From: Bacillota bacterium
GTDB lineage: Bacteria > Bacillota > SHA-98 > Ch115 > JABLXJ01
Length of the DNA: 64,000 nucleotides
Assembly: GCA_013178125.1 (NCBI GenBank)
Contig: JABLXJ010000004.1
Coordinates: 124,001 to 188,000 of the forward strand
Direction: 5' to 3'
Part shown: piece after piece, positions 1-64,000 of the stretch
How positions within the stretch are numbered: position 1 is the stretch's first letter
Layout of the letters: the number at the start of each line of letters is the position of its first letter
The notes under the pieces: model-generated
Databases searched by the model: none
What the model was told of the DNA's origin: nothing
What the model saw: only the letters and a program-made list of their open reading frames with translations
Made by a program: the position numbers and the translations under genes

Positions 1-78
1 CTCGAGACGCCGAATGATGACCCCGGGGATGATGCTCGCAATCTGGCCAGGCTTCGCGAGCTGGCCGGTCTGCGATAG
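1..78 (+). CDS. C-terminal tail of an unidentified protein (partial)
   Basis: Frame 1 is open from the first base to a TAG at 76-78 and encodes about 25 residues ending ARLRELAGLR. Codon choice (GC-rich third positions, GAG, CTG, GCC) resembles the confirmed genes, so this may be the end of a gene starting upstream of the window. The fragment is too short to assign to a family. It could also be chance. Confidence 0.35.
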   Translation, partial: LETPNDDPGDDARNLARLRELAGLR

Positions 79-86
79 CACGATGG

Positions 87-283
87 CTAAGTGTGAGTTC
101 GAAAATTGCCGCCGCTTTTCCAGGACTTACGGTGTTTGCGCGACGGGGCCTTTGAAATTTGGCAAGGCCCTCGCGCCAAATTTCAACGGAGGCGCGCCGC
201 AAGCGCGCCGTCCCCGGAGCGCAACACCATAAGTCCTGGAACGTGCTGGTAAATTGGCACAAATTAAGGAACCTACACTTAGG
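87..283. repeat. Fold-back repeat, family B, long copy
   Basis: Bases 120-149 and 211-239 are imperfect inverted copies (CCAGGACTTA...GGTGTT...GCGC...GGGG). Nested inside are a TTGAAATTTGGC / GCCAAATTTCAA stem (about 151-186) and a GGCGCG / CGCGCC stem (about 191-209). The flank before the element (AAGTGTGAGTT, 89-99) and the stretch from about 206 to 283 recur at 15316-15404, where the middle is missing. No coding sequence is visible. It ends just before the ribosome-binding site of the next gene. It resembles a MITE-like or structured intergenic repeat; the family name is unknown. Confidence 0.65.
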
Positions 284-298
284 AACGGAGGTCGCAGA

Positions 299-2608
299 GT
301 GAAAGACTTGCTGCAGGACGTGGATGCCATATTCTCTGCCGGAGGCCCCCTAGCCAGGCATATCGACGGCTACGAGGTTCGCCCCGAGCAGATTCAAATG
401 GCCAGGACCATACTCTCTGCCTTCAAGCACCACAAGCACGCAGTAATCGAGAGCGCCACCGGCACGGGGAAATCCATGGCCTACCTGGCCGCCGCAGTCC
501 TCTGGGCCAGGACGACCGACCAGAAAGTGGTTATATCAACCAACACCATCAACCTCCAGGAACAGCTCGTAACCAAGGATATCCCCACCCTCAAAAGCGC
601 CCTGGAAGTGGAGGGGTACGCCCCGGAGAAGGCCGATTTCTCATTCGCCCTTGTAAAGGGGCGCTCGAATTACATATGCAGGAGAAGACTAAAGAAGCTC
701 CTGGAGGATGCAGATGCCCTCCTGGATTCGCGGGAGCGCCAGGCGTTTGCCGATATACTCGGGTGGGTGGGCAAGGTGAAGGAGGGCTGCAGGTCCGAAT
801 TCCCATTTGAGCCTTTGCCGGAGCTCTGGGAGAAAATCTGCTCCGAGCCTGATACATGCCTCAGGGTGAAGTGCCCCGAGGTCCAGGATTGTTTTTTTAT
901 GAAGGCAAGAAACATGGCCTGCGCTGCAGATCTGCTCGTAGTGAACCATCACCTGCTTTTCGCGGATGTCAGTGTCAGGCGAGAGCTGGGGTTCGACGCT
1001 GAGAAAGCCGTTCTACCCAGGTACGCCAATGTGATATTTGATGAGGCGCACAACGTCCCGGACGTTGCAGGCGATTACCTGGGTTGCTCGGTTACAAGGC
1101 TCCAGATCACAAGGCTTTTATCATACCTCTACCGCCGCGAGCGGCCATCGGCATCCCGCCCGGACGGGAGCATAGGCATGCTCATGGCTGTCCGTTCGTT
1201 GCTCTATAAGACGGATTCCGGGCTTGATCTCGACGGCCGGGCGAGAGACAGCCTGCGGGACCGGATCGATGGGGCCCTGGTCCCGGGGGTGATCAGAGCT
1301 AGAGAGGCTGCTGATACCCTCTTTGAAGGCCTAGCCGGTTTTCTGCGGGATCTTGGCAGGAATCAGGGTTCAAGGTATCGCGGCGATGGGGATGGGGATA
1401 GGGGTCATGTTGAGGGCCAGGATGACCGGGATCAGGGCCAGGATAGCCGGGGCGTGAGTAGCCGCGAGTTTGCCGTGCGGCTCAAGGCTGAGGTCCGGAA
1501 ACTCGATTTCTGGCGAGATGTTATAGCCATTGAGGCTGAAAGGACAATGAATGCGTTTTCCGATCTCTCTCATGCCCTCTCGGACCTCGCTGGCGCCCTG
1601 GAGCTTGCTGCGAATGGCCCCAGCCCCGGGGGGCTCCCAGGTGGCATCCAGGAGATCAAGGTGGAGATGGATGCCCTCTCATCCCGCCTGGCGAATCTCG
1701 AGGGCACGCTGAGGTTCATTATTGATGGCCGGGATGAGGCGTTTGTATTCTGGGCCGAGACAGGCCCTCGCCGGAACGTGAGGCTCGGGGCTACACCGCT
1801 CGATGTGGCACCCCTCATAAGGGAGAATCTCCTCGAGTGTATTGATTCCGTGATCTTTACATCGGCGACCCTCGCCATCGGTGAGAACCTGGCCTTTTTT
1901 GAAGGCCAGGTCGGCCTGGATTATAATCAGGACAGGCCTTTCGAGCTTATCATAGGCTCGCCGTTCAGGTTGGAGGATCAGGTCCTCGTGGGCCTCCCGA
2001 CGGACCTGCCCAACCCCGATGACCAGGGTTTCGTGGCCGGGGCTTCTGCGGCGCTTATCAAGGTCCTGACCGCCACAAAGGGAAGGGCATTTGTCCTGTT
2101 TACCTCCTACAATATGATGGAAAGGGTTGATGAGCTGATCCGCCGGGATCTCAGTGCAGCCGGTCTTACTCTGCTCCGGCAGGGGGAGGCCCCGCGGCAC
2201 ATGTTGCTTGCCCAATTCCGGGCAACGCGCGGCGCCGTCCTCCTGGGCGCCGACAGTTTCTGGGAGGGCGTTGATGTGCCCGGAGATGCCCTATCGTGCG
2301 TCGTGCTCGTTCGCCTCCCATTTCAGGTGCCATCCGATCCCGTTGTTGAGGCGCGCCTGGAGGCCATGGCATCGAGGGGGGAGAATGCATTTGGGCGGTA
2401 TTCCCTGCCTCAGGCCGTGATCAAATTCAGGCAGGGATTCGGCAGGTTGATAAGGACGAAGACCGATAGGGGGGTCGTTATCGTCCTCGATAGGCGGATC
2501 ATCTATAAGGGATATGGGCGTGCATTCCTCGCCTCGCTCCCGGGATGCCGGCACGTGAGGGGGGAAACGGACCTGGTGGTGGCGGCCATACGCGAATGGA
2601 TACCGTAA
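299..2608 (+). CDS. dinG: DinG-type ATP-dependent DNA helicase (XPD/DEAD_2 family)
   Basis: Superfamily 2 helicase of about 769 residues, expected to unwind DNA during repair. The Walker A motif GTGKS is near residues 55-59, DEAH near 248-251, the SFWEGVDVPGD motif is in the second RecA-like domain, and the motif VI region QGFGRLIR is near 711. Cysteines near residues 127, 187, 192 and 198 sit between motifs I and II, as in the 4Fe-4S cluster domain of XPD/DinG helicases. There is no N-terminal exonuclease domain, unlike B. subtilis DinG. GTG at 299 is chosen because GGAGGT lies 7 bases upstream (287-292). The in-frame TTG at 254 lies inside the repeat and has no good ribosome-binding site. 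A Gly/Asp-rich low-complexity stretch around 360-385 is an insertion. Confidence 0.9.
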   Translation: MKDLLQDVDAIFSAGGPLARHIDGYEVRPEQIQMARTILSAFKHHKHAVIESATGTGKSMAYLAAAVLWARTTDQKVVISTNTINLQEQLVTKDIPTLKSALEVEGYAPEKADFSFALVKGRSNYICRRRLKKLLEDADALLDSRERQAFADILGWVGKVKEGCRSEFPFEPLPELWEKICSEPDTCLRVKCPEVQDCFFMKARNMACAADLLVVNHHLLFADVSVRRELGFDAEKAVLPRYANVIFDEAHNVPDVAGDYLGCSVTRLQITRLLSYLYRRERPSASRPDGSIGMLMAVRSLLYKTDSGLDLDGRARDSLRDRIDGALVPGVIRAREAADTLFEGLAGFLRDLGRNQGSRYRGDGDGDRGHVEGQDDRDQGQDSRGVSSREFAVRLKAEVRKLDFWRDVIAIEAERTMNAFSDLSHALSDLAGALELAANGPSPGGLPGGIQEIKVEMDALSSRLANLEGTLRFIIDGRDEAFVFWAETGPRRNVRLGATPLDVAPLIRENLLECIDSVIFTSATLAIGENLAFFEGQVGLDYNQDRPFELIIGSPFRLEDQVLVGLPTDLPNPDDQGFVAGASAALIKVLTATKGRAFVLFTSYNMMERVDELIRRDLSAAGLTLLRQGEAPRHMLLAQFRATRGAVLLGADSFWEGVDVPGDALSCVVLVRLPFQVPSDPVVEARLEAMASRGENAFGRYSLPQAVIKFRQGFGRLIRTKTDRGVVIVLDRRIIYKGYGRAFLASLPGCRHVRGETDLVVAAIREWIP

Positions 2609-2683
2609 GCGGGAGGGAATAGAATGTCACCGCTCCCTGTTGCATAAGTATAATCGAGAAAACTCTGCAGGGAGAGGTGCGAA

Positions 2684-3535
2684 ATGTTTATCTACTATGA
2701 GAGGAGGCCCTGGAAGCTTGTTGTAGGGCTTCTTCTTGTCCTCGCGGCCATTAATGCTGGGCAGATGGCCCTTTTCGGAGCGGTTCGCCAGGTCATCTCG
2801 ACTGCCGTCGGAGGCAGGCTCGTGCCGATATACTACGTTGCCACGGATGAGAAGAAGGTGGCCCTGTCGCTCGATGCTGTCTGGGGGGCGGATTATACCG
2901 ATCAGATTCTAGATACCTTCGATAAACACCATGTCAAGACGACCTTCTTTCTCGCGGGCTTCTGGCTGGAGAAGTTCCCCGACCGGGTCAGGGAGATTGC
3001 CAAGCGGGGCCATGAAATAGGAAACCATACATACTCCCATCCCCATCTCAACTCGCTCTCGCCTGCCGAGATCAGGACCGAGGTCATGAGGACCCATGAA
3101 ATGATAGAGGCCATAACCGGCCGCAAGGCCAGGCTCTTCAGGCCGCCGTTCGGCGAATACAGCAATAAGGTGATAGAAGTCGCAAAGGAATGCGGATATG
3201 AAACCATCATGTGGAGCATAGATTCACTTGATTGGCGCGATCTCTCCGCAGGCGAGATCGTGGACCGCGTGATGGGTAAGATGCATAATGGCGCTATAGT
3301 CCTGTTTCACAACAATGGGACGCACACTGCCGAAGCCCTGACGGTTATCATACCTGAGCTCCTGAGGCAGGGCTACAAGATCGTCCCCATTTCCGATCTC
3401 CTCCTGAAGGGCGACTACTACATTCACCCGCATACAGGCGAGCAGCGCCCCATAGAGAAGCCCAAACCTGTTCAAAGACCAAGGCCTGAGGATCAGTTAA
3501 AGCTCGAAAGGAGGTCCGGCGATGAAAGGTCGTGA
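2684..3535 (+). CDS. PdaB-like polysaccharide deacetylase family protein
   Basis: This protein of 283 residues has one N-terminal membrane helix (about 11-34) and an extracytoplasmic NodB (CE4) fold. Motif 1 reads SLDAVWG with a single Asp (D64) instead of the usual Asp pair, as in the sporulation protein PdaB family. The metal-site histidines H115 and H119 (HTYSHPH), the RPPFGEY motif (153-159) and the late LFHNN histidine are present. It probably acts on peptidoglycan or a spore-wall glycan; the substrate is not shown by sequence. A GGGAGAGG ribosome-binding site precedes the ATG. It overlaps the next, related gene by 14 bases, so the two are translationally coupled. Confidence 0.82.
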   Translation: MFIYYERRPWKLVVGLLLVLAAINAGQMALFGAVRQVISTAVGGRLVPIYYVATDEKKVALSLDAVWGADYTDQILDTFDKHHVKTTFFLAGFWLEKFPDRVREIAKRGHEIGNHTYSHPHLNSLSPAEIRTEVMRTHEMIEAITGRKARLFRPPFGEYSNKVIEVAKECGYETIMWSIDSLDWRDLSAGEIVDRVMGKMHNGAIVLFHNNGTHTAEALTVIIPELLRQGYKIVPISDLLLKGDYYIHPHTGEQRPIEKPKPVQRPRPEDQLKLERRSGDERS

Positions 3536-4535
3536 GCGTAGAGCGAGGCTGAGGGTTGTGATGCTGAACAGGAGCTCCATGCTGTATCATGTGCTCATCT
3601 TTTGCCTGGTTTTACTCTCGGCCCTGGTTTTCACAAGCCTCGATGAGGCGAGGAGGGCGATCCTGGGCGCCAAGCCCGGTGTGCGGCTGGAGGGCCGGGA
3701 TGTTGGGGGCATGCTGCCGGATGAGGTCCGCGATGTCGTCGAGGATATATCTGAGCTCAGGCGGCGTTCGCCAAAGGATGCCATGTTTTACAAGGAAAGC
3801 GGGCAAGTGATACCGGAGGTAAAGGGGATCGATGTAGACGTGGACGAGACGGTCAGGCGGGTGCTCGAGGCCGCCCCGGGCGAGGATGTGGAGCTTGCAA
3901 CCTTTGAGATCGTCCCCGCCATCACGGGCAGGCATTTTGAGCCCCTCCGCGCCGTTGATACAGACCGGCAGGACATGGCGCTCACAGTGAATGTGGCGTG
4001 GGGGGAGGAATACCTCCCGCAGATGCTGGATATCCTCAGGGAAAACAATGTCCGCGCGACCTTCTTCTTTGACGGCCAGTGGGTGAAGCTCTACCCGGAT
4101 CTCGTGAAACGCATCGCGGATGGGGGGCATGAGATAGCAAATCATGGCTATGAGCATATACACGTCAAGGATGCATCCGAGGTGGTGCTGCGCGAGCTGA
4201 TCACCAAGAATGAGGAGATGCTGAACCAGCTGACGGGGAAGGCTGCGAAGTTATTCGCCCCCCCCTATGGTGAGTGCACAGATCGCGTCATCGCCACTGC
4301 CGGGAGCCTCGGCTACAGGACCGTGCTCTGGACCATAGACACCATTGACTGGAAGAAGCCTCCGGCGGCTCAGATCATCAAGAGGGCCACCGAGAAGGCG
4401 AGGCCAGGGGCCATAATCCTCATGCACCCGACGGCCCCGACGATCGAGGCCCTCCCGGAGATCATACGCACCCTGCATCAACGGGGCTACTGGCTTGGGA
4501 CCGTATCCGATCTTTTGGCCAGAAATTCGTCATAA
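3522..4535 (+). CDS. ylxY: YlxY-like NodB-fold protein with degenerate active site
   Basis: This second deacetylase-like protein (337 residues) starts inside the previous gene, with AAAGGAGGT before its ATG. It has a membrane helix at about 21-40, an N-terminal extension of about 100 residues, then a NodB domain (about 150-337). Motif 1 reads TVNVAWG, so the catalytic Asp is replaced by Asn157. H208, H212 and the APPYGE motif (246-251) remain. In B. subtilis ylxY lies directly before the M16 peptidase and ymxH genes; here only the divergent GH18 gene intervenes, which supports the name. Catalysis is doubtful; a binding or structural role in sporulation is possible. Confidence 0.8.
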   Translation: MKGRERRARLRVVMLNRSSMLYHVLIFCLVLLSALVFTSLDEARRAILGAKPGVRLEGRDVGGMLPDEVRDVVEDISELRRRSPKDAMFYKESGQVIPEVKGIDVDVDETVRRVLEAAPGEDVELATFEIVPAITGRHFEPLRAVDTDRQDMALTVNVAWGEEYLPQMLDILRENNVRATFFFDGQWVKLYPDLVKRIADGGHEIANHGYEHIHVKDASEVVLRELITKNEEMLNQLTGKAAKLFAPPYGECTDRVIATAGSLGYRTVLWTIDTIDWKKPPAAQIIKRATEKARPGAIILMHPTAPTIEALPEIIRTLHQRGYWLGTVSDLLARNSS

Positions 4536-4560
4536 AAACTTATCATAAATTATGAGCATA
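4536..4560. terminator. Weak AT-rich hairpin between convergent genes
   Basis: TCATAA-A-TTATGA at 4543-4555 is a perfect short palindrome. On the minus strand it is followed by TAAGTTTTTATG, a possible weak terminator for the convergent GH18 gene. The stem is AT-only apart from two pairs. Confidence 0.25.
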
Positions 4561-4576
4561 TGAGCGCCTCGCCAGG

Positions 4577-5977
4577 TCACCCGAGGCCGAGGGATTTCCG
4601 CAAGGCCCTCCAGTAGGAGGCGTCCTCGTATCCGAGGCGCCAGATGGCTATGCCCCTCAGGTCGTATTTCTTGGCTATGGCGATCTTGGCGGCTATGCTC
4701 GACTCGTTCTCAAACCACACCTCTCTCCGCGAATTGCCCGAAGAATACCGGAAATACGGGGCTTTCGCCTCATCATGCCACAGGGGACGTATGCCATGGC
4801 TTTGTGCGATTCTCAGGGCCTGCTGGTGCGATACAGCCCTGGCCTGGCCCCCCCACCCGATGGGCCAATCATAGCCGTAGGCAGGGACGCCCATCATGAT
4901 CTTGGGCCTCGGTATCTGGGTTATAGCATACTTGATGACCTTCTCGACCCAGCTCGCGGAGGCCACGGGGCCGGGGCCACTGAAGGGCCCGTGCTCGTCA
5001 TAGGTCATTATCATGATCTTATCGCAGATCCGCCCGAGGGCGTAATAATCAAACGCCCCGATCCACTCGCTCGCCGGGGAATCCCCCCACTTTGCAGGGA
5101 CTGACATCGTAACCAGGTACCCACCGGGCTTGAGCCTGGCCGCGAGCTCCTGCATGAATTTCGTCAGGAATTCGCGATCTCCCGGCGGGATATTTTCAAA
5201 GTCGATGTTGACGCCGCGGTAGCCATATCTTTTCAATATGGCGTAGATTTCGTTTATCGCCCTTTCTCTCCTGGCCTGGCTCCGCAGCATGGATGAGATA
5301 ATGCCGGCATCGAAGCCGCCGGCGCTGTGGCTATAATTGTGAACGAGCGCGAGCGGTGTGATCCCGTTCGAGCGCACCAGGTCAAAGGGGGCGCTCAGGT
5401 GCTCACCGGTCACGCCGCCGCTGGCGTCGAGCTTGAAAGAGAAGAGAGCCACCCCCGACAGCATGTCCTTGCTCAGGCTCAGAGAGGCATATGAGGCCCT
5501 CTCGCCCGGGTAGTCTTCGGCATAATACCCGATAATCTCGAAATTGCCGGCTCTCCTGGCCTCCCCGCCGACCTGCTGCTTCCCGCCCTCCACGAGAAAG
5601 CTCGCTATCCACCCGGCGCGGCCATCCGGGAGCCTCACCTGATACCAGCTATTGTGTGAGGTCAGCACGCGGAGGGGCGTGCCGCGCTTGATCGTCGTCA
5701 CGACCCGGTAATTCGTGCCGGGGCCGCCTCTCACGCGCACCCTGGGATCCTTTACGGTAACCACAGAACCCGGGGCTTGGTGCGTTGGTTGCTGCGCCGG
5801 CTCCGTTCCGGGCATGGGGTGGATGGTTGACTGGGGCGGCTCAAGCTTCGTAGATTCGCTTACTGGCGGGTTTGCCGGCGCGCCCTGAGGCCCCTGGCCT
5901 GGCTCCTGGCCGGGCTCGCCGGCGGCAAAAAGGTATAATAGAATGGTTATAGCTGCTGCAGCGACCTTTGGGTCCAT
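4577..5977 (-). CDS. SH3b-GH18 glycosidase (YaaH/YdhD/spore cortex type)
   Basis: This protein of 466 residues has a short hydrophobic N-terminus (about 5-19, signal or anchor), a Pro/Gln/Glu-rich linker, a bacterial SH3 domain (about 71-133, with RVRGGPGTNYRVV) and a GH18 barrel (about 146-466). The catalytic strand reads GVNIDFENIP, with D259 and the acid/base E261 intact. Related Bacillota proteins hydrolyse N-acetylglucosamine linkages in peptidoglycan or spore cortex. ATG at 5977 is preceded on its strand by GAAAGGGG. It stands alone and divergent from the M16 peptidase, probably under its own, perhaps sporulation-controlled, promoter. Confidence 0.85.
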   Translation of the reverse strand: MDPKVAAAAITILLYLFAAGEPGQEPGQGPQGAPANPPVSESTKLEPPQSTIHPMPGTEPAQQPTHQAPGSVVTVKDPRVRVRGGPGTNYRVVTTIKRGTPLRVLTSHNSWYQVRLPDGRAGWIASFLVEGGKQQVGGEARRAGNFEIIGYYAEDYPGERASYASLSLSKDMLSGVALFSFKLDASGGVTGEHLSAPFDLVRSNGITPLALVHNYSHSAGGFDAGIISSMLRSQARRERAINEIYAILKRYGYRGVNIDFENIPPGDREFLTKFMQELAARLKPGGYLVTMSVPAKWGDSPASEWIGAFDYYALGRICDKIMIMTYDEHGPFSGPGPVASASWVEKVIKYAITQIPRPKIMMGVPAYGYDWPIGWGGQARAVSHQQALRIAQSHGIRPLWHDEAKAPYFRYSSGNSRREVWFENESSIAAKIAIAKKYDLRGIAIWRLGYEDASYWRALRKSLGLG

Positions 5978-6198
5978 GCCCGGCTATCGCCCCTTTCTCG
6001 ACAGGACAGAAATGAGACAGGATATAAATGCCTATGAATATGAATACGATAATATCAATATGGGGGTAGCTATGATCACAGCGTGGAAATAGCGACACAG
6101 AAATAGCAACACAGAATAGGGATTTCGCCAGAGCTGTCGCCAGTCCTCTATGTAATTTTCTCTATGAGAGGTGGAGGCAACCTGGTATGCCATGATTT

Positions 6199-6219
6199 TA
6201 GATTATATTCCATAATCTA
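6199..6219. promoter_or_regulatory. Operator-like palindrome in the 331-base divergent intergenic region
   Basis: TAGATTAT-attcc-ATAATCTA is an inverted repeat with 8-base arms and a 5-base spacer, about 90 bases before the M16 peptidase start. It looks like a dimeric regulator site; I cannot name the regulator. The rest of 5978-6308 is AT-rich without a clear gene, hairpin terminator or consensus sigma-A promoter. Confidence 0.35.
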
Positions 6220-6308
6220 GGAAGTGTTTTTTGTCAGTTGTAAAAGGAATCTGTCGACTTCGGGCGAATTCTATTTGCAGAGATTGTATCGCTCACGAAA
6301 GGAAGAAG

Positions 6309-7595
6309 ATGGTGCACCAGAGGACGCAGCTTGATAACGGAGTGAGGATAGTAACAGAATGCATCCCATATGTGCGTTCGGTCTCAATAGGACTGTGGAT
6401 TAAGTCTGGATCGCGAAATGAACCCCGCAACATGAACGGGGCATCGCATTTTATCGAGCATATGCTTTTCAAGGGAACCAGGGGGAGGACGGCGCGGGAG
6501 ATAGCCGAGGCGATCGATGGCATCGGGGGACAGATGAACGCCTTCACCACGAAGGAGTATACGTGCTACTACGCCAGGGTCCTCGATACCCACCTGGCCT
6601 TCGCCATGGATATCCTCGCCGATATGCTCCTGGAGTCCCTCTTTGATGAAGACGAGATCGAAAAGGAAAAGGGCGTCGTGCTCGAGGAGATCAAGATGTA
6701 CGAGGATACCCCGGATGAGCTCGTACATGATGTTCTTGCCCAGGCTATGTGGGATTCGGGTCCCCTCGGGTTAAATACCCTGGGCACTTGTGAAACGGTC
6801 GGTGAATTCACCAGGGATTCCCTGCTGGAGTACATGCGGTCCCAGTACACGCCCGATAATCTTATCGTGGCTGCGGCCGGCAACCTAAAACATGAGGCGG
6901 TTGTGGGCGGCGCCATGAGGTTTTTCGGCGCGCTCGCTCCATCGGCAGCGTCGGCTGTCAGGATGCCGCAGCGGACCCTCTTTCGCTCGAGCGTCAAGCT
7001 CAAGGAGATAGAGCAGGTCCACCTTTGTATCGGGGCAAAAGGCTATCCGCGCGACCACTGCGATGAATTCGCCCTCATGGTTCTCGACGCCATCCTGGGC
7101 GGGGGCATGAGTTCGCGATTATTTCAGGGCCTGAGAGAGGAGAGGGGACTTGTCTATTCGACCTATTCCTATCACAGTGCCTACCAGGACACGGGCGCCT
7201 TCGTAGTTTATGCGGGAATGAGCCCGCAGAATGTGGATATCGTCATTGATCTCATTCTGGAGGAGTTCTCTAATCTTCTTGACGGCGGGATAAGGCCGGA
7301 AGAGCTTGCCCGCGGCAAGGAGCAGCTCAAGGGGGGAATGCTTCTCGGCCTCGAAAACACCAGCAGCAGGATGAGTCGCATCGCCAAGCTTGAAATGTTC
7401 CACGACCGCTATTACACCCCTGAAGAGATCATCAACATAATCGATTCGGTGACCCTCGATGATGTGCGGCGCGTTGCATATGATATCTTAGGCGGGAACG
7501 ATCTCGCTGCCGCGATCGTGGGGCCCTATAGCGGGGACCTGGATCTGGGCTCGCGGCCCGGCGGGCGAAGGGAGGCTGGGGCAACAAGTGGGTGA
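6309..7595 (+). CDS. mlpA: M16 family zinc metallopeptidase (YmxG/MlpA)
   Basis: Processing-peptidase-type zinc protease of about 428 residues. The inverted zinc motif HFIEH (H47, E50, H51) and a third ligand near E127 (EEIKMYED) are intact, so it should be active. Inactive-domain features ([10 protein letters not shown]) appear in the C-terminal half. ATG at 6309 is chosen because GAAAGGAAG lies just before it and the family starts shortly before the [10 protein letters not shown] strand; the in-frame TTG at 6231 would add 26 unlikely residues. Its place between ylxY and the dut-ymxH-dpaAB genes matches Bacillus order apart from the GH18 gene. It overlaps dut by 8 bases. Confidence 0.9.
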
Positions 7596-8064
7596 TTCTC
7601 GGAAGAAACTCGAGATCGAGGGACTGGAGGTTGAAGTTCTACGGGAGCCCGGCACCGAGGATATCCCGCTGCCGCGCTATATGACGGACTGCGCTTCAGG
7701 CATGGATCTTTACGCAGCGATCGAAGGCGAGGTCACGCTGCAGCCTGGCGAGAGGGCTCTCATCTCGACGGGCATCAGGCTTGCCATCCCCGCCGGCTTT
7801 GAGGGCCAGGTCCGCCCAAGAAGCGGGCTTGCAAACAGGCACGGTGTCACGCTCTTGAATAGCCCCGGCACTATAGACGCTGATTACCGGGGGGTTGTCC
7901 AGTGTATCTTGATCAACCTTGGCAGCGAGCCATTTACTATCAAGAGGGGGGATCGAATCGCCCAGCTGGTATTCGCCAGAGTCGAGCGCGCCAGGTTAGT
8001 TGAGAAGTCTTGCTTGAACGAGACGAGAAGGGGAGACGGTGGCTTTGGGCATACAGGGAGATAG
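7588..8064 (+). CDS. dut: dUTP diphosphatase (dUTPase)
   Basis: Trimeric dUTPase of 158 residues that hydrolyses dUTP to dUMP and pyrophosphate, keeping uracil out of DNA. All five family motifs are present: [23 protein letters not shown] (catalytic Asp), RGDRIAQLV and the C-terminal [10 protein letters not shown]. The GTG start overlaps the end of the M16 peptidase, with GGAGG 12 bases upstream. Its presence between mlpA and ymxH is an addition relative to B. subtilis but occurs in clostridia. The C-terminus overlaps the next small gene by 26 bases. Confidence 0.93.
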
Positions 8065-8359
8065 CGTAAGCGGAAGGCTCGCAGCTTTAAATGAGAGCAT
8101 TGAGAAGCTTCGCAGGCTCCTCTATTCCACCATCGAAGACGCTGACGGCAGGTTGGATGATGCACAGACCCATGAGATAAGCAACCGGCTTGACGCCCTC
8201 ATTGCGCAGTTCCTGAGGATCAGGGAGAGGCTTCAGGGCGATGATGGTTGCGAGAGCTGTGACGAGGGCAACCCCGGCTCAAGGTCAGAAAGAGGAGGGC
8301 ACCATGAGGCTATCCGAGTTGATGAATCGCGAGATCATAAGTTCCCGGGACGGTGTTAG
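8039..8359 (+). CDS. Spo0E-like small protein (possible aspartyl-phosphate phosphatase)
   Basis: This protein of 106 residues has a helical core (about 17-66), [10 protein letters not shown] then a second helix containing SNRLDALI. That element matches the Spo0E signature S-x-x-L-D-x-L-I. Spo0E proteins dephosphorylate Spo0A~P and restrain sporulation; here only the signature and two-helix pattern support the call. GTG at 8039 follows AAGGGGA inside the dut end. The last 35 residues are Gly/Ser/Arg-rich and overlap ymxH by 56 bases in another frame, an unusually long overlap, so this tail may be poorly conserved. Coding potential is otherwise good. Confidence 0.6.
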
Positions 8360-8552
8360 CCTGGGTATGGTAGGCGGGTCGGACCTGGTTATAGACTCGC
8401 TGACGGGCAAGATAGTCTCGCTTGTTATCCGGGAGAGGCGGGGCCTTTCTATAATTTCCCGGAAGCCCCGTGAGCTTGTCATACCCTGGCAGGCAGTGAA
8501 GATAGTTGGTCCTGATGTTTTGATCGTGGACATCCCGCCATCGAATACATGA
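8304..8552 (+). CDS. ymxH: YlmC/YmxH family PRC-barrel sporulation protein
   Basis: This protein of 82 residues begins [13 protein letters not shown] and carries a single PRC-barrel fold (GTG-like turn at TGKIVSLVIRE, then ending WQAVKIVGPDVLIVD). YlmC/YmxH proteins are widespread in spore formers, with no firm biochemical role. ATG at 8304 follows GAGGAGGG; a longer in-frame start at 8241 lacks this site. Position directly before the dap/dpa genes matches B. subtilis ymxH. Confidence 0.8.
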   Translation: MRLSELMNREIISSRDGVSLGMVGGSDLVIDSLTGKIVSLVIRERRGLSIISRKPRELVIPWQAVKIVGPDVLIVDIPPSNT

Positions 8553-8631
8553 TGGCCTTCTGGGCAGACTAAGGAACGTAGTAACTGGCTGTAGCCGGTA
8601 TACTCAGTTTATCAAGGAGGTTTGTTTCGAC

Positions 8632-9123
8632 ATGTCCACGGTAATCGGTGTATTCGATTCGCGGGATCAGGCTGAGAAGGCCATTAATGAGATGAGAAAC
8701 AAGGGGTTCGATAGGAATGAGATATCGATCGTGGCGAAAGACGAGGGGGGTGCGGGCCGGGGAGGGCGCGGTGAGGGCGGGCTCACCATGCTCGCCGAGG
8801 ATAACCTGGCCGACGGCACCGTGACTGGTGGGGCCATCGGGGGTGCGGCTGGCCTTCTCGCCGGGATCGGGGCGCTTGCGATTCCTGGCATCGGACCGAT
8901 AATAGCTGCGGGCCCGATCGCGGCAGCGCTCACGGGCGCCGTTACTGGGGGCCTGGTGGGCGGCCTGGTGGATATGGGGATCCCTGAACAGCGCAGCGAG
9001 TTCTATGAGGATCAGGTGAGACAGGGCAGGATACTGGCCGTTATACAGGCGGACCAAAAGAAGGTAGATGATGCGGCCAGGATCCTCCGCCAGAATGGTG
9101 CGACGGATGTTGAGGTGCACTAG
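8632..9123 (+). CDS. YflT/GS17M-like stress protein with glycine-rich core
   Basis: This protein of 163 residues begins with the fold typical of general stress protein 17M/YflT: VIGVFDSRDQAEKAINEM followed by ISIVAKDE. The middle (about 66-118) is a Gly/Ala-rich hydrophobic stretch like a glycine-zipper membrane segment. The C-terminus repeats the alpha-beta unit (GRILAVIQAD...AARILRQNGATDVEVH). An AAGGAGGT site precedes the ATG. Its role is unknown; related proteins are stress-induced or membrane-associated. It interrupts the Bacillus gene order before dapB and may be transcribed alone. Confidence 0.7.
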   Translation: MSTVIGVFDSRDQAEKAINEMRNKGFDRNEISIVAKDEGGAGRGGRGEGGLTMLAEDNLADGTVTGGAIGGAAGLLAGIGALAIPGIGPIIAAGPIAAALTGAVTGGLVGGLVDMGIPEQRSEFYEDQVRQGRILAVIQADQKKVDDAARILRQNGATDVEVH

Positions 9124-9154
9124 CGCTCGCGCGAATGATTCGGATAACATTATG

Positions 9155-9200
9155 ACACGATGGTTGGGCGGTGCGCCTCTATCCCGCCCGGCCATCGTGT
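9155..9200. other. Long stem-loop after the stress-protein gene
   Basis: ACACGATGG...GGGCGG pairs with CCCGCCC..CCATCGTGT over about 18 base pairs with two mismatches (G-U possible). No T-run follows, so it is not a classic terminator. It may stabilise the upstream mRNA or act as a bidirectional boundary. Confidence 0.45.
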
Positions 9201-9291
9201 TAACGTAGATCGGCCCGCGCGTCCCGCGTCGTACGGGGGATCATGATGGACCGCATGGACAGCAAGCCAGTGGGGAGGAGAGGATGAAGCA

Positions 9292-10152
9292 GTGAATAAG
9301 GCAGTGAATAGGATTGACAGAATCAAAGTGGCAGTCGTAGGGGCATCGGGCAAGATGGGCTCCGAGGTCGTCAGGGCCGTGAGCCGGGAGGCCGATATGG
9401 AGATCGCCGGCGCCGTCGACATGAACCCGAGAGACCTGATTATCGAGGGCGCCGACGGTTCAACGCAGGTGGTACGCGTCACGAGCGACCTCGAGGAGGT
9501 TATCGCAAGACTGAAGCCCCACGTGATCGTCGATTTCACGCGCCCTGACGCCGTCATGGACCATGTCCGGACAGCCCTGCAAAGGGGCGTGCGAGCCGTG
9601 GTCGGCACCACGGGCATATCAATGGCGGATATCGATGAAGTTCGGGGTCTCTGCACCAAATTTGGCCTGGGAGCCATCATAGCCCCCAACTTCGCGATTG
9701 GGGCCATCCTGATGATGAAATTCTCCGAGATGGCCGCCCGCCATCTCCCCCGGGTTGAGATCATCGAGTTGCACCACGATGCGAAACTCGATTCCCCTTC
9801 AGGAACTGCCATGAAAACAGCCCAGATGATACATGGAGAGCTGGTGCGGTCGCGCGAGGCAGGCGCCGCCCCCGAGCAGCGCAAGTTGGACAAGCCCGAG
9901 CCCGAGGGCGCGATAGAGAAGGTCCCCGGGGCTAGAGGCGCCGAGGTCGAGGGCGTAAGGATTCACAGCGTCAGACTCCCGGGCCTGGTGGCCCACCAGG
10001 AGGTCATATTCGGGGGGCCCGGTCAGATTCTGACCATCCGCCATGACTCCATAAGCCGCGAGTCCTTCATGCCCGGGGTCATGATGGCGATAAGGCGGGT
10101 CATGACCCTGAGCGGGGTCATCTACGGCCTCGAAGGTGTTCTCGGGCTCTGA
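9292..10152 (+). CDS. dapB: 4-hydroxy-tetrahydrodipicolinate reductase
   Basis: This enzyme reduces the DapA product to tetrahydrodipicolinate with NAD(P)H in lysine and meso-diaminopimelate synthesis. The nucleotide loop VGASGKMG is at the N-terminus, GTTGIS and APNFAIGAI follow, and the catalytic HHDAKLDSPSGTA signature is near residues 160-173. Length (286) is slightly above the usual 265. GTG at 9292 and the in-frame GTG at 9304 are both possible; GGGGAGGAGAGG lies upstream. It heads a block with dipicolinate synthase, asd, dapG and dapA, so cell-wall DAP and spore dipicolinate supply are encoded together. Confidence 0.92.
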   Translation: MNKAVNRIDRIKVAVVGASGKMGSEVVRAVSREADMEIAGAVDMNPRDLIIEGADGSTQVVRVTSDLEEVIARLKPHVIVDFTRPDAVMDHVRTALQRGVRAVVGTTGISMADIDEVRGLCTKFGLGAIIAPNFAIGAILMMKFSEMAARHLPRVEIIELHHDAKLDSPSGTAMKTAQMIHGELVRSREAGAAPEQRKLDKPEPEGAIEKVPGARGAEVEGVRIHSVRLPGLVAHQEVIFGGPGQILTIRHDSISRESFMPGVMMAIRRVMTLSGVIYGLEGVLGL

Positions 10153-10292
10153 CGCTTTAGTCCTCCCGGCCCTATATCCCCGGCCCCATAGGCCTCATAT
10201 ATGGACGTGCACCCCCTGAAGTCCCCGGACATATTATATCGCGTAGCCCTAGGATAGTTTTCAGTCTCGGGGGACTCAGGGGAGGGACGAAA

Positions 10293-11189
10293 ATGGCCCG
10301 AGGTTTACATGGCCTTGTTATAGCTGTTCTAGGAGGTGATTACCGGGAAATCGAGCTCATACGCGAATTCCTCTCCCAGGGGGCAAAGGTGAAGGTGATT
10401 GGATACCCGCCGATGCCCGAGCTGGCTGGGGTTGAGATGGTTCCAACGATATGGGACGCAATTCGGGGCTCAGATGTCATCGTGGTCGGAATGGGAGGGC
10501 TTGACGTTGGGGGCAAGGTTAGAACCCTGGATTCCGGCGTCAACCTCCAGATAACCGAGGAGGTCTTGAGCATCATACCGCCGGACGTCCCATTTTTTAT
10601 TGGCATCGCCCGGCCGAGATTGAAGGAATTTGCCAGGAAGCATGATGTCAAGCTTGTTGAGGTTACGGAGCAGGATGACGTTGCGATCTTGAATTCGATC
10701 CCCACTGCCGAGGGCGCCATCCAGATAGCCATGGAGGAGCTTCCCATAACCATCCACGGCTCAAACGCGATCGTGATCGGCCTCGGGAGGGTTGGAATGA
10801 CCATGGCGCACACCCTCATAGCCCTCGGCGCCCGGACGACCGTTGCAGCGCGCAACCCGGCTCAGCTCGCGAGGGCTGAGGAGATGGGAGCCAGGCCGGT
10901 GCCGCTTTCAGATTTAAAAGATGTGGTAGGCCAGGCAGATGCCATATTCAACACGGTCCCCGCTGTAGTATTGACGGAAAACGTTCTCCGGATGATGCGT
11001 CCGGATGCCCTCATAATCGATCTCGCATCTCACCCGGGCGGTACTGATTTTGAGGCTGCAGCGAAGCTTCAAATCAAGGCCATCCTCGCTCTCGGCCTGC
11101 CCGGAAAGGTCGCACCCAGGACCAGCGGCCAGATTCTCGTCAGGTGCATCCCGGAGATGATCCACAAGGCCCTGGGTCACTGGGGTTGA
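10293..11189 (+). CDS. dpaA: Dipicolinate synthase subunit A
   Basis: SpoVFA subunit of 298 residues. With DpaB it oxidises the dihydrodipicolinate intermediate to dipicolinic acid in the mother cell, for spore core dehydration and heat resistance. It starts VIAVLGGDYREIEL and has a second Rossmann motif IVIGLGRVGMTMA (about residues 155-170) for NAD(P). GGAGGG lies 6 bases before the ATG. dpaB follows after 30 bases. A sigma-K promoter would be expected by analogy with B. subtilis; I did not find a clear one in the 140 bases upstream. Confidence 0.92.
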   Translation: MARGLHGLVIAVLGGDYREIELIREFLSQGAKVKVIGYPPMPELAGVEMVPTIWDAIRGSDVIVVGMGGLDVGGKVRTLDSGVNLQITEEVLSIIPPDVPFFIGIARPRLKEFARKHDVKLVEVTEQDDVAILNSIPTAEGAIQIAMEELPITIHGSNAIVIGLGRVGMTMAHTLIALGARTTVAARNPAQLARAEEMGARPVPLSDLKDVVGQADAIFNTVPAVVLTENVLRMMRPDALIIDLASHPGGTDFEAAAKLQIKAILALGLPGKVAPRTSGQILVRCIPEMIHKALGHWG

Positions 11190-11219
11190 TCCTTAGGAAA
11201 GGGAAGGGGAGGGGAAGCC

Positions 11220-11810
11220 ATGGAGCTCAGTGGGAAAAGGGTGGGCTTTGCCTTGACGGGGTCTCACTGCACCATCCCGGAGGTGCTGCCGCAGATCGAA
11301 AACCTGGTCCGCCAGGGGGCGGATGTAGTTCCCATTATATCGTCGAGCGTCGCAAATGTGAATAGCAGGTTTGGCAAGGCTGCGGATGTGATACGGAGGC
11401 TCGAGGAGATAACGGGCAAGGAGCCCATATGCACGATCACCGAGGCCGAACAGCTGGGGCCGGCTGCGCCCCTGGATGTCTTGGTCATCGCGCCGTGTAC
11501 CGGCAACACCCTCGCGAAGCTCGCGAATGCGATAACAGATGGCCCTGTTTTAATGGCGGCCAAGGCTCACCTGCGTAATGGCCGGCCGCTTGTGATCGGC
11601 ATCTCAACAAATGATGCCTTCGGCCTGAATGCCAGGAACCTCGGCATGCTGCTGGAAGCCAAGAACGTCTATTTTGTCCCATTCGGCCAGGATAACCCCG
11701 GAGCAAAACCCAACTCTCTGATCGCGGATATGTCGTTGATAATCGAGACGGTCGAGAATGCCCTCTATGGCAAACAATTGCAGCCGATTCTCATTGACAG
11801 GAGAAAATAA
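11220..11810 (+). CDS. dpaB: Dipicolinate synthase subunit B (flavoprotein)
   Basis: SpoVFB subunit of 196 residues with a flavoprotein (HFCD-like) fold: GFALTGSHCTIPEVLP at the N-terminus, then VLVIAPCTGNTLAKLANAITDGPVLMAAKAHLR split over the nucleotide site. It partners DpaA in dipicolinate synthesis in the mother cell. A GGGAGGGGAAG ribosome-binding site precedes the ATG. Length and order (dpaA-dpaB-asd) are typical of spore formers. Confidence 0.93.
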   Translation: MELSGKRVGFALTGSHCTIPEVLPQIENLVRQGADVVPIISSSVANVNSRFGKAADVIRRLEEITGKEPICTITEAEQLGPAAPLDVLVIAPCTGNTLAKLANAITDGPVLMAAKAHLRNGRPLVIGISTNDAFGLNARNLGMLLEAKNVYFVPFGQDNPGAKPNSLIADMSLIIETVENALYGKQLQPILIDRRK

Positions 11811-11945
11811 TGGCTGTATGCTAAAGAGAAATACATAGATGTGCGGGGCGCGGGCGCCTACCAGCGACCTGGGAAGGTCGCCTCTGGATAGGTCGTCTGA
11901 GATCAGTGAGATTGGCCCCTGGTAGAAGCCGGAGGGGTGTAGTTT

Positions 11946-12974
11946 ATGAGCGGATTCAAGGTGGCGGTTGTCGGAGCTACTGGTGCAGTGGGTGAGGAGA
12001 TCCTCAGCATTCTGGACGAGAAGAGGTTTCCAATCAAGGAATTGAAGCTGCTCGCGTCTGAGCGTTCAGAGGGCAAAGTCGTCCGGTTTCAAGGCGTCGA
12101 GTTGAAGGTCGAAAAGGCTAAGCCGGAGAGCTTCGACGGTGTAGAATTCGCATTCTTCAGCGCAGGGGCGAAGGTTAGCCTCGACCTCGTCCCCGAGGCT
12201 GTGAAGCGAGGCGCGGTCGTAATCGACAATACAAGCGCGTTCAGGATGGACCCTGAGGTCCCGCTTGTCGTCCCCGAAGTCAACCCGGGGGATATCAAGA
12301 AGCATAAAGGCATCATAGCCAACCCTAATTGCTCGACGATAATTATGGTCGTAGCTCTCAAGCCCCTGCATGATGCGGCCAGGGTAAAGCGCATTGTTGT
12401 ATCGACTTACCAGGCAGTATCGGGCGCTGGCGCCAGGGCCATGCAGGCGCTCGAGGAGGAGAGCCGGGCCTACCTGGAGGGCCGGCCGGTTGAACCAGGC
12501 ATCCTGCCCTTTGCCAAGGCGCCGGTGCATTACCAGATAGCCTTCAACCTCATACCCCATATAGATGTCTTCATGGAGAACGGTTATACCAAGGAAGAGC
12601 TCAAGATGGTGTTTGAGACGCAGAAGATAATGGGGGATAGCGCCATAGCCGTGACGGCCACCACCGTCCGCGTCCCGGTATTTCGATCTCATTCCGAATC
12701 GGTCAACATCGAAACCGAGAGGAAGCTGACGGCGGCTGAGGCCAAGAGGCTCCTGGGATCCGCCCCGGGGATTACGGTGCTGGATTCACCGGGTGAAATG
12801 CTTTACCCGATGCCGCTTGATGTATCCGGTAAGGACAATGTCTTCGTCGGCCGGATCAGGGAGGATAACTCTATAGAGAAGGGCCTGAATCTCTGGGTCG
12901 TCGGGGACCAGCTCAGGAAGGGAGCGGCCCTGAATGCCATCCAGATAGCTGAAAGGATCATAGGGAGGAGTTGA
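11946..12974 (+). CDS. asd: Aspartate-semialdehyde dehydrogenase
   Basis: This enzyme reduces aspartyl phosphate to aspartate semialdehyde with NADPH, the branch point to lysine/DAP, threonine and methionine. The N-terminal dinucleotide loop VGATGAVGEEIL is present, the catalytic Cys129 lies in NPNCSTI, and the hinge QAVSGAG follows. Length of 342 residues is normal. ATG at 11946 follows GGAGGGG. The 135-base gap after dpaB leaves room for a separate promoter, so asd-dapG-dapA may also be expressed in vegetative cells. Confidence 0.94.
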   Translation: MSGFKVAVVGATGAVGEEILSILDEKRFPIKELKLLASERSEGKVVRFQGVELKVEKAKPESFDGVEFAFFSAGAKVSLDLVPEAVKRGAVVIDNTSAFRMDPEVPLVVPEVNPGDIKKHKGIIANPNCSTIIMVVALKPLHDAARVKRIVVSTYQAVSGAGARAMQALEEESRAYLEGRPVEPGILPFAKAPVHYQIAFNLIPHIDVFMENGYTKEELKMVFETQKIMGDSAIAVTATTVRVPVFRSHSESVNIETERKLTAAEAKRLLGSAPGITVLDSPGEMLYPMPLDVSGKDNVFVGRIREDNSIEKGLNLWVVGDQLRKGAALNAIQIAERIIGRS

Positions 12975-13052
12975 GTGAGGCTGGAGAGGCTACTGAGAGG
13001 CTACGAAGATTACCGGGGTTGAGGGGAACCCCCAGTCAAGAGGTGAAGCCGG

Positions 13053-14306
13053 TTGCGGATCATCGTTCAGAAATTCGGTGGAACGTCCGTCTCGACTCCC
13101 TCGCTCCGCAAACAGGCGGCAGAACATATCCTTGAGGCAAAGCGGCAGGGATACTCGCCCGTCGTGGTGGTATCGGCCATGGGGCGCGCCGGCGACCCCT
13201 ACGCCACGGATACCCTCATTCAACTGCTCAGGACCGTCGATGGCGACCCGGACCCGCGCGACCAGGACCTCCTGCTCTCGTGCGGGGAGATCATCTCCAG
13301 CGTTATAATGTCCGGGCTCCTCAAGAACATGGGTCACCCGGCCGTGGCTTTGACCGGGGCGCAGGCCGGCATAATCACCGATGACAAATTCGGCGACACG
13401 AGAATTGTAGAGGTGAAGCCGGACCTTGTGTTGCAGCACCTGAGGGAGGGCAAGATCGTTGTAGTCGCCGGGTTCCAGGGCATCACGCAAAACGGCGACG
13501 TGACAACCCTTGGCCGCGGCGGCAGCGACACTACGGCTGCAGCCCTTGGAGCGGCTCTGGGGGCCGAGGTCGTAGAGATATACACGGATGTGGATGGTGT
13601 GATGACCGCTGACCCCCGTATTGTGCCCGAGGCACGGCCTCTAAAGGTGATGACCTACAGGGAAGTGGCTGAGATGGCCCACTTGGGGGCAAAGGTGGTC
13701 CATCCGCGGGCAGTGGAGATCGCGATGGAAAAGGGCGTGCCACTTAGGATAAAGTGCACCTTCTCGGATGCGCCCGGGACCCTCATAACCGATTCTATGG
13801 AGGGTGTAGAGGGCACCACCATCAGATCGGATAGGGTGGTCACCGGCGTCGCCCACATCGCCAACGTCGCCCAGATCAAGATCATGACGGGGGAGGATGT
13901 CAACAGGTCCGGCCTTGTCAGGACCGTGTTTCGCGCCCTGGCCGACGCCGGCATAAGCGTTGACATCATAAATGTGTTTCCCCGGATGATAGCCTTCACC
14001 GTGAGTGGTGAGGTCTTCGAAAAGGCGCTGGATATCCTCAAGCGCCGGGCTCTTGACTCCTCCGGGCTCGATCCTTCATCCGTCGATATCGAGGGCGTTG
14101 AGGGTTGCGCCAAGGTGTCGGTGGTGGGGGCGGGGATGAGGGGTGTTCCTGGCGTCATGGCGACCGTGGTGGAGGCCCTCTATGCATCGGAGGTGCCGAT
14201 ACTCCAGACATCTGATTCACATACGAGCATCTCGTGCCTGGTGAGGAAGGATGATATGCAGAAGGCCATGCGTAGCCTTCACGCACGGTTTGGCCTCGGA
14301 TTGTAA
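13053..14306 (+). CDS. dapG: Aspartokinase (DapG type)
   Basis: It phosphorylates aspartate in the first step of the DAP/lysine pathway. The kinase domain begins IIVQKFGGTSVST, with the TLGRGGSDTTAAALG loop near residue 155 and the Asp-rich EIYTDVDGVMTADPRIV strand. Two C-terminal ACT domains (about 265-417) should bind an allosteric effector; in B. subtilis DapG this is meso-DAP. The start is TTG at 13053 with AAGAGGTGAAG upstream. Position between asd and dapA supports dapG rather than the lysine-sensitive paralogue. Confidence 0.92.
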   Translation: MRIIVQKFGGTSVSTPSLRKQAAEHILEAKRQGYSPVVVVSAMGRAGDPYATDTLIQLLRTVDGDPDPRDQDLLLSCGEIISSVIMSGLLKNMGHPAVALTGAQAGIITDDKFGDTRIVEVKPDLVLQHLREGKIVVVAGFQGITQNGDVTTLGRGGSDTTAAALGAALGAEVVEIYTDVDGVMTADPRIVPEARPLKVMTYREVAEMAHLGAKVVHPRAVEIAMEKGVPLRIKCTFSDAPGTLITDSMEGVEGTTIRSDRVVTGVAHIANVAQIKIMTGEDVNRSGLVRTVFRALADAGISVDIINVFPRMIAFTVSGEVFEKALDILKRRALDSSGLDPSSVDIEGVEGCAKVSVVGAGMRGVPGVMATVVEALYASEVPILQTSDSHTSISCLVRKDDMQKAMRSLHARFGLGL

Positions 14307-14345
14307 TTCAAGAAACGGAACAAGGTTCGCAAGGAGGCGAGGGGT

Positions 14346-15230
14346 TTGAAACCCAGGTTTGGAAGCGTATTGACCGCTATGGTTACCCCGTTTGACCGCG
14401 ATCTCGAGGTGGATTACAAGAAGGCCGCGGAGCTCGCGAGGATGCTTGTCGATGCCGGCTCCGACGGGGTTGTGGTAGCCGGCACCACCGGCGAGTCTCC
14501 GACCCTCACGCACGAGGAGAAGGTATCGCTTTTTGAGGCGGTCATGGATGCCGTCGGCGATAGGGCCTGCGTGATCGCGGGGACGGGCACGAACTCCACC
14601 AGGGGAAGCATAGAATTGACGAAAGAGGCTGAGAGGATAGGCGTCCACGGTGCTATGCTGGTCGTCCCATATTATAACAAGCCCCCCCAGGATGGATTGT
14701 ATGAACACTTCCGCGCCATTGCAAGTGAGACGAGCCTGCCTCTTATCCTTTATAATGTTCCGGGTCGAACGAGCCTCAATATGACAGCAGATACCCTTGC
14801 ACGGCTTGCCGAGATCGATAATATAGTTGCGGTCAAGGAGGCCAGCGGGAATCTCGACCAGGTTACGGATATGAGGCGAAAGACGCCGGGGGATTTCGAC
14901 ATCTATAGCGGCGACGATAGCCAGACGTTGCCGATCCTCGCCGTGGGCGGCGCGGGGGTCATAAGCGTTGCCTCGCACGTTGTTGGCCGGCAGATCAAGG
15001 AGATGATCTCTGCATACTTCTCGGGGGATGTGGAGCGTGCGTGGAGGCTCAATGCGGAGCTCTTCCCGGTCTTTAGGGCCATGTTTGTGACGACCAATCC
15101 GATCCCTGTGAAGGCGGCACTTAAGCTCACCGGGTTCGATGCCGGCGGCGTGAGGCCTCCCCTTGTGCCTGCTACTGAAAAGGAGCTGGCGGCGATTCAA
15201 AAGGCCCTGGCTGGGTTCGGGGTGCTTTAG
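14346..15230 (+). CDS. dapA: 4-hydroxy-tetrahydrodipicolinate synthase
   Basis: This enzyme condenses pyruvate with aspartate semialdehyde, the committed step to DAP, lysine and dipicolinate. It is a TIM barrel of 294 residues with the GTTGE motif near 46-50, the Tyr of LYNVPGRTS, and Schiff-base Lys164 in VAVKEAS. It begins with TTG after AAGGAGGCGAGGGG. It is the last gene of the asd-dapG-dapA run; two repeat remnants follow its stop codon. Confidence 0.94.
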
Positions 15231-15238
15231 CTTAGGGT

Positions 15239-15298
15239 AGGTGAGTAAGTAGTCTGCTCGCTCAGGGGTCAATTCGCTCGCAGACTTGCTTACCCACC
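15239..15298. repeat. Fold-back repeat, family A, short deleted copy
   Basis: The left arm (GAGTAAGTAGTCTGCTCGC) and right arm (TCGCTCGCAGACTTGCTTA) match the two ends of the 207-base element at 38578-38784, in inverted orientation, with the roughly 145-base interior missing. It may form a hairpin after dapA. No T-run follows, so it is not a standard terminator. Confidence 0.65.
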
Positions 15299-15315
15299 CC
15301 ACGCAGGACGTCCTG

Positions 15316-15404
15316 CCAAGTGTGAGTTGCGCCGTCCCCGCAACGCAACACCGTAAGCCTTGGGGCATGCTGGTAAACTGGTATGAATCAGGGAATCTAC
15401 GCTA
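15316..15404. repeat. Fold-back repeat, family B, deleted copy
   Basis: It shares AAGTGTGAGTT, GCGCCGTCCCCG, CGCAACACC.TAAG and GCTGGTAAA.TGG, in the same order, with 87-283, but lacks the roughly 105-base folded interior. A 14-base perfect palindrome GCAGGACGTCCTGC (15303-15316) abuts it. It lies between dapA and the RNase J promoter. Confidence 0.6.
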
Positions 15405-15444
15405 AGCCATATCGTATTGGATCGTATGATCGTGTTGAATTTAT

Positions 15445-15473
15445 TTGCGGCTTCAGACAAAGTAGGGTATAAT
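15445..15473 (+). promoter_or_regulatory. Sigma-A promoter for the RNase J gene
   Basis: TTGCGG (15445-15450), a 17-base spacer and TATAAT (15468-15473). Transcription would begin near 15480, which argues that translation starts downstream of the GTG at 15482. Confidence 0.6.
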
Positions 15474-15481
15474 TCTATATC

Positions 15482-17179
15482 GTGAATGCTTTTTTGGAGG
15501 TGTTGGCGGAGAACGTGTCGGTGACAAACAAGCTGAAGGTCATCCCCCTCGGCGGCGTCGGCGAGATCGGCAAGAACATGATGGTTGTCGAATATGGGGG
15601 GGACATTATCATCATAGATGCGGGCCTCATGTTTCCCGAGGAGGAGATGCTTGGGATCGACCTCGTGATCCCGGATATAACATACCTCGTCGAGAATAAG
15701 GACCGCGTCCGCGCAATCATCTTGACCCATGGCCATGAGGACCATATAGGCGGGCTCCCATATATCCTGCGCCAGCTGGATGTACCTGTATATGGGACAA
15801 GGTTGACCCTGGGCCTGGTCGAGTGCAAGCTCAAGGAGCACGGGGTGACCCCGCGCTTCAAGCCAACGTGTATAAGGGCTGGCGAGCGGCTCCAGATCGG
15901 GCCATTCACGGTGCAGTTCATACGGGTCAGTCACAGCATCGCCGATGTGGTCGCCCTGGCGATAACCACACCCGCGGGCGTGCTGGTTCACACGAGCGAT
16001 TTCAAGTTTGACCAGACGCCCATAGGCCAGGAGACAACGGACTTCCATAGATTCGCTGAACTGGGCGAGAAGGGCGTCCTGGTGCTCCTCTCCGATAGCA
16101 CAAACGCCGAGAGGCCTGGCTATACCCTCTCGGAGAGGGAGGTCGGCGAGACGTTTGTTGAGACCTTCCGCAGGGCTGAGAATAGGATACTGGTGGCGAC
16201 CTTTGCGTCGAACATCCACCGCATACAGCAGATTATCGACGCAGCTTGGAAGTTCAACAGGAAGGTAGCGGTCGTCGGCCGGAGCATGGAGAATGTGGTC
16301 GGGATCGCTGCGGACCTGGGCTACCTTACGATTCCTGAAGGCATGCTCGTTGATGTCGATGATGTTGAAAAGCTGCCACCCTCCAGGGTTGTCATAATCA
16401 CCACCGGCAGCCAGGGGGAGCCGATGTCAGCGTTGACGCGCATGGCCATGGCCGAGCACAGGAAGATAGAGATCCGCCCTGGGGATACTGTCATAATATC
16501 TGCCTCGCCGATACCTGGAAACGAGAAGTCCATCGGCCGGACGATCAATCACCTGTTCAAGCTCGGGGCGGATGTCATCTACGAGGCTTTTTCGGGGGTT
16601 CACGTTTCCGGCCACGCCAGCCAGGAGGAGCTCAAGTTGATGCTCAACCTGACGCGGCCCAGGTTCTTTATCCCCGTGCATGGCGAGTACCGTCACCTTG
16701 TAAAGCATGCGCGGCTGGCCGAGGTGGTCGGGATCCCGTCGGAGAGGATATTCATCCCCGAGATTGGGGACGTCTTTTGCTTTGATGCACAGGAGGGCCG
16801 TATTGCGGGCAAGGTCACAGCCGGCAAGGTCCTGGTCGACGGACTCGGGGTCGGCGATGTCGGCAGCGTTGTGCTTCGGGACAGGAAGCTCCTGGCCGAG
16901 GACGGCATACTCATCGTCGTTGTAACCATCAATAAGCAGACGGGCGCCGTTGTAGCCGGGCCGGATCTGATCTCCCGCGGGTTTGTGTACATCAAGGAAT
17001 CCGAGGCCCTTCTCGAAGAGGCCAGGGCCAAGACGCGAGAAGTGCTGTCCAGCTTCGAGGAGGAGGGCATAACGGAGTGGGGCGAGATAAAGGACGGTCT
17101 CCGGGACTCGCTTGGCCACTATTTCTATGATAAGATAAAGAGGCGCCCCATGATCTTGCCGATAATCATGGAGGTGTGA
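15482..17179 (+). CDS. rnj: Ribonuclease J
   Basis: Metallo-beta-lactamase/beta-CASP ribonuclease of up to 565 residues, with 5'-3' exo- and endonuclease activity in mRNA decay. The zinc motif THGHEDHIGG, the SHSIADVVALA strand, HTSDFKFD, the beta-CASP segment and HVSGHASQEELK are intact. The longest frame starts at GTG 15482, but the promoter just upstream and the GGAGG at 15496-15500 and CGGAGA at 15507-15512 favour GTG 15515 or 15521 (MTNKLKVIPLGG). Position between dapA and tepA matches B. subtilis rnjB. RNase Y is also encoded in this window. Confidence 0.93.
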   Translation: MNAFLEVLAENVSVTNKLKVIPLGGVGEIGKNMMVVEYGGDIIIIDAGLMFPEEEMLGIDLVIPDITYLVENKDRVRAIILTHGHEDHIGGLPYILRQLDVPVYGTRLTLGLVECKLKEHGVTPRFKPTCIRAGERLQIGPFTVQFIRVSHSIADVVALAITTPAGVLVHTSDFKFDQTPIGQETTDFHRFAELGEKGVLVLLSDSTNAERPGYTLSEREVGETFVETFRRAENRILVATFASNIHRIQQIIDAAWKFNRKVAVVGRSMENVVGIAADLGYLTIPEGMLVDVDDVEKLPPSRVVIITTGSQGEPMSALTRMAMAEHRKIEIRPGDTVIISASPIPGNEKSIGRTINHLFKLGADVIYEAFSGVHVSGHASQEELKLMLNLTRPRFFIPVHGEYRHLVKHARLAEVVGIPSERIFIPEIGDVFCFDAQEGRIAGKVTAGKVLVDGLGVGDVGSVVLRDRKLLAEDGILIVVVTINKQTGAVVAGPDLISRGFVYIKESEALLEEARAKTREVLSSFEEEGITEWGEIKDGLRDSLGHYFYDKIKRRPMILPIIMEV

Positions 17180-17238
17180 ACCTGGCCCGGCCGGGAGGCA
17201 TGGCCGGACTTGGTGGGTGTGGTGTTGAATTTTTTTCG

Positions 17239-17285
17239 TCTCCGGCAGCATACTAACTCCGGCAGCATACTGATCAAGGCAGCAT
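17239..17285 (+). repeat. Short direct repeat in the rnj-tepA gap
   Basis: CTCCGGCAGCATACT occurs twice in a row, followed by a partial third copy (AAGGCAGCAT). Function is unknown. The 167-base gap otherwise shows no clear promoter. Confidence 0.4.
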
Positions 17286-17346
17286 GAGGCAACCCATGGT
17301 CGGAGAAGCGAGGGAGCTAGGTGACAAGCCGGGAGCGTGAGCATAT

Positions 17347-18099
17347 ATGATCAACTCTACACCGACGGAACCAGGCGGTACAGGGGGCGCGCCCGCGCCC
17401 GCCCAGGCTATCAGGCAGTTCGGGGAGATGCGGACGCCGGTGGAGGTGCCGTCCAATATCCACTGCATGACCATTATCGGGCAGATCGAGGGCCATATAA
17501 TACTGCCGCCGCAGAATAAGACCACGAAATACGAGCATATACTTCCTCAGCTTGTCGCGATCGAGCAGAGCCCGCAGATAGAGGGCCTCCTCGTGGTGTT
17601 GAATACGGTTGGCGGAGATGTCGAGGCGGGCCTTGCCATCGCCGAGATGATCGAGAGCATGTCAAAACCCAGCGTGAGTCTAGTCCTTGGCGGGGGACAT
17701 TCTATAGCGGTCCCCGTAGCCGTGGCTTGCACGTATTCGATCATCGCCAACACGGCTACCATGACTATCCACCCGCTGAGGCTCTCCGGCCTGGTCATAG
17801 GAGTCCCGCAGACTTACGAATACCTCGATAAGATGCAAGACAGGGTCATAAAGTTCGTTACTTCGCATTCCAGAGTAACCGAGCAAAAATTCAGGGAGCT
17901 CATGTCCAGGACGGGGGAGCTCGTAAGGGATGTGGGTACGGTGCTTGTGGGCAAGGATGCTGTTGATGTGGGCCTCATGGATGCTGTCGGGGGGCTGAAG
18001 GAGGCTCTCTCTAAGCTCGACGAGTTGATAGATAAGAATCGTAGCACTGCGCACAAGCCCGGAGGCCCCGTGTCGAGAGAGGATGTGGCCCTCCAATGA
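17347..18099 (+). CDS. tepA: TepA-type ClpP-like serine protease
   Basis: ClpP-fold protein of 250 residues. The nucleophile Ser is in [11 protein letters not shown] and the His in [12 protein letters not shown], each in the expected ClpP position. TepA proteins lack the usual Clp ATPase partner site and have been linked to translocation and to degradation of spore proteins. The N-terminus (about 1-45) is a Pro/Ala-rich extension. The gene is between RNase J and ylzJ as in B. subtilis and overlaps ylzJ by 4 bases (ATGA). The ribosome-binding site is weak. Confidence 0.85.
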
Positions 18100-18323
18100 T
18101 TCTCTATACTGTGCTTTCGCCCGAAGAGGTCCTGGACGGCATGGATAAACCCAGAACCTTCCTTGAGGTGGAGCTCGAGGGCGTGAAGATGACCATCGAG
18201 CCCATCTCAAACGAGGAGGCTAGGCTTGTAAGGATCTTTAGCACGGACCCCAGGGATTATTTAGACCCGCTCCTCCAGCCAGGCTCAACAATCAGATTTT
18301 CTCCTGCCCACCCCCGGTGGTAG
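18096..18323 (+). CDS. ylzJ: YlzJ-like small protein
   Basis: This protein of 75 residues begins [15 protein letters not shown] and contains [13 protein letters not shown] and a [10 protein letters not shown] end segment, matching the YlzJ-like family. Function is unknown. Translation is coupled to tepA through an ATGA overlap, and the pair precedes spoIIIE as in Bacillus, though two transport genes are inserted here. Confidence 0.8.
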
Positions 18324-18473
18324 CGCGTATGGGAAATGGGAAACATGTGAGCAAAAACACGTCACGTGAAAACACGCAATGGAAAATATCTGAAAATATT
18401 TATTGAAAAGAAATAAAACTGAGGCTCGAGACATATATTGCAGCGAAACCTTGCTCAGGAGGCAGGGATCGCT

Positions 18474-19451
18474 GTGGGTTTGATGCTGGCTCAGCTTGGA
18501 CTCGGGCTCACCTGCTTTCTCGCAGGAATGAGTTTCCTGAGACGCGGCCTCATCCATGCAACCTCTCGCCGTGTCAAGCGGCTCCTCGCCCGGTTCGCTT
18601 CATCTCCATTCGTCGGCGCGCTTACGGGGACGTTCGTTACAGCGGTGATCCAGAGCAGCAGCGCAGTGACTGTGCTGGTTGTCGGCCTCGTTGACGCCGG
18701 CATTCTCGACCTCTACCAGGCGTTCGGGATCATAATCGGGGCCAACGTGGGCACGACCATGACGGCCCAGTTGATAGCCTTTGATATTGAAGGGCTTGGG
18801 CTCTCATGCATCGTTCTTGGGGCGGCGTTCCTGCTGGTGGGACGCGTATCGAGGGTATTATCGCCCCTCCCTGGCCGCGGTCACGCGCGCCGGACAGTCC
18901 CGGAGATAATAGGCGAGGCCATGCTGGGGCTCGGCCTTCTCTTCGGTGGTATGAGAATCATGACGGGGGCTGCCGGGGTTATCCGCGATGACCCCATGCT
19001 CGTCGGCTACCTCGTTGCCTTTGGGCAGAGCGCCTTCTGGGGGACGGTGGCCGGCGCGATCTTCACGGGGATCATTCAGAGCAGCAGCGCCACGACGGCT
19101 ATAGTCCTCGCCTTTGCAAGGCAGGGACTGCTGCCGCTGGAGGGCTCCATGGGTTTAATCCTCGGGAGCAACATCGGGACGTGCGTGACGGCGCTCCTGG
19201 CGGGCCTGGGGACGGGCTCGACAGCCAGGAAGGCGGCCCTGGCGCACCTTCTTTTTAACGTTTTCGGTGTGGCGATTGTATTCCCTTTTATCCGTCCGTT
19301 TGGTATACTGGTCTCGTTGACATCGGATGATCTCCCCAGGCAGGTGGCAAACGCTCATGCCCTGTTCAATCTCATATCGGCGGCTCTTGTACTGCCCTGG
19401 GCGAGGCGCTTTGTTGACATGATACTCTTCGTTTCAGGCGGGCGGGATTAG
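18474..19451 (+). CDS. Na+/phosphate cotransporter family protein (NptA/PNaS), no PhoU domain
   Basis: Polytopic membrane protein of about 325 residues with two inverted repeats, each carrying the family signature QSSSA (VIQSSSAVTVL near residue 60, IIQSSSATTAI near 200). GANVGTT and GSNIGTC motifs follow each. It probably imports phosphate with sodium. Many homologues have a C-terminal PhoU-like domain, which is absent here. GTG at 18474 is preferred because AGGAGG lies 11 bases upstream; a TTG at 18438 is the longer alternative. It interrupts the ylzJ-spoIIIE neighbourhood. Confidence 0.82.
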   Translation: MGLMLAQLGLGLTCFLAGMSFLRRGLIHATSRRVKRLLARFASSPFVGALTGTFVTAVIQSSSAVTVLVVGLVDAGILDLYQAFGIIIGANVGTTMTAQLIAFDIEGLGLSCIVLGAAFLLVGRVSRVLSPLPGRGHARRTVPEIIGEAMLGLGLLFGGMRIMTGAAGVIRDDPMLVGYLVAFGQSAFWGTVAGAIFTGIIQSSSATTAIVLAFARQGLLPLEGSMGLILGSNIGTCVTALLAGLGTGSTARKAALAHLLFNVFGVAIVFPFIRPFGILVSLTSDDLPRQVANAHALFNLISAALVLPWARRFVDMILFVSGGRD

Positions 19452-19570
19452 CTACCAGTTGCCCGGGCAATCGACCCGAGCCGGGCGCTGTCGTGCGCGC
19501 TTTCGCGCCGGACGAGGCAGAGGCGAGGGGCGCGTTAAGCCTGAGGAGGAGCTGAGGAGGGAAGACGCGA

Positions 19571-20482
19571 ATGAGTATAGTCAAGGCCGTGGTCCTGGGG
19601 ATAGTTCAGGGCCTCACCGAGTTTTTGCCAGTCAGTAGCTCAGGCCATCTCGTGATTGCACGGAGCATATTGCATACCCAGGAGGCCCTCCTGACGTTTG
19701 ATACCATAGTGCACGTGGGGACGCTCCTGGCGGTCGTCGTAGTGTTCTGGGGCGATATCGTGGAGGTGCTTCGGGCCGCCCTCGAGATGGTGACACCTGG
19801 ACCCGGCCGGAATGGGCGTGGTTATGGCAAGCGCAGCTCCGGCGGTCGTGATCGCGGTGGAAGAGGTGTAAGAGCGGTGGGCGTGGAGAGCCGCGCGGCA
19901 GAGGCAAATAGGCAGCTCTTCTGGCTTATTATCGTGGGCACTATTCCAGCTGCAGTAATGGGCATAGCTCTAGAGGGTATCTTCAAGGCGTTGTTTGAAT
20001 CCACGGCATCCGTTGCGGCATTTCTCATCCTTACGGGTATTCTCCTCTGGCTCGCTGAGCGGTTGAAGAGGGAGGATGTCCCGGTTGCGAGATTCAGCCT
20101 GCTCAGGGGCCTCCTGGTAGGGATAGCCCAGGGGTGCGCGATCGCTCCCGGCCTGTCGCGCTCAGGGTCGACGATAAGCGCGGCGCTGCTCCTCGGGCTC
20201 CCGAGGGATGAGGCCGCGCGTTATTCATTCCTGCTCTCGATCCCGGTTATCCTAGGCGCGGCTGTATTACAACTCAAGGATATCTTGGCGGCCGGGGCCG
20301 GTTTTGACGGGCTAGCGCTGCCGCTTATTGTTGGGCTGGTCGCCTCTGCTGTATCGGGTTACTTGGCCATACGCATTTTCCTATCAGTCGTAAGGCGTGG
20401 CCGCCTCACTATTTTCTCCTATTATTGCTGGGCCGTAGGGCTCATGGTGCTTGTGGCCCATCTCATTTTGGGCTGGATCTAA
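19571..20482 (+). CDS. uppP: Undecaprenyl-diphosphate phosphatase
   Basis: Membrane phosphatase of 303 residues that recycles undecaprenyl pyrophosphate to the lipid carrier for peptidoglycan synthesis. The first signature QGLTEFLPVSSSGHL is at the N-terminus and the second, APGLSRSGSTI, near residue 195. A Gly/Arg-rich insertion (about residues 77-110) in the loop after the second helix makes it longer than the usual 265-280. GAGGAGGGAAG precedes the ATG. Confidence 0.93.
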   Translation: MSIVKAVVLGIVQGLTEFLPVSSSGHLVIARSILHTQEALLTFDTIVHVGTLLAVVVVFWGDIVEVLRAALEMVTPGPGRNGRGYGKRSSGGRDRGGRGVRAVGVESRAAEANRQLFWLIIVGTIPAAVMGIALEGIFKALFESTASVAAFLILTGILLWLAERLKREDVPVARFSLLRGLLVGIAQGCAIAPGLSRSGSTISAALLLGLPRDEAARYSFLLSIPVILGAAVLQLKDILAAGAGFDGLALPLIVGLVASAVSGYLAIRIFLSVVRRGRLTIFSYYCWAVGLMVLVAHLILGWI

Positions 20483-20702
20483 GGCGTCCTAAGGCGTCGA
20501 TCCAGGTGAAGGTATACTGCTCACCAACCAATGTGCACCCATACGCCGGGCGGATGGATATGCACCACCAGGCACCGTATCCTGGTAAATTGTGAGGGGT
20601 AAAAACAATCAAAGAAGGAATACGGGTAGGTCTAATCGAATACCTTAGAAGATATGTGGCGGGGAATATGTGGGGCCAGAGCCCAGACCAGGGGTGATTT
20701 CG

Positions 20703-23186
20703 ATGCCGAGGGGGGGCCGGCAGAGGCTGGCAGCGGGCAAGAAGGAAACAGCCGCCAGGGCTGTGCGCAGGAAAGCCATAAATGGGAAGAGCGGGAAGAG
20801 GTCGAGGTCGCAGGGCCGCACCAGGCCGAACGGAACGGGCCTCGCCGTGGAAGCGGCGGGAGTTCTTTTGATCGTTCTCTCCATCTTCTTCCTGGCCAGT
20901 CTTGCTGTGGGACCCTCGCAGAGGCCCGGCCTCGTGGGCCTCCTGGGGAGCGTGGTGGCCAGGGCGTTAAACGGGCTTGCCGGGACCGGAGCGTGGTTGC
21001 TTCCCGGTGCCACGGCCATGATGGCTATCGACATCATTGTCCGAAGACGGGGGGACGCCGCCGCCCATCTCGCAGGGGGGCTAATAATCCTCGCCAGTAT
21101 TCTCAGCATCCTCGATCTCCTCGATGTAAGCGCAGGCACGACAGGTGCCGTTGTAAACCTCCTCCTCGTGCCGGTTTTCGGCCATCTGGGGAGCCTTGTG
21201 ATGGCTGGCTTTGGCCTTATAGTTGGCGCGATGCTGGTGCTCGATACGAGACCGGGTAGCGCCATCAGGGGCTTTATCAAAGGGATGATTGCTCTAGTCG
21301 GGGGGATGACGCACGCTGCAGCCTGGGTCGTCTCAAATGGCCACAGGCTGGCGCGATCGGTCCTCCTGCCGGCTCTTGAAGGCCGGCAAGGCGAGGGGCA
21401 AGACGGCGCGAATAAAACCGCGAATGAGACCGGTGGGCGCGGCGGGGACCCGAGCGCCGTGGGGCGCACCGGTGGGCGCGCACACGAAGGCGGGGGTGGC
21501 GAGATACGCCTGGCCGGGGAACTGGCAACCAGGGGGCACCAGGATGAACCCTTGCCCGTGATCATTGAGCCCAGGATGCACGCGCCTGAGCCAGGCATCC
21601 CGCAAGCTGCTGTGATGGCTACGGTCGCTGCGGCCGCCGAGGCAGCGGAGGGGAAATCCTCGCCCCTGGCTGCGGGGGATGACAGCAACTATTGCCTCCC
21701 ATCTCTTTCCTTGCTCAAGGGCCCCGCTCCCAGGAAGGCCGCAAGGGGCTCCGGGGGCTCTTCCGGGAGGGTTATAGAGCGTGCGCGGCTCCTTGAGGAC
21801 ACATTTCGCAGCTTTGGCGTCACGGCCAGGGTGGTTCAGATCAGCAAGGGGCCCGTTGTGACTCGGTATGAGGTCCAGCCGGGCTTCGGGGTCAAGGTGA
21901 GCAGGATCGTCAGCCTGGCTGATGACCTCGCGCTCGCCCTGGCATCATCGGGAATCCGCATAGAGGCCCCCATTCCGGGGAAGTCCGCGGTTGGCATCGA
22001 GGTTCCGAATAGCGAGATATCCATGGTCTATCTCCGTGACGTGCTGGAATCCGACGAATTCCAGAAGCGTGAGGGCCGCCTGACCATCGCCATCGGGAAG
22101 GACATCGCCGGAGGGCCAGTAGTGGCTGATCTGACAAGGCTTCTCCATGTTCTCGTGGCTGGCGCGACGGGCTCGGGGAAAAGCGTTTGCCTGAACACCC
22201 TAATAGCGAGCATTCTCTTCAAGGCCAAACCCGGCGAGGTTAAACTCCTGATGATAGACCCCAAGAGGGTTGAGCTTACAACATATGATGGAATCCCCCA
22301 CCTTCTGAGCCCGGTGGTTACGGACGCGAGGGAGGCGGCTGGCTACCTCCGGTGGGTCGCCGGGGAGATGGATAAGCGGTATAAAAGATTCGCCGAGGTG
22401 GGCGTGCGCAATATAGAGAAGTATAATGAGTTTGTCGCCAGAATCACGGCGACGGGGACCGCGGCGAACGGCGAGGATGGCGGTGGCGGAGATAGAGATG
22501 GGGATGGGGACGACCTCAGGCCGCTCCCATATATCGTCGTTATCATCGATGAGCTCGGCGACTTGATGATGGTCGCGCAGAAGGATGTTGAGGATGTAGT
22601 CTGCCAGCTCGCCTTCATGGCCAGGGCTGCCGGCATTCACCTTATCCTGGCAACTCAGCGGCCGTCAGCCGACGTGATAACCGGGGTTATAAAGATGAAC
22701 ATTCCTTCGCGGATAGCGTTTGCGGTCCCTTCGCATGTCGACTCCAGGGTTATACTTGATACGGGCGGTGCTGAGAGGCTCCTTGGCAAGGGGGATATGC
22801 TCTTCTTCCCAGTTGGGGCGCCAAAGCCCATTCGCGTTCAGGGCGCGTATGTCTCGGATTCCGAGATCGAATCCATTGTGGAATTCGTCCGGAGCCAGGG
22901 AGAGCCAACCTATGAGGCTGAGAGCATAGGCCACGAGGCTGAGAGCGACGAGACCCTTGGCGAGGAGGACTCGCTGTTTGACGAGGCGGTGAGAATGGTT
23001 GTCGAGACCCAGGAGGCCTCAATATCCAAGCTCCAGCGGAGATTCAGGATAGGATATAACCGGGCGGCGCGCCTGATCGAAGCCATGGAGGCAAGGGGCA
23101 TCGTCGGTCCATATGAGGGGAGCAGGCCACGCAAGGTCCTGGTATCGCCTGATAGGTTTACCTGTTCACGCCCAAGCACAAGGTAG
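20703..23186 (+). CDS. spoIIIE: DNA translocase SpoIIIE/FtsK
   Basis: Septal DNA pump of about 827 residues that moves the chromosome into the forespore or clears it from the division plane. An N-terminal basic segment is followed by four membrane helices (about 45-190), a long low-complexity linker (190-350), the motor with Walker A GATGSGKS (near 487) and Walker B VVIIDELGD, and a C-terminal winged-helix gamma domain (last 65 residues) that reads orientation sequences. A Gly/Asp insertion lies before Walker B. ATG at 20703 follows AGGGGTGAT; GTG at 20670 is less well supported. In B. subtilis tepA-ylzJ lead directly into spoIIIE. Confidence 0.93.
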   Translation: MPRGGRQRLAAGKKETAARAVRRKAINGKSGKRSRSQGRTRPNGTGLAVEAAGVLLIVLSIFFLASLAVGPSQRPGLVGLLGSVVARALNGLAGTGAWLLPGATAMMAIDIIVRRRGDAAAHLAGGLIILASILSILDLLDVSAGTTGAVVNLLLVPVFGHLGSLVMAGFGLIVGAMLVLDTRPGSAIRGFIKGMIALVGGMTHAAAWVVSNGHRLARSVLLPALEGRQGEGQDGANKTANETGGRGGDPSAVGRTGGRAHEGGGGEIRLAGELATRGHQDEPLPVIIEPRMHAPEPGIPQAAVMATVAAAAEAAEGKSSPLAAGDDSNYCLPSLSLLKGPAPRKAARGSGGSSGRVIERARLLEDTFRSFGVTARVVQISKGPVVTRYEVQPGFGVKVSRIVSLADDLALALASSGIRIEAPIPGKSAVGIEVPNSEISMVYLRDVLESDEFQKREGRLTIAIGKDIAGGPVVADLTRLLHVLVAGATGSGKSVCLNTLIASILFKAKPGEVKLLMIDPKRVELTTYDGIPHLLSPVVTDAREAAGYLRWVAGEMDKRYKRFAEVGVRNIEKYNEFVARITATGTAANGEDGGGGDRDGDGDDLRPLPYIVVIIDELGDLMMVAQKDVEDVVCQLAFMARAAGIHLILATQRPSADVITGVIKMNIPSRIAFAVPSHVDSRVILDTGGAERLLGKGDMLFFPVGAPKPIRVQGAYVSDSEIESIVEFVRSQGEPTYEAESIGHEAESDETLGEEDSLFDEAVRMVVETQEASISKLQRRFRIGYNRAARLIEAMEARGIVGPYEGSRPRKVLVSPDRFTCSRPSTR

Positions 23187-23363
23187 ACCACCATGCCGCC
23201 TGTGCGCGGCGTTAACAGCCCAACAGAGGGTGAGAACATCGTCCCGAGGATAAGGACGTCATCAGGGTAGCACCTCAGGGCGGAGGGTGCTGGTGAAGGG
23301 CGGCAATATGGGTGGCGGAGCAGGGCAGAGCAAGAACAAAGCTATGTTCGGGAGGCGGATTGA

Positions 23364-24452
23364 ATGGAAGATGTTGGTGATATCAAAAACCTCAAAGACC
23401 TCGGAGATATCCTGAGAACCCGGAGGATCGCTAGAGGCCTCAGCCTTGAAGAGGCCCAGGGGGCGACTAAGATTCGCCAGCACCACCTGATGGCGATGGA
23501 GGCCGGGGATTTTGATGCGCTCCCGGGCGAGGTTTATGTGAGGGGGTTCCTGCGCACCTATGCAGGGTATATCGGCCTTGATAGTGAGAAGATCGTGGAA
23601 CAATACAGGACCGTGAGGGGCCGGGTATTGCCGTCGGATAGGGCTGCGGGCGAGACTGTGGGGTCGTCGGAGGGCGCCTTGAAGCTTGTCCCAGGGAAGG
23701 GACAGGTCAGGGTAGCGGGTTTACGCCGCATGACGAACGTGGCACCCCTTGTGGTCGCGACTATTGTCATAATTGGGGGAATAGTAATTCATATTGTCGC
23801 ATCAAGGCCGTCCGGGGAGGGTGAACGCCCACGGACGCAGGCGCCACCTCAGGCGACAGCCGCGGTGGTCACCGCGCCTAAGCCAGGTGGGCCCGCGCCC
23901 TCTGGACCGGGCGAGCCTGCGCCCTCGCCCCAGGGGCGGGTGGAGGCTCCCCCCGGGGTGTCCGGCCAGGACGCATCTAGCCAGAAGACTCCTGGCCAGG
24001 AGGTACCCAGCCAGGAGATGTCTGGCCAGGAAGCCGGCTCCCAGGAGCTGGGGAGGAAGATGGAGCAGGCGAGCCCGCAGGGTCCCGGGCCTCGGGCTCA
24101 GGGAGGGCAAGGGGATCAGCCAGCTCCGCAGCCCTCAGCGGCAGGCGAGGCGCCAGCGGAGAATGGGAGGGTCAAGGATGAAGCGAAACGTGAGCCGGGA
24201 CATGAATTAAAGCATGAATTGAAGGTGGACATAACCCAGCGATGCTGGGTCCGGGTGGTGGCTGATGGCAGGGTGGTTTTTGAGAAGGTGATGAACCCTG
24301 GCGACAGCCGGACGTGGACTGCCAAAGAGCGTTTGAGAATCAAGGCTGGCAATGCGGCCGGAATAATCTTGACATATAACGATAAGAAGCTCGAATTCCT
24401 AGGGAAGCCAGGCCAGGTTAAAGAATGGTCATTCCCGCCCGCCCAGTCCTGA
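23364..24452 (+). CDS. RodZ/YmfM-like membrane protein
   Basis: This protein of 362 residues has an N-terminal RodZ-type helix-turn-helix (about 8-75; LGDILRTRRIARGLSLEEA, then YVRGFLRTYAGYIGLD), one membrane helix (about 127-145), a long Pro/Gly/Gln linker with GQE/SQE repeats (about 190-230), and a C-terminal beta domain of DUF4115 type (about 275-362). RodZ links MreB to the envelope in rod-shaped cells. ymfM lies downstream of spoIIIE in Bacillus, so position agrees. GGGAGGCGG precedes the ATG. Confidence 0.83.
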   Translation: MEDVGDIKNLKDLGDILRTRRIARGLSLEEAQGATKIRQHHLMAMEAGDFDALPGEVYVRGFLRTYAGYIGLDSEKIVEQYRTVRGRVLPSDRAAGETVGSSEGALKLVPGKGQVRVAGLRRMTNVAPLVVATIVIIGGIVIHIVASRPSGEGERPRTQAPPQATAAVVTAPKPGGPAPSGPGEPAPSPQGRVEAPPGVSGQDASSQKTPGQEVPSQEMSGQEAGSQELGRKMEQASPQGPGPRAQGGQGDQPAPQPSAAGEAPAENGRVKDEAKREPGHELKHELKVDITQRCWVRVVADGRVVFEKVMNPGDSRTWTAKERLRIKAGNAAGIILTYNDKKLEFLGKPGQVKEWSFPPAQS

Positions 24453-24662
24453 GTTGGGGACCGTCACATCCAGATAGTTCCAGATAAGCGCGTATAGTAG
24501 CAATAAATGGCCGTTTTTCTAGATTTTTTTCATACCACAGAAGGAAAACCTTGTAGTACATAGAATAAGAGTACAAGCAGACAGCGCAAGCCGCGTCATT
24601 ACGCGGGTTTTCGCTGGAAGGATTATTACGGAGGTTTCGCAGGAGGAAAGGAGGGATAGAGC

Positions 24663-24941
24663 TTGAATAAGGCAGAGCTCATCTCCGACGTAGCGGAGAA
24701 GGTTGATCTGAAGAAGAAGGACGTTGAGCAGGTGGTGGGGGTGGTCTTCGATAGCATAAAGGATGCTCTCGCCCAGGGCGACAAGGTCCAGCTGGTCGGC
24801 TTCGGGACATTCGCCGTGAAGAAGCGCGCGGAACGGGTCGGCCGCAATCCGCAGACCGGCGAGGAGATCAGGATACCTGCGTCCATGGTTCCTGTCTTTA
24901 AGGCGGGAAAGGTTTTAAGGGATAGCGTGGCAAAGGCTTAA
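24663..24941 (+). CDS. hup: HU-family DNA-binding protein
   Basis: Nucleoid protein of 92 residues. The signature GFGTFAVKKRAERVGRNPQTG is present, and the two DNA arms end EIRIPASMVPVFKAGK. It starts MNKAELISDVAEK at a TTG after AGGAGGAAAGGAGGG, a very strong ribosome-binding site. It is monocistronic: a 210-base gap precedes it and a good terminator follows. Confidence 0.95.
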   Translation: MNKAELISDVAEKVDLKKKDVEQVVGVVFDSIKDALAQGDKVQLVGFGTFAVKKRAERVGRNPQTGEEIRIPASMVPVFKAGKVLRDSVAKA

Positions 24942-24995
24942 ATACAGGGGCTCACGGAGCCATTTCAAGATCTCTGTGGCTTCAAGGTTAATGGA

Positions 24996-25029
24996 AATGG
25001 GTTACCAGGCGTGGGTGACCCATTTTTTT
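24996..25029 (+). terminator. Intrinsic terminator of the HU gene
   Basis: AATGGGTTACC and GGGTGACCCATT form a stem of about 11 base pairs with a short loop, followed by seven T residues. Confidence 0.8.
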
Positions 25030-25168
25030 GACTTCCCTCCTGATTCCCGGGGGCAAGCCGAGCTCATTTTTCCCCTGCATCATATGGTAATATAAATATA
25101 AATATATAAAATGCACCACATGAAAAGCACCACATGCCAAGCTTCATCGAAGTGAGAATGGGGGTTAC

Positions 25169-26002
25169 ATGAAGATGGCTGTTGACTTGCACATCCATAC
25201 CACCGCATCTGATGGGCGGCTTTCCCCCTCGGAAGTCGTTGAGGAGGCGTGCCGCGTAGGGCTGACGGCTATGGCCGTGGCGGATCATGACACCGTGGCA
25301 GGCGTTGAAGAGGCGGTATTCACAGCCTCCCGGCAGTGCGGCCTCAGGGTGATTCCAGCTCTTGAGCTTTCAACTGATATTGAAGCTTCGGAAGTCCACA
25401 TATTGGGCTACTTTGTCGATATCAAGAACCCGCGGCTCCTGGGGAAGCTGGCGGAGCTCAGGCGGGCTCGCATCGACCGCGCAAAAAAGATGCTGGAGAA
25501 GTTGAAGCGCGCTGGGATCGACATTCCTTTTGAGGATGTGGCGAGCCTGGGAAAGGATGGTTTTGTCGGGCGGGGTCAGATCTTTCGCGCGATGATCAAT
25601 GCTGGTTACATAAATCCTGCCGCGCCCCATCACGCCTTTGAATACTACCTGGGCAAGCACGGGGTGGCCTACGAAGAACACTACGGCCTCACCCCATATG
25701 ATGCCGTGGATACGGTCTTGAATGCCGGGGGCATCCCGGTTATCGCCCACCCTGCAAGGACGGCAAGCGACGGGTTCATTGGCAAGCTGGTGGAGCATGG
25801 CTTGATGGGCATAGAGGCCTATTACCCCGGATATACACCTGACATAATACAATACTATCTGGATCTAGCCCGGACTTATAACCTCGTGGTTACGGGTGGC
25901 AGCGACTTTCACGGCCCGGCAGCTCACCAGCCGGTTGGTATAGGCGGGGTGTTGGTGCCGGATGAGGTGGTTAACAATTTATACCTTCGCATGAAGGAAT
26001 AA
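25169..26002 (+). CDS. PHP-domain metal-dependent phosphoesterase
   Basis: This protein of 277 residues has the polymerase-and-histidinol-phosphatase fold: DLHIHTTASDG (H8, H10) at the N-terminus, VADHDTVAG near 36, PALELST, VIAHPAR near 192 and a final GGSDFHG. It resembles the YciV/RNase AM group, which removes nucleotides or phosphate from short RNAs or 3',5'-bisphosphates; the substrate here is not settled by sequence. GGGGG lies before the ATG. The gap upstream is AT-rich with two copies of GCACCACATG. Confidence 0.82.
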   Translation: MKMAVDLHIHTTASDGRLSPSEVVEEACRVGLTAMAVADHDTVAGVEEAVFTASRQCGLRVIPALELSTDIEASEVHILGYFVDIKNPRLLGKLAELRRARIDRAKKMLEKLKRAGIDIPFEDVASLGKDGFVGRGQIFRAMINAGYINPAAPHHAFEYYLGKHGVAYEEHYGLTPYDAVDTVLNAGGIPVIAHPARTASDGFIGKLVEHGLMGIEAYYPGYTPDIIQYYLDLARTYNLVVTGGSDFHGPAAHQPVGIGGVLVPDEVVNNLYLRMKE

Positions 26003-26175
26003 CGCCAGGAGTGGAGAATTAATAGTCAAGTATCAATGCCACGAGTAGGCGTAGGAGTAGGCGTATTCCTCCTCACGGTGAATTAGAAGGTTTACTGCGC
26101 TGAACTTCTGGGTTTCTGAGATAGGGCTCATATTCTGTTGTGAGATTTTGCCACGCTGGGTGAGCGCTTCAGGGG

Positions 26176-27483
26176 GTGGGTTGTCTGACTCTTGAGACTG
26201 TCGCACTAATCTGCGCATGTTTCAGCCTTGCCGCCTCCCTGGCCTGGAACAGGGTTCTGGCCATCAGATTGAGAAGGCAGGCTGTTGCCTTGCGCAAATC
26301 CGAGGAGAGGTATACCTGTCTCATCCAGAGCGCTCACAGCGGCATCGAGGAGGCAAAACGAAGAAACGAGGAGCTCAAGAGCCTGTATGCTGCCGGTTGC
26401 GTGGTTGCTTCGAAGCTCGACCTCGATGCTGTGTTAAGGGCGCTTCATGCGGTGGTACGTGACATGATGGATGCCTCCACCTTTTACGTGGCACTATATA
26501 ATGAGAAAACAGGGGAAATAAAGTTTCAATATGTCGTAGATAATGACAAATCTGTCGAATCATTTACGATTAGCATCTCCGACGACAAGGGTTTCACGCC
26601 GGGCATAATCAAGACGCGCAAACCGATTTTTGTGCGGGACAGGCTTGCGGAGCCCGACAGTATGCCAGGGGAAGCTGTGCTTGGTGGGTACCAGGATGAT
26701 AATATCCCGAGATCTATAATTGGCATACCCTTGATGATAGGCGACCGCGTCCTTGGTGTCCTGTCCGTCCAGAGTTCGAGCTACCTTTACGATGAAAATG
26801 ATCTCCGGAGCTTGACCATCATCTCGGCCCAGGCGGCGGTCGCTATCGAGAATGCAAGGCTCTGCGACGAGCTAATGAAGAAAAACGAGGCACTCCAGCA
26901 GAGGGAAGAGGAGCTCCGGAAGGTGAATGAGGATCTGGATAGGGAGCTCGTTGAGCTTTCGCGGCTTCACAGGATCGCGCAGGAGCTGGCGATCACTGAC
27001 CCCATAACGGGACTGCACAACTACCGATATTTCGAGGAGCATCTCGCTCAGGAGATCGAGAGGGCCCAGAGGTACCGGAGGGTTTTATCCCTGATCATGA
27101 TCGATATAGACGATTTTAAGAGCTACAATGATACACATGGCCACCAGGCCGGTGACGCGGTGTTACGCGCTGTAGCCAGGATCATTGCGAGGAGCGTCCG
27201 CAGCACCGATATAGTTGCGAGGTATGGTGGCGAGGAGTTCGTTGTAGTCTTGATCGAGACGGAGAAGAAGAATGCCATCGAGGTCGCTGAAAAGATCAGA
27301 GCCCGCATAGCCTCCTACCGGTTCCCCAATGAGGAAACCCAGCCCTCCGGCATCCTCACAGTTAGCGTCGGGGTTGCGACCTACCCCGATGACGCCAGGA
27401 CGAAATTCGACTTGATAAACGCAGCTGATATGGCCATGTATAGGAGTAAGAAGGAGGGGAGAAACAGGGTCTATTGTGCATGA
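26176..27483 (+). CDS. Membrane-anchored GAF-GGDEF diguanylate cyclase
   Basis: This protein of 435 residues has one N-terminal membrane helix (about 5-22), a GAF sensor domain (about 68-218), a coiled-coil signalling helix (about 222-265) and a GGDEF domain (about 272-435). The active-site loop is GGEEF (352-356), a catalytically competent variant, with an RSTD inhibitory I-site 5 residues before it. It should make cyclic di-GMP from GTP, subject to product inhibition. It starts at GTG after an AGGGGG stretch. No other GGDEF or EAL gene is in the window. Confidence 0.9.
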   Translation: MGCLTLETVALICACFSLAASLAWNRVLAIRLRRQAVALRKSEERYTCLIQSAHSGIEEAKRRNEELKSLYAAGCVVASKLDLDAVLRALHAVVRDMMDASTFYVALYNEKTGEIKFQYVVDNDKSVESFTISISDDKGFTPGIIKTRKPIFVRDRLAEPDSMPGEAVLGGYQDDNIPRSIIGIPLMIGDRVLGVLSVQSSSYLYDENDLRSLTIISAQAAVAIENARLCDELMKKNEALQQREEELRKVNEDLDRELVELSRLHRIAQELAITDPITGLHNYRYFEEHLAQEIERAQRYRRVLSLIMIDIDDFKSYNDTHGHQAGDAVLRAVARIIARSVRSTDIVARYGGEEFVVVLIETEKKNAIEVAEKIRARIASYRFPNEETQPSGILTVSVGVATYPDDARTKFDLINAADMAMYRSKKEGRNRVYCA

Positions 27484-27633
27484 CCGCTCGCCCGTGTCCC
27501 GCGTGAGGTATTGAGAATAACCTGGCTGGCAAACCGGGTAATCAAATTTAGGTTTAAGGGGACTCTAACTAGCAGGAACTCGGAGGTTCTTGTAGAACTG
27601 CATATTCTAATTATGCCCCATGGGGGGAAGGAA

Positions 27634-27681
27634 ATGGTCAGGGCTATCCTCTTCGATCTTAACGGCACCCTTTTTATTTAA
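27634..27681 (+). pseudogene. Stub of a HAD-superfamily phosphatase
   Basis: A 15-codon frame with a strong ribosome-binding site (GGGGGGAAGGA) reads MVRAILFDLNGTLFI and then stops. This is exactly a HAD motif I (DxxGT, with Asn for the second Asp), and nothing HAD-like follows in any frame. It looks like the 5' end of a gene whose body was deleted, or a decoy leader. It lies in a 544-base region (27484-28027) between the cyclase and the PspC gene; bases 27484-27633 show no other feature I can support. Confidence 0.5.
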
Positions 27682-27714
27682 ATGATGAGATGAGTCGGAC
27701 GGGAGGTGAGTCAA

Positions 27715-27825
27715 ATGCCGCGTTGCTGTGGTGGGAAGACCGCAAAGAAGGACGAGGCCAAGAAGCAGCCAAAGGAGGCCGAATCAACCGCCAAGACGAG
27801 TTCAAAGTCCTCCTCGAAAAAGTAG
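27715..27825 (+). CDS. Small Lys/Ser-rich protein with CC motif
   Basis: A 36-codon frame starting MPRCCGGK and ending KSSSKK, with GGGAGGTGAG 5 bases upstream. Nearly half the residues are Lys, Ser or Glu, and two adjacent cysteines lie near the N-terminus. The strong ribosome-binding site and biased composition favour a real gene, but I know no family with confidence. Bases 27826-28027 hold only unconvincing frames. Confidence 0.5.
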   Translation: MPRCCGGKTAKKDEAKKQPKEAESTAKTSSKSSSKK

Positions 27826-28027
27826 GGGCCGGTGAGAAGAGAAGCGGGGGGCCGCGGGTGCGTCCCATCATGGGCGCTCAGTCAGGCCCCCGAGGCCCGA
27901 GGTGAACATGGGATGGGTTTGATGTTTACCCAGGCGGGATGCTGGGGCGCGCGGTGCGAAGTCGCGGAGGGAAGCATATGGCGAACGAACCGTACTGCAC
28001 TGGGGATGAAGACTGGAGATGAAGTAG

Positions 28028-28585
28028 TTGACAAGGCGTGTTTATCGTTCAACCCGGGACCGGATGCTGGGCGGTGTGTGCGGTGGGCTTGCTGAATATT
28101 TTAATGTGGACCCGACGATAATGCGACTCCTGTGGGTGCTACTCGCTCTTGTACATGGTTTCGGGATCCTGGCATACATCGTGGCGTGGATCATAATTCC
28201 AGAGCTCCCGCCTGACGAGGCATCGCGCAGGGATGGCAGGGCGGACACCGGTGCCGGCCCTGACCTCGATGTGGTTCCAACGGCCGGCGGGGCGCCCGGG
28301 GACGGGGGTGGGGTCGGGGCGGCTGATTCCGACGATGGCGAGTCTCCGACGCACGAACATGAGGTTGAGGAGCGCGGTCCTACCGGCCATCAACCTGGAG
28401 ACCGGCCTGAGAATCGTGACCCGAGAAATGGCTCGCGCCTTGTGGCTGTCATCCTGATCATCCTGGGGGCGTGGTTCCTTATGGCGAATCTCTGGCCCTG
28501 GGTCCAGGCTGAGCGTTTCTGGCCGGTTATATTGATCGCTGTCGGGATATTCCTCCTGGTCGGCGGCCGTGGGTCGAGCAGGTGA
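28028..28585 (+). CDS. PspC-domain membrane protein
   Basis: This protein of 185 residues has an N-terminal PspC domain (about 3-62; RSTRDRMLGGVCGGLAEYF with the following helix ending AYIVAWIIIPE), a hydrophilic Gly/Asp-rich linker (65-135) and two C-terminal hydrophobic segments (about 138-182) like the LiaF/DUF5668 group. PspC proteins sense or answer envelope stress. It starts at TTG after GGAGATGAAG. Confidence 0.82.
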   Translation: MTRRVYRSTRDRMLGGVCGGLAEYFNVDPTIMRLLWVLLALVHGFGILAYIVAWIIIPELPPDEASRRDGRADTGAGPDLDVVPTAGGAPGDGGGVGAADSDDGESPTHEHEVEERGPTGHQPGDRPENRDPRNGSRLVAVILIILGAWFLMANLWPWVQAERFWPVILIAVGIFLLVGGRGSSR

Positions 28586-28633
28586 GAGGGGCGCTGGAAG
28601 GATATCGGTTGGAGGAAGGGGAAAGTAAAGGGG

Positions 28634-29521
28634 TTGCGTATCCAGGTTATCGTCAATCCAAGGGCGGGGCGGGGCAGGGGGAGGAGGGCCATCCCGGTTA
28701 TCAAGGAAAAATTCAAGGACGCCGGTGTGGACTTCGATATCCACGTCACGCGCTTCGCCGGCGATGCGGTGGAGACCGCGAGAAGGGCGGCAGCCGGCAA
28801 CTGTGATGTCGTGGTTGCTGCGGGGGGAGATGGCACAGCCAACGAGGTTGTAAATGGCATAGTTGATACGGGGGCCCGCTTTGGGGTGATCCCCTGCGGC
28901 ACGGGAAATGATTTTGCAATTGGCCTCGGCATACCGAGGAATATCGCCAGAGCGTGCGATCTTATCCTGAATGGCACCTCGAATGGCGAGGTTAGACGGG
29001 TAGATATCGGTAAGGTGGCAGGACGCTATTTCATTGGCTCCGTTGGCATAGGCTTCGATGCCACTGTGGCGCTCGAGGCCAACCGGAGTATACCACTACT
29101 GCGCGGTCCTGTAGTCTACGCGATTGCGCTGCTGAAGGTGCTATCCACCTACAGAACAAGGAAAATGAGAATAGCGCTGGACGGGAATACTATCCACGTT
29201 ACGCCGCTCCTCGTCGCGGTGACCAACGCCCCGACATATGGCGGCGGTATGCGCATCTCACCGAATGCCATCATGGACGATGGCTTATTTGATATCTGCG
29301 TCATAGGACAGATGAGGAGCATGGAGGCCCTCTATCATTTTCCGAAGGTCTTCAAGGGAAGCCATGCGAGGCTCGAGAAAGTAACCATGCTGCGGGGGCA
29401 GGATGTAACGGTGGATGCGGAGGAGGCCGTTCCATTTCACATGGACGGTGAGGTGATGACAGGTAAGCACCTTCATCTCGAGATCTTTCCTTCGGCTCTG
29501 GGCGTTATCTGCCCTGCCTGA
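28634..29521 (+). CDS. Diacylglycerol/lipid kinase family protein (DagK/YegS type)
   Basis: This protein of 295 residues begins VIVNPRAGRGRG and carries the ATP-binding GGDGT motif (64-68) and PCGTGNDFA loop, then the beta-sandwich domain ending VPFHMDGEVM. In Bacillota such kinases phosphorylate diacylglycerol and recycle it into phospholipid synthesis. It starts at TTG after GGAGGAAGGGGAAAG. It probably forms a pair with the PspC gene 48 bases upstream. Confidence 0.88.
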   Translation: MRIQVIVNPRAGRGRGRRAIPVIKEKFKDAGVDFDIHVTRFAGDAVETARRAAAGNCDVVVAAGGDGTANEVVNGIVDTGARFGVIPCGTGNDFAIGLGIPRNIARACDLILNGTSNGEVRRVDIGKVAGRYFIGSVGIGFDATVALEANRSIPLLRGPVVYAIALLKVLSTYRTRKMRIALDGNTIHVTPLLVAVTNAPTYGGGMRISPNAIMDDGLFDICVIGQMRSMEALYHFPKVFKGSHARLEKVTMLRGQDVTVDAEEAVPFHMDGEVMTGKHLHLEIFPSALGVICPA

Positions 29522-29641
29522 ACTCAGGAGCTCAGAGGTTAGTGTGTATAATACATAACCGCCGAAGCCCCCGGCTTTGATCCTAGTGAGGCCCAACTGA
29601 CAGCTGACCGCCGGGTTGTGTTTTTATGGAGGAAGGCCTAA

Positions 29642-30979
29642 TTGAAGGTTGGTATAGTCTCGCTCGGGTGCGCCAAGAACCTAGTTGATGCCGAGATCAT
29701 GCTCGGCCTCTTGAAGGAGGCGGGGTATGATATAGTCGCAGATGAACAGGAGGCCGACGTGTTGATAGTCAATACATGCGGGTTTATTGAGCCTGCAAAG
29801 GAGGAGGCTATCGACACCATCCTCGACCTTGCGGCGTGGAAAGAAAGGGGAAATTGCAGGGTTCTGGTGGTTACGGGGTGCCTCTCGCAGAGGTACGGGC
29901 GTGAGCTCCTGGATGAGATGCCCGAGGTTGATGCGGTGGTTGGGACGGGCGAATTCAACAGGATAGCCGGGATAGTGGAGCGAGTCCTGGCCGGGGAGCG
30001 GGTATTTGCGGTAGGGGTTCCCGAGTTCATATACGATCACAGGATGCCGCGGCTGCTCTCAACCCCCGGGCATGTGGCCTATTTGAAGATCGCCGAGGGG
30101 TGCGAGAACCGCTGTTCGTATTGCGTGATCCCGGCCATCCGCGGCAGGTTCAGGAGCCGGCCGGTGGAGTCCATCATTGAAGAGGCCCGGGTGCTCGTAG
30201 GAGGTGGGGCACGGGAGCTAATCTTGATCGCGCAGGATACCACCAGGTATGGTCTTGATCTATACGGCAGGCCCTCCCTTGCGCACCTGCTGCGCGCACT
30301 CGTCAAGATTGACGGCCTAACCTGGGCTCGATTTTTATATACCCATCCAACCGGGTTTACGGACGAGCTTATAGAGACTGTTGCTGTGGAGAGCAAGATT
30401 TGCAGCTACATCGATATCCCATTGCAGCATATCGACGAGGAGATACTGAGGCGCATGAATCGCAGGCCTGGACCGCGAGAGATCGAGGAGCTTATAGCCA
30501 GGTTGAAGCGGGATATCCCGGACGTCACCATCCGGAGTTCATTCATAGTTGGCTTCCCTGGCGAGACCGAGGCTGCGTTCTCCAGGCTCCTGGATTTCAT
30601 TCGGGATGTGAGGTTGGACAGGATTGGGGTTTTTAAATATTCGCCTGAGGAGGGCACACCCGCTGCCAGGATGCCGGGCAGCGTGCCGGAGGATGTCAAG
30701 GGCGCCCGTTACCGGAGGGTTATGGAGCTGGCCCGGCGCATCTCACGCGAGAAGAATGAAGAGAAGGTCGGGCGCGTGCTGGACGTCCTGATCGATGGGA
30801 GGGCCCCCGAGAGCGAGCTCTTGACGGTAGGCAGGTCCCAGGCGGAGGCTCCCGAGGTCGACGGGGTAATATATATTGGTAATGATCACCCACCTGTCGG
30901 GGCGATGAGAAGGGTAAAGATAACGCAGGCGGGTGATTATGACCTTGTGGGGGAGGTGATACCACCTGATCTTGGTTAG
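29642..30979 (+). CDS. rimO: Ribosomal protein S12 methylthiotransferase
   Basis: Radical-SAM enzyme of 445 residues that methylthiolates an aspartate of S12. The N-terminal UPF0004 domain starts VGIVSLGCAKNLVDAE with cluster cysteines near 10, 46 and 80; the radical-SAM CENRCSYC motif is at C154, C158, C161; a TRAM domain ends the protein. VSLGCAKNLVD favours RimO over MiaB. TTG start with GGAGGAAGG upstream. Confidence 0.93.
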   Translation: MKVGIVSLGCAKNLVDAEIMLGLLKEAGYDIVADEQEADVLIVNTCGFIEPAKEEAIDTILDLAAWKERGNCRVLVVTGCLSQRYGRELLDEMPEVDAVVGTGEFNRIAGIVERVLAGERVFAVGVPEFIYDHRMPRLLSTPGHVAYLKIAEGCENRCSYCVIPAIRGRFRSRPVESIIEEARVLVGGGARELILIAQDTTRYGLDLYGRPSLAHLLRALVKIDGLTWARFLYTHPTGFTDELIETVAVESKICSYIDIPLQHIDEEILRRMNRRPGPREIEELIARLKRDIPDVTIRSSFIVGFPGETEAAFSRLLDFIRDVRLDRIGVFKYSPEEGTPAARMPGSVPEDVKGARYRRVMELARRISREKNEEKVGRVLDVLIDGRAPESELLTVGRSQAEAPEVDGVIYIGNDHPPVGAMRRVKITQAGDYDLVGEVIPPDLG

Positions 30980-31066
30980 CTGCTTTTACCTTATATAGAG
31001 AAATAAGAGGTATAGAGATGATAATGAGGGACGAGACGAGTATTGAGGGAGAGGGACAAGAAGACG

Positions 31067-32335
31067 ATGGTATCAGATTCTGAGAGTAGCAAGAAGTTCG
31101 ATCCGTTCGAGATAGCCCAGTACCAGTACGATAGCGTCGTGGAGAAGATGGACATAGATGACGGCATCAAGGAGGTCATGCGCTATCCTGAGAGGGTCCT
31201 CTATGTATCTTTCCCAGTGAAGATGGATGATGGCAGCATAAGAGTCTTTCATGGATTCCGGGCCCAGCACAGCACGGCCAGGGGACCGGCCAAGGGCGGC
31301 ATCAGGTTTCACCCCGATGTTACAATAGAGGAAGTTAAGGCCCTGGCAATGTGGATGACCTGGAAGTGCGCGACTGTAGGCATTCCCTTTGGTGGCGGCA
31401 AGGGCGGGGTCATATGCAACCCCAAGGAGATGTCCGCTGGGGAGCTCGAGCGCCTGACGCGCCGGTTTACCACGGAGCTCAGCGCGATAATAGGGCCGAC
31501 GCGGGATATCCCGGCGCCCGATGTCTACACAAATGCCCAGACTATGGCATGGATCATGGATACATACAGCATGCACATGGGCGAGCCGGTGCCCGCCGTT
31601 GTTACCGGCAAGCCTCTCGCCATAGGCGGGTCGGCAGGGCGCAATGAAGCCACCGCCCGCGGCGTCCTTTTCGTGGTGCGTGAGGCATGCAGGCAGCTCG
31701 ATACTCCTCTGGCCGGGATAAGGGTTGCGATTCAGGGGTTCGGGAACGCGGGCTCGATGGCTGCAAAGTTCTTTTTCGAGGAGGGCTGCAGGGTCGTGGC
31801 GGTAAGCGATTCAAAGGGAGGCATCTTCAACGCTAACGGCCTTGACATCCCGAAAGTTATGGTCCATAAGGAGAGGGCCGGGACCGTCCTCGGGGCAGAG
31901 GGTGGCGAGGAGATATCAAATGAGGCCTTGCTTGAACTTGATTGCGATATTCTCATCCCTGCTGCGCTCGAGAACCAGTTGACCGGGGAGAACGCGCCGC
32001 GCGTGAAGGCGAGGATAATAGCGGAGGCTGCCAACGGTCCAACAGCACCCGAGGCTGATCGTATACTCTTTGAGCGCGGGGTGACGGTGATCCCCGACAT
32101 CCTTGCCAATGCGGGCGGGGTCACTGTCTCGTATTTTGAATGGGTCCAAAACCTCCAGGCGTCCTATTGGCCGGAGGATAAGGTCAACAAGCGGCTCGAG
32201 CTCATCATGACGCGGAGCTTCAAGGATGTATTCGATGTTGCGAGACAGCAGGGGGTGCCCATGCGAGAGGCAGCCTACATGGTAGCCATCAAGCGAGTTA
32301 CAGAGGCCATAAAGGTCAGAGGCATCTACCCATAA
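31067..32335 (+). CDS. gdhA: Glutamate dehydrogenase (GluDH family)
   Basis: This enzyme of about 422 residues interconverts glutamate with 2-oxoglutarate and ammonia. The substrate domain has KGGIRFHP and GIPFGGGKGG with the catalytic lysine region, PAPDVYTN, then the Rossmann domain (IQGFGNAGSMAA). ATG at 31067 lies 11 bases after GAGGGAGAGGGA; a TTG at 31043 is in frame. The hexameric catabolic GudB/RocG type is most similar by motif. A terminator follows, so it is a single-gene unit. Confidence 0.9.
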   Translation: MVSDSESSKKFDPFEIAQYQYDSVVEKMDIDDGIKEVMRYPERVLYVSFPVKMDDGSIRVFHGFRAQHSTARGPAKGGIRFHPDVTIEEVKALAMWMTWKCATVGIPFGGGKGGVICNPKEMSAGELERLTRRFTTELSAIIGPTRDIPAPDVYTNAQTMAWIMDTYSMHMGEPVPAVVTGKPLAIGGSAGRNEATARGVLFVVREACRQLDTPLAGIRVAIQGFGNAGSMAAKFFFEEGCRVVAVSDSKGGIFNANGLDIPKVMVHKERAGTVLGAEGGEEISNEALLELDCDILIPAALENQLTGENAPRVKARIIAEAANGPTAPEADRILFERGVTVIPDILANAGGVTVSYFEWVQNLQASYWPEDKVNKRLELIMTRSFKDVFDVARQQGVPMREAAYMVAIKRVTEAIKVRGIYP

Positions 32336-32398
32336 GGCCTCGGAGTCTAATCTTCTAATCTAAATTCTAAATCGGGTCTAAACCGGGTGGATATCACG

Positions 32399-32433
32399 AA
32401 GCGGGCCGGGACTGGGATTCCCGACCCGCTTTT
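32399..32433 (+). terminator. Intrinsic terminator of the glutamate dehydrogenase gene
   Basis: AAGCGGGCCGGGA pairs with TCCCGACCCGCTT over 13 positions with one mismatch; the stem is followed by a short T-run. Confidence 0.75.
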
Positions 32434-32550
32434 CGATTTGTAGCGTAATTTGCCACTTTTGCAGGAATCTCCCGAGGCCGTGTCGAAGAAACAATCTAGT
32501 GTCGACTCTACCTTTTGCCTTGACCTGACAGGACAGGATGGGATAGGGAT

Positions 32551-32579
32551 CTGGCAGGATAAGGATGGGGTTGTATAGT
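32551..32579 (+). promoter_or_regulatory. Possible promoter of the exbB-exbD-tonB genes
   Basis: CTGGCA, 17-base spacer, TATAGT. Both boxes are imperfect. Transcription would begin near 32586, leaving a short leader. Confidence 0.3.
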
Positions 32580-32597
32580 ATTGGATTAGGATAGGAC

Positions 32598-33269
32598 ATG
32601 CTGGGGGGTCTGTTAATGGTTGACATGTTAATTAAAGGCGGGCCGGTTATGATCCCGTTGCTCCTGTGCTCGGTGCTGGCTCTGGCGATTACCTTTGAAC
32701 GCATATATTATCTCTGGAGGACGAGGACGGACCCTGAGCGCGCCCTGCAGGCCGTCACCCTTGCCCTCGAGCATGGCAGGATAGGTGATGCCATCGCGGC
32801 TGTGGAAAAATTCCGGGGGCAGATCGGGAGCCTCATGTCCGCGGCATTGGTCAGTTACGGCAAGGAGCGTGATGAGATCGAGGCAGCCATGAGGGCTGCG
32901 GGTGAAAAAGAGGTCTACAAAATGGAGAAGAGGGTCTCAGTGCTCGATATGCTCGTTACCATCTCACCCCTCCTGGGCCTTCTGGGGACCGTGACGGGAA
33001 TTATAAAGAGCTTCAAGGTCCTCGCGACCTCCCCTCAGATATTGGATCCCGGTCAGCTCAGCGCCGGAATAGCCGAGGCCCTTATAACAACGGCGGCAGG
33101 CCTCATAATTGCCGTGCCTACGCTCGCCTTCCATACATATATCGTTGGCATTATCGACAGGCGAATCCTCGAGATGGACGAGTTCTCCAATGATTTGCTC
33201 GATATCCTGGCGTCCGAGGTGAAACGCGATGAGGTTCCATCGCAACTCCAAAAAGAAGCCTCGAATTGA
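32598..33269 (+). CDS. exbB: ExbB/TolQ/MotA-family proton channel protein
   Basis: This protein of 223 residues has three predicted membrane helices (about 14-34, 115-140, 155-180) and the conserved LLGLLGTVTGIIKSF segment of ExbB/TolQ. With ExbD it uses the proton gradient to energise a TonB-like partner. The ExbD gene overlaps it by 41 bases and TonB follows, so ExbB is preferred over MotA. ATG 32598 is the longest start; ATG 32616, with GGGGGG 8 bases before it, is also plausible. Confidence 0.88.
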   Translation: MLGGLLMVDMLIKGGPVMIPLLLCSVLALAITFERIYYLWRTRTDPERALQAVTLALEHGRIGDAIAAVEKFRGQIGSLMSAALVSYGKERDEIEAAMRAAGEKEVYKMEKRVSVLDMLVTISPLLGLLGTVTGIIKSFKVLATSPQILDPGQLSAGIAEALITTAAGLIIAVPTLAFHTYIVGIIDRRILEMDEFSNDLLDILASEVKRDEVPSQLQKEASN

Positions 33270-33633
33270 AATGGTGCCGATGGTCGATGTGATGACCTTC
33301 CTCATAGTGTTCTTTATTCTCTTCACGACCTTCCGGACGAGCCCCATGGGGCTCCAGGTCAAGCTGCCGGCGGCTGTGACAGCGACCAAGCAGGAGACAA
33401 CCAGGATCACGGTCACGATCGACGTAAGGGGCAACATATACTTCAACGATACCCGCACTACCATGGATGGCCTGGAGCAAAGGGTCAAGCGGCAGATTGC
33501 GCGGAATCGTAACAGCCTCGTCATCATAAAGGCTGACAGGGATGTGCGATATGCGAAACTGGTGGAAGTGATGGATGCGGTCAGGCGTGTTGGGGCTACG
33601 CGAGTCGCGCTCGCGGCGGAGAAACCCAGCTGA
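33229..33633 (+). CDS. exbD: ExbD/TolR-family biopolymer transport protein
   Basis: This protein of 134 residues has a short cytoplasmic start, one membrane helix containing the conserved proton-relay Asp (MVPMVDVMTFLIVFFI, near residue 22), and a periplasmic domain ending RRVGATRVALAAEKP, typical of ExbD. It overlaps exbB by 41 bases, showing tight coupling. Confidence 0.9.
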   Translation: MRFHRNSKKKPRIEMVPMVDVMTFLIVFFILFTTFRTSPMGLQVKLPAAVTATKQETTRITVTIDVRGNIYFNDTRTTMDGLEQRVKRQIARNRNSLVIIKADRDVRYAKLVEVMDAVRRVGATRVALAAEKPS

Positions 33634-33712
33634 CCGCCTGACCCCTATTAACCATATTGCCCGTATTGGCGGGTCAGCTGGCAAAAAGGCCTTTACAGGT
33701 TGGTGGGGTGGC

Positions 33713-34705
33713 ATGAGATTGAACATCGCAAGGTCGAAGGGGAGTTCTGAAGGGGACAGCCTTCCCGTGGCTATTCTGGTTTCCATCGCCGTTCACGCGC
33801 TTTTGATCTGGCTCATACCTGTCTGGGAGCCAAAACAGGTTGCGATTTACCCCCTGGAATTCGGGGAGATATCACAGACCTTTTCTGAGACCAGGCGCGG
33901 CAAGCCTGCAATCAAGCATGGAACGCCGGCTGCCCATCTCCAGGCCGGGCCCCAGGCCAGGGTAAGGGTGGTGGAGGCAAAGCCAAAAACGGGACCCACG
34001 GTCGACGTTGTTAAGACCCCCCCTGACGTTGTTAAGGCTTCCCCTATTGATAAGGTTCCTATCAAGGAACCCCAAGTCAAGGAGGCTTCAGTCAGGGAGA
34101 CCCGGGCAGAGGCCGTTGCAGCGGCAGGCGATGTTAACAGGAAAGCGGCTAAAACAGCTGTGCTCGAGGACAAAACCAGGGTGCTTACATCCGAACATGG
34201 CGATGAGAAGATTGCTGTAACCCAACCTCTCCCTGAGAAGCCGAGCGCGGATGTCAAAGGGGAGACCGGAGGGCATGCGTCACCGGGGGCTGGGGCCGCG
34301 GCCGTGGCCTCTGCGCCCGCAGTTCAACCTGGCGAGGGCCGGGGCGCGGCCAATAGTGAAGGCGGACAGGACCAGGGGGCTGCCGGCGTGGGCGGCGTTG
34401 ATTATGGGACCGGGGAATCCCTTGTCGTCCGGGGCGTGCCTCCTGTCTACCCAAAGAATGCTCAGAACGAGGGGATCGAGGGCAGCGTTGACTTGAAGGT
34501 GCGCGTTGGCCCGGATGGCAATGTGCAAGGTGTAGATATAGTTGGGTCATCAACTGATGAGAGGCTAAACGAGGTATCTAAGAGGACAGTTAGTTCGGCC
34601 TGGAACTTCCGCCCCATCGGGAAACCCTATAGCGTGAAGGTGAAGGTTTCGTTCTCCGGGGGGCAAGTCAAAGTGATATTTGGCGGGGTCTCTGTCGCAG
34701 GCTGA
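33713..34705 (+). CDS. TonB-like energy transducer
   Basis: This protein of about 330 residues has an N-terminal membrane helix (about 19-36; VSIAVHALLIWLIPVW, with the His in the helix seen in TonB), a long Lys/Val/Pro spacer (about 60-230), and a C-terminal TonB_C domain (about 245-330; VYPKNAQNEGIEGSVDLKV, SSAWNFRPI). TonB proteins pass force to outer-membrane receptors, which monoderm Bacillota lack. ATG 33713 is chosen because it starts just before the anchor; upstream in-frame codons overlap exbD. No TonB-dependent receptor is in the window. Confidence 0.83.
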   Translation: MRLNIARSKGSSEGDSLPVAILVSIAVHALLIWLIPVWEPKQVAIYPLEFGEISQTFSETRRGKPAIKHGTPAAHLQAGPQARVRVVEAKPKTGPTVDVVKTPPDVVKASPIDKVPIKEPQVKEASVRETRAEAVAAAGDVNRKAAKTAVLEDKTRVLTSEHGDEKIAVTQPLPEKPSADVKGETGGHASPGAGAAAVASAPAVQPGEGRGAANSEGGQDQGAAGVGGVDYGTGESLVVRGVPPVYPKNAQNEGIEGSVDLKVRVGPDGNVQGVDIVGSSTDERLNEVSKRTVSSAWNFRPIGKPYSVKVKVSFSGGQVKVIFGGVSVAG

Positions 34706-34811
34706 GCCGCCTCCCCGTTACTTCCCGCAGGGCGTCGCAGGTGTCGCAGTGTGCGCTAACCCGGGCCAGGCAGCCGCAGAATAAAGGGTTAACGCCAGTC
34801 GAGGGGTGATC

Positions 34812-36836
34812 ATGGTGGGGGTTTTTGCTGCTAGAGCGGGAAAAATCAGGATTTTGTTCCTGGGGTTGGTCGTTTCGGTCGCGATTTTCCTTTGTCAGTA
34901 TGTGGCTGTATCAGCCATATGTAGTGCAGCGCCCAACCTTGCCCTGGCAAACGACTATATCAAGATATTCGTGAACACGGATGAGGATGCTATGGGTCGC
35001 TTCGCTGTGGACACCACCGGAGGCGACCCTGAAAATCCCAAGGATGATAACAAGCCCCTGGTCTACGGGAGGCCGAAACCGTGGACCTCATATACCAGCG
35101 TGAAGATTGACGGCAGGACCTATTGCTTCGGGGGCCCCACGGAGAAGCGCGCGGGTGCTGGTGCCGACTATGGTGAGTGCCTCAAGCCCCCGCACATAGG
35201 CAGTGGCAACACGATAGCGGCGACGTGGGGGTTTGGCGACATCGAGGTGACACAACAACTCCGGCCCGTTCGCAGCATCACGAGTGGCCTCTTCGATACG
35301 GCTGAGATCAGGTATATCGTGGCCAACAACGGGACCTCCACCCATGATGTTGGATTGAGGATCGTCCTCGATACAATGCTCGGCGCGAATGACGGCGCCC
35401 CCATGAGGGTCGGGGAGGCAGCCGTGACCACCGACACGATGTACGAGGGCAATGGTGTGCCGGATTTTTGGCAGGCGTTCGATTCGCTCAGCAACCCTGA
35501 AGTCACATCTCAGGGGACCCTCCGGGGGGGCGGGGCCACGCCGCCCGACAGGGTTTTCCTTACCAACTGGGGCAGCCTTGCAGATGGGGTTTGGGATTTC
35601 GATTTCCAGCCCGGCAGGGATTTCACCCGCAAGGGCGAGTATGAACTGGATAGCGCGGCCGCCCTCTTCTGGGACCCAAGGCCGCTTGGCCCCGGCGAGG
35701 AGCGAGAGTATATCACGCTCTATGGGCTTGGGGCGATCTCCATCGCGAGGGGCACCCTTTCCATAGGTGTGACCTCCCCTGCTGAGGTCGTCAAGGGGAG
35801 GGGTAGATCAGCAGCATTTCCCGTCATCTGCTATATTGAAAACACGGGAGATGCAGAGGCATACAAGGTGAACGTATCCATTCAGCTCCCCGAGGGGCTG
35901 AACCTTGTCAGCGGCCAGTCGCGGGACCGGCAGCTCGGAAACCTGCCAGCTGGAGCGACAACCCAGGTGGTATGGAATGTTGAGCCCCAGGCACAACCCG
36001 GCACCGTCCTGACCTACATGGTGAGGGTGACGGCTGAGAATGTCGAGGATAACCAGGTCAAGCGGACGGTCAGGATACTGGCGCCTGCCAGGCTTTCGGC
36101 AAAGCTCTCGGGCCCCGGGGCGCTCGGGATAAGGGATGAGAGGTACCACCCCAGTCCGTTCAAGGTGACCGGGACGATCAAGAATGTCGGCGATGCGCCG
36201 GCATATGGCCTCAAGGCGACGATTCTGCCGGGCCAGGGACTGGCGACAGCGCTCCGTGAGAAACCCTCGAAGCTGCTCGGATCGCTGGAGCCCGGCGAAA
36301 CGTGTGATGTCGCCTGGCAGCTGGTTCCCGCAGGGGGAAAGGGGAATTTTAAGTATGATATGAAGGTCGAGTCCCCGAGCGCTGAGCCATCAACATCCAG
36401 CGGTAAAGTGAAGGTGCCCGAGCTCGAGCCCAAGGTTAGAGTCATCCTGGAATCCAGCGCCATCAAGGCGGGGGAGTTTTTCGCTGTCGACGTAATGGCG
36501 ACGAACATAGGAGGCTTCAAGAGTTCAGATATTAGCATCTCCTATGATCCCAGGGTTCTCGAGGCCGTAAGCGTGTCGAGGGGAACCGTATTTGTGGAGG
36601 ATGGTCGCCTTTTAAAATGGGATGAAGGGGTAATAGACAACTCGAAAGGGGTGATAAAGGGTATAAGGGGGGAGGTCGATTCGCCCCTTACTGCATGGGG
36701 CACGCTCTGCACGATCAACTTCAGGGCGAAGGCGCCGGGGGTGTCCCGTATTGAGTTACCGGGGCTTGAATTGAAGAATAGCCGCGGAGGGAAAATCGCC
36801 TTGACGATCGCTGATGGCAAGGTCAGTGTAAAATAA
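34812..36836 (+). CDS. Secreted multidomain protein with CARDB-like repeats and C-terminal cohesin-like domain
   Basis: This protein of about 674 residues has a signal peptide (hydrophobic 16-36), an unrecognised beta-rich N-terminal region (about 45-310), two Ig/CARDB-like modules (about 318-425 and 430-540; IENTGDAEAYKVNVSIQLPEG and IKNVGDAPAYGLKA are parallel), and a cohesin-like domain (about 545-674; AGEFFAVDVMATNIGG, SISYDPRVLEAV, INFRAKAPGVS). Cohesins bind dockerins; no dockerin is visible nearby. ATG 34812 follows GAGGGGTGATC. It lies between tonB and the SLH protein, suggesting a periplasmic or cell-surface role with them. It may be a scaffold or adhesin. Confidence 0.7.
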   Translation: MVGVFAARAGKIRILFLGLVVSVAIFLCQYVAVSAICSAAPNLALANDYIKIFVNTDEDAMGRFAVDTTGGDPENPKDDNKPLVYGRPKPWTSYTSVKIDGRTYCFGGPTEKRAGAGADYGECLKPPHIGSGNTIAATWGFGDIEVTQQLRPVRSITSGLFDTAEIRYIVANNGTSTHDVGLRIVLDTMLGANDGAPMRVGEAAVTTDTMYEGNGVPDFWQAFDSLSNPEVTSQGTLRGGGATPPDRVFLTNWGSLADGVWDFDFQPGRDFTRKGEYELDSAAALFWDPRPLGPGEEREYITLYGLGAISIARGTLSIGVTSPAEVVKGRGRSAAFPVICYIENTGDAEAYKVNVSIQLPEGLNLVSGQSRDRQLGNLPAGATTQVVWNVEPQAQPGTVLTYMVRVTAENVEDNQVKRTVRILAPARLSAKLSGPGALGIRDERYHPSPFKVTGTIKNVGDAPAYGLKATILPGQGLATALREKPSKLLGSLEPGETCDVAWQLVPAGGKGNFKYDMKVESPSAEPSTSSGKVKVPELEPKVRVILESSAIKAGEFFAVDVMATNIGGFKSSDISISYDPRVLEAVSVSRGTVFVEDGRLLKWDEGVIDNSKGVIKGIRGEVDSPLTAWGTLCTINFRAKAPGVSRIELPGLELKNSRGGKIALTIADGKVSVK

Positions 36837-36938
36837 GACGGTGCCAGTGTAGTAATGTAGAATTGTATGGCCAATCGTGTATAGCAGGAGTGTGCAAGTG
36901 TGAGAGGGTAATCTAGAGGCGAATATGGAGGGGGTAAC

Positions 36939-38486
36939 ATGCGCAAGCGTAAGCTGCCGGTGAATAGTCGCGCCGTTCTTACATCCACTCATTTGGGTTT
37001 ACTTGTCTCGATTCTCTTCCTGACCGGGGTTCTCCTGGCCTCCTTGAGCTTGAGCGTCTTTGCAGAGCAAATCAAGGATGTCTCGCCGGATCATTGGGCA
37101 TACCAGAGTGTAAAACTGCTCGTGGATAAGGGCTATATCTCACTTTACCAGGATGGCACCTTCCAGGGGAATAAGCCCGTGGACAGGTATTCGCTCGCCG
37201 CTATCGTAGCCAAGATCTTGAATGATATAGCGTCGGGGAAGGTCGCGGCATCGACGGAGGACGTCCAGGTCCTGCGGAAGCTCGCGAACGAATTCAGGGA
37301 GGAGCTCGTAAGCCTTACAGCCGAAACGCAAAACCTCGGGAGCAAGTTGAGCGCCAGTGAGAAGGCGATCGCTGTGGTCCGCGAGGATGCTGCCAAGGCG
37401 ATTTACGCGAACCAGAAGACCCAGGCAGACGTTCAAAAGACACAGATGGATGTCCAGAAGACGCAGGCGGATGTCCAGAAACTACAGGCTGCGCTTCAGA
37501 ATACGCAGGCTGATGTCGCGAAGGCCCAGGATGATATCCAGGGGAACCGGGCTGAAATCCAAAAGGTGCAGGCGGAGGTGCAGGGCATCCTGGCAGACAT
37601 CGCGAAGAGCGCGGAGAGGCTGGGTGCTGTCGGAGAGAGAGTGGCCGGCCTCGAGGATAAGGCATCTGCGCTCGACGCGCGGCTCGCTGCCGGGGATGCT
37701 GAGCGCAGCAAACTGAAGGAGATGGTCGATGATCTCGCGGCGACCCTCGCCAGGGCGGGTCAGAACCTCGATGAACTGGGGACCAAGCTCGGCGCGTCGG
37801 ATGAGGCAAGGTCGACTCTTGCTGAGAAATTATCGGCTACGGAGGCTCGCCTCGCCGAGGCTGACAAGAAGCTCGAGGATCGGGTTGGAGGCGCGGAGGA
37901 GGCCATCTCCAGGATAAGCGACGAGGTTGCCGGGCTCGAGTCGGGCCTGTCAGCCGCAAGCAAGGAAATTGCCGGTGCAAAGGACGAGCTTGCAGCGACC
38001 AGGCAGGATCTGGCGCGCCTCTCTCAGGATTTTGGGGCGGCCCGGGAGGAGCTCGGGAGCAGCATAGACTCACAGGGGAAAGACATCGCCGCCGCCAGGG
38101 AGAAGCTCGAGGCGCTCGAGGCTGAGGTCAAGAGCCTGGAGCCGCGGATAACTTCGAAGCTTGCGCCCAGAATCGATGGCATTGATGAGAGGCTCACAGA
38201 TCTCGAGGCAAGGACCTCTGCTGTTGAGGGTGAGGTTGGAAGCATCAAGGCATCAGTGAAGGGCCTTGAGACCAGGATTGCAGGTGTAGAGCAGGCGGTC
38301 GCCTCGGAGCGCGTATCCAGGAGCTCGGCGAGTAGCGCGCTCGAGGCCAGGCTGGACCAGCTTTCTGCTGATTTCGACCAGTACAGGGCCAGCACGGATA
38401 AGGAGCTCAAGGGGTTGAAGCAAACCAATAGCATGTTGACGGTGGCGCTGGTTCTGGTGGGGCTGCTGGGGCTCGCGGGCAAGTAG
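36939..38486 (+). CDS. SLH-domain coiled-coil protein with C-terminal anchor (Omp-alpha-like)
   Basis: This protein of 515 residues has a signal peptide (about 15-42), one SLH domain (about 45-95; DVSPDHWAYQSVKLLVDKGYIS, split by DGTFQGNKPVDRYSLA), a coiled coil of almost 400 residues (about 105-490) and a hydrophobic C-terminal segment (about 496-512). At residues 165-225 the coil shows near-exact heptads (QKTQADV type). This layout matches Thermotoga Omp-alpha, a rod that spans the periplasm with the SLH head on the wall and the tail in the outer membrane. GGAGGGGG precedes the ATG. Confidence 0.82.
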   Translation: MRKRKLPVNSRAVLTSTHLGLLVSILFLTGVLLASLSLSVFAEQIKDVSPDHWAYQSVKLLVDKGYISLYQDGTFQGNKPVDRYSLAAIVAKILNDIASGKVAASTEDVQVLRKLANEFREELVSLTAETQNLGSKLSASEKAIAVVREDAAKAIYANQKTQADVQKTQMDVQKTQADVQKLQAALQNTQADVAKAQDDIQGNRAEIQKVQAEVQGILADIAKSAERLGAVGERVAGLEDKASALDARLAAGDAERSKLKEMVDDLAATLARAGQNLDELGTKLGASDEARSTLAEKLSATEARLAEADKKLEDRVGGAEEAISRISDEVAGLESGLSAASKEIAGAKDELAATRQDLARLSQDFGAAREELGSSIDSQGKDIAAAREKLEALEAEVKSLEPRITSKLAPRIDGIDERLTDLEARTSAVEGEVGSIKASVKGLETRIAGVEQAVASERVSRSSASSALEARLDQLSADFDQYRASTDKELKGLKQTNSMLTVALVLVGLLGLAGK

Positions 38487-38577
38487 GGTGATCCTCCATT
38501 GCGCGCCACTCTAGCCCGCCCGGTGGGATAGAGGTGCATCGTCCTATACGTCTCACGTAGTAGAGCATCCCACGTAG

Positions 38578-38784
38578 GAGGTAAGTAAGTAGTCTGCGAG
38601 CGAATTGACCCGGTCCGGTTGCTGTCCTGCGCGAGGCGAGTTAGCGGAGTCCGGCAGGCGCCACACGGCGCCTGCGCGGCACGCGCCACACGGCGCATTG
38701 CCGCGGGACCGGACGGAGCAACGAAGCCGAGCGCTAGGACAGCCGGACCGCGTCACCTGAGCGAGCAGACTACTTACTTACCTC
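38578..38784. repeat. Fold-back repeat, family A, full 207-base copy
   Basis: Perfect 20-base terminal inverted repeats (GAGGTAAGTAAGTAGTCTGC at 38578-38597 and its complement at 38765-38784). Internal arms (TGACCCGGTCCGG...CTGTCCT and the complement) extend pairing to about 55 bases. The centre holds two direct copies of GCGCCACACGGCGC, each itself a hairpin (38658-38671, 38683-38696). No gene is credible in it. It fills most of the 347-base gap between the SLH gene and the phosphatase; the flanks (38487-38577, 38785-38833) show nothing else. A deleted, inverted copy lies at 15239-15298. Confidence 0.8.
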
Positions 38785-38833
38785 TTCAGCCGGGCGGGGT
38801 AGAGTGCACCACCAGGTCAATGCGGGGAATCCC

Positions 38834-39445
38834 CTACCCCCGCAAGTGGCACGTATCATTCAGCACGCAGAGCCTTGGAATCCCGCCATCATACCTCGCC
38901 ACGCTCACGCTCGCGTTTGCAATATCAAGCCGCCGCCGGTGATCCAGGCTCATCCCAAGCATGGAGCACAACATGACCTTCAGGGGTCCAGCGTGGCTCA
39001 CCACGCACAGGGTCTCGCCCCGGTGATGCTCCACCAGCTCCTCGAGCTTCGGCACGGTGCGCCGCCTCACATCCTCGTATGACTCTCCCCCCGGGAAGGC
39101 CACGGTAGCCTGGTTGCTGATCCACAGCTTGAAGAATTCAGGGTCCATCTCCTTCGCCTCTTCCATGCTATGCCCCTGCCATCTCCCCACATCTACTTCC
39201 CGGAATTCCGGCACTACAGTCGGCTCCAGGCCATGAAGCTCGGCGATAGCGCGGGCCGTCGCCAGGGCCCTGCCGAGGTCGCTCGTATAGACGGCTTTGA
39301 TGTCGTCGCCCGAGAGCCGCACCGCAACCCTCCGGGCTTGCTCGCGACCTTTTTCGTTGAGAGGGATATCGAGGTGCCCCTGGTACCTGTTGGTTTTATT
39401 CCATTCAGTCTGAGCATGTCTAACCAGTATGACCTTCGTGGCCAT
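38834..39445 (-). CDS. Histidine phosphatase superfamily protein (GpmB/CobC-like)
   Basis: This protein of about 204 residues has the phosphohistidine motif VILVRHAQTEWN (RHA for the usual RHG), YTSDLGRALATARAIAE, the acid FREVDVGRWQG and the second His in VVSHAGPLK. The substrate could be a phosphosugar or alpha-ribazole phosphate; nothing nearby decides. ATG at 39445 is chosen because it directly precedes the first strand and has AAAGGAT upstream; in-frame starts further out add unconserved residues. It is divergent from rlmN. Confidence 0.85.
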   Translation of the reverse strand: MATKVILVRHAQTEWNKTNRYQGHLDIPLNEKGREQARRVAVRLSGDDIKAVYTSDLGRALATARAIAELHGLEPTVVPEFREVDVGRWQGHSMEEAKEMDPEFFKLWISNQATVAFPGGESYEDVRRRTVPKLEELVEHHRGETLCVVSHAGPLKVMLCSMLGMSLDHRRRLDIANASVSVARYDGGIPRLCVLNDTCHLRG

Positions 39446-39589
39446 GGGAATCATCCTTTCGAGCATGCCGTTCAGGTCATGCGCAGCCTCCAGGCAACCA
39501 CCCTCCCCGGGATCCACTATTATCAGCATGTTTCATGGTGTAGGAAATATCCGTGACGGAAATACTGCAGATGAGAGGAAGGCATGCTC

Positions 39590-39618
39590 TTACGAAGAAT
39601 ATTATGTTATAGTATTAT
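39590..39618 (+). promoter_or_regulatory. Sigma-A-type promoter for rlmN and the kinase operon
   Basis: TTACGA, 17-base spacer, TATTAT, in an AT-rich patch 26 bases before the rlmN start. Confidence 0.45.
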
Positions 39619-39643
39619 CCGCAAAAGGACTGGTTTTTGAATC

Positions 39644-40798
39644 ATGGATTCGACCCATAAAGTTGGCCCGGTCGATCCCATTACCGGCATTATTGAAACC
39701 GAAACTGAAAAGGTTGATCTGAAAGGCCTCCTTCCCGGTGAACTGGGAGACTTCGTTGCGAAGCTCGGCGAGGCCAGGTATCGAGGGCTACAAATCTTTC
39801 AATGGATTCACCAAAAACAAGCGAACTCCTTCGACGAAATGACCAACTTACCTAAAGAACTTCGCAACCGCCTGGCAGAGGTGGCGTCCCTTACAAACCT
39901 CTCCGAGCTTGCGAGGCAGGTCTCGGAGGATGGCACCATCAAATTCCTCTTCGGCCTGGCTGATGGCAATGCAGTTGAGGCTGTGCGCATGGAATACGAG
40001 CATGGTCTTGCGGCATGCGTCTCGACTCAGGTTGGATGCAGGATGGGGTGCGCCTTCTGCGCCACAGGCTATGGCGGATTTGAGAGGGACCTCAGGACGG
40101 GGGAGATCGTCGACCAGGTTTTGCAGATCCAGAGGGATTTGAGGGTTCGGGTGGGTGCGGCGCGGGATGGCGAGAAGCAGGAGAGCGCGCGGGGACATGG
40201 GGAACGGAGGGTTGGCAATGTCGTCTTGATGGGATCGGGCGAGCCCCTGGATAACTACGACGCCTCGGTGAAGTTTATGCGCATACTAAATGACCCGGAT
40301 GGGTTGGGCATAAGCTACAGGAGGATCACGCTTTCCACCTGCGGGCTCGTGCCCGGGATCAGGAGGCTCGCCGGCGAGGGCCTGTCCATAACCCTGTCAG
40401 TATCCCTGCACGCTACGAGCGATGAGCTCCGGGATGAGCTCGTGCCGATCAACAGGCGGTTTTGTATAGCTGAGCTGATGCAGGCGTGCAGGGAGTATGC
40501 GGAGTCGACCGGGCGAAGGGTGACGTTCGAATATATCCTCATAAAGGGGGTGAATGACGGCGATGCTGACGCCGTAGCGCTTGCCGGCCTGGTTGCGGGC
40601 TTTCCCTCGCACGTCAACCTCATCCCCCTGAACCCCGTTGATTCTGCGGAATTTGAGAGGCCCGAGCCTTTCAGAGTGCGGCGGTTTCAAAGGATTCTCG
40701 AGGATCATGGCGTCCAGGCAACCATTCGTAGAGAGCTCGGGAGCGACATAGATGCTGCCTGCGGCCAGCTGCGAAGCCGTTCCTTATGGAGGGGTTGA
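39644..40798 (+). CDS. rlmN: 23S rRNA (adenine-2503-C2) methyltransferase
   Basis: Radical-SAM methyltransferase of 384 residues acting on A2503 of 23S rRNA and A37 of some tRNAs. The cluster motif is GCRMGCAFC (C132, C136, C139); the GEPLDNYD segment and resolving Cys373 (DIDAACGQL) are present. The N-terminal extension of about 24 residues before VDLKGLLPGEL has no better start. In B. subtilis rlmN directly precedes prpC-prkC; here two FHA genes intervene. Its stop is one base before the next start. Confidence 0.93.
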   Translation: MDSTHKVGPVDPITGIIETETEKVDLKGLLPGELGDFVAKLGEARYRGLQIFQWIHQKQANSFDEMTNLPKELRNRLAEVASLTNLSELARQVSEDGTIKFLFGLADGNAVEAVRMEYEHGLAACVSTQVGCRMGCAFCATGYGGFERDLRTGEIVDQVLQIQRDLRVRVGAARDGEKQESARGHGERRVGNVVLMGSGEPLDNYDASVKFMRILNDPDGLGISYRRITLSTCGLVPGIRRLAGEGLSITLSVSLHATSDELRDELVPINRRFCIAELMQACREYAESTGRRVTFEYILIKGVNDGDADAVALAGLVAGFPSHVNLIPLNPVDSAEFERPEPFRVRRFQRILEDHGVQATIRRELGSDIDAACGQLRSRSLWRG

Positions 40799-40799
40799 A

Positions 40800-41654
40800 A
40801 TGGGACCCTTTGTGAGATTTGAACGACTGGTGGAGTGCATTGTCGAGGGCCTCTTCCGGCGGGCCCGGGTTGCCGGGACGCATCCGGTTGAGATCGCGAG
40901 GCATATCATCCGCAAGATGGAGGACGAGCGCCGGATAAGCGTCTCCAGAGTGTATGTCCCGAACGAGTATATCGTTCATCTGAACCCCGGCGACCTCGCA
41001 AGGGTCGAGCCCCTTGGCTACACCCTGTCGTCCGAGCTCTCGGGTCATGTGAGAGATCGCGCTGGGCGTTATGGTTACGCCTTTATCGGTCCGGTCGAGG
41101 TCAGGTTCGTCGGCGACCCGGACATGGATGTTGGTGCCATTATGGTAGATGGCAGGTTCGTCGAGGGCGACCTGGAGGTGACAGATCGCTCATCCCTTCG
41201 CACCGTAATCGCGATCGCCGGCAGCGAGGTGAGCAGGCTTCCAACCGGCGAGGACATCAGCGAAGATACCAGCATCAACCCGAGCCCCGGGGAGGGCGCG
41301 CAGACCCAGGTCTTCAGCGGGATGAGCTCGAGAGGCGGTTCCGGTGAGGAAGGGAGGAAGCCCCATGCCGCGCGCCTGGTGGTGGAACGGGGCGACCGGC
41401 TGGGGGAGGAGTTTGGGCTTACGGAGGGGGTTACAATCATTGGGCGCAGGAAGTCGAGCGATGTGGTTCTCGAGGATCCCAGCACATCGAGGGACCACGC
41501 TGAGGTGCGGTACGAGAGGGATGGCTTCGTCCTTGTCGACTGCGGCAGCACCAACGGGACCTTTGTGAACGGGAAGAGGATCGAGCGCCATGTTTTGCAG
41601 GATGGCGACCTGATCCGGGTGGGCAAGACCCTTTTCCGCTTCAGGGTGGTGTGA
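40800..41654 (+). CDS. fhaA: FhaA-like protein (DUF3662 + FHA)
   Basis: This protein of 284 residues has an N-terminal DUF3662/FhaA domain (about 1-125; FERLVECIVEGLFRRA, KMEDERRISVSRVYVPNEY), a low-complexity linker and a C-terminal FHA domain (about 195-284; IIGRRKSSDVVL, TSRDHAEV, GSTNGTFVNGKRI). FHA domains bind phosphothreonine; actinobacterial FhaA binds phosphorylated MviN/MurJ and PknB. ATG 40800 has GGAGGGGTTG before it. Position ahead of fhaB-prpC-rodA-pbp-prkC matches the mycobacterial locus. Confidence 0.87.
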   Translation: MGPFVRFERLVECIVEGLFRRARVAGTHPVEIARHIIRKMEDERRISVSRVYVPNEYIVHLNPGDLARVEPLGYTLSSELSGHVRDRAGRYGYAFIGPVEVRFVGDPDMDVGAIMVDGRFVEGDLEVTDRSSLRTVIAIAGSEVSRLPTGEDISEDTSINPSPGEGAQTQVFSGMSSRGGSGEEGRKPHAARLVVERGDRLGEEFGLTEGVTIIGRRKSSDVVLEDPSTSRDHAEVRYERDGFVLVDCGSTNGTFVNGKRIERHVLQDGDLIRVGKTLFRFRVV

Positions 41655-41657
41655 AAA

Positions 41658-42197
41658 GTGGCTCTGGTTTTCCTGGCGTTGAAATTCGCGCTCATAGCCC
41701 TCATCTATGTCTTTCTTTACCAGATTATCAGGGCGATACAGCTGGATATGGGATATGGATTGAGGTCGGGGCGGCCCGGCATAGAAGTAGAGGTTCCCGG
41801 CGAGGAAGAAGGTGGAGGCACCCGGGGCTTCCCTGCCGTGATGGAGGGCGGCGATGAGGGCAGGCCGCCAGGCGGAGCGGAGCCAGGCCCGGGGCTCTAC
41901 GTTGTGGGCGAGCACGGGGAGTTCCCGCCAGGCGCTTTTTTTGCGATCGACCCTTTGACTGACATCGTAGTGTCCCTCGGGCGCGGGCCGGGCAATATTA
42001 TATCGATCCCGGACCCTTATGTTTCCGCAGTCCATGCAAGGATCGTGAGGAGGGGGGAGGGCTACTGGCTGGAGGACCTTGGGAGCAGGAATGGGACTTT
42101 TGTGAACGGGAAGAGGGTATCCCGCGCTGTGCGCCTTCGTCCTGGCGATACTATCACAGTCGGCGATACCACCTTTCAATTCAGGGGGGTGAGGTAG
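41658..42197 (+). CDS. fhaB: FhaB/FipA-like membrane-anchored FHA protein
   Basis: This protein of 179 residues has an N-terminal membrane helix (about 3-25), a linker and a C-terminal FHA domain (about 105-179; SLGRGPGNIISI, SAVHARIV, GSRNGTFVNGKRV). In mycobacteria the homologue FipA is a PknA/PknB substrate that binds FtsZ/FtsQ. It starts at GTG three bases after the fhaA stop and abuts the phosphatase gene, so the proteins are probably made together. Confidence 0.87.
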   Translation: MALVFLALKFALIALIYVFLYQIIRAIQLDMGYGLRSGRPGIEVEVPGEEEGGGTRGFPAVMEGGDEGRPPGGAEPGPGLYVVGEHGEFPPGAFFAIDPLTDIVVSLGRGPGNIISIPDPYVSAVHARIVRRGEGYWLEDLGSRNGTFVNGKRVSRAVRLRPGDTITVGDTTFQFRGVR

Positions 42198-42908
42198 ATG
42201 CAGGCTGCGGCGCTTACCGACGTTGGCATGGTCAGAGAGCAAAACGAAGACGCATTTTACCTCGGTGAGAACGTTTTCGCCGTTGCGGATGGCATGGGGG
42301 GGCATTACGCCGGCGAGGTGGCGAGCGGGATAGCCATCAGGATGCTCAGGGAAACTAACCCTAATGGCTCATCGAATCCTGAGAATCCTGAGAGCTGGCT
42401 CCGGTCCCTCATCAGCGACATAAACGCGGAGATATTCAGGCAGGCGAGCATCCACCCGGGTTATATAGGGATGGGGACGACCCTGACGGTGCTCCTCATG
42501 GGCGATAACTGGGCTTATATAGGCCATGTCGGGGATAGCCGGGCCTATCTCCTGAGGGATGGCATGATCCGCCAGCTGACGGATGATCATTCGGTCGTTG
42601 GGGAGCTTTTGAGAAGAGGGGTGCTGACCAGAGAGGAGGCCAGATTTCACCCCCAGAGGAATATAATCACCAGGGCGCTTGGCACCTTTCCACACATTGA
42701 TATCGATATACTAAGCCTGGATACCAGGCCGGGAGACAGGCTCCTTCTCTGCACGGATGGCCTCACCGGCGCCATAAGCGACGAGGAGCTGGCAGATATC
42801 CTGCTCGCGGCCCACGACCCTGAGCAGGCCTGTAAAGCCCTGATTGAGGCGGCCAACGAGGGGGGCGGGCATGACAACACAACGGTGGTTGTAGTATACT
42901 GTTCATGA
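42198..42908 (+). CDS. prpC: PP2C-type Ser/Thr phosphatase (PrpC/Stp/PstP)
   Basis: Metal-dependent phosphatase of 236 residues opposing the PASTA kinase. The PP2C motifs TDVGMVREQNEDAF, FAVADGMGGH, GDSRAYLLRDG, LLLCTDGLTG and GGGHDNTTVVVV are all present. No membrane helix, unlike mycobacterial PstP, so it is the shorter Bacillus type. It overlaps the RodA gene by 4 bases (ATGA). Confidence 0.94.
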   Translation: MQAAALTDVGMVREQNEDAFYLGENVFAVADGMGGHYAGEVASGIAIRMLRETNPNGSSNPENPESWLRSLISDINAEIFRQASIHPGYIGMGTTLTVLLMGDNWAYIGHVGDSRAYLLRDGMIRQLTDDHSVVGELLRRGVLTREEARFHPQRNIITRALGTFPHIDIDILSLDTRPGDRLLLCTDGLTGAISDEELADILLAAHDPEQACKALIEAANEGGGHDNTTVVVVYCS

Positions 42909-44197
42909 GTATGCTGTCCATGAGTGGGGGTGAGCGATGCGTGGGGGTCAGGCTCGTTGGGTTCGCCCTCTTCCCGGTCATCCTGGGCGGGGCCACAGTA
43001 GAACTCGTCTCGCGCTCCTGGGAGGGTCAGGTTCCCATGAGTTGGGCGCTCTGGCCCCTGTATGCACTCTGCTCCCTTGCCGCATATTACCTGGGGGGAG
43101 GACATAAGGGCCGGCTGGAGCCGGTAATCTTTCCGGTGGTGGTCTTCTTGACGGGGTTTGGCATAATTGAAACATACAGGCTGCGGCCGGACCTGGCCTG
43201 GCGGCAGTTCTCATGGGTCATGATAGGGCTCGCCCTCCTGGTCGCGCTGGGCATCTTCCTGAGGGATTACGGCGACCTCCAGCGGTATGAATACCTGTGG
43301 GGTGTTTTGAGCGTGGTCCTTCTAGCGCTCACGATCGTCTTCGGCAAGTCAGCGGGCGGGGCGAGGGCCTGGCTCGGTATGGGAAGATTCCGTTTTGAGC
43401 CCTCCGAGTTTGTAAAGATATTCATCATAATCTTCCTGGCCTCTTACTTGAACGATGCAGGAAAGGCGTTCATGATCCCGACGCGCCGCCTGTGGAGGAT
43501 ATGGGCACCGGAGCTTGCCTACGTTGGCCCGCTCATCGTGATGTGGGGCCTGTCCTTTTCGCTCCTGATTCTACAGAAGGATCTCGGAGCCGCGTTTCTT
43601 TTCTTCGGGGTTTTCCTGTCGATGCTCTACGTTGCGAGCGGGCGGCCGTCGTATGTTATTTTTGGGCTCATGCTATTGATTCTCGGTGGTGTGGTGAGCT
43701 ATCATTTATTTGACCACGTCCGGGTCCGGATGGACATGTGGATCAACCCGTGGGCTGATGTGGACGGCAGGGGTTACCAGATAGTCCAGGCCCTTTTCGC
43801 CCTGGGATCCGGCGGGATTTTCGGGTCGGGCCTAGGCCTGGGACATCCCTCGGTGATTCCAGCCGTGGAGACGGACTTCGTCTTTGCGTCGCTGTGTGAG
43901 GAGCTTGGGTTTGCAGCTGGGGCGGCGATAATCGCCCTCTATCTTGTCCTGACTTACAGGGGGCTCAGGGTGGCTCTGAGAGCTCGAGATGAGTTCGGGA
44001 GCTTGCTTGCGACCGGTCTCGCCTCGCTGCTGGGGCTCCAGGCGCTTACAATAATAGGCGGCGTCCTGAGGCTCGTCCCTCTCACCGGCGTCACGATGCC
44101 ATTCTTGAGCTACGGGGGGAGCTCCCTCATCTCGAGCTTCCTTGCAGTTGGTTTATTATCGAATGTAGCCCGGCATGGCAGGGGGGCGGATGGATAG
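42905..44197 (+). CDS. rodA: SEDS-family glycosyltransferase (RodA/FtsW/SpoVE)
   Basis: Polytopic membrane protein of 430 residues with about ten helices. Conserved SEDS features include GGARAWLGMGRFRFEPSEFVK, the WINPWADVDGRGYQIVQ loop and the final PFLSYGGSSLISSF. SEDS proteins polymerise lipid II with a cognate class B PBP, which is encoded next. RodA is preferred because of the actinobacterial-type neighbourhood; FtsW or SpoVE function cannot be excluded. ATG overlaps the prpC stop. Confidence 0.9.
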   Translation: MSMLSMSGGERCVGVRLVGFALFPVILGGATVELVSRSWEGQVPMSWALWPLYALCSLAAYYLGGGHKGRLEPVIFPVVVFLTGFGIIETYRLRPDLAWRQFSWVMIGLALLVALGIFLRDYGDLQRYEYLWGVLSVVLLALTIVFGKSAGGARAWLGMGRFRFEPSEFVKIFIIIFLASYLNDAGKAFMIPTRRLWRIWAPELAYVGPLIVMWGLSFSLLILQKDLGAAFLFFGVFLSMLYVASGRPSYVIFGLMLLILGGVVSYHLFDHVRVRMDMWINPWADVDGRGYQIVQALFALGSGGIFGSGLGLGHPSVIPAVETDFVFASLCEELGFAAGAAIIALYLVLTYRGLRVALRARDEFGSLLATGLASLLGLQALTIIGGVLRLVPLTGVTMPFLSYGGSSLISSFLAVGLLSNVARHGRGADG

Positions 44198-44203
44198 AGA
44201 TGC

Positions 44204-45799
44204 GTGATGGCGATGCGTGACGCGGGCGCCGGGGTCCAGGCGCGGATTCGACGCCTTTTGAATATGTTCATGTGGGCGTTTATTGGCCTTGCCATCGGGC
44301 TCGCGTATATCGTCGGGTGGCGCGGCAATTACCTGGCGATGCACGCGCGAAACCCCCGTCAGGTCGCGATCGAGAAGTCAATTGAGCGGGGAGGAATATA
44401 TGCCGCGAATGGCGAGGTCCTCGCCGGGAATAAGCTAGCTGGGAGGCCGCCAGGGCGCACATTAAGGGTCTATTTCGGCCCCAGATCCCTGGTGCATATT
44501 GTGGGCTACAGCCACGATAGATATGGAAAGACCGGTATTGAACTGGCGCTCAACAGCCAGCTGCTGGGGCTCCCGCCCGGGTTTTTGGGTGTGCCGGTCG
44601 TGGGCCTGGTCCCCGGTCCGGGCTCCAGGCAACCGCAGCCGCGAGGGGCAGGGGTGCGAAGACAGGGTGAGAAGCCGCGGGGGAATGACATCATCCTGAC
44701 GATAGATCCGGAGCTGCAGGCCGCAGCCGAGGCTGCTCTCGGGCGCAGGAATGGTGCGGTTGTTGTCCTCGACCCCGCCACCGGGGCGGTGCTTGCCTCC
44801 GTGAGCTATCCTGCTTTTGATGCAAATAGGCTCGATGCCGTCTGGCCCGATATAACTCAGGACCCTTCGAGCCCGTTCATAAACCGCGCCACATCAGGGC
44901 TTTACCCGCCGGGCTCGGTCTTCAAGATCATAGTTGCAAGCGCGGCGATTGAGACGGGGCTTGTCGGACCAGAGGATATGTTTGTGTGCAACGGGAGCAT
45001 AGATGTAAATGGCCGGAGGATATCGTGCCCGGGCGGCAGGGCCCACGGCAGGGTTAACCTGGCGTCAGCCCTCGCCCTCTCGTGCAACGTCGCATTTATA
45101 CAGGTCGCCCGGAAAATGGGGGGCAGGAGGCTCTCTGATTTCGCGCGGCGGTTTGGTTTCAATAGAGAGATACCGTTTGATCTTCATGTAAACGAAGGTA
45201 GATTTCCGACCTTTCGCGGTGAGGGCAGCACCGGTGATCCCGGTGGTGCAGGTGCCAGGAACGGTGCAGACGCCAGGGACGGCGCAGGCGACAATGAAAA
45301 CCTGCTCGCGGAGGCCGCCATAGGCCAGGGCCCCGTGCTTGTCACGCCGCTGCACATGGCCATGATCGCGGCGGCTATAGCAAATCGCGGGGTGATGATG
45401 CGGCCGTACGTCGTTTCCCTGGTGAGGAGGGGCGGGAGCAGCGAGACGCTCTGGCGATATGTGCCGGGCAGGGTATCGCGCGCCGTTTCGATCAACACGG
45501 CGGCGAGGATGAGGGACTTGCTGGTCGACGCTGTGGAATCAGGCACAGGGTGGCGCTCAGCCATCGAGGGCATATCCGTCGCCGGCAAGACGGGCACGGC
45601 CCAGAACCCCGAGGGCGCCCCGCACGCATGGTTTGTCGGCTTTGCGCCGGCCGAGAAGCCCAGGTTTGTGATAAGCGTCATCGTGGAGAATGGCGGCCCG
45701 GGCGGATCTGTGGCGGCACCGGTCGCCAGGCGAGTCCTGGAGTTTGCTCTCCACCGGGAGGAGGGAGTTTTCCATGGTCGGCGAAATGCTGGGGAATAG
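44204..45799 (+). CDS. pbpA: Class B penicillin-binding protein (PbpA-like transpeptidase)
   Basis: This protein of about 531 residues has a membrane helix (about 20-42), a short pedestal region and a transpeptidase domain. The nucleophile S238 and K241 (GSVFK), S293-C-N295 and K462-T-G are all intact, so it should crosslink peptidoglycan. A Gly/Ala/Asp insertion lies near 345-365. GTG 44204 and ATG 44207 or 44213 are all possible starts. It pairs with the preceding SEDS protein, and its end overlaps the kinase gene by 26 bases. Confidence 0.92.
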   Translation: MMAMRDAGAGVQARIRRLLNMFMWAFIGLAIGLAYIVGWRGNYLAMHARNPRQVAIEKSIERGGIYAANGEVLAGNKLAGRPPGRTLRVYFGPRSLVHIVGYSHDRYGKTGIELALNSQLLGLPPGFLGVPVVGLVPGPGSRQPQPRGAGVRRQGEKPRGNDIILTIDPELQAAAEAALGRRNGAVVVLDPATGAVLASVSYPAFDANRLDAVWPDITQDPSSPFINRATSGLYPPGSVFKIIVASAAIETGLVGPEDMFVCNGSIDVNGRRISCPGGRAHGRVNLASALALSCNVAFIQVARKMGGRRLSDFARRFGFNREIPFDLHVNEGRFPTFRGEGSTGDPGGAGARNGADARDGAGDNENLLAEAAIGQGPVLVTPLHMAMIAAAIANRGVMMRPYVVSLVRRGGSSETLWRYVPGRVSRAVSINTAARMRDLLVDAVESGTGWRSAIEGISVAGKTGTAQNPEGAPHAWFVGFAPAEKPRFVISVIVENGGPGGSVAAPVARRVLEFALHREEGVFHGRRNAGE

Positions 45800-47780
45800 A
45801 TATAGCATCCTCGAGAAGCTGGGCGAGGGTGGCATGGCCATCGTCTACAAGGCCCAGTGCACACTCTTGAATAGAATAGTGGCCGTGAAGGTGCTGCGCC
45901 CTCAATATGCAAACGATGAGGAATTCGTTGAGAGGTTCAGGCGAGAGGCCCGGGCTGCAGCAGGCCTTTCCCACCCGAACATTGTGAGTATTTACGATGT
46001 TGGCCAAGATGGGGACAGGTATTATATAGTTATGGAATACGTCAAGGGTAAGAGCCTGAAGGATATGATCCGGCAGGCGGGGCCCCTGGCGCCGCCGCGC
46101 GCCGCCTGGATAGCTTTTCAGATAGCTGAGGCCCTTGACCATGCGCATCGCAACAACATAATTCATAGGGATATCAAGCCGCATAACATACTGGTAACCG
46201 AAAACGGCATGGTCAAGGTCGCGGATTTTGGCATTGCCCGGGCGGCGAGTACGGAGACCCTGACAGAGACGGGCATCGTTATAGGGACCGTGAGCTATTT
46301 CTCCCCCGAGCAGGCCAGAGGCGCATCTGCTGGCGTTGCGTCGGATATATATTCGCTCGGCGTGGTCTTGTACGAGATGCTGACGGGCAGGGTCCCCTTC
46401 AGGGGGGAGAGCCCGATCTCTATAGCCCTGAAGCACCTCCAGGAGAAGCCTGATCCTCCGCGCTCTCTAAATCCTGATATTCCTGCGGGCCTGGAGAGGG
46501 TAGCCCTGAAGGCCCTCGAGAAGGATCCATCCAGGCGTTACACGAGCGCATCAGATATGGCGGCCGATCTCGAGCGCTTCATCGGGCTCGACGGCTCGCC
46601 TGTCTTGATCCCGGATGGTATGATGGCAGAGGACCTCCCCACGCAGGTTATGACCACGCAGGCGCTCGGGATGGGCAGAAGCACTGGGAACCCGCCGGTA
46701 TCGCGAGGAGGTGCGGAGGCTATTTCGCGAAGGGATAAGGCTAGGAAGGCAGATAGAAGGGGTCTGAACGCTATTATCTGGGCCTTCGTTATTGTGATAT
46801 CCATGCTATCCCTTGGCGTGCTGGGGGCGGTCAAGATCCCGGAGTGGCTCTACGTCCAGGATGTCAAGGTCCCCAATTTTGTCGGTAAGACAATTGAGGA
46901 GGCGCGGGCGCTGGCTTCCGAGGCGAAGATACGCCTTGATGACGCGGAGAAGCGCTACGATGATAAAGTGGAAGCGGGGCGCATAATATCTCAAAGGCCC
47001 CAGGCCGCGGAGAAAGTCAAAATGAATGGCAGGGTCTACGTGGTTGTAAGCCTGGGCAAGGAGATGGTCGAGGTCCCGGATCTCAGGGGCCTATCCGTGA
47101 GGGAGGCGGAGCTGAGGCTCGAGAATCTCGAGCTATCCCTGGGAACCCAGCAGGAGGATTTCAGCGCCGATATCCCGGAGGGAAGGATCGCAGCTCAGTC
47201 ACCGGACCCGGGAACCAGGGTCGAGAAACATATCCCCGTGGATGTGGTGATAAGCAAGGGACCCGAGCCTGCTAAGATCGCGGTGCCTGATCTTACAGGC
47301 AAGACCCTGGAGGATGCCGCAAGCCAGCTCAGGAGCCTCGGGCTTGTCACTGGCAAGGTTGATCGCGAACCCCATGATCGCCTGCGCCGGGGGCTGATCA
47401 TCAGCCAGTACCCGCCTGCCGGCGCCGAGGTTGACAAGGATACACCCGTGGATTTCGTAGTCAGCGCAGGCCCTGGGCCTGGCCCGGGGTTGGGAGCCGG
47501 CCAGGACCAGGGATCTAGAAGCGAGAGCGACCAGGGCGCGAGCGAAAGCGATGCCCAGACGCCGACGGTGACGGTAGTGTCAGCTACGATCCCATCCGGA
47601 CATGAGCTGCAGGAGCTCAGGATAGTAGTAAACGACTACTATGGCGAGCGAGAGGTCTATAGGGGTATGCACTCCCCCGGGGAAAAAGTGGAGCAGAAGG
47701 TGGTCGGTTATGGCCAGCGAATACGCGTACGGGTTTACATCGATGGCATTCTTTACAGGGATGAGTGGGTTAAGGGTTAA
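45774..47780 (+). CDS. prkC: PASTA-domain Ser/Thr protein kinase (PrkC/PknB)
   Basis: Eukaryotic-type kinase of about 668 residues with a cytoplasmic kinase domain (about 10-275; K39, H131-R-D133, D151-F-G), a juxtamembrane linker, one helix (about 332-354) and three extracytoplasmic PASTA domains (about 360-430, 433-500, 502-570), then a Ser/Gln-rich segment and a small extra beta domain (about 590-668). PASTA domains bind muropeptides or lipid II; PrkC governs growth and spore germination. ATG 45774 follows GGGAGGAGGGAG inside the pbpA end. PP2C, FHA, SEDS and PBP partners are in the same operon. Confidence 0.94.
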   Translation: MVGEMLGNRYSILEKLGEGGMAIVYKAQCTLLNRIVAVKVLRPQYANDEEFVERFRREARAAAGLSHPNIVSIYDVGQDGDRYYIVMEYVKGKSLKDMIRQAGPLAPPRAAWIAFQIAEALDHAHRNNIIHRDIKPHNILVTENGMVKVADFGIARAASTETLTETGIVIGTVSYFSPEQARGASAGVASDIYSLGVVLYEMLTGRVPFRGESPISIALKHLQEKPDPPRSLNPDIPAGLERVALKALEKDPSRRYTSASDMAADLERFIGLDGSPVLIPDGMMAEDLPTQVMTTQALGMGRSTGNPPVSRGGAEAISRRDKARKADRRGLNAIIWAFVIVISMLSLGVLGAVKIPEWLYVQDVKVPNFVGKTIEEARALASEAKIRLDDAEKRYDDKVEAGRIISQRPQAAEKVKMNGRVYVVVSLGKEMVEVPDLRGLSVREAELRLENLELSLGTQQEDFSADIPEGRIAAQSPDPGTRVEKHIPVDVVISKGPEPAKIAVPDLTGKTLEDAASQLRSLGLVTGKVDREPHDRLRRGLIISQYPPAGAEVDKDTPVDFVVSAGPGPGPGLGAGQDQGSRSESDQGASESDAQTPTVTVVSATIPSGHELQELRIVVNDYYGEREVYRGMHSPGEKVEQKVVGYGQRIRVRVYIDGILYRDEWVKG

Positions 47781-47795
47781 AGGGTTAGGATAATT

Positions 47796-48836
47796 ATGAA
47801 TTCGAAGCGATGGCCCCCCAGTAGTAAACAACAAATTATTCAACAGCTTGCCCAACAGCCTGTCGCTGTCGGCGGGCCTGAAGCTGTCGGGGCATCAAGC
47901 AGCCCCGGGGCGGGGCCGGCGGGCATGGTCGTAAAGGCATATGGCGGTTACTTCTACGTACGTGCGGGGGACCGGGTGATCGAGTGCACTGTCCGCGGGC
48001 GGTTGAAGAAGGATAAAAGGGAGGTCCTGGTTGGCGATGTAGTTCGCTTCTCAGGGGTTGGCGACCGCCGAGGCGTGATCGAGGAGGTGCTCCCGAGGAA
48101 GACGAGGCTTCTCCGCCCGCCCATCGCCAACGTGGATCAGGCCGTTATCGTGAGCGCTGTTTCAAACCCGGAGCCCGACTTCGGGTTGATCGACAGGCTC
48201 CTCGTCCTTGCCGAGTGCGAATCCCTCGAGATCCTTGTTTGCTTCAACAAGGTGGACCTGGTCACCCGGTACAGGGCGGATAAGGTGGTTCGCCCATACA
48301 GGGCTGCGGGGTACCGGGTGCTCAAGACGAGCGCAAAGACGGGCGCCGGGGTGCGGCGGCTTTCGAGGGCCCTTGCTGGGCGGATATCGGTCTTCGCCGG
48401 CGCGTCGGGCGTCGGGAAGTCCGCCCTCCTCAATGCCGTCCAGCCGGGTTTCCGCCTCAAGACGGGAGAGATAAGCCAGAAGCTCGAGAGGGGGCGCCAC
48501 ACGACAAGGCATGTTGAGCTGCTGGAGCTTGATTCTGGCGGGCTGGTGGCTGACGCCCCGGGCTTCAGCCGGCTCAGCCTGAGCGGCATCACCCCTGAAG
48601 AGCTCAGTTCGCTCTTCCCCGAGATTCAGCGCTTTACCGGGCAGTGCAAGTTCACAGGTTGCGTGCATGACCGTGAGCCCTGGTGCGCCGTCAAGGAGGC
48701 CGTAACAAGGGGAGAGATTTGCGAGGACAGGTACAACCATTACCTAGACTTTCTTCGTGAGGTAACAGAGCTTGCTAGATTGCAGAGGGAGGGGCGGGGC
48801 ATTGATAAAGATAGCACCTTCGATTCTTTCCAGTGA
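47796..48836 (+). CDS. rsgA: Small ribosomal subunit biogenesis GTPase RsgA
   Basis: Circularly permuted GTPase of 346 residues that checks 30S maturation. N-terminal OB fold, then G4 (NKVDL) before G1 (GASGVGKS, about 204-211) and the zinc domain with CKFTGCVHDREPWC. The first 40 residues are a Gln/Pro/Ala-rich extension not typical of the family, so a later start is possible, although none has a clear ribosome-binding site. Order prkC-rsgA-rpe is the Bacillus order. Confidence 0.93.
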   Translation: MNSKRWPPSSKQQIIQQLAQQPVAVGGPEAVGASSSPGAGPAGMVVKAYGGYFYVRAGDRVIECTVRGRLKKDKREVLVGDVVRFSGVGDRRGVIEEVLPRKTRLLRPPIANVDQAVIVSAVSNPEPDFGLIDRLLVLAECESLEILVCFNKVDLVTRYRADKVVRPYRAAGYRVLKTSAKTGAGVRRLSRALAGRISVFAGASGVGKSALLNAVQPGFRLKTGEISQKLERGRHTTRHVELLELDSGGLVADAPGFSRLSLSGITPEELSSLFPEIQRFTGQCKFTGCVHDREPWCAVKEAVTRGEICEDRYNHYLDFLREVTELARLQREGRGIDKDSTFDSFQ

Positions 48837-49479
48837 TTTTTCCAGGCTCGCCGAGGAGGTGGCCTCGGTGAGGAACGCTGACCTCCTCCATGTCGATATC
48901 ATGGATGGCCATTTCGTGCCCAACATAACCATCGGCCCGCCTGTGGTGAGGTGCCTCCGGCCTAGGACACACTTGCCAATGGATGTCCATCTCATGATTG
49001 AGAGGCCGGAGAATTATATCAGCCAGTTTGCCGATGCCGGGGCCGATTTCCTCACGATCCACGCCGAAGCAACTGTCCACCTGAACAGGGCATTGAAGAT
49101 GGTGGCCGAGAACGGGGTGAAGGTAGGGGTCGCTCTCAATCCAGCCACCCCCTTGTGCTTCATCGAGGATGTGCTCGACCTGGTGGATATGATCTTGATA
49201 ATGACTGTAAACCCGGGTTTCGGCGGCCAGGAGTTCATAGAGAGCTCGCTGGACAGGATAGCCCGCGCGCGTGCCATGGTAGAGCGATCCGGGAGGGATA
49301 TCGATATTGAAGTTGACGGCGGGATTGGAAACGGCACGGCGCCGCTCGTGGTGAATGCCGGGGCTAATGTCCTCGTTGCGGGGCAGGCGATATTCGGAGC
49401 GGATTCGCCGGCAAAGGCCATCGACGACCTGAGGAGAACTGTGGGATCATTGCCGGGCGCCTTACGCGCGCGCGTATAG
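48802..49479 (+). CDS. rpe: Ribulose-phosphate 3-epimerase
   Basis: Pentose phosphate enzyme of 225 residues that interconverts ribulose 5-phosphate and xylulose 5-phosphate. It starts IKIAPSILSSDF and contains HVDIMDGHFVPNI, MTVNPGFGGQEFI and EVDGGIG with the metal and catalytic residues. TTG 48802 is chosen because the family starts here and AGAGGGAGGGG lies just upstream; it overlaps rsgA by 35 bases. Confidence 0.94.
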   Translation: MIKIAPSILSSDFSRLAEEVASVRNADLLHVDIMDGHFVPNITIGPPVVRCLRPRTHLPMDVHLMIERPENYISQFADAGADFLTIHAEATVHLNRALKMVAENGVKVGVALNPATPLCFIEDVLDLVDMILIMTVNPGFGGQEFIESSLDRIARARAMVERSGRDIDIEVDGGIGNGTAPLVVNAGANVLVAGQAIFGADSPAKAIDDLRRTVGSLPGALRARV

Positions 49480-49594
49480 TCGGTCACCCGGGAATCGGTT
49501 CCCCGGGGCCTTTTCTCCCCGTGGCAGTCCCCCGGGATGCATGGGATCTTCCAGGATATGTATGGAGTCTTCAGGGATAAGAGGTGGTGGCAGT

Positions 49595-50173
49595 TTGAAG
49601 CTCAAGGGCCTGAACGTCTCCGTTATTGTCGGCGCCTTTGTCATAACCCTCGGCATTATAGTGGGGATGAGGTATCTCGCCTTCAGGACGCAGGTCGAAA
49701 AACCCTTAAGGGACTTCCTGCGGAATTCCCGCGTTGTCAGGTCCTATTCCATAACGGAGACGAAGGCTGGCTCTGTGCTCGAGGTTACCCTGGCTGACGT
49801 TGATGACCTGCGCGAGACTTATCTCGATCTCAGGGACGGCGCGCGTTCCATATTGGGCCACAGACTGAAGGCTGTCGTCGTCAAAGACGCCTGGACGAAG
49901 GAGCTTGGCGAGGTATACTATCGAGCACATTTCGCCATATATGAGGCGATTTCCACCGGGAATTTTCGGGATATGGCCGTGTCTATCGGTGCTGAGGCGA
50001 AAAAGGCCCGGTTGGACAGGTACAGGGTGCGCGTCGATGGTGATAACGTCTACCTTCAACTCCACAAAGGCCCGCATTACCTCTATGAAATCGTACCTCG
50101 GGTGGCTTTTCAGCCTCCTATATCCATCCCGGCGCAAACAGGGGCCGGTGGTGCAGGCCCTGGCCCGTGGTGA
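49595..50173 (+). CDS. Unknown single-pass membrane protein
   Basis: This protein of about 192 residues has one N-terminal membrane helix (about 8-27; VIVGAFVITLGIIVGMRYL) and a soluble domain of about 150 residues (YSITETKAGSVLEVTLADVDDLRETY, then KARLDRYRVRVDGDNVYLQLHKGPHYLYEIVPR). The C-terminus is Pro/Gly-rich. I do not recognise the family. TTG 49595 has AGAGGTGG upstream. It lies between rpe and the compact FtsH-like protease; a functional link to that protease is only suggested by adjacency. Confidence 0.65.
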   Translation: MKLKGLNVSVIVGAFVITLGIIVGMRYLAFRTQVEKPLRDFLRNSRVVRSYSITETKAGSVLEVTLADVDDLRETYLDLRDGARSILGHRLKAVVVKDAWTKELGEVYYRAHFAIYEAISTGNFRDMAVSIGAEAKKARLDRYRVRVDGDNVYLQLHKGPHYLYEIVPRVAFQPPISIPAQTGAGGAGPGPW

Positions 50174-50254
50174 ATAGCGGTAAGCAGCGAGTTGCGAGGC
50201 CCGACCTCTTCCAGGGATTGGCGGCTGGTCTTCCTAGCTTGCCGGGCGAGCTTA

Positions 50255-50263
50255 TGATATAAT
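50255..50263 (+). promoter_or_regulatory. Extended -10 promoter for the FtsH-like gene
   Basis: TGATATAAT (TG-n-TATAAT) lies about 50 bases before the start. No good -35 box is at standard spacing, which fits an extended -10 promoter. Confidence 0.45.
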
Positions 50264-50314
50264 GTACAGGACGTTTAGTTATGTAAACCTGAAGAAGAGG
50301 GAAGGGAGCTTGGT

Positions 50315-51874
50315 ATGCTTAGGGAGATCGGTATAGGTGCCGGCCTGGCCGGCCTCATATACTTGATGCTCAGTGGATACGATCTCAGCTCGCTTTTTAT
50401 TTTGGGAGGCATAGTCTCCCTCCTCTATTTCCTCCAGGCCAATAATGGTATAAACGGGATAGGGAAGAGGTTTTCGACCCTCGGGACCGGCGAGGCCATC
50501 CAGGGTATGAGCCTGATTACCTTTAACGATATCGGCGGGCAGGAATCGGCAAAACGGGAGCTTGTTGAGGCCCTGGAGTTCGTGAAGAATATCGAGGTCA
50601 CAAAGCACCTGGGGATACGCCCGCTGAAGGGGATATTGCTCACCGGCCCGCCTGGCACGGGAAAGACCTTATTGGCTAAGGCAGCCGCAAGCTATACGGA
50701 CTCCGTTTTCGTAGCCGCGTCGGGATCCGAATTCATCGAGATGTACGCCGGCGTCGGGGCTCAGCGGGTCCGGCAGTTATTTAAAAAGGCGCGGACGCTG
50801 GCCAGGAAATGTGGTAAGCCGGGCGCAATAGTGTTTATCGATGAAATCGAGGTCCTGGGCGGGAAACGGGGAAAACATAGCAGTCATATGGAATATGACC
50901 AGACCCTCAATCAGTTGCTTGTGGAGATGGACGGAATAGACTCCAGCGGCGACGTCAGGGTTCTTGTTATAGGCGCGACAAACAGGGCTGATCTCCTCGA
51001 CCCGGCCCTGACGCGGCCCGGCAGGTTTGACCGGGTCGTGAGGGTTGATCTCCCGGACAGGAGTGGGAGGCTTCATATCCTGAGGATTCACGCCCGCGGC
51101 AAGCCGCTGGCGCCGGACGTGGATCTTGAGGAGGTCGCGCGGGATGCCTTCGGCTTTTCCGGGGCTCACCTCGAGAGCCTCGTCAATGAGGCCGCGATCC
51201 TTGCGATGCGGGAGGGCAGGGATGTCATTGGGAAGGCGGAATTCAAGGAGGCCATGGACAAGGTCATCATGGGCGAGAAGCTGGACAGGCGCCCGAGTCA
51301 CGACGAGCTATCCAGGATCGCATACCACGAGGCCGGCCACGCCATCGTGAGCGAGAAGCTGAGGGCGAATTCCGTTTCCACCGTGACTGTGACGTCGCGG
51401 GGGCGGGCCCTGGGTTACATGCGACAATCGGAAGGGGATGACCGCTATATCTATACCAGGGATTACCTGGAGGACCAGATAGCGATCCTCCTGGCCGGGG
51501 CTCTGGCGGAGGAGCTCGCCTGCGGCAATCGAAGCACAGGCGCTGCTGCCGATTTCGAGCAGGCTGTGGAGCAGGTTCATACGATGATCGCGTCTGGCAT
51601 GTCGCGGCTCGGGATCGTTAAACTCGATGAGCTGCCCCGGGCTGTCCTTTACGAGGCCACAAGACAAATAATCTCTGAACAGGAGAAGCGTGTAAGGAGG
51701 ATCCTGGAGGAGGCCCGCGGAGCTCTCAGCGAGATAGCTATCATGCTCATTGAGCGCGAGAAGATCGAAGGGGATGAGATGAGGGCGATCCTCGCGGTTT
51801 CGTCGTCGCAGGCGGCGGCTCCGCGGCAGGCAGGGTCGCGGCAGGCAGCATCGCGCGTGGCCCAGAGCGCCTGA
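50315..51874 (+). CDS. Compact FtsH-like membrane AAA+ zinc protease
   Basis: This protein of 519 residues has two short N-terminal helices (about 5-20, 25-41) with almost no loop between them, an AAA+ domain (Walker A GPPGTGKT 111-118, Walker B AIVFIDEIE, SRH with RPGRFDR) and an M41 protease domain (HEAGH 338-342, third ligand Asp near 411). Canonical FtsH has a periplasmic domain of about 70 residues between the helices and 600 or more residues; this paralogue lacks it. It probably degrades membrane or cytosolic substrates. The tail is Ala/Gln/Arg-rich. Confidence 0.86.
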   Translation: MLREIGIGAGLAGLIYLMLSGYDLSSLFILGGIVSLLYFLQANNGINGIGKRFSTLGTGEAIQGMSLITFNDIGGQESAKRELVEALEFVKNIEVTKHLGIRPLKGILLTGPPGTGKTLLAKAAASYTDSVFVAASGSEFIEMYAGVGAQRVRQLFKKARTLARKCGKPGAIVFIDEIEVLGGKRGKHSSHMEYDQTLNQLLVEMDGIDSSGDVRVLVIGATNRADLLDPALTRPGRFDRVVRVDLPDRSGRLHILRIHARGKPLAPDVDLEEVARDAFGFSGAHLESLVNEAAILAMREGRDVIGKAEFKEAMDKVIMGEKLDRRPSHDELSRIAYHEAGHAIVSEKLRANSVSTVTVTSRGRALGYMRQSEGDDRYIYTRDYLEDQIAILLAGALAEELACGNRSTGAAADFEQAVEQVHTMIASGMSRLGIVKLDELPRAVLYEATRQIISEQEKRVRRILEEARGALSEIAIMLIEREKIEGDEMRAILAVSSSQAAAPRQAGSRQAASRVAQSA

Positions 51875-51967
51875 GCGCGCCTGGGCGACGAGCGAGCGCC
51901 TCTGTTTGCGATAGATGAAGCAGGCCGCCGGATCAAATAGATCGAACGGGGAGGCATCTTTTTATTG

Positions 51968-53221
51968 ATGAAAGCCGAGATAATCACCGTAGGAACTGAG
52001 CTCCTGCTTGGGCACGTAATCGATACGAACTCTGCGTATATTGCGACGAGGCTTGCTGAGATAGGCGTGGATGTCTTTCACAAGTCCTCGGTCGGCGACA
52101 ATTCCGGGAGGATCGCGGCGGAGCTGTTGGACGCGTTGAGGCGCTCCGACCTCGTGATAATCACGGGGGGGCTCGGCCCGACCGACGATGACCTGACAAA
52201 GGATGTAGTGGCATCCGTGCTGGGGGAGGACATGGTTCTGGACGAGGGCTCGCTGGAGCGCGTAAAGGCGTTCTTCGCCGAGCGCGGGAGGGAGATGGTC
52301 GAGTCCAACATCAGGCAGGCGCTGTTGCCGCGCTCGGCCCGGCCGATCCCCAATAGCCGGGGGACGGCCCCCGGCGTGCTCGTGGAGAAGGATGGCAGGA
52401 CGATCATATGCCTCCCCGGCGTGCCGCGCGAGATGAAGGCAATGATGGAGGACGCCGTCATCCCCTACCTTGCGCAGAAAATGCAGGAGACGGGCGGCGG
52501 GCGGGCGGTGATTAAATCCAGGATCCTCAAGATAACGGGCATGGGCGAATCCGCTGTGGAAGAGATGGTGAAGGATATCTTGAGGGGGCAGACCAACCCG
52601 ACGATTGCCCCACTTGCATACACGGGAGAGGTGCTTCTCAGGATAACCGCCAAGGCGCCCAGCGAGGAGGAGGCCGTCCGCCTTGTCAGCGAGGTGGAGG
52701 ATAAACTGCGGGAGAGGCTTGGCCATCTCGTCTACGGCACCGACGACGATAGACTCCAGACGGCTGTGGCGCGGCTCCTCTTGGAAAAGCGCGTCCGGCT
52801 GGCTGTTGCCGAGTCATGCACAGGGGGGCTCCTTTCGAGCTGGCTCACCTCGGTCCCGGGGATATCCGAGGCCTACCTGCTTGGTGTGGTGAGCTACAGC
52901 AATACCTCGAAGACCAGGATTCTCGGCGTTGAGGAGCATGTGCTCGGGAGGTTCGGCGCCGTGAGCAGGGAGACGGCGCTGGCGATGGCTCGCGGGGCCA
53001 GAAGGGCCGCAGGTGCCGACATCGGTCTCGGCATAACGGGCATAGCCGGGCCAGGCGGTGGGAGCGCCAGCAAGCCCGTGGGGCTTGTGTATATGGCCCT
53101 GGTATCTGGAACATCCGCCTGGTCATGCCGGTCGGTCTTCCCGGGGGACCGGGACGAGGTGCGAGAGCGCGCAGCTAAACAGGCCCTCAACATGTTGCGA
53201 CTGCATCTCCTCTGGCACTAG
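51968..53221 (+). CDS. cinA: CinA family protein (competence/damage-inducible; NMN amidase)
   Basis: This protein of 417 residues has an N-terminal MoaB-like COG1058 domain (about 1-170; EIITVGTELLLGHVIDTNS, GGLGPTDDDLT) and a C-terminal CinA/PncC domain (about 255-417; VAESCTGGLLSSWLT, GITGIAGPGG). Such two-domain proteins act on ADP-ribose and nicotinamide mononucleotide in pyridine nucleotide salvage. ATG 51968 has GGGAGG about 15 bases upstream. cinA near recA is common in Bacillota. Confidence 0.93.
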   Translation: MKAEIITVGTELLLGHVIDTNSAYIATRLAEIGVDVFHKSSVGDNSGRIAAELLDALRRSDLVIITGGLGPTDDDLTKDVVASVLGEDMVLDEGSLERVKAFFAERGREMVESNIRQALLPRSARPIPNSRGTAPGVLVEKDGRTIICLPGVPREMKAMMEDAVIPYLAQKMQETGGGRAVIKSRILKITGMGESAVEEMVKDILRGQTNPTIAPLAYTGEVLLRITAKAPSEEEAVRLVSEVEDKLRERLGHLVYGTDDDRLQTAVARLLLEKRVRLAVAESCTGGLLSSWLTSVPGISEAYLLGVVSYSNTSKTRILGVEEHVLGRFGAVSRETALAMARGARRAAGADIGLGITGIAGPGGGSASKPVGLVYMALVSGTSAWSCRSVFPGDRDEVRERAAKQALNMLRLHLLWH

Positions 53222-53233
53222 GCCATATTATAT

Positions 53234-53275
53234 AATACCAGTTTCTAATACCAGTTTCGTCGCAATACCAGTTTT
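53234..53275 (+). repeat. Three short direct repeats
   Basis: AATACCAGTTT occurs three times (from 53234, 53247 and 53264) just after cinA and before the ribosome-binding site of the next gene. Spacing is 13 and 17 bases. It may be a regulator site or chance duplication. Confidence 0.45.
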
Positions 53276-53295
53276 GTGGGAGGGGAGGGTGATGG

Positions 53296-54768
53296 ATGAC
53301 GACGAGGGGCGTGTTGTGCCGTTTCAGGCGGCTTGCATGGATCCTCCCCATTATCGTGGCCATTCTCGGGGCTATAGCCTTCGTTAATCTGTTCGGGAAG
53401 GTGCCCTATGATGTGGGGGGCCTTCGAATCGAGGTTGCGGCGAGGGTGGTTGCGCCTGGCGCGCCCGGTATCAGCCGCCTTGCCATTCCCCCCATAGGAC
53501 GCGTGCAGGCCAGGACCCACTTCGCCCCCCTGACGCTCACCCTGACGCTCAAGGACGTTGATCCAGCCTTCCTGCAATCCCGGTTCGCGATATCAGGGGA
53601 TTTCTCCCGCTTTTCGGACATCTTCCGGAACGCGGGATACGACCTCATGATCAGATTTGTCGCGAGGCTCCTGATTCTCGGGATCTTTGGGGGCGCCTTT
53701 GGAGTCTACCTGGCCCGGGGGACGCCCTCTCGGGAGCTAGCGCGTCGTATTCTCCTGGGTGGGCTCACAGGTTTTTTGACTATTTCCCTTCTGCTCGCCT
53801 CTACCTGGCTCACATACAACCCCGACGCCTTTAGAAAACCAGAGTACCAGGGCATTATCGAGGCTGCGCCCTGGATGCTTGCAATACTAGACAGGAGTGT
53901 TGCGAAGGTCGGGGAGATAAGGGCCAGCACGGAGGCGTTTGCCGCCAATATCTCGAACATCTTTAATCGCGCAGAGGCTCTGAGGCCCGTAAGAGGTGGC
54001 GATCAGGTAATCAGGGTGCTGCATGTATCGGATATTCATAACAACCCGGCGGCTATTGGTTTCATCCAGAAGGTTGTAGAGAGCTTCCGCGTCGATTTTG
54101 TGGTAGACACAGGGGATATAACTGACTATGGGACGAGGGTAGAGGCTGCACTGACAGGCTTCATCCGCAACCTCGGGGTGCCATATGTCTTTGTTGGAGG
54201 GAATCACGATTCCCCGGCGGTCTTGAAGGCCATAGCCCGGTATCCCAACGCCGTCATGCTCGGGGGACGAAGGGTCGTCGTGCGCGGCATCGCCATCGCT
54301 GGGATCGACGACCCTGGCTCCCGCAGGGATGACATGGCTCCCGCTTCAAATGAAGAAATTGAAAAAGCAAGGGCCGAGGCGGAGAGGCTCCTTGCGGGTG
54401 CCAGTCCCCGGCCCGCGATTTTCGCCACCCATGACTACAGGGTGGCCGAGCCGTTCGTCGGCCGCGTGCCTGTAATTCTTCACGGTCACGATCACAAGCT
54501 CGGGGTAGAGACCAGGGGCGGGGTTGAGGACGGGACGGGCGGGACGGTGGTCGTCGATGCCGGCACGACCGGCGGTGCCGGCCTGCGGGGGCTTCAAAGC
54601 TCGAGGCCGCTCCCTCTATCCCTGGCGCTTCTCCACATATCCCGGCAGGAGGGGGACGGTTCTGAGGCACGGCTCGTCGCGGTGGATACGATAACCCTGT
54701 CCAGTGTAGATGGTGGGTTTGTGCTGGAGAGGAGGATTATCGATCCCGCTCAGCAAGAACACCCATAG
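53296..54768 (+). CDS. Membrane-bound calcineurin-like metallophosphoesterase
   Basis: This protein of 490 residues has an N-terminal helix (about 13-32), an external domain (about 40-115), two more helices (about 116-140, 152-172) and a C-terminal phosphoesterase domain (about 235-490). All metal motifs are visible: SDIHNN, DTGDITDYG, GGNHDS, THDYR and LHGHDHKLG. With three helices the phosphatase should face outside the cytoplasm if the N-terminus is inside; this needs checking. Substrate unknown. GGGAGGGGAGGGTG precedes the ATG. Confidence 0.82.
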   Translation: MTTRGVLCRFRRLAWILPIIVAILGAIAFVNLFGKVPYDVGGLRIEVAARVVAPGAPGISRLAIPPIGRVQARTHFAPLTLTLTLKDVDPAFLQSRFAISGDFSRFSDIFRNAGYDLMIRFVARLLILGIFGGAFGVYLARGTPSRELARRILLGGLTGFLTISLLLASTWLTYNPDAFRKPEYQGIIEAAPWMLAILDRSVAKVGEIRASTEAFAANISNIFNRAEALRPVRGGDQVIRVLHVSDIHNNPAAIGFIQKVVESFRVDFVVDTGDITDYGTRVEAALTGFIRNLGVPYVFVGGNHDSPAVLKAIARYPNAVMLGGRRVVVRGIAIAGIDDPGSRRDDMAPASNEEIEKARAEAERLLAGASPRPAIFATHDYRVAEPFVGRVPVILHGHDHKLGVETRGGVEDGTGGTVVVDAGTTGGAGLRGLQSSRPLPLSLALLHISRQEGDGSEARLVAVDTITLSSVDGGFVLERRIIDPAQQEHP

Positions 54769-54858
54769 ATGATTTCTATGGAAGAAGAAGGAAAATATGG
54801 AGTCATAGAGAATAGATATCAATATCACCTAGTCGGGCCGCGAGCGAGGTGGAGAGGG

Positions 54859-55488
54859 TTGGAGGTTATACGGTTATTCGTCGCGATAGCGCTTGAGCCC
54901 GCATTGCGGGGCAGGGTCCTGGAGATAGAGGATAGGCTCGCACGGTGCGGCGCTGACGTCAAGTGGATTCAGGGGCCAAATCTGCATCTTACACTGAAGT
55001 TTCTCGGCGAAACGCCGCGGGACAAGCTCGAGCAGGTGAAGGCCGCCATGGAGAGCGCAAGCCATGCGAGGGCCGGGTTCAGCGTCTCCTTTTCGGGAGT
55101 CGGCGCCTTCCCGAATACAAGGCGCCCGCGCGTCATATGGATCGGGGTGGACAGGGACCAATCGGGCCTGAGGGAGCTTGCAGGGGCGATGGATGATGCA
55201 CTGGCCGGGGTGGGATTCAGCCGCGAGGAGAGGGGGTTCACCCCGCACCTCACCATAGGGAGGGTGAGGTCCGAGCGGAATCTGCATGCGCTCTCTGAGG
55301 CGCTCGAGGGCTTAATTTCTGGCGGTCCCGGCAGTCCTGGCGATGTTGGCGATTCTGGGGGTGCCGACGGGGGTGGACGGGGGCTGGTGATCGGCTCCAT
55401 GAATGTGTCAAAGGTATTGCTCATGGAGAGCAAGCTGAGGCCGCAGGGGCCCATTTATTCCGTCCTGGCGGAATACGCGCTCCGGTAA
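54859..55488 (+). CDS. thpR: RNA 2',3'-cyclic phosphodiesterase (2H family, ThpR)
   Basis: 2H phosphoesterase of about 209 residues. The two catalytic H-x-T-x motifs are HLTLKFLGE (H43, T45) and HLTIGRVRS (H130, T132). It opens 2',3'-cyclic phosphates on RNA. TTG 54859 is chosen because GAGGTGGAGAGGG lies just before it and the family begins IRLFVAIAL; a frame from 54769 would add 30 residues. A Gly/Asp-rich insertion lies near 150-170. It is upstream of recA as in many clostridia. Confidence 0.88.
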   Translation: MEVIRLFVAIALEPALRGRVLEIEDRLARCGADVKWIQGPNLHLTLKFLGETPRDKLEQVKAAMESASHARAGFSVSFSGVGAFPNTRRPRVIWIGVDRDQSGLRELAGAMDDALAGVGFSREERGFTPHLTIGRVRSERNLHALSEALEGLISGGPGSPGDVGDSGGADGGGRGLVIGSMNVSKVLLMESKLRPQGPIYSVLAEYALR

Positions 55489-55624
55489 CCCGGGCCGCTT
55501 CAGGCCGTTTCACCTTAGCGCGATAGCGGGCTGGCGTGCCTCTGTCCCGCCGCCGTGACGTCGTCATCGTCGCCGGCTGGTCATCGTGCTATGCCGTCGC
55601 GCCATCGCGCCATCGCCGCCTGGC

Positions 55625-55653
55625 TTGTCAGGGTCCATGTTGTATGGTACAAT
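55625..55653 (+). promoter_or_regulatory. Sigma-A promoter of recA
   Basis: TTGTCA (55625-55630), 17-base spacer, TACAAT (55648-55653), about 42 bases before the recA start. I see no GAAC-N4-GTTC LexA box over it. Confidence 0.7.
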
Positions 55654-55694
55654 CTTACCGTAAAGCCTACAGAGGTTCTATACAGGGAGGTTCA

Positions 55695-56762
55695 ATGGAA
55701 GTGGAGAAGGATAAGGCGCTGGATATGGCGCTTTTGCAAATTGAGAAACAGTTCGGCAAGGGATCAATTATGCGACTCGGGGAGGCCGGTGCGAAGCTCA
55801 ACGTGGCAGCAATACCCACCGGCTCGCTATCCCTCGACATTGCCCTCGGCGTCGGCGGGATGCCACGCGGGAGGGTCGTGGAGATTTTCGGCCCGGAATC
55901 CTCGGGCAAGACCACAGTTGCGCTTCACGTCATTGCCGAGGCGCAGCGGGCCGGGGGCACTGCGGCATTTATCGACGCGGAACATGCCCTGGATCCAACT
56001 TACGCAAAGAATCTCGGGGTGGACATCGACGATCTTTTGATATCCCAGCCCGACACCGGGGAGCAGGCCCTTGAAATCGCCGAGGCCCTTGTGAGAAGCG
56101 GCGCCATCGATGTCATCGTGATCGATTCGGTTGCGGCGCTGACGCCTAGGGCTGAGATCGAGGGCGAGATGGGCGATGCTCATGTCGGCCTCCAGGCCAG
56201 GCTCATGTCGCAGGCTCTCCGCAAGCTCACCGCGGCCATAGGGAAATCCCAGACCTGCGCCATATTTATAAACCAGATACGCGAAAAGGTGGGCGTAATG
56301 TTTGGGAATCCTGAGACCACGCCCGGCGGCCGGGCCTTGAAGTTCTATGCGACAATCAGGCTCGAGGTCCGGAGGGTTGAGTCCCTGAAACAGGGCAACG
56401 ACATCGTTGGAAACAGGACGCGGGCGAAGGTTGTTAAAAACAAGGTGGCGGCGCCCTTCAGGGAGGCGGAGTTTGATATCCTGTACGGCCAGGGCATCTC
56501 CCGCGAGGGGAATATCCTGGATCTCGGCGAGACCGTCGATGTTATCAAGAAGAGCGGCTCGTGGTACTCCTACGGCGAGCTGAGGCTCGGCCAGGGCAGG
56601 GAGAGCGCGAGGGAATTCCTCAAATCGAACAAGGATATATCTGCCGAAATAGAGGGTAAAATACGGGAAGCGTTCGGGCTAAGACAGCAGCAACAGCCGC
56701 AGGCCCAGGCTCATGCTCAGGCGGCGGCAGCTGGTGGGCCGCCTGGGGCATCAAGGGAATAG
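55695..56762 (+). CDS. recA: Recombinase RecA
   Basis: This protein of 355 residues catalyses strand exchange in recombination and triggers LexA cleavage. Walker A GPESSGKT (66-73), the LMSQALRKL segment, [21 protein letters not shown] (loop L2 region) and the C-terminal domain are all present; the tail is Gln/Ala-rich. ATG 55695 has GGGAGG 6 bases upstream, and a clear sigma-A promoter lies before it. recX follows after 44 bases. Confidence 0.97.
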
Positions 56763-56806
56763 ATTTATAGATGGCTTGAAAGTCACCCGGGAAATAGAAG
56801 GGATTT

Positions 56807-57349
56807 GTGAACTCATGGAGAAATCTAACTGTGGCGCTTTATGGCGCCCTCCCGGAGGGCGATAGCGTGGTGCAGGAACAGGGGAGCCGTGATGGCGGCA
56901 GGGCGATGGAATACGCCCTCAGGTTGCTCGAATTCAGAGCTAGAACACGCAAGGAGCTCGAAGAGAGGTTGGAGAGGAAAGGGTTCGCGCGAGAAGAGGT
57001 GCTTGATGTGTTATCCCGCCTCGAGCTCCTCGGGTATGTAAATGATGATAGATTCGCCAGGGAATGGGCCCGGGCAAGGGTAGATACCAGGGGCTTCGGC
57101 AGGCTCCGGATACGGCGCGAGCTCCTTTCAAAGGGTATTGCCAGGGACGTAGTCGATGCAGGCCTGGAGGGCGTCTTTTCTGGTGTGAGTGAGGAGGAGC
57201 TGGCGCGAGGGCTGGTTGAGAAGCAGGTATCGAGATACAGGAATCTGGACCTGACCACGATCCGCAGGCGGCTCTGGGGTTTCCTGTCACGCAGGGGGTT
57301 CAAGCCTGACGTGATTGAAAGCGTCTTGCGCAAGCTCGATCCCTCCTGA
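56807..57349 (+). CDS. recX: Regulatory protein RecX
   Basis: RecA modulator of 180 residues built of three-helix repeats. Characteristic segments are ALRLLEFRARTRKELEERL, LGYVNDDRFAREWARAR and RRRLWGFLSRRGF near the end. It binds the RecA filament and limits or tunes its activity. GTG 56807 follows AGAAGGGA. The first 30 residues are not conserved, so a later start is possible. Confidence 0.9.
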   Translation: MNSWRNLTVALYGALPEGDSVVQEQGSRDGGRAMEYALRLLEFRARTRKELEERLERKGFAREEVLDVLSRLELLGYVNDDRFAREWARARVDTRGFGRLRIRRELLSKGIARDVVDAGLEGVFSGVSEEELARGLVEKQVSRYRNLDLTTIRRRLWGFLSRRGFKPDVIESVLRKLDPS

Positions 57350-57385
57350 TGTTGGTTAATTTGTTGATTATTGTCGGCCGCACCC

Positions 57386-57570
57386 TTGTGACTTTAGTTG
57401 TGAGTAAGGCCGAATCAGTTGAGATGAACCGCAGGAACTGCGGGGATGGCCTGTTGGAGGGGCGGTAAGACCTTTCCGCAAGGGGGGCACGGCCCGATGA
57501 ATCAGGAATCAATGAAGCGACTAGGTCAAGGGTTATAGAATCCCGCGACTTTAGTCGTGGAGAGGTTCAA
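57386..57570 (+). mobile_element. Orphan IS200/IS605-type right end with omega-RNA-like scaffold
   Basis: This stretch resembles the 3' end of IS605-family tnpB loci: a GC-rich segment with CTGCGGGGATGGCCTG, GGTAAGACC...CCGC and GATGAATCAGGAATC, then the hairpin CCGCGACTTTAGTCGTGG (57543-57560) and a TTCAA end at about 57566-57570. A related GTGACTTTAGTTGTG lies at the left side (57387-57401). In TnpB systems this region encodes the guide-RNA scaffold. No TnpB or TnpA frame remains, so it is a deletion remnant or a non-autonomous palindrome-associated element. Identification rests on recalled motifs, not a search. Confidence 0.6.
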
Positions 57571-57580
57571 CCTTGTGAAC

Positions 57581-57609
57581 TTGACACCCCGGGCTAAAAA
57601 AGATAGAAT
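57581..57609 (+). promoter_or_regulatory. Strong sigma-A promoter ahead of rny
   Basis: TTGACA (57581-57586, perfect), 17-base spacer, TAGAAT (57604-57609). Transcription should start near 57616, only about 20 bases before an intrinsic terminator. Confidence 0.75.
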
Positions 57610-57631
57610 GACTGCGAGGATATCTCTTCAA

Positions 57632-57662
57632 GGCGGCCGAGTTCCTGCTCGGCCTTTTTTTA
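57632..57662 (+). terminator. Intrinsic terminator (attenuator-like) between the promoter and rny
   Basis: GGCCGAG (57635-57641) and CTCGGCC (57648-57654) form a perfect 7-pair stem with a 6-base loop and eight T residues. It lies downstream of the strong promoter and 57 bases before rny, so it may attenuate rny or end a very short RNA. Confidence 0.8.
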
Positions 57663-57718
57663 AGACCTGTGCATAAGAATATGATAAGCTCCGCCTTTGA
57701 ATGGAGGCGAGATAGAGG

Positions 57719-59281
57719 ATGGGGGGAGGTGAACTTGATATTAACGTGGTTCTTACTTTTCTAGTGTATATACTGGTCGCGGCTTTGGCCGGGCTGGCAG
57801 GATATTTTATAAGAAAATACCTTGCCGAGGCGAAGATCGCCTTCGCCGAAAACGCGGCAAAACAGATAATCGAGGAAGCAAGGAAGCAAGGCGAGGCTGC
57901 GAAGAAAGAGGCGCTGCTCGAAGCAAAAGAGGAAGCGCACAGAATGCGCAGCGACCTGGAGAGGGAGGGTCGGGAGCGCAGGATAGAGTTGCAGCGCATC
58001 GAGAGGCGTCTCATCCAGAAGGAGGAGGCCCTCGACAGGAAGTCAGATATCCTCGAGAGAAAAGAGGATGCCTTGCATAAGAAGGATGCGGAAATCGAGG
58101 CCGTAAGGCGGGAGCTCGAGGAGATTTGCGCGAGGCAGCGAGCTGAGCTGGAACGCATGTCCGGCCTGTCGTCCGAGCAGGCGCGCGATATCCTCCTGAA
58201 GAACGTCGAGAACGAGATAAGGCATGATACAGCAGTCATGATAAAGGAGATAGAAGCCCAGGCGAAAGAGGAGGCCGATAAGCGGGCGCGTGAGATCATC
58301 ACGATGGCTATTCAGAGGTGTGCCGCAGACCATGTGGTAGAAACGACGGTCTCGGTGGTCGCGCTCCCGAACGACGAGATGAAGGGGCGGATCATCGGCA
58401 GGGAAGGGCGCAATATTCGAGCCCTTGAAACCCTGACGGGCATAGATCTGATTATTGATGACACCCCTGAGGCTGTTATCCTTTCAGGGTTTGACCCTGT
58501 CAGGCGCGAAATCGCCAGGATAGCCCTGGAGCGCCTCATCGCTGATGGCAGGATACACCCAGGGCGAATAGAGGAGATGGTCGATAAGGCACGCAAGGAG
58601 GTCGAGGCGACCATCAAGGAGGAGGGTGAAAGCGCAGCCCTTGAGGCCCAAGTGCACGGGTTGCACCCTGAGCTCATCAAGCTCCTGGGGAGGCTGAAGT
58701 ACAGGACGAGCTATGGCCAGAATGTCCTCATGCACTCGCTGGAGGTCTGCCACCTGGCCGCCACCATGGCTGTCGAGCTCGGGGCGGATGTCCAGATCGC
58801 GAGGAGGGCGGGCCTTCTGCATGATATTGGGAAGGCCGTGGATCATGAGGTTGAAGGTCCCCACGTGCAGATTGGCGCCGACCTTGCGAGAAAATACAAG
58901 GAATCGCCTGAAGTGGTTCATGCGATCCTGGCGCATCATGGAGACGAGGAGGCCAGGACCATCGAGGCAGCGCTTGTCCAGGCCGCTGATGCCATATCGG
59001 CAGCCCGCCCCGGGGCAAGGCGTGAGACCCTCGAGGCATATATGAAGCGTCTCGAGAAGCTCGAGAAGATCGCCGATTCCTTCGAGGGAGTGGAGAAGTC
59101 CTATGCAATCCAGGCAGGTCGCGAAGTGCGGATCATGGTGAAACCCGAGAAGCTGGATGACCTGGCTATAGCGCGCATGGCGCGGGATATCGTCAAGCGG
59201 ATCGAGCAGGAGCTCGAATACCCTGGCCAGATCAAGGTGACGGTTATACGGGAGACGCGCGCAGTCGAATACGCTAAATAG
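57719..59281 (+). CDS. rny: Ribonuclease Y
   Basis: Membrane-bound endoribonuclease of 520 residues that starts mRNA decay in Bacillota. N-terminal helix (about 8-28), long coiled coil (about 30-195), KH domain (about 210-275; [15 protein letters not shown]) and HD domain (about 335-430; [12 protein letters not shown] with H-D near 367). The length is standard. ATG 57719 has GGAGG 11 bases before it; the GGGGGGAGGT just inside the frame could serve a GTG at 57746. The upstream promoter-terminator pair suggests attenuation. Confidence 0.95.
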
Positions 59282-59398
59282 TATAGAGCAAATAGCCTGG
59301 CGTTCGCATGGTTGTTGCCTCCCCGGGCCGGTTGCGAGGCCGGTTGCGGGGCGGCATACACCATGTGTCGAGACTTTGATAAAGAAGGTGAGTGAGGG

Positions 59399-59947
59399 GT
59401 GGGCAGATTACAACAGCGCCAACGCGAGGATCACGCAGCTAATAGCGTGAGCCTGCTGATATCAATCCTGGTTAGATACCCGCAAATCGTCACGGTAAAC
59501 TTCGATCCAAAGCATAAGGCCTTGAAGTTCACCTTCATGATTTCCGAGCAGATATCCGACGAGCGTTACGCCAGGTTCAAGACGAAGCTGGAGGAGAATA
59601 TTGAGACCTATGCGGCCTTGATACAGTGTGGCAGGCCGGATATAGAGCTCCACATGGTCAGGTTTGAGGGCTTCACCTCCCTGGAGGTCAAGCGGGATGT
59701 CCAGACCCTAACCCAGGAGGAGATATCCCTTATAATAGAGCTTGTGGTCGCGGAGTTCGGGGACCAGCTCATAACCGAGCGTGGCGAGGACTCGCTTCTG
59801 GATGAAGAGATGTCCATGCAGGATGAGATAATAGAGAATATGCTGGAAGACCTCAGGGAATCCTTTCAGGAGAGGGATCTGATCGGCTTCAGGGAAGAGG
59901 GGAGGGTTCTCGTGTTCAATAAGGGGGCCGAGAACCGCAAGTCTTGA
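59399..59947 (+). CDS. Conserved-looking unknown protein between rny and ymdB
   Basis: This protein of 182 residues has no signal peptide or membrane helix. N-terminal alpha/beta part (VSLLISILVRYPQIVTVNFDPKHKALKFTFMI), then helical, acidic segments (TQEEISLIIELVVAEFGDQL, ENMLEDLRESFQERD) and a final strand VLVFNKG. I do not recognise a family. GTG 59399 is preceded by AAGGTGAG. It overlaps ymdB by 4 bases (TTGA), so it is probably co-translated with the RNase Y-YmdB pair and may act in the same RNA or cyclic-nucleotide pathway; that is inference. Confidence 0.75.
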   Translation: MGRLQQRQREDHAANSVSLLISILVRYPQIVTVNFDPKHKALKFTFMISEQISDERYARFKTKLEENIETYAALIQCGRPDIELHMVRFEGFTSLEVKRDVQTLTQEEISLIIELVVAEFGDQLITERGEDSLLDEEMSMQDEIIENMLEDLRESFQERDLIGFREEGRVLVFNKGAENRKS

Positions 59948-60729
59948 GGATACTTGTCATAGGCGACGTGGTCGGTCGAGCCGGGAGGCGGGCTGTAAAG
60001 ACTCTACTGCCCAGGGTCGCGTCCCTGCACGCCCCGGATGTTATAATCGCAAACGGGGAGAATGTCGCGGGTGGCTTCGGCCTGACGGGCGAGACTGTAA
60101 AGGAGCTTTTTGCTTCGGGGATTCACATCCTGACAACAGGGAATCACGTGTGGAACAAGAAGGAAATATATGGGACGCTTGAAAAGGAATCCAGGATCCT
60201 GCGACCGGCCAACTATCCACCAGGCGCCCCGGGCCGCGGAAGTGGGGTTTTCTGCTCCGCGGATGGCGTGAAGTTTGGGGTGGTGAACCTGTCAGGGCGC
60301 GTATTCATGGGCAACCTGGATTGCCCCTTCCGGTGCGCTGAAACGCTTATTGACGCACTTCGACGCGAAACAAGCATTATTATTGTTGATTTTCACGCTG
60401 AGGCGACATCGGAAAAGGTCGCCCTTGGGTGGTTTCTGGATGGGCGCGTTACGGCAGTGGTCGGCACTCACACACACGTTCAGACGGCGGATGAGAGGCT
60501 CCTCGATAACGGGACGGCCTATATAACAGATCTCGGGATGACGGGGCCGGTGGATTCCGTAATAGGCGTCAAGAAGGAGCTGGTTATAGGGAAATTCCTA
60601 GCTCAAATGCCCGTGCGATTTGAGACGGCCACAGGCAGGGTTTGCCTCGGCGGGGCCATCATTGATGTAGATGAATCGTCGGGGAGGGCGCGGAGCATTG
60701 AGAGGGTTTACGAACTGGATGGTGGTTGA
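59944..60729 (+). CDS. ymdB: YmdB-family metallophosphoesterase (2',3'-cNMP phosphodiesterase)
   Basis: Calcineurin-like enzyme of 261 residues (TIGR00282 family). Metal motifs: ILVIGDVVGRAGR, IANGENVAGGFGLT, LTTGNHVWNK, DFHAEATSEK and GTHTHVQTADE. B. subtilis YmdB hydrolyses 2',3'-cyclic nucleotides and affects biofilm and motility gene expression. TTG start overlaps the previous stop. The rny-ymdB-spoVS order is conserved in spore formers. Confidence 0.93.
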   Translation: MRILVIGDVVGRAGRRAVKTLLPRVASLHAPDVIIANGENVAGGFGLTGETVKELFASGIHILTTGNHVWNKKEIYGTLEKESRILRPANYPPGAPGRGSGVFCSADGVKFGVVNLSGRVFMGNLDCPFRCAETLIDALRRETSIIIVDFHAEATSEKVALGWFLDGRVTAVVGTHTHVQTADERLLDNGTAYITDLGMTGPVDSVIGVKKELVIGKFLAQMPVRFETATGRVCLGGAIIDVDESSGRARSIERVYELDGG

Positions 60730-60754
60730 TGGCCATTCAGTCCTTTGAAGTAGG

Positions 60755-60780
60755 AGGAATTTTGGTAATTATATATAATT
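60755..60780 (+). promoter_or_regulatory. Possible sigma-H-like promoter of spoVS
   Basis: AGGAATTTT followed about 12 bases later by TATAATT in an AT-rich patch. spoVS is sigma-H dependent in B. subtilis; the match here is partial, and a sigma-A -10 reading is also possible but has no -35. Confidence 0.25.
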
Positions 60781-60826
60781 TGTAATATAACCTGCTGATG
60801 ATGACTCAGGGTAGGAGGTAGATTTA

Positions 60827-61087
60827 GTGGAGGCCTTGAAAGTATCTGCAAAGTCAAACCCAAATTCCGTCGCGGGCGCCCTCGCCGCTGTCTTGAGGGA
60901 ACGAGGCGGGGCGGAAATCCAGGCGATCGGTGCCGGCGCGCTGAACCAGGCTGTCAAGGCTGTGGCTATTGCGCGTGGGTTTGTTGCGCCGAGCGGAGTC
61001 GACCTTATTATGATCCCCGCCTTCGCCGATGTAGAGATCGACGGGGAGGAGAGAACCGCCATTAAATTGATAGTTGAACCGAGGTAG
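60827..61087 (+). CDS. spoVS: Stage V sporulation protein S
   Basis: SpoVS of 86 residues, an Alba-like small protein needed for late sporulation and coat assembly in B. subtilis. LKVSAKSNPNSVAGALAAV and GAGALNQAVKAVAIARG are near-identical to the family consensus. GTG start with TAGGAGGT 7 bases upstream. A terminator follows. Confidence 0.96.
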   Translation: MEALKVSAKSNPNSVAGALAAVLRERGGAEIQAIGAGALNQAVKAVAIARGFVAPSGVDLIMIPAFADVEIDGEERTAIKLIVEPR

Positions 61088-61120
61088 CGTCCGGCTTTGC
61101 TGGCAACCTCCAGCCTCCAG

Positions 61121-61156
61121 CCTGTCTATCGGGGATGATGGACAGGTTTTGTTTTT
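61121..61156 (+). terminator. Intrinsic terminator of spoVS
   Basis: CCTGTCTATC and GATGGACAGG pair over 10 positions with one mismatch, followed by TTTTGTTTTT. Confidence 0.75.
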
Positions 61157-61291
61157 ATGGGCAGGTGCTGAACCGTTGGAGCAGTCTCCTAGAAGCGGAT
61201 ACATTTACATAAAGGTATATCGGCATCCTGGTCGAATTAGAATCTCAGAAGGGTGGGGAGGTGAAATAAAACAGGAAGAGGTGTCACAGTA

Positions 61292-61813
61292 GTGATCGGC
61301 GAGAGTAAGGTGGTATTGCGCCCCCTGACTGAGCAAGATATACAGATAATGGAGCAATGGGAATCCTACGACGAGTCCAGCAACCAGTGGTACCAGAAGA
61401 TGCTTAGGGGCAGGAATTCTAAGATATTTGCGATCACTACCAGGGAAGGGAGATTGATCGGTGACATAGGCCTCGCTGAGATAAGCTGGAGGGGTGGCGA
61501 TGCGGAGCTCTTCATCAGGATCGGCCAGGAATCCGACTGGAACAAGGGTTACGGGATGGATGCCGTGGTCGCCCTGCTCGAGCTGGCCTTCGCCGAAATG
61601 AAGTTGAAGCGCATCTATTTGAGGGTGCACAAGGATAATGTTAGGGCCATACGGTGTTACGAGAAGTGTGGCTTCAAGAAGGAGGGGGTAGTCAGGCGCA
61701 GGGTCGAGGGAGGCTCAAGGGTGGAGAAGGTATTCTTGATGAGCGTGCTCCGGGATGAATCCATGAGCCTGCCCGGGGCGACCGGGGCAAGCCCCGTGAA
61801 GAAGATATCATGA
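61292..61813 (+). CDS. GNAT-family N-acetyltransferase (RimJ/RimL-like)
   Basis: This protein of 173 residues has VVLRPLTEQDI at the start, GDIGLAEISWRGGDAELFIRIG (split over the central strands), the acetyl-CoA loop near WNKGYGMDAV, and the final LKRIYLRVHKDNVRAIRCYEKCGF. It probably acetylates a small amine or a protein N-terminus; substrate unknown. GTG start after AGGAAGAGGTG. It stands between two terminators, so it is a single-gene unit. Confidence 0.88.
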   Translation: MIGESKVVLRPLTEQDIQIMEQWESYDESSNQWYQKMLRGRNSKIFAITTREGRLIGDIGLAEISWRGGDAELFIRIGQESDWNKGYGMDAVVALLELAFAEMKLKRIYLRVHKDNVRAIRCYEKCGFKKEGVVRRRVEGGSRVEKVFLMSVLRDESMSLPGATGASPVKKIS

Positions 61814-61861
61814 TCCCAAGAGGTATCCCAGGACAAGAGATTAGATGTCGTTACCTCCATT

Positions 61862-61891
61862 AGCCCGGTATTTGCCGGGCTTTTTATTTTT
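61862..61891 (+). terminator. Intrinsic terminator after the GNAT gene
   Basis: AGCCCGG and CCGGGCT form a perfect 7-pair stem with a 6-base loop, followed by TTTTTATTTTT. It separates the GNAT gene from the division cluster. From here to 62074 I see no gene and no convincing consensus promoter. Confidence 0.8.
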
Positions 61892-62074
61892 GCCGGGCCC
61901 GGGCCTGTGTGGTCGGGCGGCCTGTGATAGGGCCTATGAGATCGCCCCCATCCCCCATGCGACGCTGGCGTACTGGTGTAGCACGGCGCCATAAAAAAAT
62001 CTTGTAATTAGGCCGGATTTTGGGCTGGACAAGAAGGATTTTGGCCACAAATATAGAAGAGAAAAGTTACCATG

Positions 62075-62099
62075 GTGGTGTAAAGTGGGGGAAAGTGGT
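62075..62099 (+). promoter_or_regulatory. MraZ operator: three repeats at 10-base spacing
   Basis: GTGGT (62075-62079), GTGGG (62085-62089) and GTGGT (62095-62099) are spaced exactly one helical turn; the last two are preceded by AAA, giving AAAGTGG-N3 units. MraZ is known to bind such direct repeats upstream of its own gene. They overlap the ribosome-binding region, so bound MraZ could repress the whole division operon. Confidence 0.75.
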
Positions 62100-62101
62100 G
62101 G

Positions 62102-62554
62102 ATGCCCATGTTCATCGGCACTTACTGGCATACAATAGATGCCAAGGGCCGGTTAATCATGCCGGCAAAGTTCAGAGAGGAGCTGGGCGAGCGTTTCATC
62201 GCTACCAAGGGCCTTGATACGTGCCTTTTTGTATTCCCCCTATCGGAGTGGGAGAACCAGGAGCGCGAGCTTCGCAACCTGCCCCTGGCCAGATCGGATG
62301 CGCGCGCCTACAGCCGGCTCTTCTTCTCGAGCGCTGCCGAGTGTGAGTTTGACAGGCAGGGCAGGATCATGATCCCAGCTCACTTGCGTGAGTATGCGAA
62401 GCTGGAAAAAGATGTGGTCATAATCGGCGTATCCGCGAGGATAGAAATCTGGAACGAGCCTATATGGCGCGAGTATTCAAAGAAGGCCGAGGAATCCTAT
62501 GAAGAGATAGCGGAGAAGCTCCTTGCTGATGGAGGTCCTGGAAGTCAAACCTGA
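62102..62554 (+). CDS. mraZ: Transcriptional regulator MraZ
   Basis: This protein of 150 residues has two AbrB-like swapped-hairpin halves: IDAKGRLIMPAKFRE and FDRQGRIMIPAHLRE, the duplicated DxxGRxxxP motif. It represses the division and cell-wall cluster through direct repeats just upstream. ATG 62102 or the in-frame ATG 62108 may be used. rsmH follows. Confidence 0.95.
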   Translation: MPMFIGTYWHTIDAKGRLIMPAKFREELGERFIATKGLDTCLFVFPLSEWENQERELRNLPLARSDARAYSRLFFSSAAECEFDRQGRIMIPAHLREYAKLEKDVVIIGVSARIEIWNEPIWREYSKKAEESYEEIAEKLLADGGPGSQT

Positions 62555-62633
62555 GACTCCTCTTGAGGATTTCCCTTCGAGCGAGAATCAGGTCAAGAAT
62601 CAAGAAAGAGGAAAGGTTACGGAGTGGGTTATA

Positions 62634-63596
62634 GTGGGGGTTTACCCGGAGAGTTACCATAGCCCGGTTCTACTCGATGAGGTTATCCAGATGCTCGCCT
62701 GCCGGCCTGGAGGCACGTATGTGGATTGCACCGTCGGCGGCGGCGGGCACGCAAAACGCATTCTCGCGGAAACAGCGCCTGACGGCTTCCTCATCGGTAT
62801 TGACCGCGACCCCGACGCAATCGCCAGGGCACGGGTTGTGCTCGCGCCCTTTGCTGGAAGGGTTGAGCTTATATGTGATAACTTTAAAAATATAGCAAAA
62901 ATAGTCAACTCTATAGGACGGGCTGGCATCCATGGCGTGCTCTTTGATCTCGGGGTTTCATCCCACCAGCTCGACGCGGCGGAGCGTGGGTTTTCTTATA
63001 TGGTAAATGCCCCGCTTGATATGAGAATGGGCGCGGGTGGTCCGGATTCCACGGGCCCACCCACGGCCGCCGACCTTGTGAATGAGCTTCCCGTGGAGGA
63101 GCTCGCGCGTATAATCAGGGAATACGCCGAGGAGAGGTGGGCATCCCGAATTGCCAGGTTCATTGGGGAGGAACGGGCCCGCCGTCCCATCCGCACCACG
63201 GGCGAGCTTGTGGATGTAATAAAGAGGGCCATACCTGCGAGCGCCCGGCGGGCGGGACCGCATCCCGCAAAGCGGACATTTCAGGCGCTGCGGATCGCAG
63301 TAAATGATGAACTCTCCGCATTCGAGCGGGCGCTCGAGGATGCCATTGATTTGCTCGAGCCCTGCGGGCGGGTATGCGTCATTTCATTTCACTCGCTTGA
63401 GGATCGCATTGCGAAACGCGTCTTCCATCGTCATGCACGGGGGTGCACATGCCCGCCTGGCTCGCCGGTGTGCTCTTGTGGGGGGAGGGCTACACTCAGA
63501 ATCATCACCAGGAAGCCCGTCACCCCATTGGAACGGGAAATCCACGAGAACCCCAGGTCACGCAGCGCGAAGCTACGAGCTGCCGAGAAGTTCTAA
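62634..63596 (+). CDS. rsmH: 16S rRNA (cytosine-1402-N4) methyltransferase
   Basis: This protein of about 320 residues (MraW) methylates C1402 in the 30S decoding centre. HSPVLLDEVIQML, the SAM motif VDCTVGGGGHA, LFDLGVSSHQLD, AKRTFQALRIAVNDEL and ISFHSLEDRIAK are all present. GTG 62634 is preferred because homologues start just before HSPVLL and GGAG lies 9 bases upstream; the frame is open back to 62523, where it overlaps mraZ. Confidence 0.94.
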   Translation: MGVYPESYHSPVLLDEVIQMLACRPGGTYVDCTVGGGGHAKRILAETAPDGFLIGIDRDPDAIARARVVLAPFAGRVELICDNFKNIAKIVNSIGRAGIHGVLFDLGVSSHQLDAAERGFSYMVNAPLDMRMGAGGPDSTGPPTAADLVNELPVEELARIIREYAEERWASRIARFIGEERARRPIRTTGELVDVIKRAIPASARRAGPHPAKRTFQALRIAVNDELSAFERALEDAIDLLEPCGRVCVISFHSLEDRIAKRVFHRHARGCTCPPGSPVCSCGGRATLRIITRKPVTPLEREIHENPRSRSAKLRAAEKF

Positions 63597-63618
63597 ACCT
63601 ATTGGGGGGCGAATAGAG

Positions 63619-64000
63619 ATGGTATTAGCTAAGGCCAGGCCGCTTGAGGATAGGGATAGCCGAATCAATACCCAAAATGCTAATGCTCCCAGGACCCGCG
63701 CAAAGCCAGGGGCCCTGAGGTCCGGGTGCCCCACCATGCTGCAGTTGGGTGCTACCGCGATAATATCTGTTGCGCTGCTCCTTTCCTACTTATCCCTTCA
63801 TATGCAGGCTGTCAAGGTCTGCTATGACCTGACAATAGCCAGCAGGCAGCTGGATAGGCTGAAGTCCGAGCATGAGCGCTTGAGCCTCGCAGCCGCCCAG
63901 CTTAGGTCGCTTGCCCGCATTGAGGAGGATGCCAGGACCCGGCTCGGTATGAGAGAACCCGGGGATATACGGATGATCGCAGTTGACATTGCGCCGGCTC
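63619..64000 (+). CDS. ftsL: FtsL-like cell division protein (partial, runs off the window)
   Basis: An open frame from ATG 63619 to the window end (127 codons) encodes a basic hydrophilic N-terminus (about 1-40), one membrane helix (about 41-60; LGATAIISVALLLSYLSL) and a coiled coil (about 70-100) ending RIEEDARTRLGM. This single-pass bitopic layout, directly after rsmH, is typical of FtsL, which with DivIC/FtsB and FtsQ activates septal synthesis. TTGGGGGGCG lies 8 or more bases before the ATG. Primary sequence of FtsL is poorly conserved, so position carries much of the call. Confidence 0.82.
   Translation, partial: MVLAKARPLEDRDSRINTQNANAPRTRAKPGALRSGCPTMLQLGATAIISVALLLSYLSLHMQAVKVCYDLTIASRQLDRLKSEHERLSLAAAQLRSLARIEEDARTRLGMREPGDIRMIAVDIAPA

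Follow-up and report, generated by a model that had tools for sequence, protein, structure and literature searches.

What does a TonB-type motor do in a bacterium whose genome yields no TonB-dependent receptor, and what joins it to a secreted protein and a surface rod? This question is raised by a five-gene locus in a 64,000-nucleotide stretch of a Bacillota genome (contig JABLXJ010000004.1), which we call the window. According to a 2022 survey, atypical diderms, the diderm Firmicutes included, are devoid of pal and tolB, and diderm Firmicutes keep other Tol components (PMC8871954). A 2025 survey finds Tol-Pal in Gracilicutes only and, among the diderm Firmicutes, Ton in Negativicutes only (PMC12204202). 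Moreover, a 2016 study of LPS outer membranes reported SLH proteins in the outer-membrane locus of Halanaerobiales and is silent on ExbB or a Ton system (PMC5007114). Here, we describe an operon that looks like an undescribed counterpart of Tol-Pal as known from E. coli.

Results

The five genes recur as open reading frames at the coordinates first annotated, all on the forward strand, between positions 32598 and 38486 of the window. They comprise exbB, exbD, tonB, a gene with the working name sec, which codes for a secreted protein of the Ig/cohesin type, and a gene for an SLH/coiled-coil protein with a hydrophobic C-terminus, hereafter the rod. ExbB (32598..33269, 223 aa) belongs to the MotA/TolQ/ExbB proton-channel family (Pfam MotA_ExbB, 1.6e-30) and has an intact TM3 motif, GIAEALITTAAGL. 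ExbD (33229..33633, 134 aa) is a member of the ExbD/TolR family (Pfam ExbD, 1.7e-33), the transmembrane Asp of which is kept in 74 of 74 relatives. The tonB reading frame (33575..34705) spans 376 aa (Pfam TonB_C, 1.7e-15), and its true start is probably an internal Met at 33713. The protein consists of an N-terminal TM helix with an S-x3-H motor box, a Pro/Ala-rich linker, and the TonB C-terminal domain. This motor box is found in 71 of 74 relatives, and the window TonB is the sole TonB_C match in its own genome. Within the window, exbB overlaps exbD and exbD overlaps tonB, and about 100 bases separate tonB from sec and sec from the rod gene. Across 63 complete loci the median intergenic gaps are short (-17, 17, 11, and 7 bases), which indicates a spacing as in one operon.

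The TM3 of ExbB differs in a Halanaerobium-type clade (L104, L108, L109, L118-L123, and L125-L127), where GIAAALIST stands against GIAEALITT. This loss of the usual glutamate may reflect an altered ion pathway in these halophilic bacteria. On the other hand, the NCBIfam TolQ and TolR models outscore the ExbB and ExbD models on the motor proteins of the operon. We dropped these scores as evidence of Tol-likeness because the alignment that matched TolQ throughout included a receptor-linked ExbB.

Homologues of sec were detected in 27 of 61 relative genomes, with identities of 37-81%. The order exbB-exbD-tonB-sec-slh is kept in 18 further loci from relatives, in four of which BLAST matched no reading frame in the tonB position to the TonB of the window. 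In an independent scan of GTDB genomes, which returned 244 loci, the five-gene order was present in all of the best 80 of these 244, apart from genes lost at contig ends. The GTDB loci span Limnochordia MAGs, Halanaerobiales, and unclassified Bacillota; the named Halanaerobiales carrying the operon are Halanaerobium, Halanaerobacter, Orenia, Natroniella, Fuchsiella, Halonatronum, and Frackibacter. The recurrence of this order in relatives and GTDB loci indicates that the gene set is not due to chance. In addition, the five genes have diverged in step, with correlated pairwise divergences (r 0.67-0.87, 63 complete loci). The comparison across relatives that the first-pass annotation had suggested hence finds the genes adjacent in every uncut locus, those of Limnochordia and Halanaerobiales included.

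The usual motifs in TonB, ExbB, and ExbD would suit an ordinary Ton system whose receptor genes lie elsewhere in the genome and have diverged beyond the reach of the plug model. Detectable receptors in 30 of the 84 genomes that carry sec would also be in line with this explanation. However, the plug domain of TonB-dependent receptors (PF07715) was not detected in the window genome and is absent from the other 54 sec-positive genomes, and the same model finds receptors readily in other genomes of the phylum, some of them from the same class. Moreover, receptor-bearing genomes with sec often have a second exbB-exbD-tonB set beside the receptors, without sec or rod (for instance L141, L151-L157, and L167-L169); in one genome (G040), a receptor-linked TonB has no ExbBD nearby. 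In a maximum-likelihood tree, the 72 operon ExbB rows (the window and 71 others) split from 17 receptor-linked ExbB at a branch supported by 93/98, and this split was recovered in 92% of bootstrap trees. The tree contains several long branches and its detailed placements are unsure. An ordinary Ton system would also leave the linkage to sec and the rod unexplained. Undetected receptors are thus an improbable explanation, and we rejected a receptor-serving role on the basis of the negative plug search in the window genome and the separate receptor-linked Ton sets of its relatives. The operon does not represent a nutrient Ton system.

The distribution of sec follows that of the outer membrane assembly protein BamA. 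We sampled 398 Bacillota genomes with a completeness of at least 90%, counting full-length sec only, and found sec in 84 and BamA in 99. Both genes occur together in 83 genomes and neither in 298, which means that 298 of the 314 genomes without sec also lack BamA. BamA without sec was observed in 16 genomes, and the sole genome with sec and no BamA (G013) is a 91% complete assembly. The sec-positive genomes are spread over about 33 families. In turn, the 16 BamA-only genomes fall into four families, probably Negativicutes, with TonB-dependent receptors in 15 of these genomes. The co-occurrence is highly significant (Fisher p 6e-68), but the genomes are related and this value overstates their independence. 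The operon is present in nearly all BamA-positive Bacillota sampled outside those four families.

The window genome itself has genes for BamA and TamB, two OmpH-like genes, an LpxD-like gene, and a weakly FadL-like gene together in one cluster, which upholds the diderm envelope initially deduced from the window. A monoderm with stray genes is ruled out by the presence of BamA and TamB in this cluster. Two findings would have refuted the first-pass annotation, a lack of outer-membrane genes and non-adjacency of the five genes in relatives, and neither was made. The Pfam model of LptD had no match in the window genome. However, this negative result says little because the model also misses the diderm Terrabacteria controls and, among all controls, matches only E. 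coli and Caulobacter. Within the outer-membrane cluster (L029, G000:C19:1-16000), a 692-aa protein with a SpoIVB-type (S55) peptidase domain and a phosphodiester glycosidase are also encoded next to TamB and BamA.

The sec gene (34806..36836) codes for a 676-aa multidomain protein with an N-terminal signal helix (AlphaFold2 mean pLDDT 90.5). In the predicted structure, this helix precedes a 285-residue N-terminal domain, a pair of Ig-like domains, and a domain of the cohesin type. Pfam matches to CARDB (5.9e-7) and Cohesin (9.7e-8) bear out the earlier reading of a CARDB- and cohesin-like protein with a signal peptide, encoded after exbB, exbD, and tonB. The first Ig-like domain (35790..36086) is of the NEW3/NPCBM-associated type (NPCBM_assoc/NEW3, PF10633, 2.7e-8) and was found in 50 of 56 relatives. 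The second (36087..36419) rests on the AlphaFold2 model, with no Pfam match here. The cohesin-type C-terminal domain (36420..36833) was found in 42 of 56 relatives and is matched by profile by type II cohesins in the PDB (3.9e-15). A lipobox-like motif occurs in only 5 of 79 relatives, which rules out sec as a lipoprotein, and no conserved TonB-box-like peptide is evident at the variable N-terminus of the mature protein.

The N-terminal domain (residues 44-328, 34935..35789) is the most conserved part of sec, with 57 near-invariant residues versus 9, 4, and 1 in the other domains. Searches of Pfam, NCBIfam, and the PDB returned no relative of this domain by sequence. Foldseek searches with full-length sec returned only generic Ig strings, integrins, and similar proteins, and the N-domain had to be searched alone. 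This search retrieved GH94 and GH116 enzymes, aldose epimerases, and the periplasmic domain P1 of YidC, with query TM-scores mostly of 0.4-0.56 and a best E of about 1e-7. As judged from the AlphaFold2 model (pLDDT 87.3, pTM 0.87), these matches establish the fold class as a galactose-mutarotase-like supersandwich. Domains of this class often bind sugars, but not always, YidC being an exception. In genomes that lack BamA, the N-domain was also found in giant surface proteins that carry RHS, SLH, or dockerin domains, and hence it is not specific to an outer membrane. The domain, whose family has no name, heads these proteins in L147:4954-11172 (2072 aa), L148:4112-11854 (2580 aa), and L149:4127-9817 (1896 aa).

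The composition of sec also brings in energised transport of a glycan or polymer, in which TonB would drive an outer-membrane channel of unknown type, sec would bind the sugar, and the rod would be a mere spacer. The N-domain shares its fold with carbohydrate-active enzymes and epimerases, proteins that handle glycans often contain NEW3 and cohesin domains, and TonB systems usually power transport. However, the conserved unit contains no outer-membrane channel gene in either the relative or the GTDB loci. Moreover, its near-universality in BamA-positive genomes outside the four families suits envelope housekeeping better than the uptake of a single substrate. We regard transport as unlikely.

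The last gene of the operon (36939..38486) codes for the rod, with a signal peptide, one SLH domain (37071-37187; Pfam SLH, 4e-8), a long coiled coil, also matched as such, and a C-terminal hydrophobic segment (about 38436-38477). This is a single segment of 13-16 residues after the coiled coil. Of 72 complete rods, 71 have this segment, and the lone exception is a masked sequence; in control proteins, the count is 0-1 of 74-79. The Omp-alpha-like layout of SLH domain, coiled coil, and C-terminal anchor that had been read from the window is therefore well supported. The coiled coil is of variable length, and whole rods range from 220 to 1447 aa (median 374).

We also examined the OmpA-domain and SLH proteins of the window genome and found no Pal-type or OmpM-type protein among them. 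Hence, with regard to the gene products that the first-pass annotation had named for a genome search, BamA was found, and TonB-dependent receptors and OmpM-type proteins were not. The three OmpA-domain proteins are all MotB-like. There are two SLH proteins, the rod included; in the other one, three SLH domains were found but nothing that suggests a barrel. The rod is, for these reasons, the only candidate outer-membrane tether found among the SLH and OmpA types in this genome. Against this reading, its hydrophobic segment could in principle sit in the inner membrane. A second SLH protein is encoded upstream of exbB in some loci (L071:4959-5651, L044:9072-9764, and L045:3811-4401).

The flanks of the operon are variable. 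About 30 Limnochordia-type loci, exemplified by L061, have dacF, spoIIAB, sigF, and genes for a PHP and a GNAT protein upstream, with the operon directly 3' of dacF-spoIIAB-sigF and 5' of spoVAD and fliM. This location could point to a motor that serves surface motility, secretion, or the remodelling of the spore envelope, comparable to AglRQS, and motors of the ExbBD family have such roles elsewhere (PMC12204202). However, the sporulation neighbourhood is confined to this one group of loci and is lacking in the Halanaerobiales-type loci and in the window, and on these grounds we discarded a sporulation-specific function. The operon also occurs in Halanaerobium, whose members are mostly non-sporulating. 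Altogether, as judged from the gene neighbourhoods and the distribution of the operon, we consider a motility, secretion, or spore motor very unlikely.

Near the window operon, dpaAB had been annotated; dpaA is confirmed, and the next gene encodes a flavoprotein, as expected for dpaB. A DNA-pattern search for spoVS gave no match, which does not exclude the presence of the gene. Downstream (39644-45799), the window contains rlmN and genes for FHA proteins, a PP2C-like phosphatase, FtsW/RodA, and a penicillin-binding protein. This stretch adjoins the operon in close relatives only (about 10-11 loci). In 21 Halanaerobiales-type loci (e.g., L060:11136-11735), a cell-wall hydrolase (Hydrolase_2, SleB/CwlJ type) is encoded downstream on the same strand. 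No division gene was found among the conserved neighbours of the operon.

Discussion

The first-pass annotation offered two functions for this locus, the handling of an extracellular polymer and the coupling of force to outer-membrane tethering. The latter fits our results better and the former fits less, although the mechanism is in both cases inferred. In this sense, we propose that the operon encodes a Tol-Pal-like, proton-driven force transducer that acts on the tethering between wall and outer membrane and does not serve nutrient receptors, a proposal whose chances of being right or wrong we judge to be equal. Its starting points are established by the comparisons above, namely the gene content, order, and conservation of the operon, the co-occurrence with BamA, the independence from receptors, the separate lineage of the motor, and the fold class of sec.

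From these data, a mechanism can be inferred without interaction, localisation, or phenotype data. ExbB-ExbD would be the proton-driven motor in the inner membrane, and TonB would be the transducer across the periplasm, acting through its C-terminal domain on periplasmic sec. The sugar-binding-type and cohesin-type domains of sec may link TonB to a glycan of the wall or envelope and to the rod, whose C-terminal hydrophobic helix would be inserted in the outer membrane and whose SLH domain would hold the wall. A pull of TonB on sec, on the rod, or on both may then release or relocate the tethers between wall and outer membrane, and the outer membrane would thereby follow the wall through growth and division. 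The cell location of these proteins, the contacts between TonB and sec and between sec and the rod, the binding of glycan, and the remodelling of tethers are all inferences. Points against this reading are that sec shows no conserved TonB-box-like peptide, that its N-domain is not confined to genomes with BamA, and that no division gene accompanies the operon. More tentatively, and with belief falling a little below doubt, we suggest that diderm Bacillota outside Negativicutes have independently assembled an equivalent of Tol-Pal, in which a receptor-less ExbBD-TonB is the motor, a supersandwich adaptor stands for TolB, and an SLH rod stands for Pal.

The operon supplies concrete candidates for the missing pal and tolB partners in BamA-positive Bacillota outside the four BamA-only families. 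It opens to direct experiment the question of how an outer membrane is maintained and constricted in these bacteria without Tol-Pal, and it bears on the loss of the outer membrane in monoderm Firmicutes. Our results also suggest that a TonB-type transducer may be devoted to something besides receptors. If our proposal is true, an energised system for envelope constriction exists in Terrabacteria thought to be without one.

No described system was known to the first-pass annotation. This holds for the five-gene unit, of which we found no description in the literature (subscription papers were outside the search), but not for its motor. In the 2009 genome paper of Halothermothrix orenii, ExbB, ExbD, and TonB are reported together, receptors are absent, and a different function is suggested (PMC2626281). 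As in our loci, this is a chromosomal cluster of a member of the Halanaerobiales without a receptor, and it is probably the same operon. Unlike the present account, the passages on these genes mention neither sec, the SLH rod, nor a wider distribution.

Several known systems share parts with this operon. The cohesin fold of sec, supported by Pfam and PDB profile matches, is that of the cellulosomal cohesin proteins. The rod resembles Omp-alpha of Thermotoga maritima, described as the toga's anchor and spacer, whose 316-residue coil keeps the toga some 50 nm away from the cell body (PMC3387000), in combining an SLH domain with a long coiled-coil rod and a hydrophobic C-terminus; unlike Omp-alpha, it adjoins a Ton-type motor and sec, and its length ranges widely. 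With OmpM of Negativicutes it shares one SLH domain per chain, a coiled-coil stalk, and wall binding, inferred in the case of the rod (PMC10628300), but it shows no beta-barrel and ends in a single hydrophobic segment. The operon shares the three motor and transducer families of the Ton system, key motifs included, but has no linked receptor, and receptors are also lacking altogether in the window genome and in most sec-positive genomes. Finally, the operon departs from Tol-Pal (TolQ-TolR-TolA-TolB-Pal) in that sec is not TolB, having no beta-propeller and no TolB match in Pfam, in that the rod combines SLH and coiled coil where Pal has an OmpA domain and a lipid anchor, and in that ybgC and cpoB are missing from the conserved unit. 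Like Tol-Pal, however, it comprises a TolQR/ExbBD-type motor, a TolA/TonB-type transducer, a secreted protein, and a candidate outer-membrane tether of the wall-binding kind, all of them encoded in a single operon, and it is independent of receptors.
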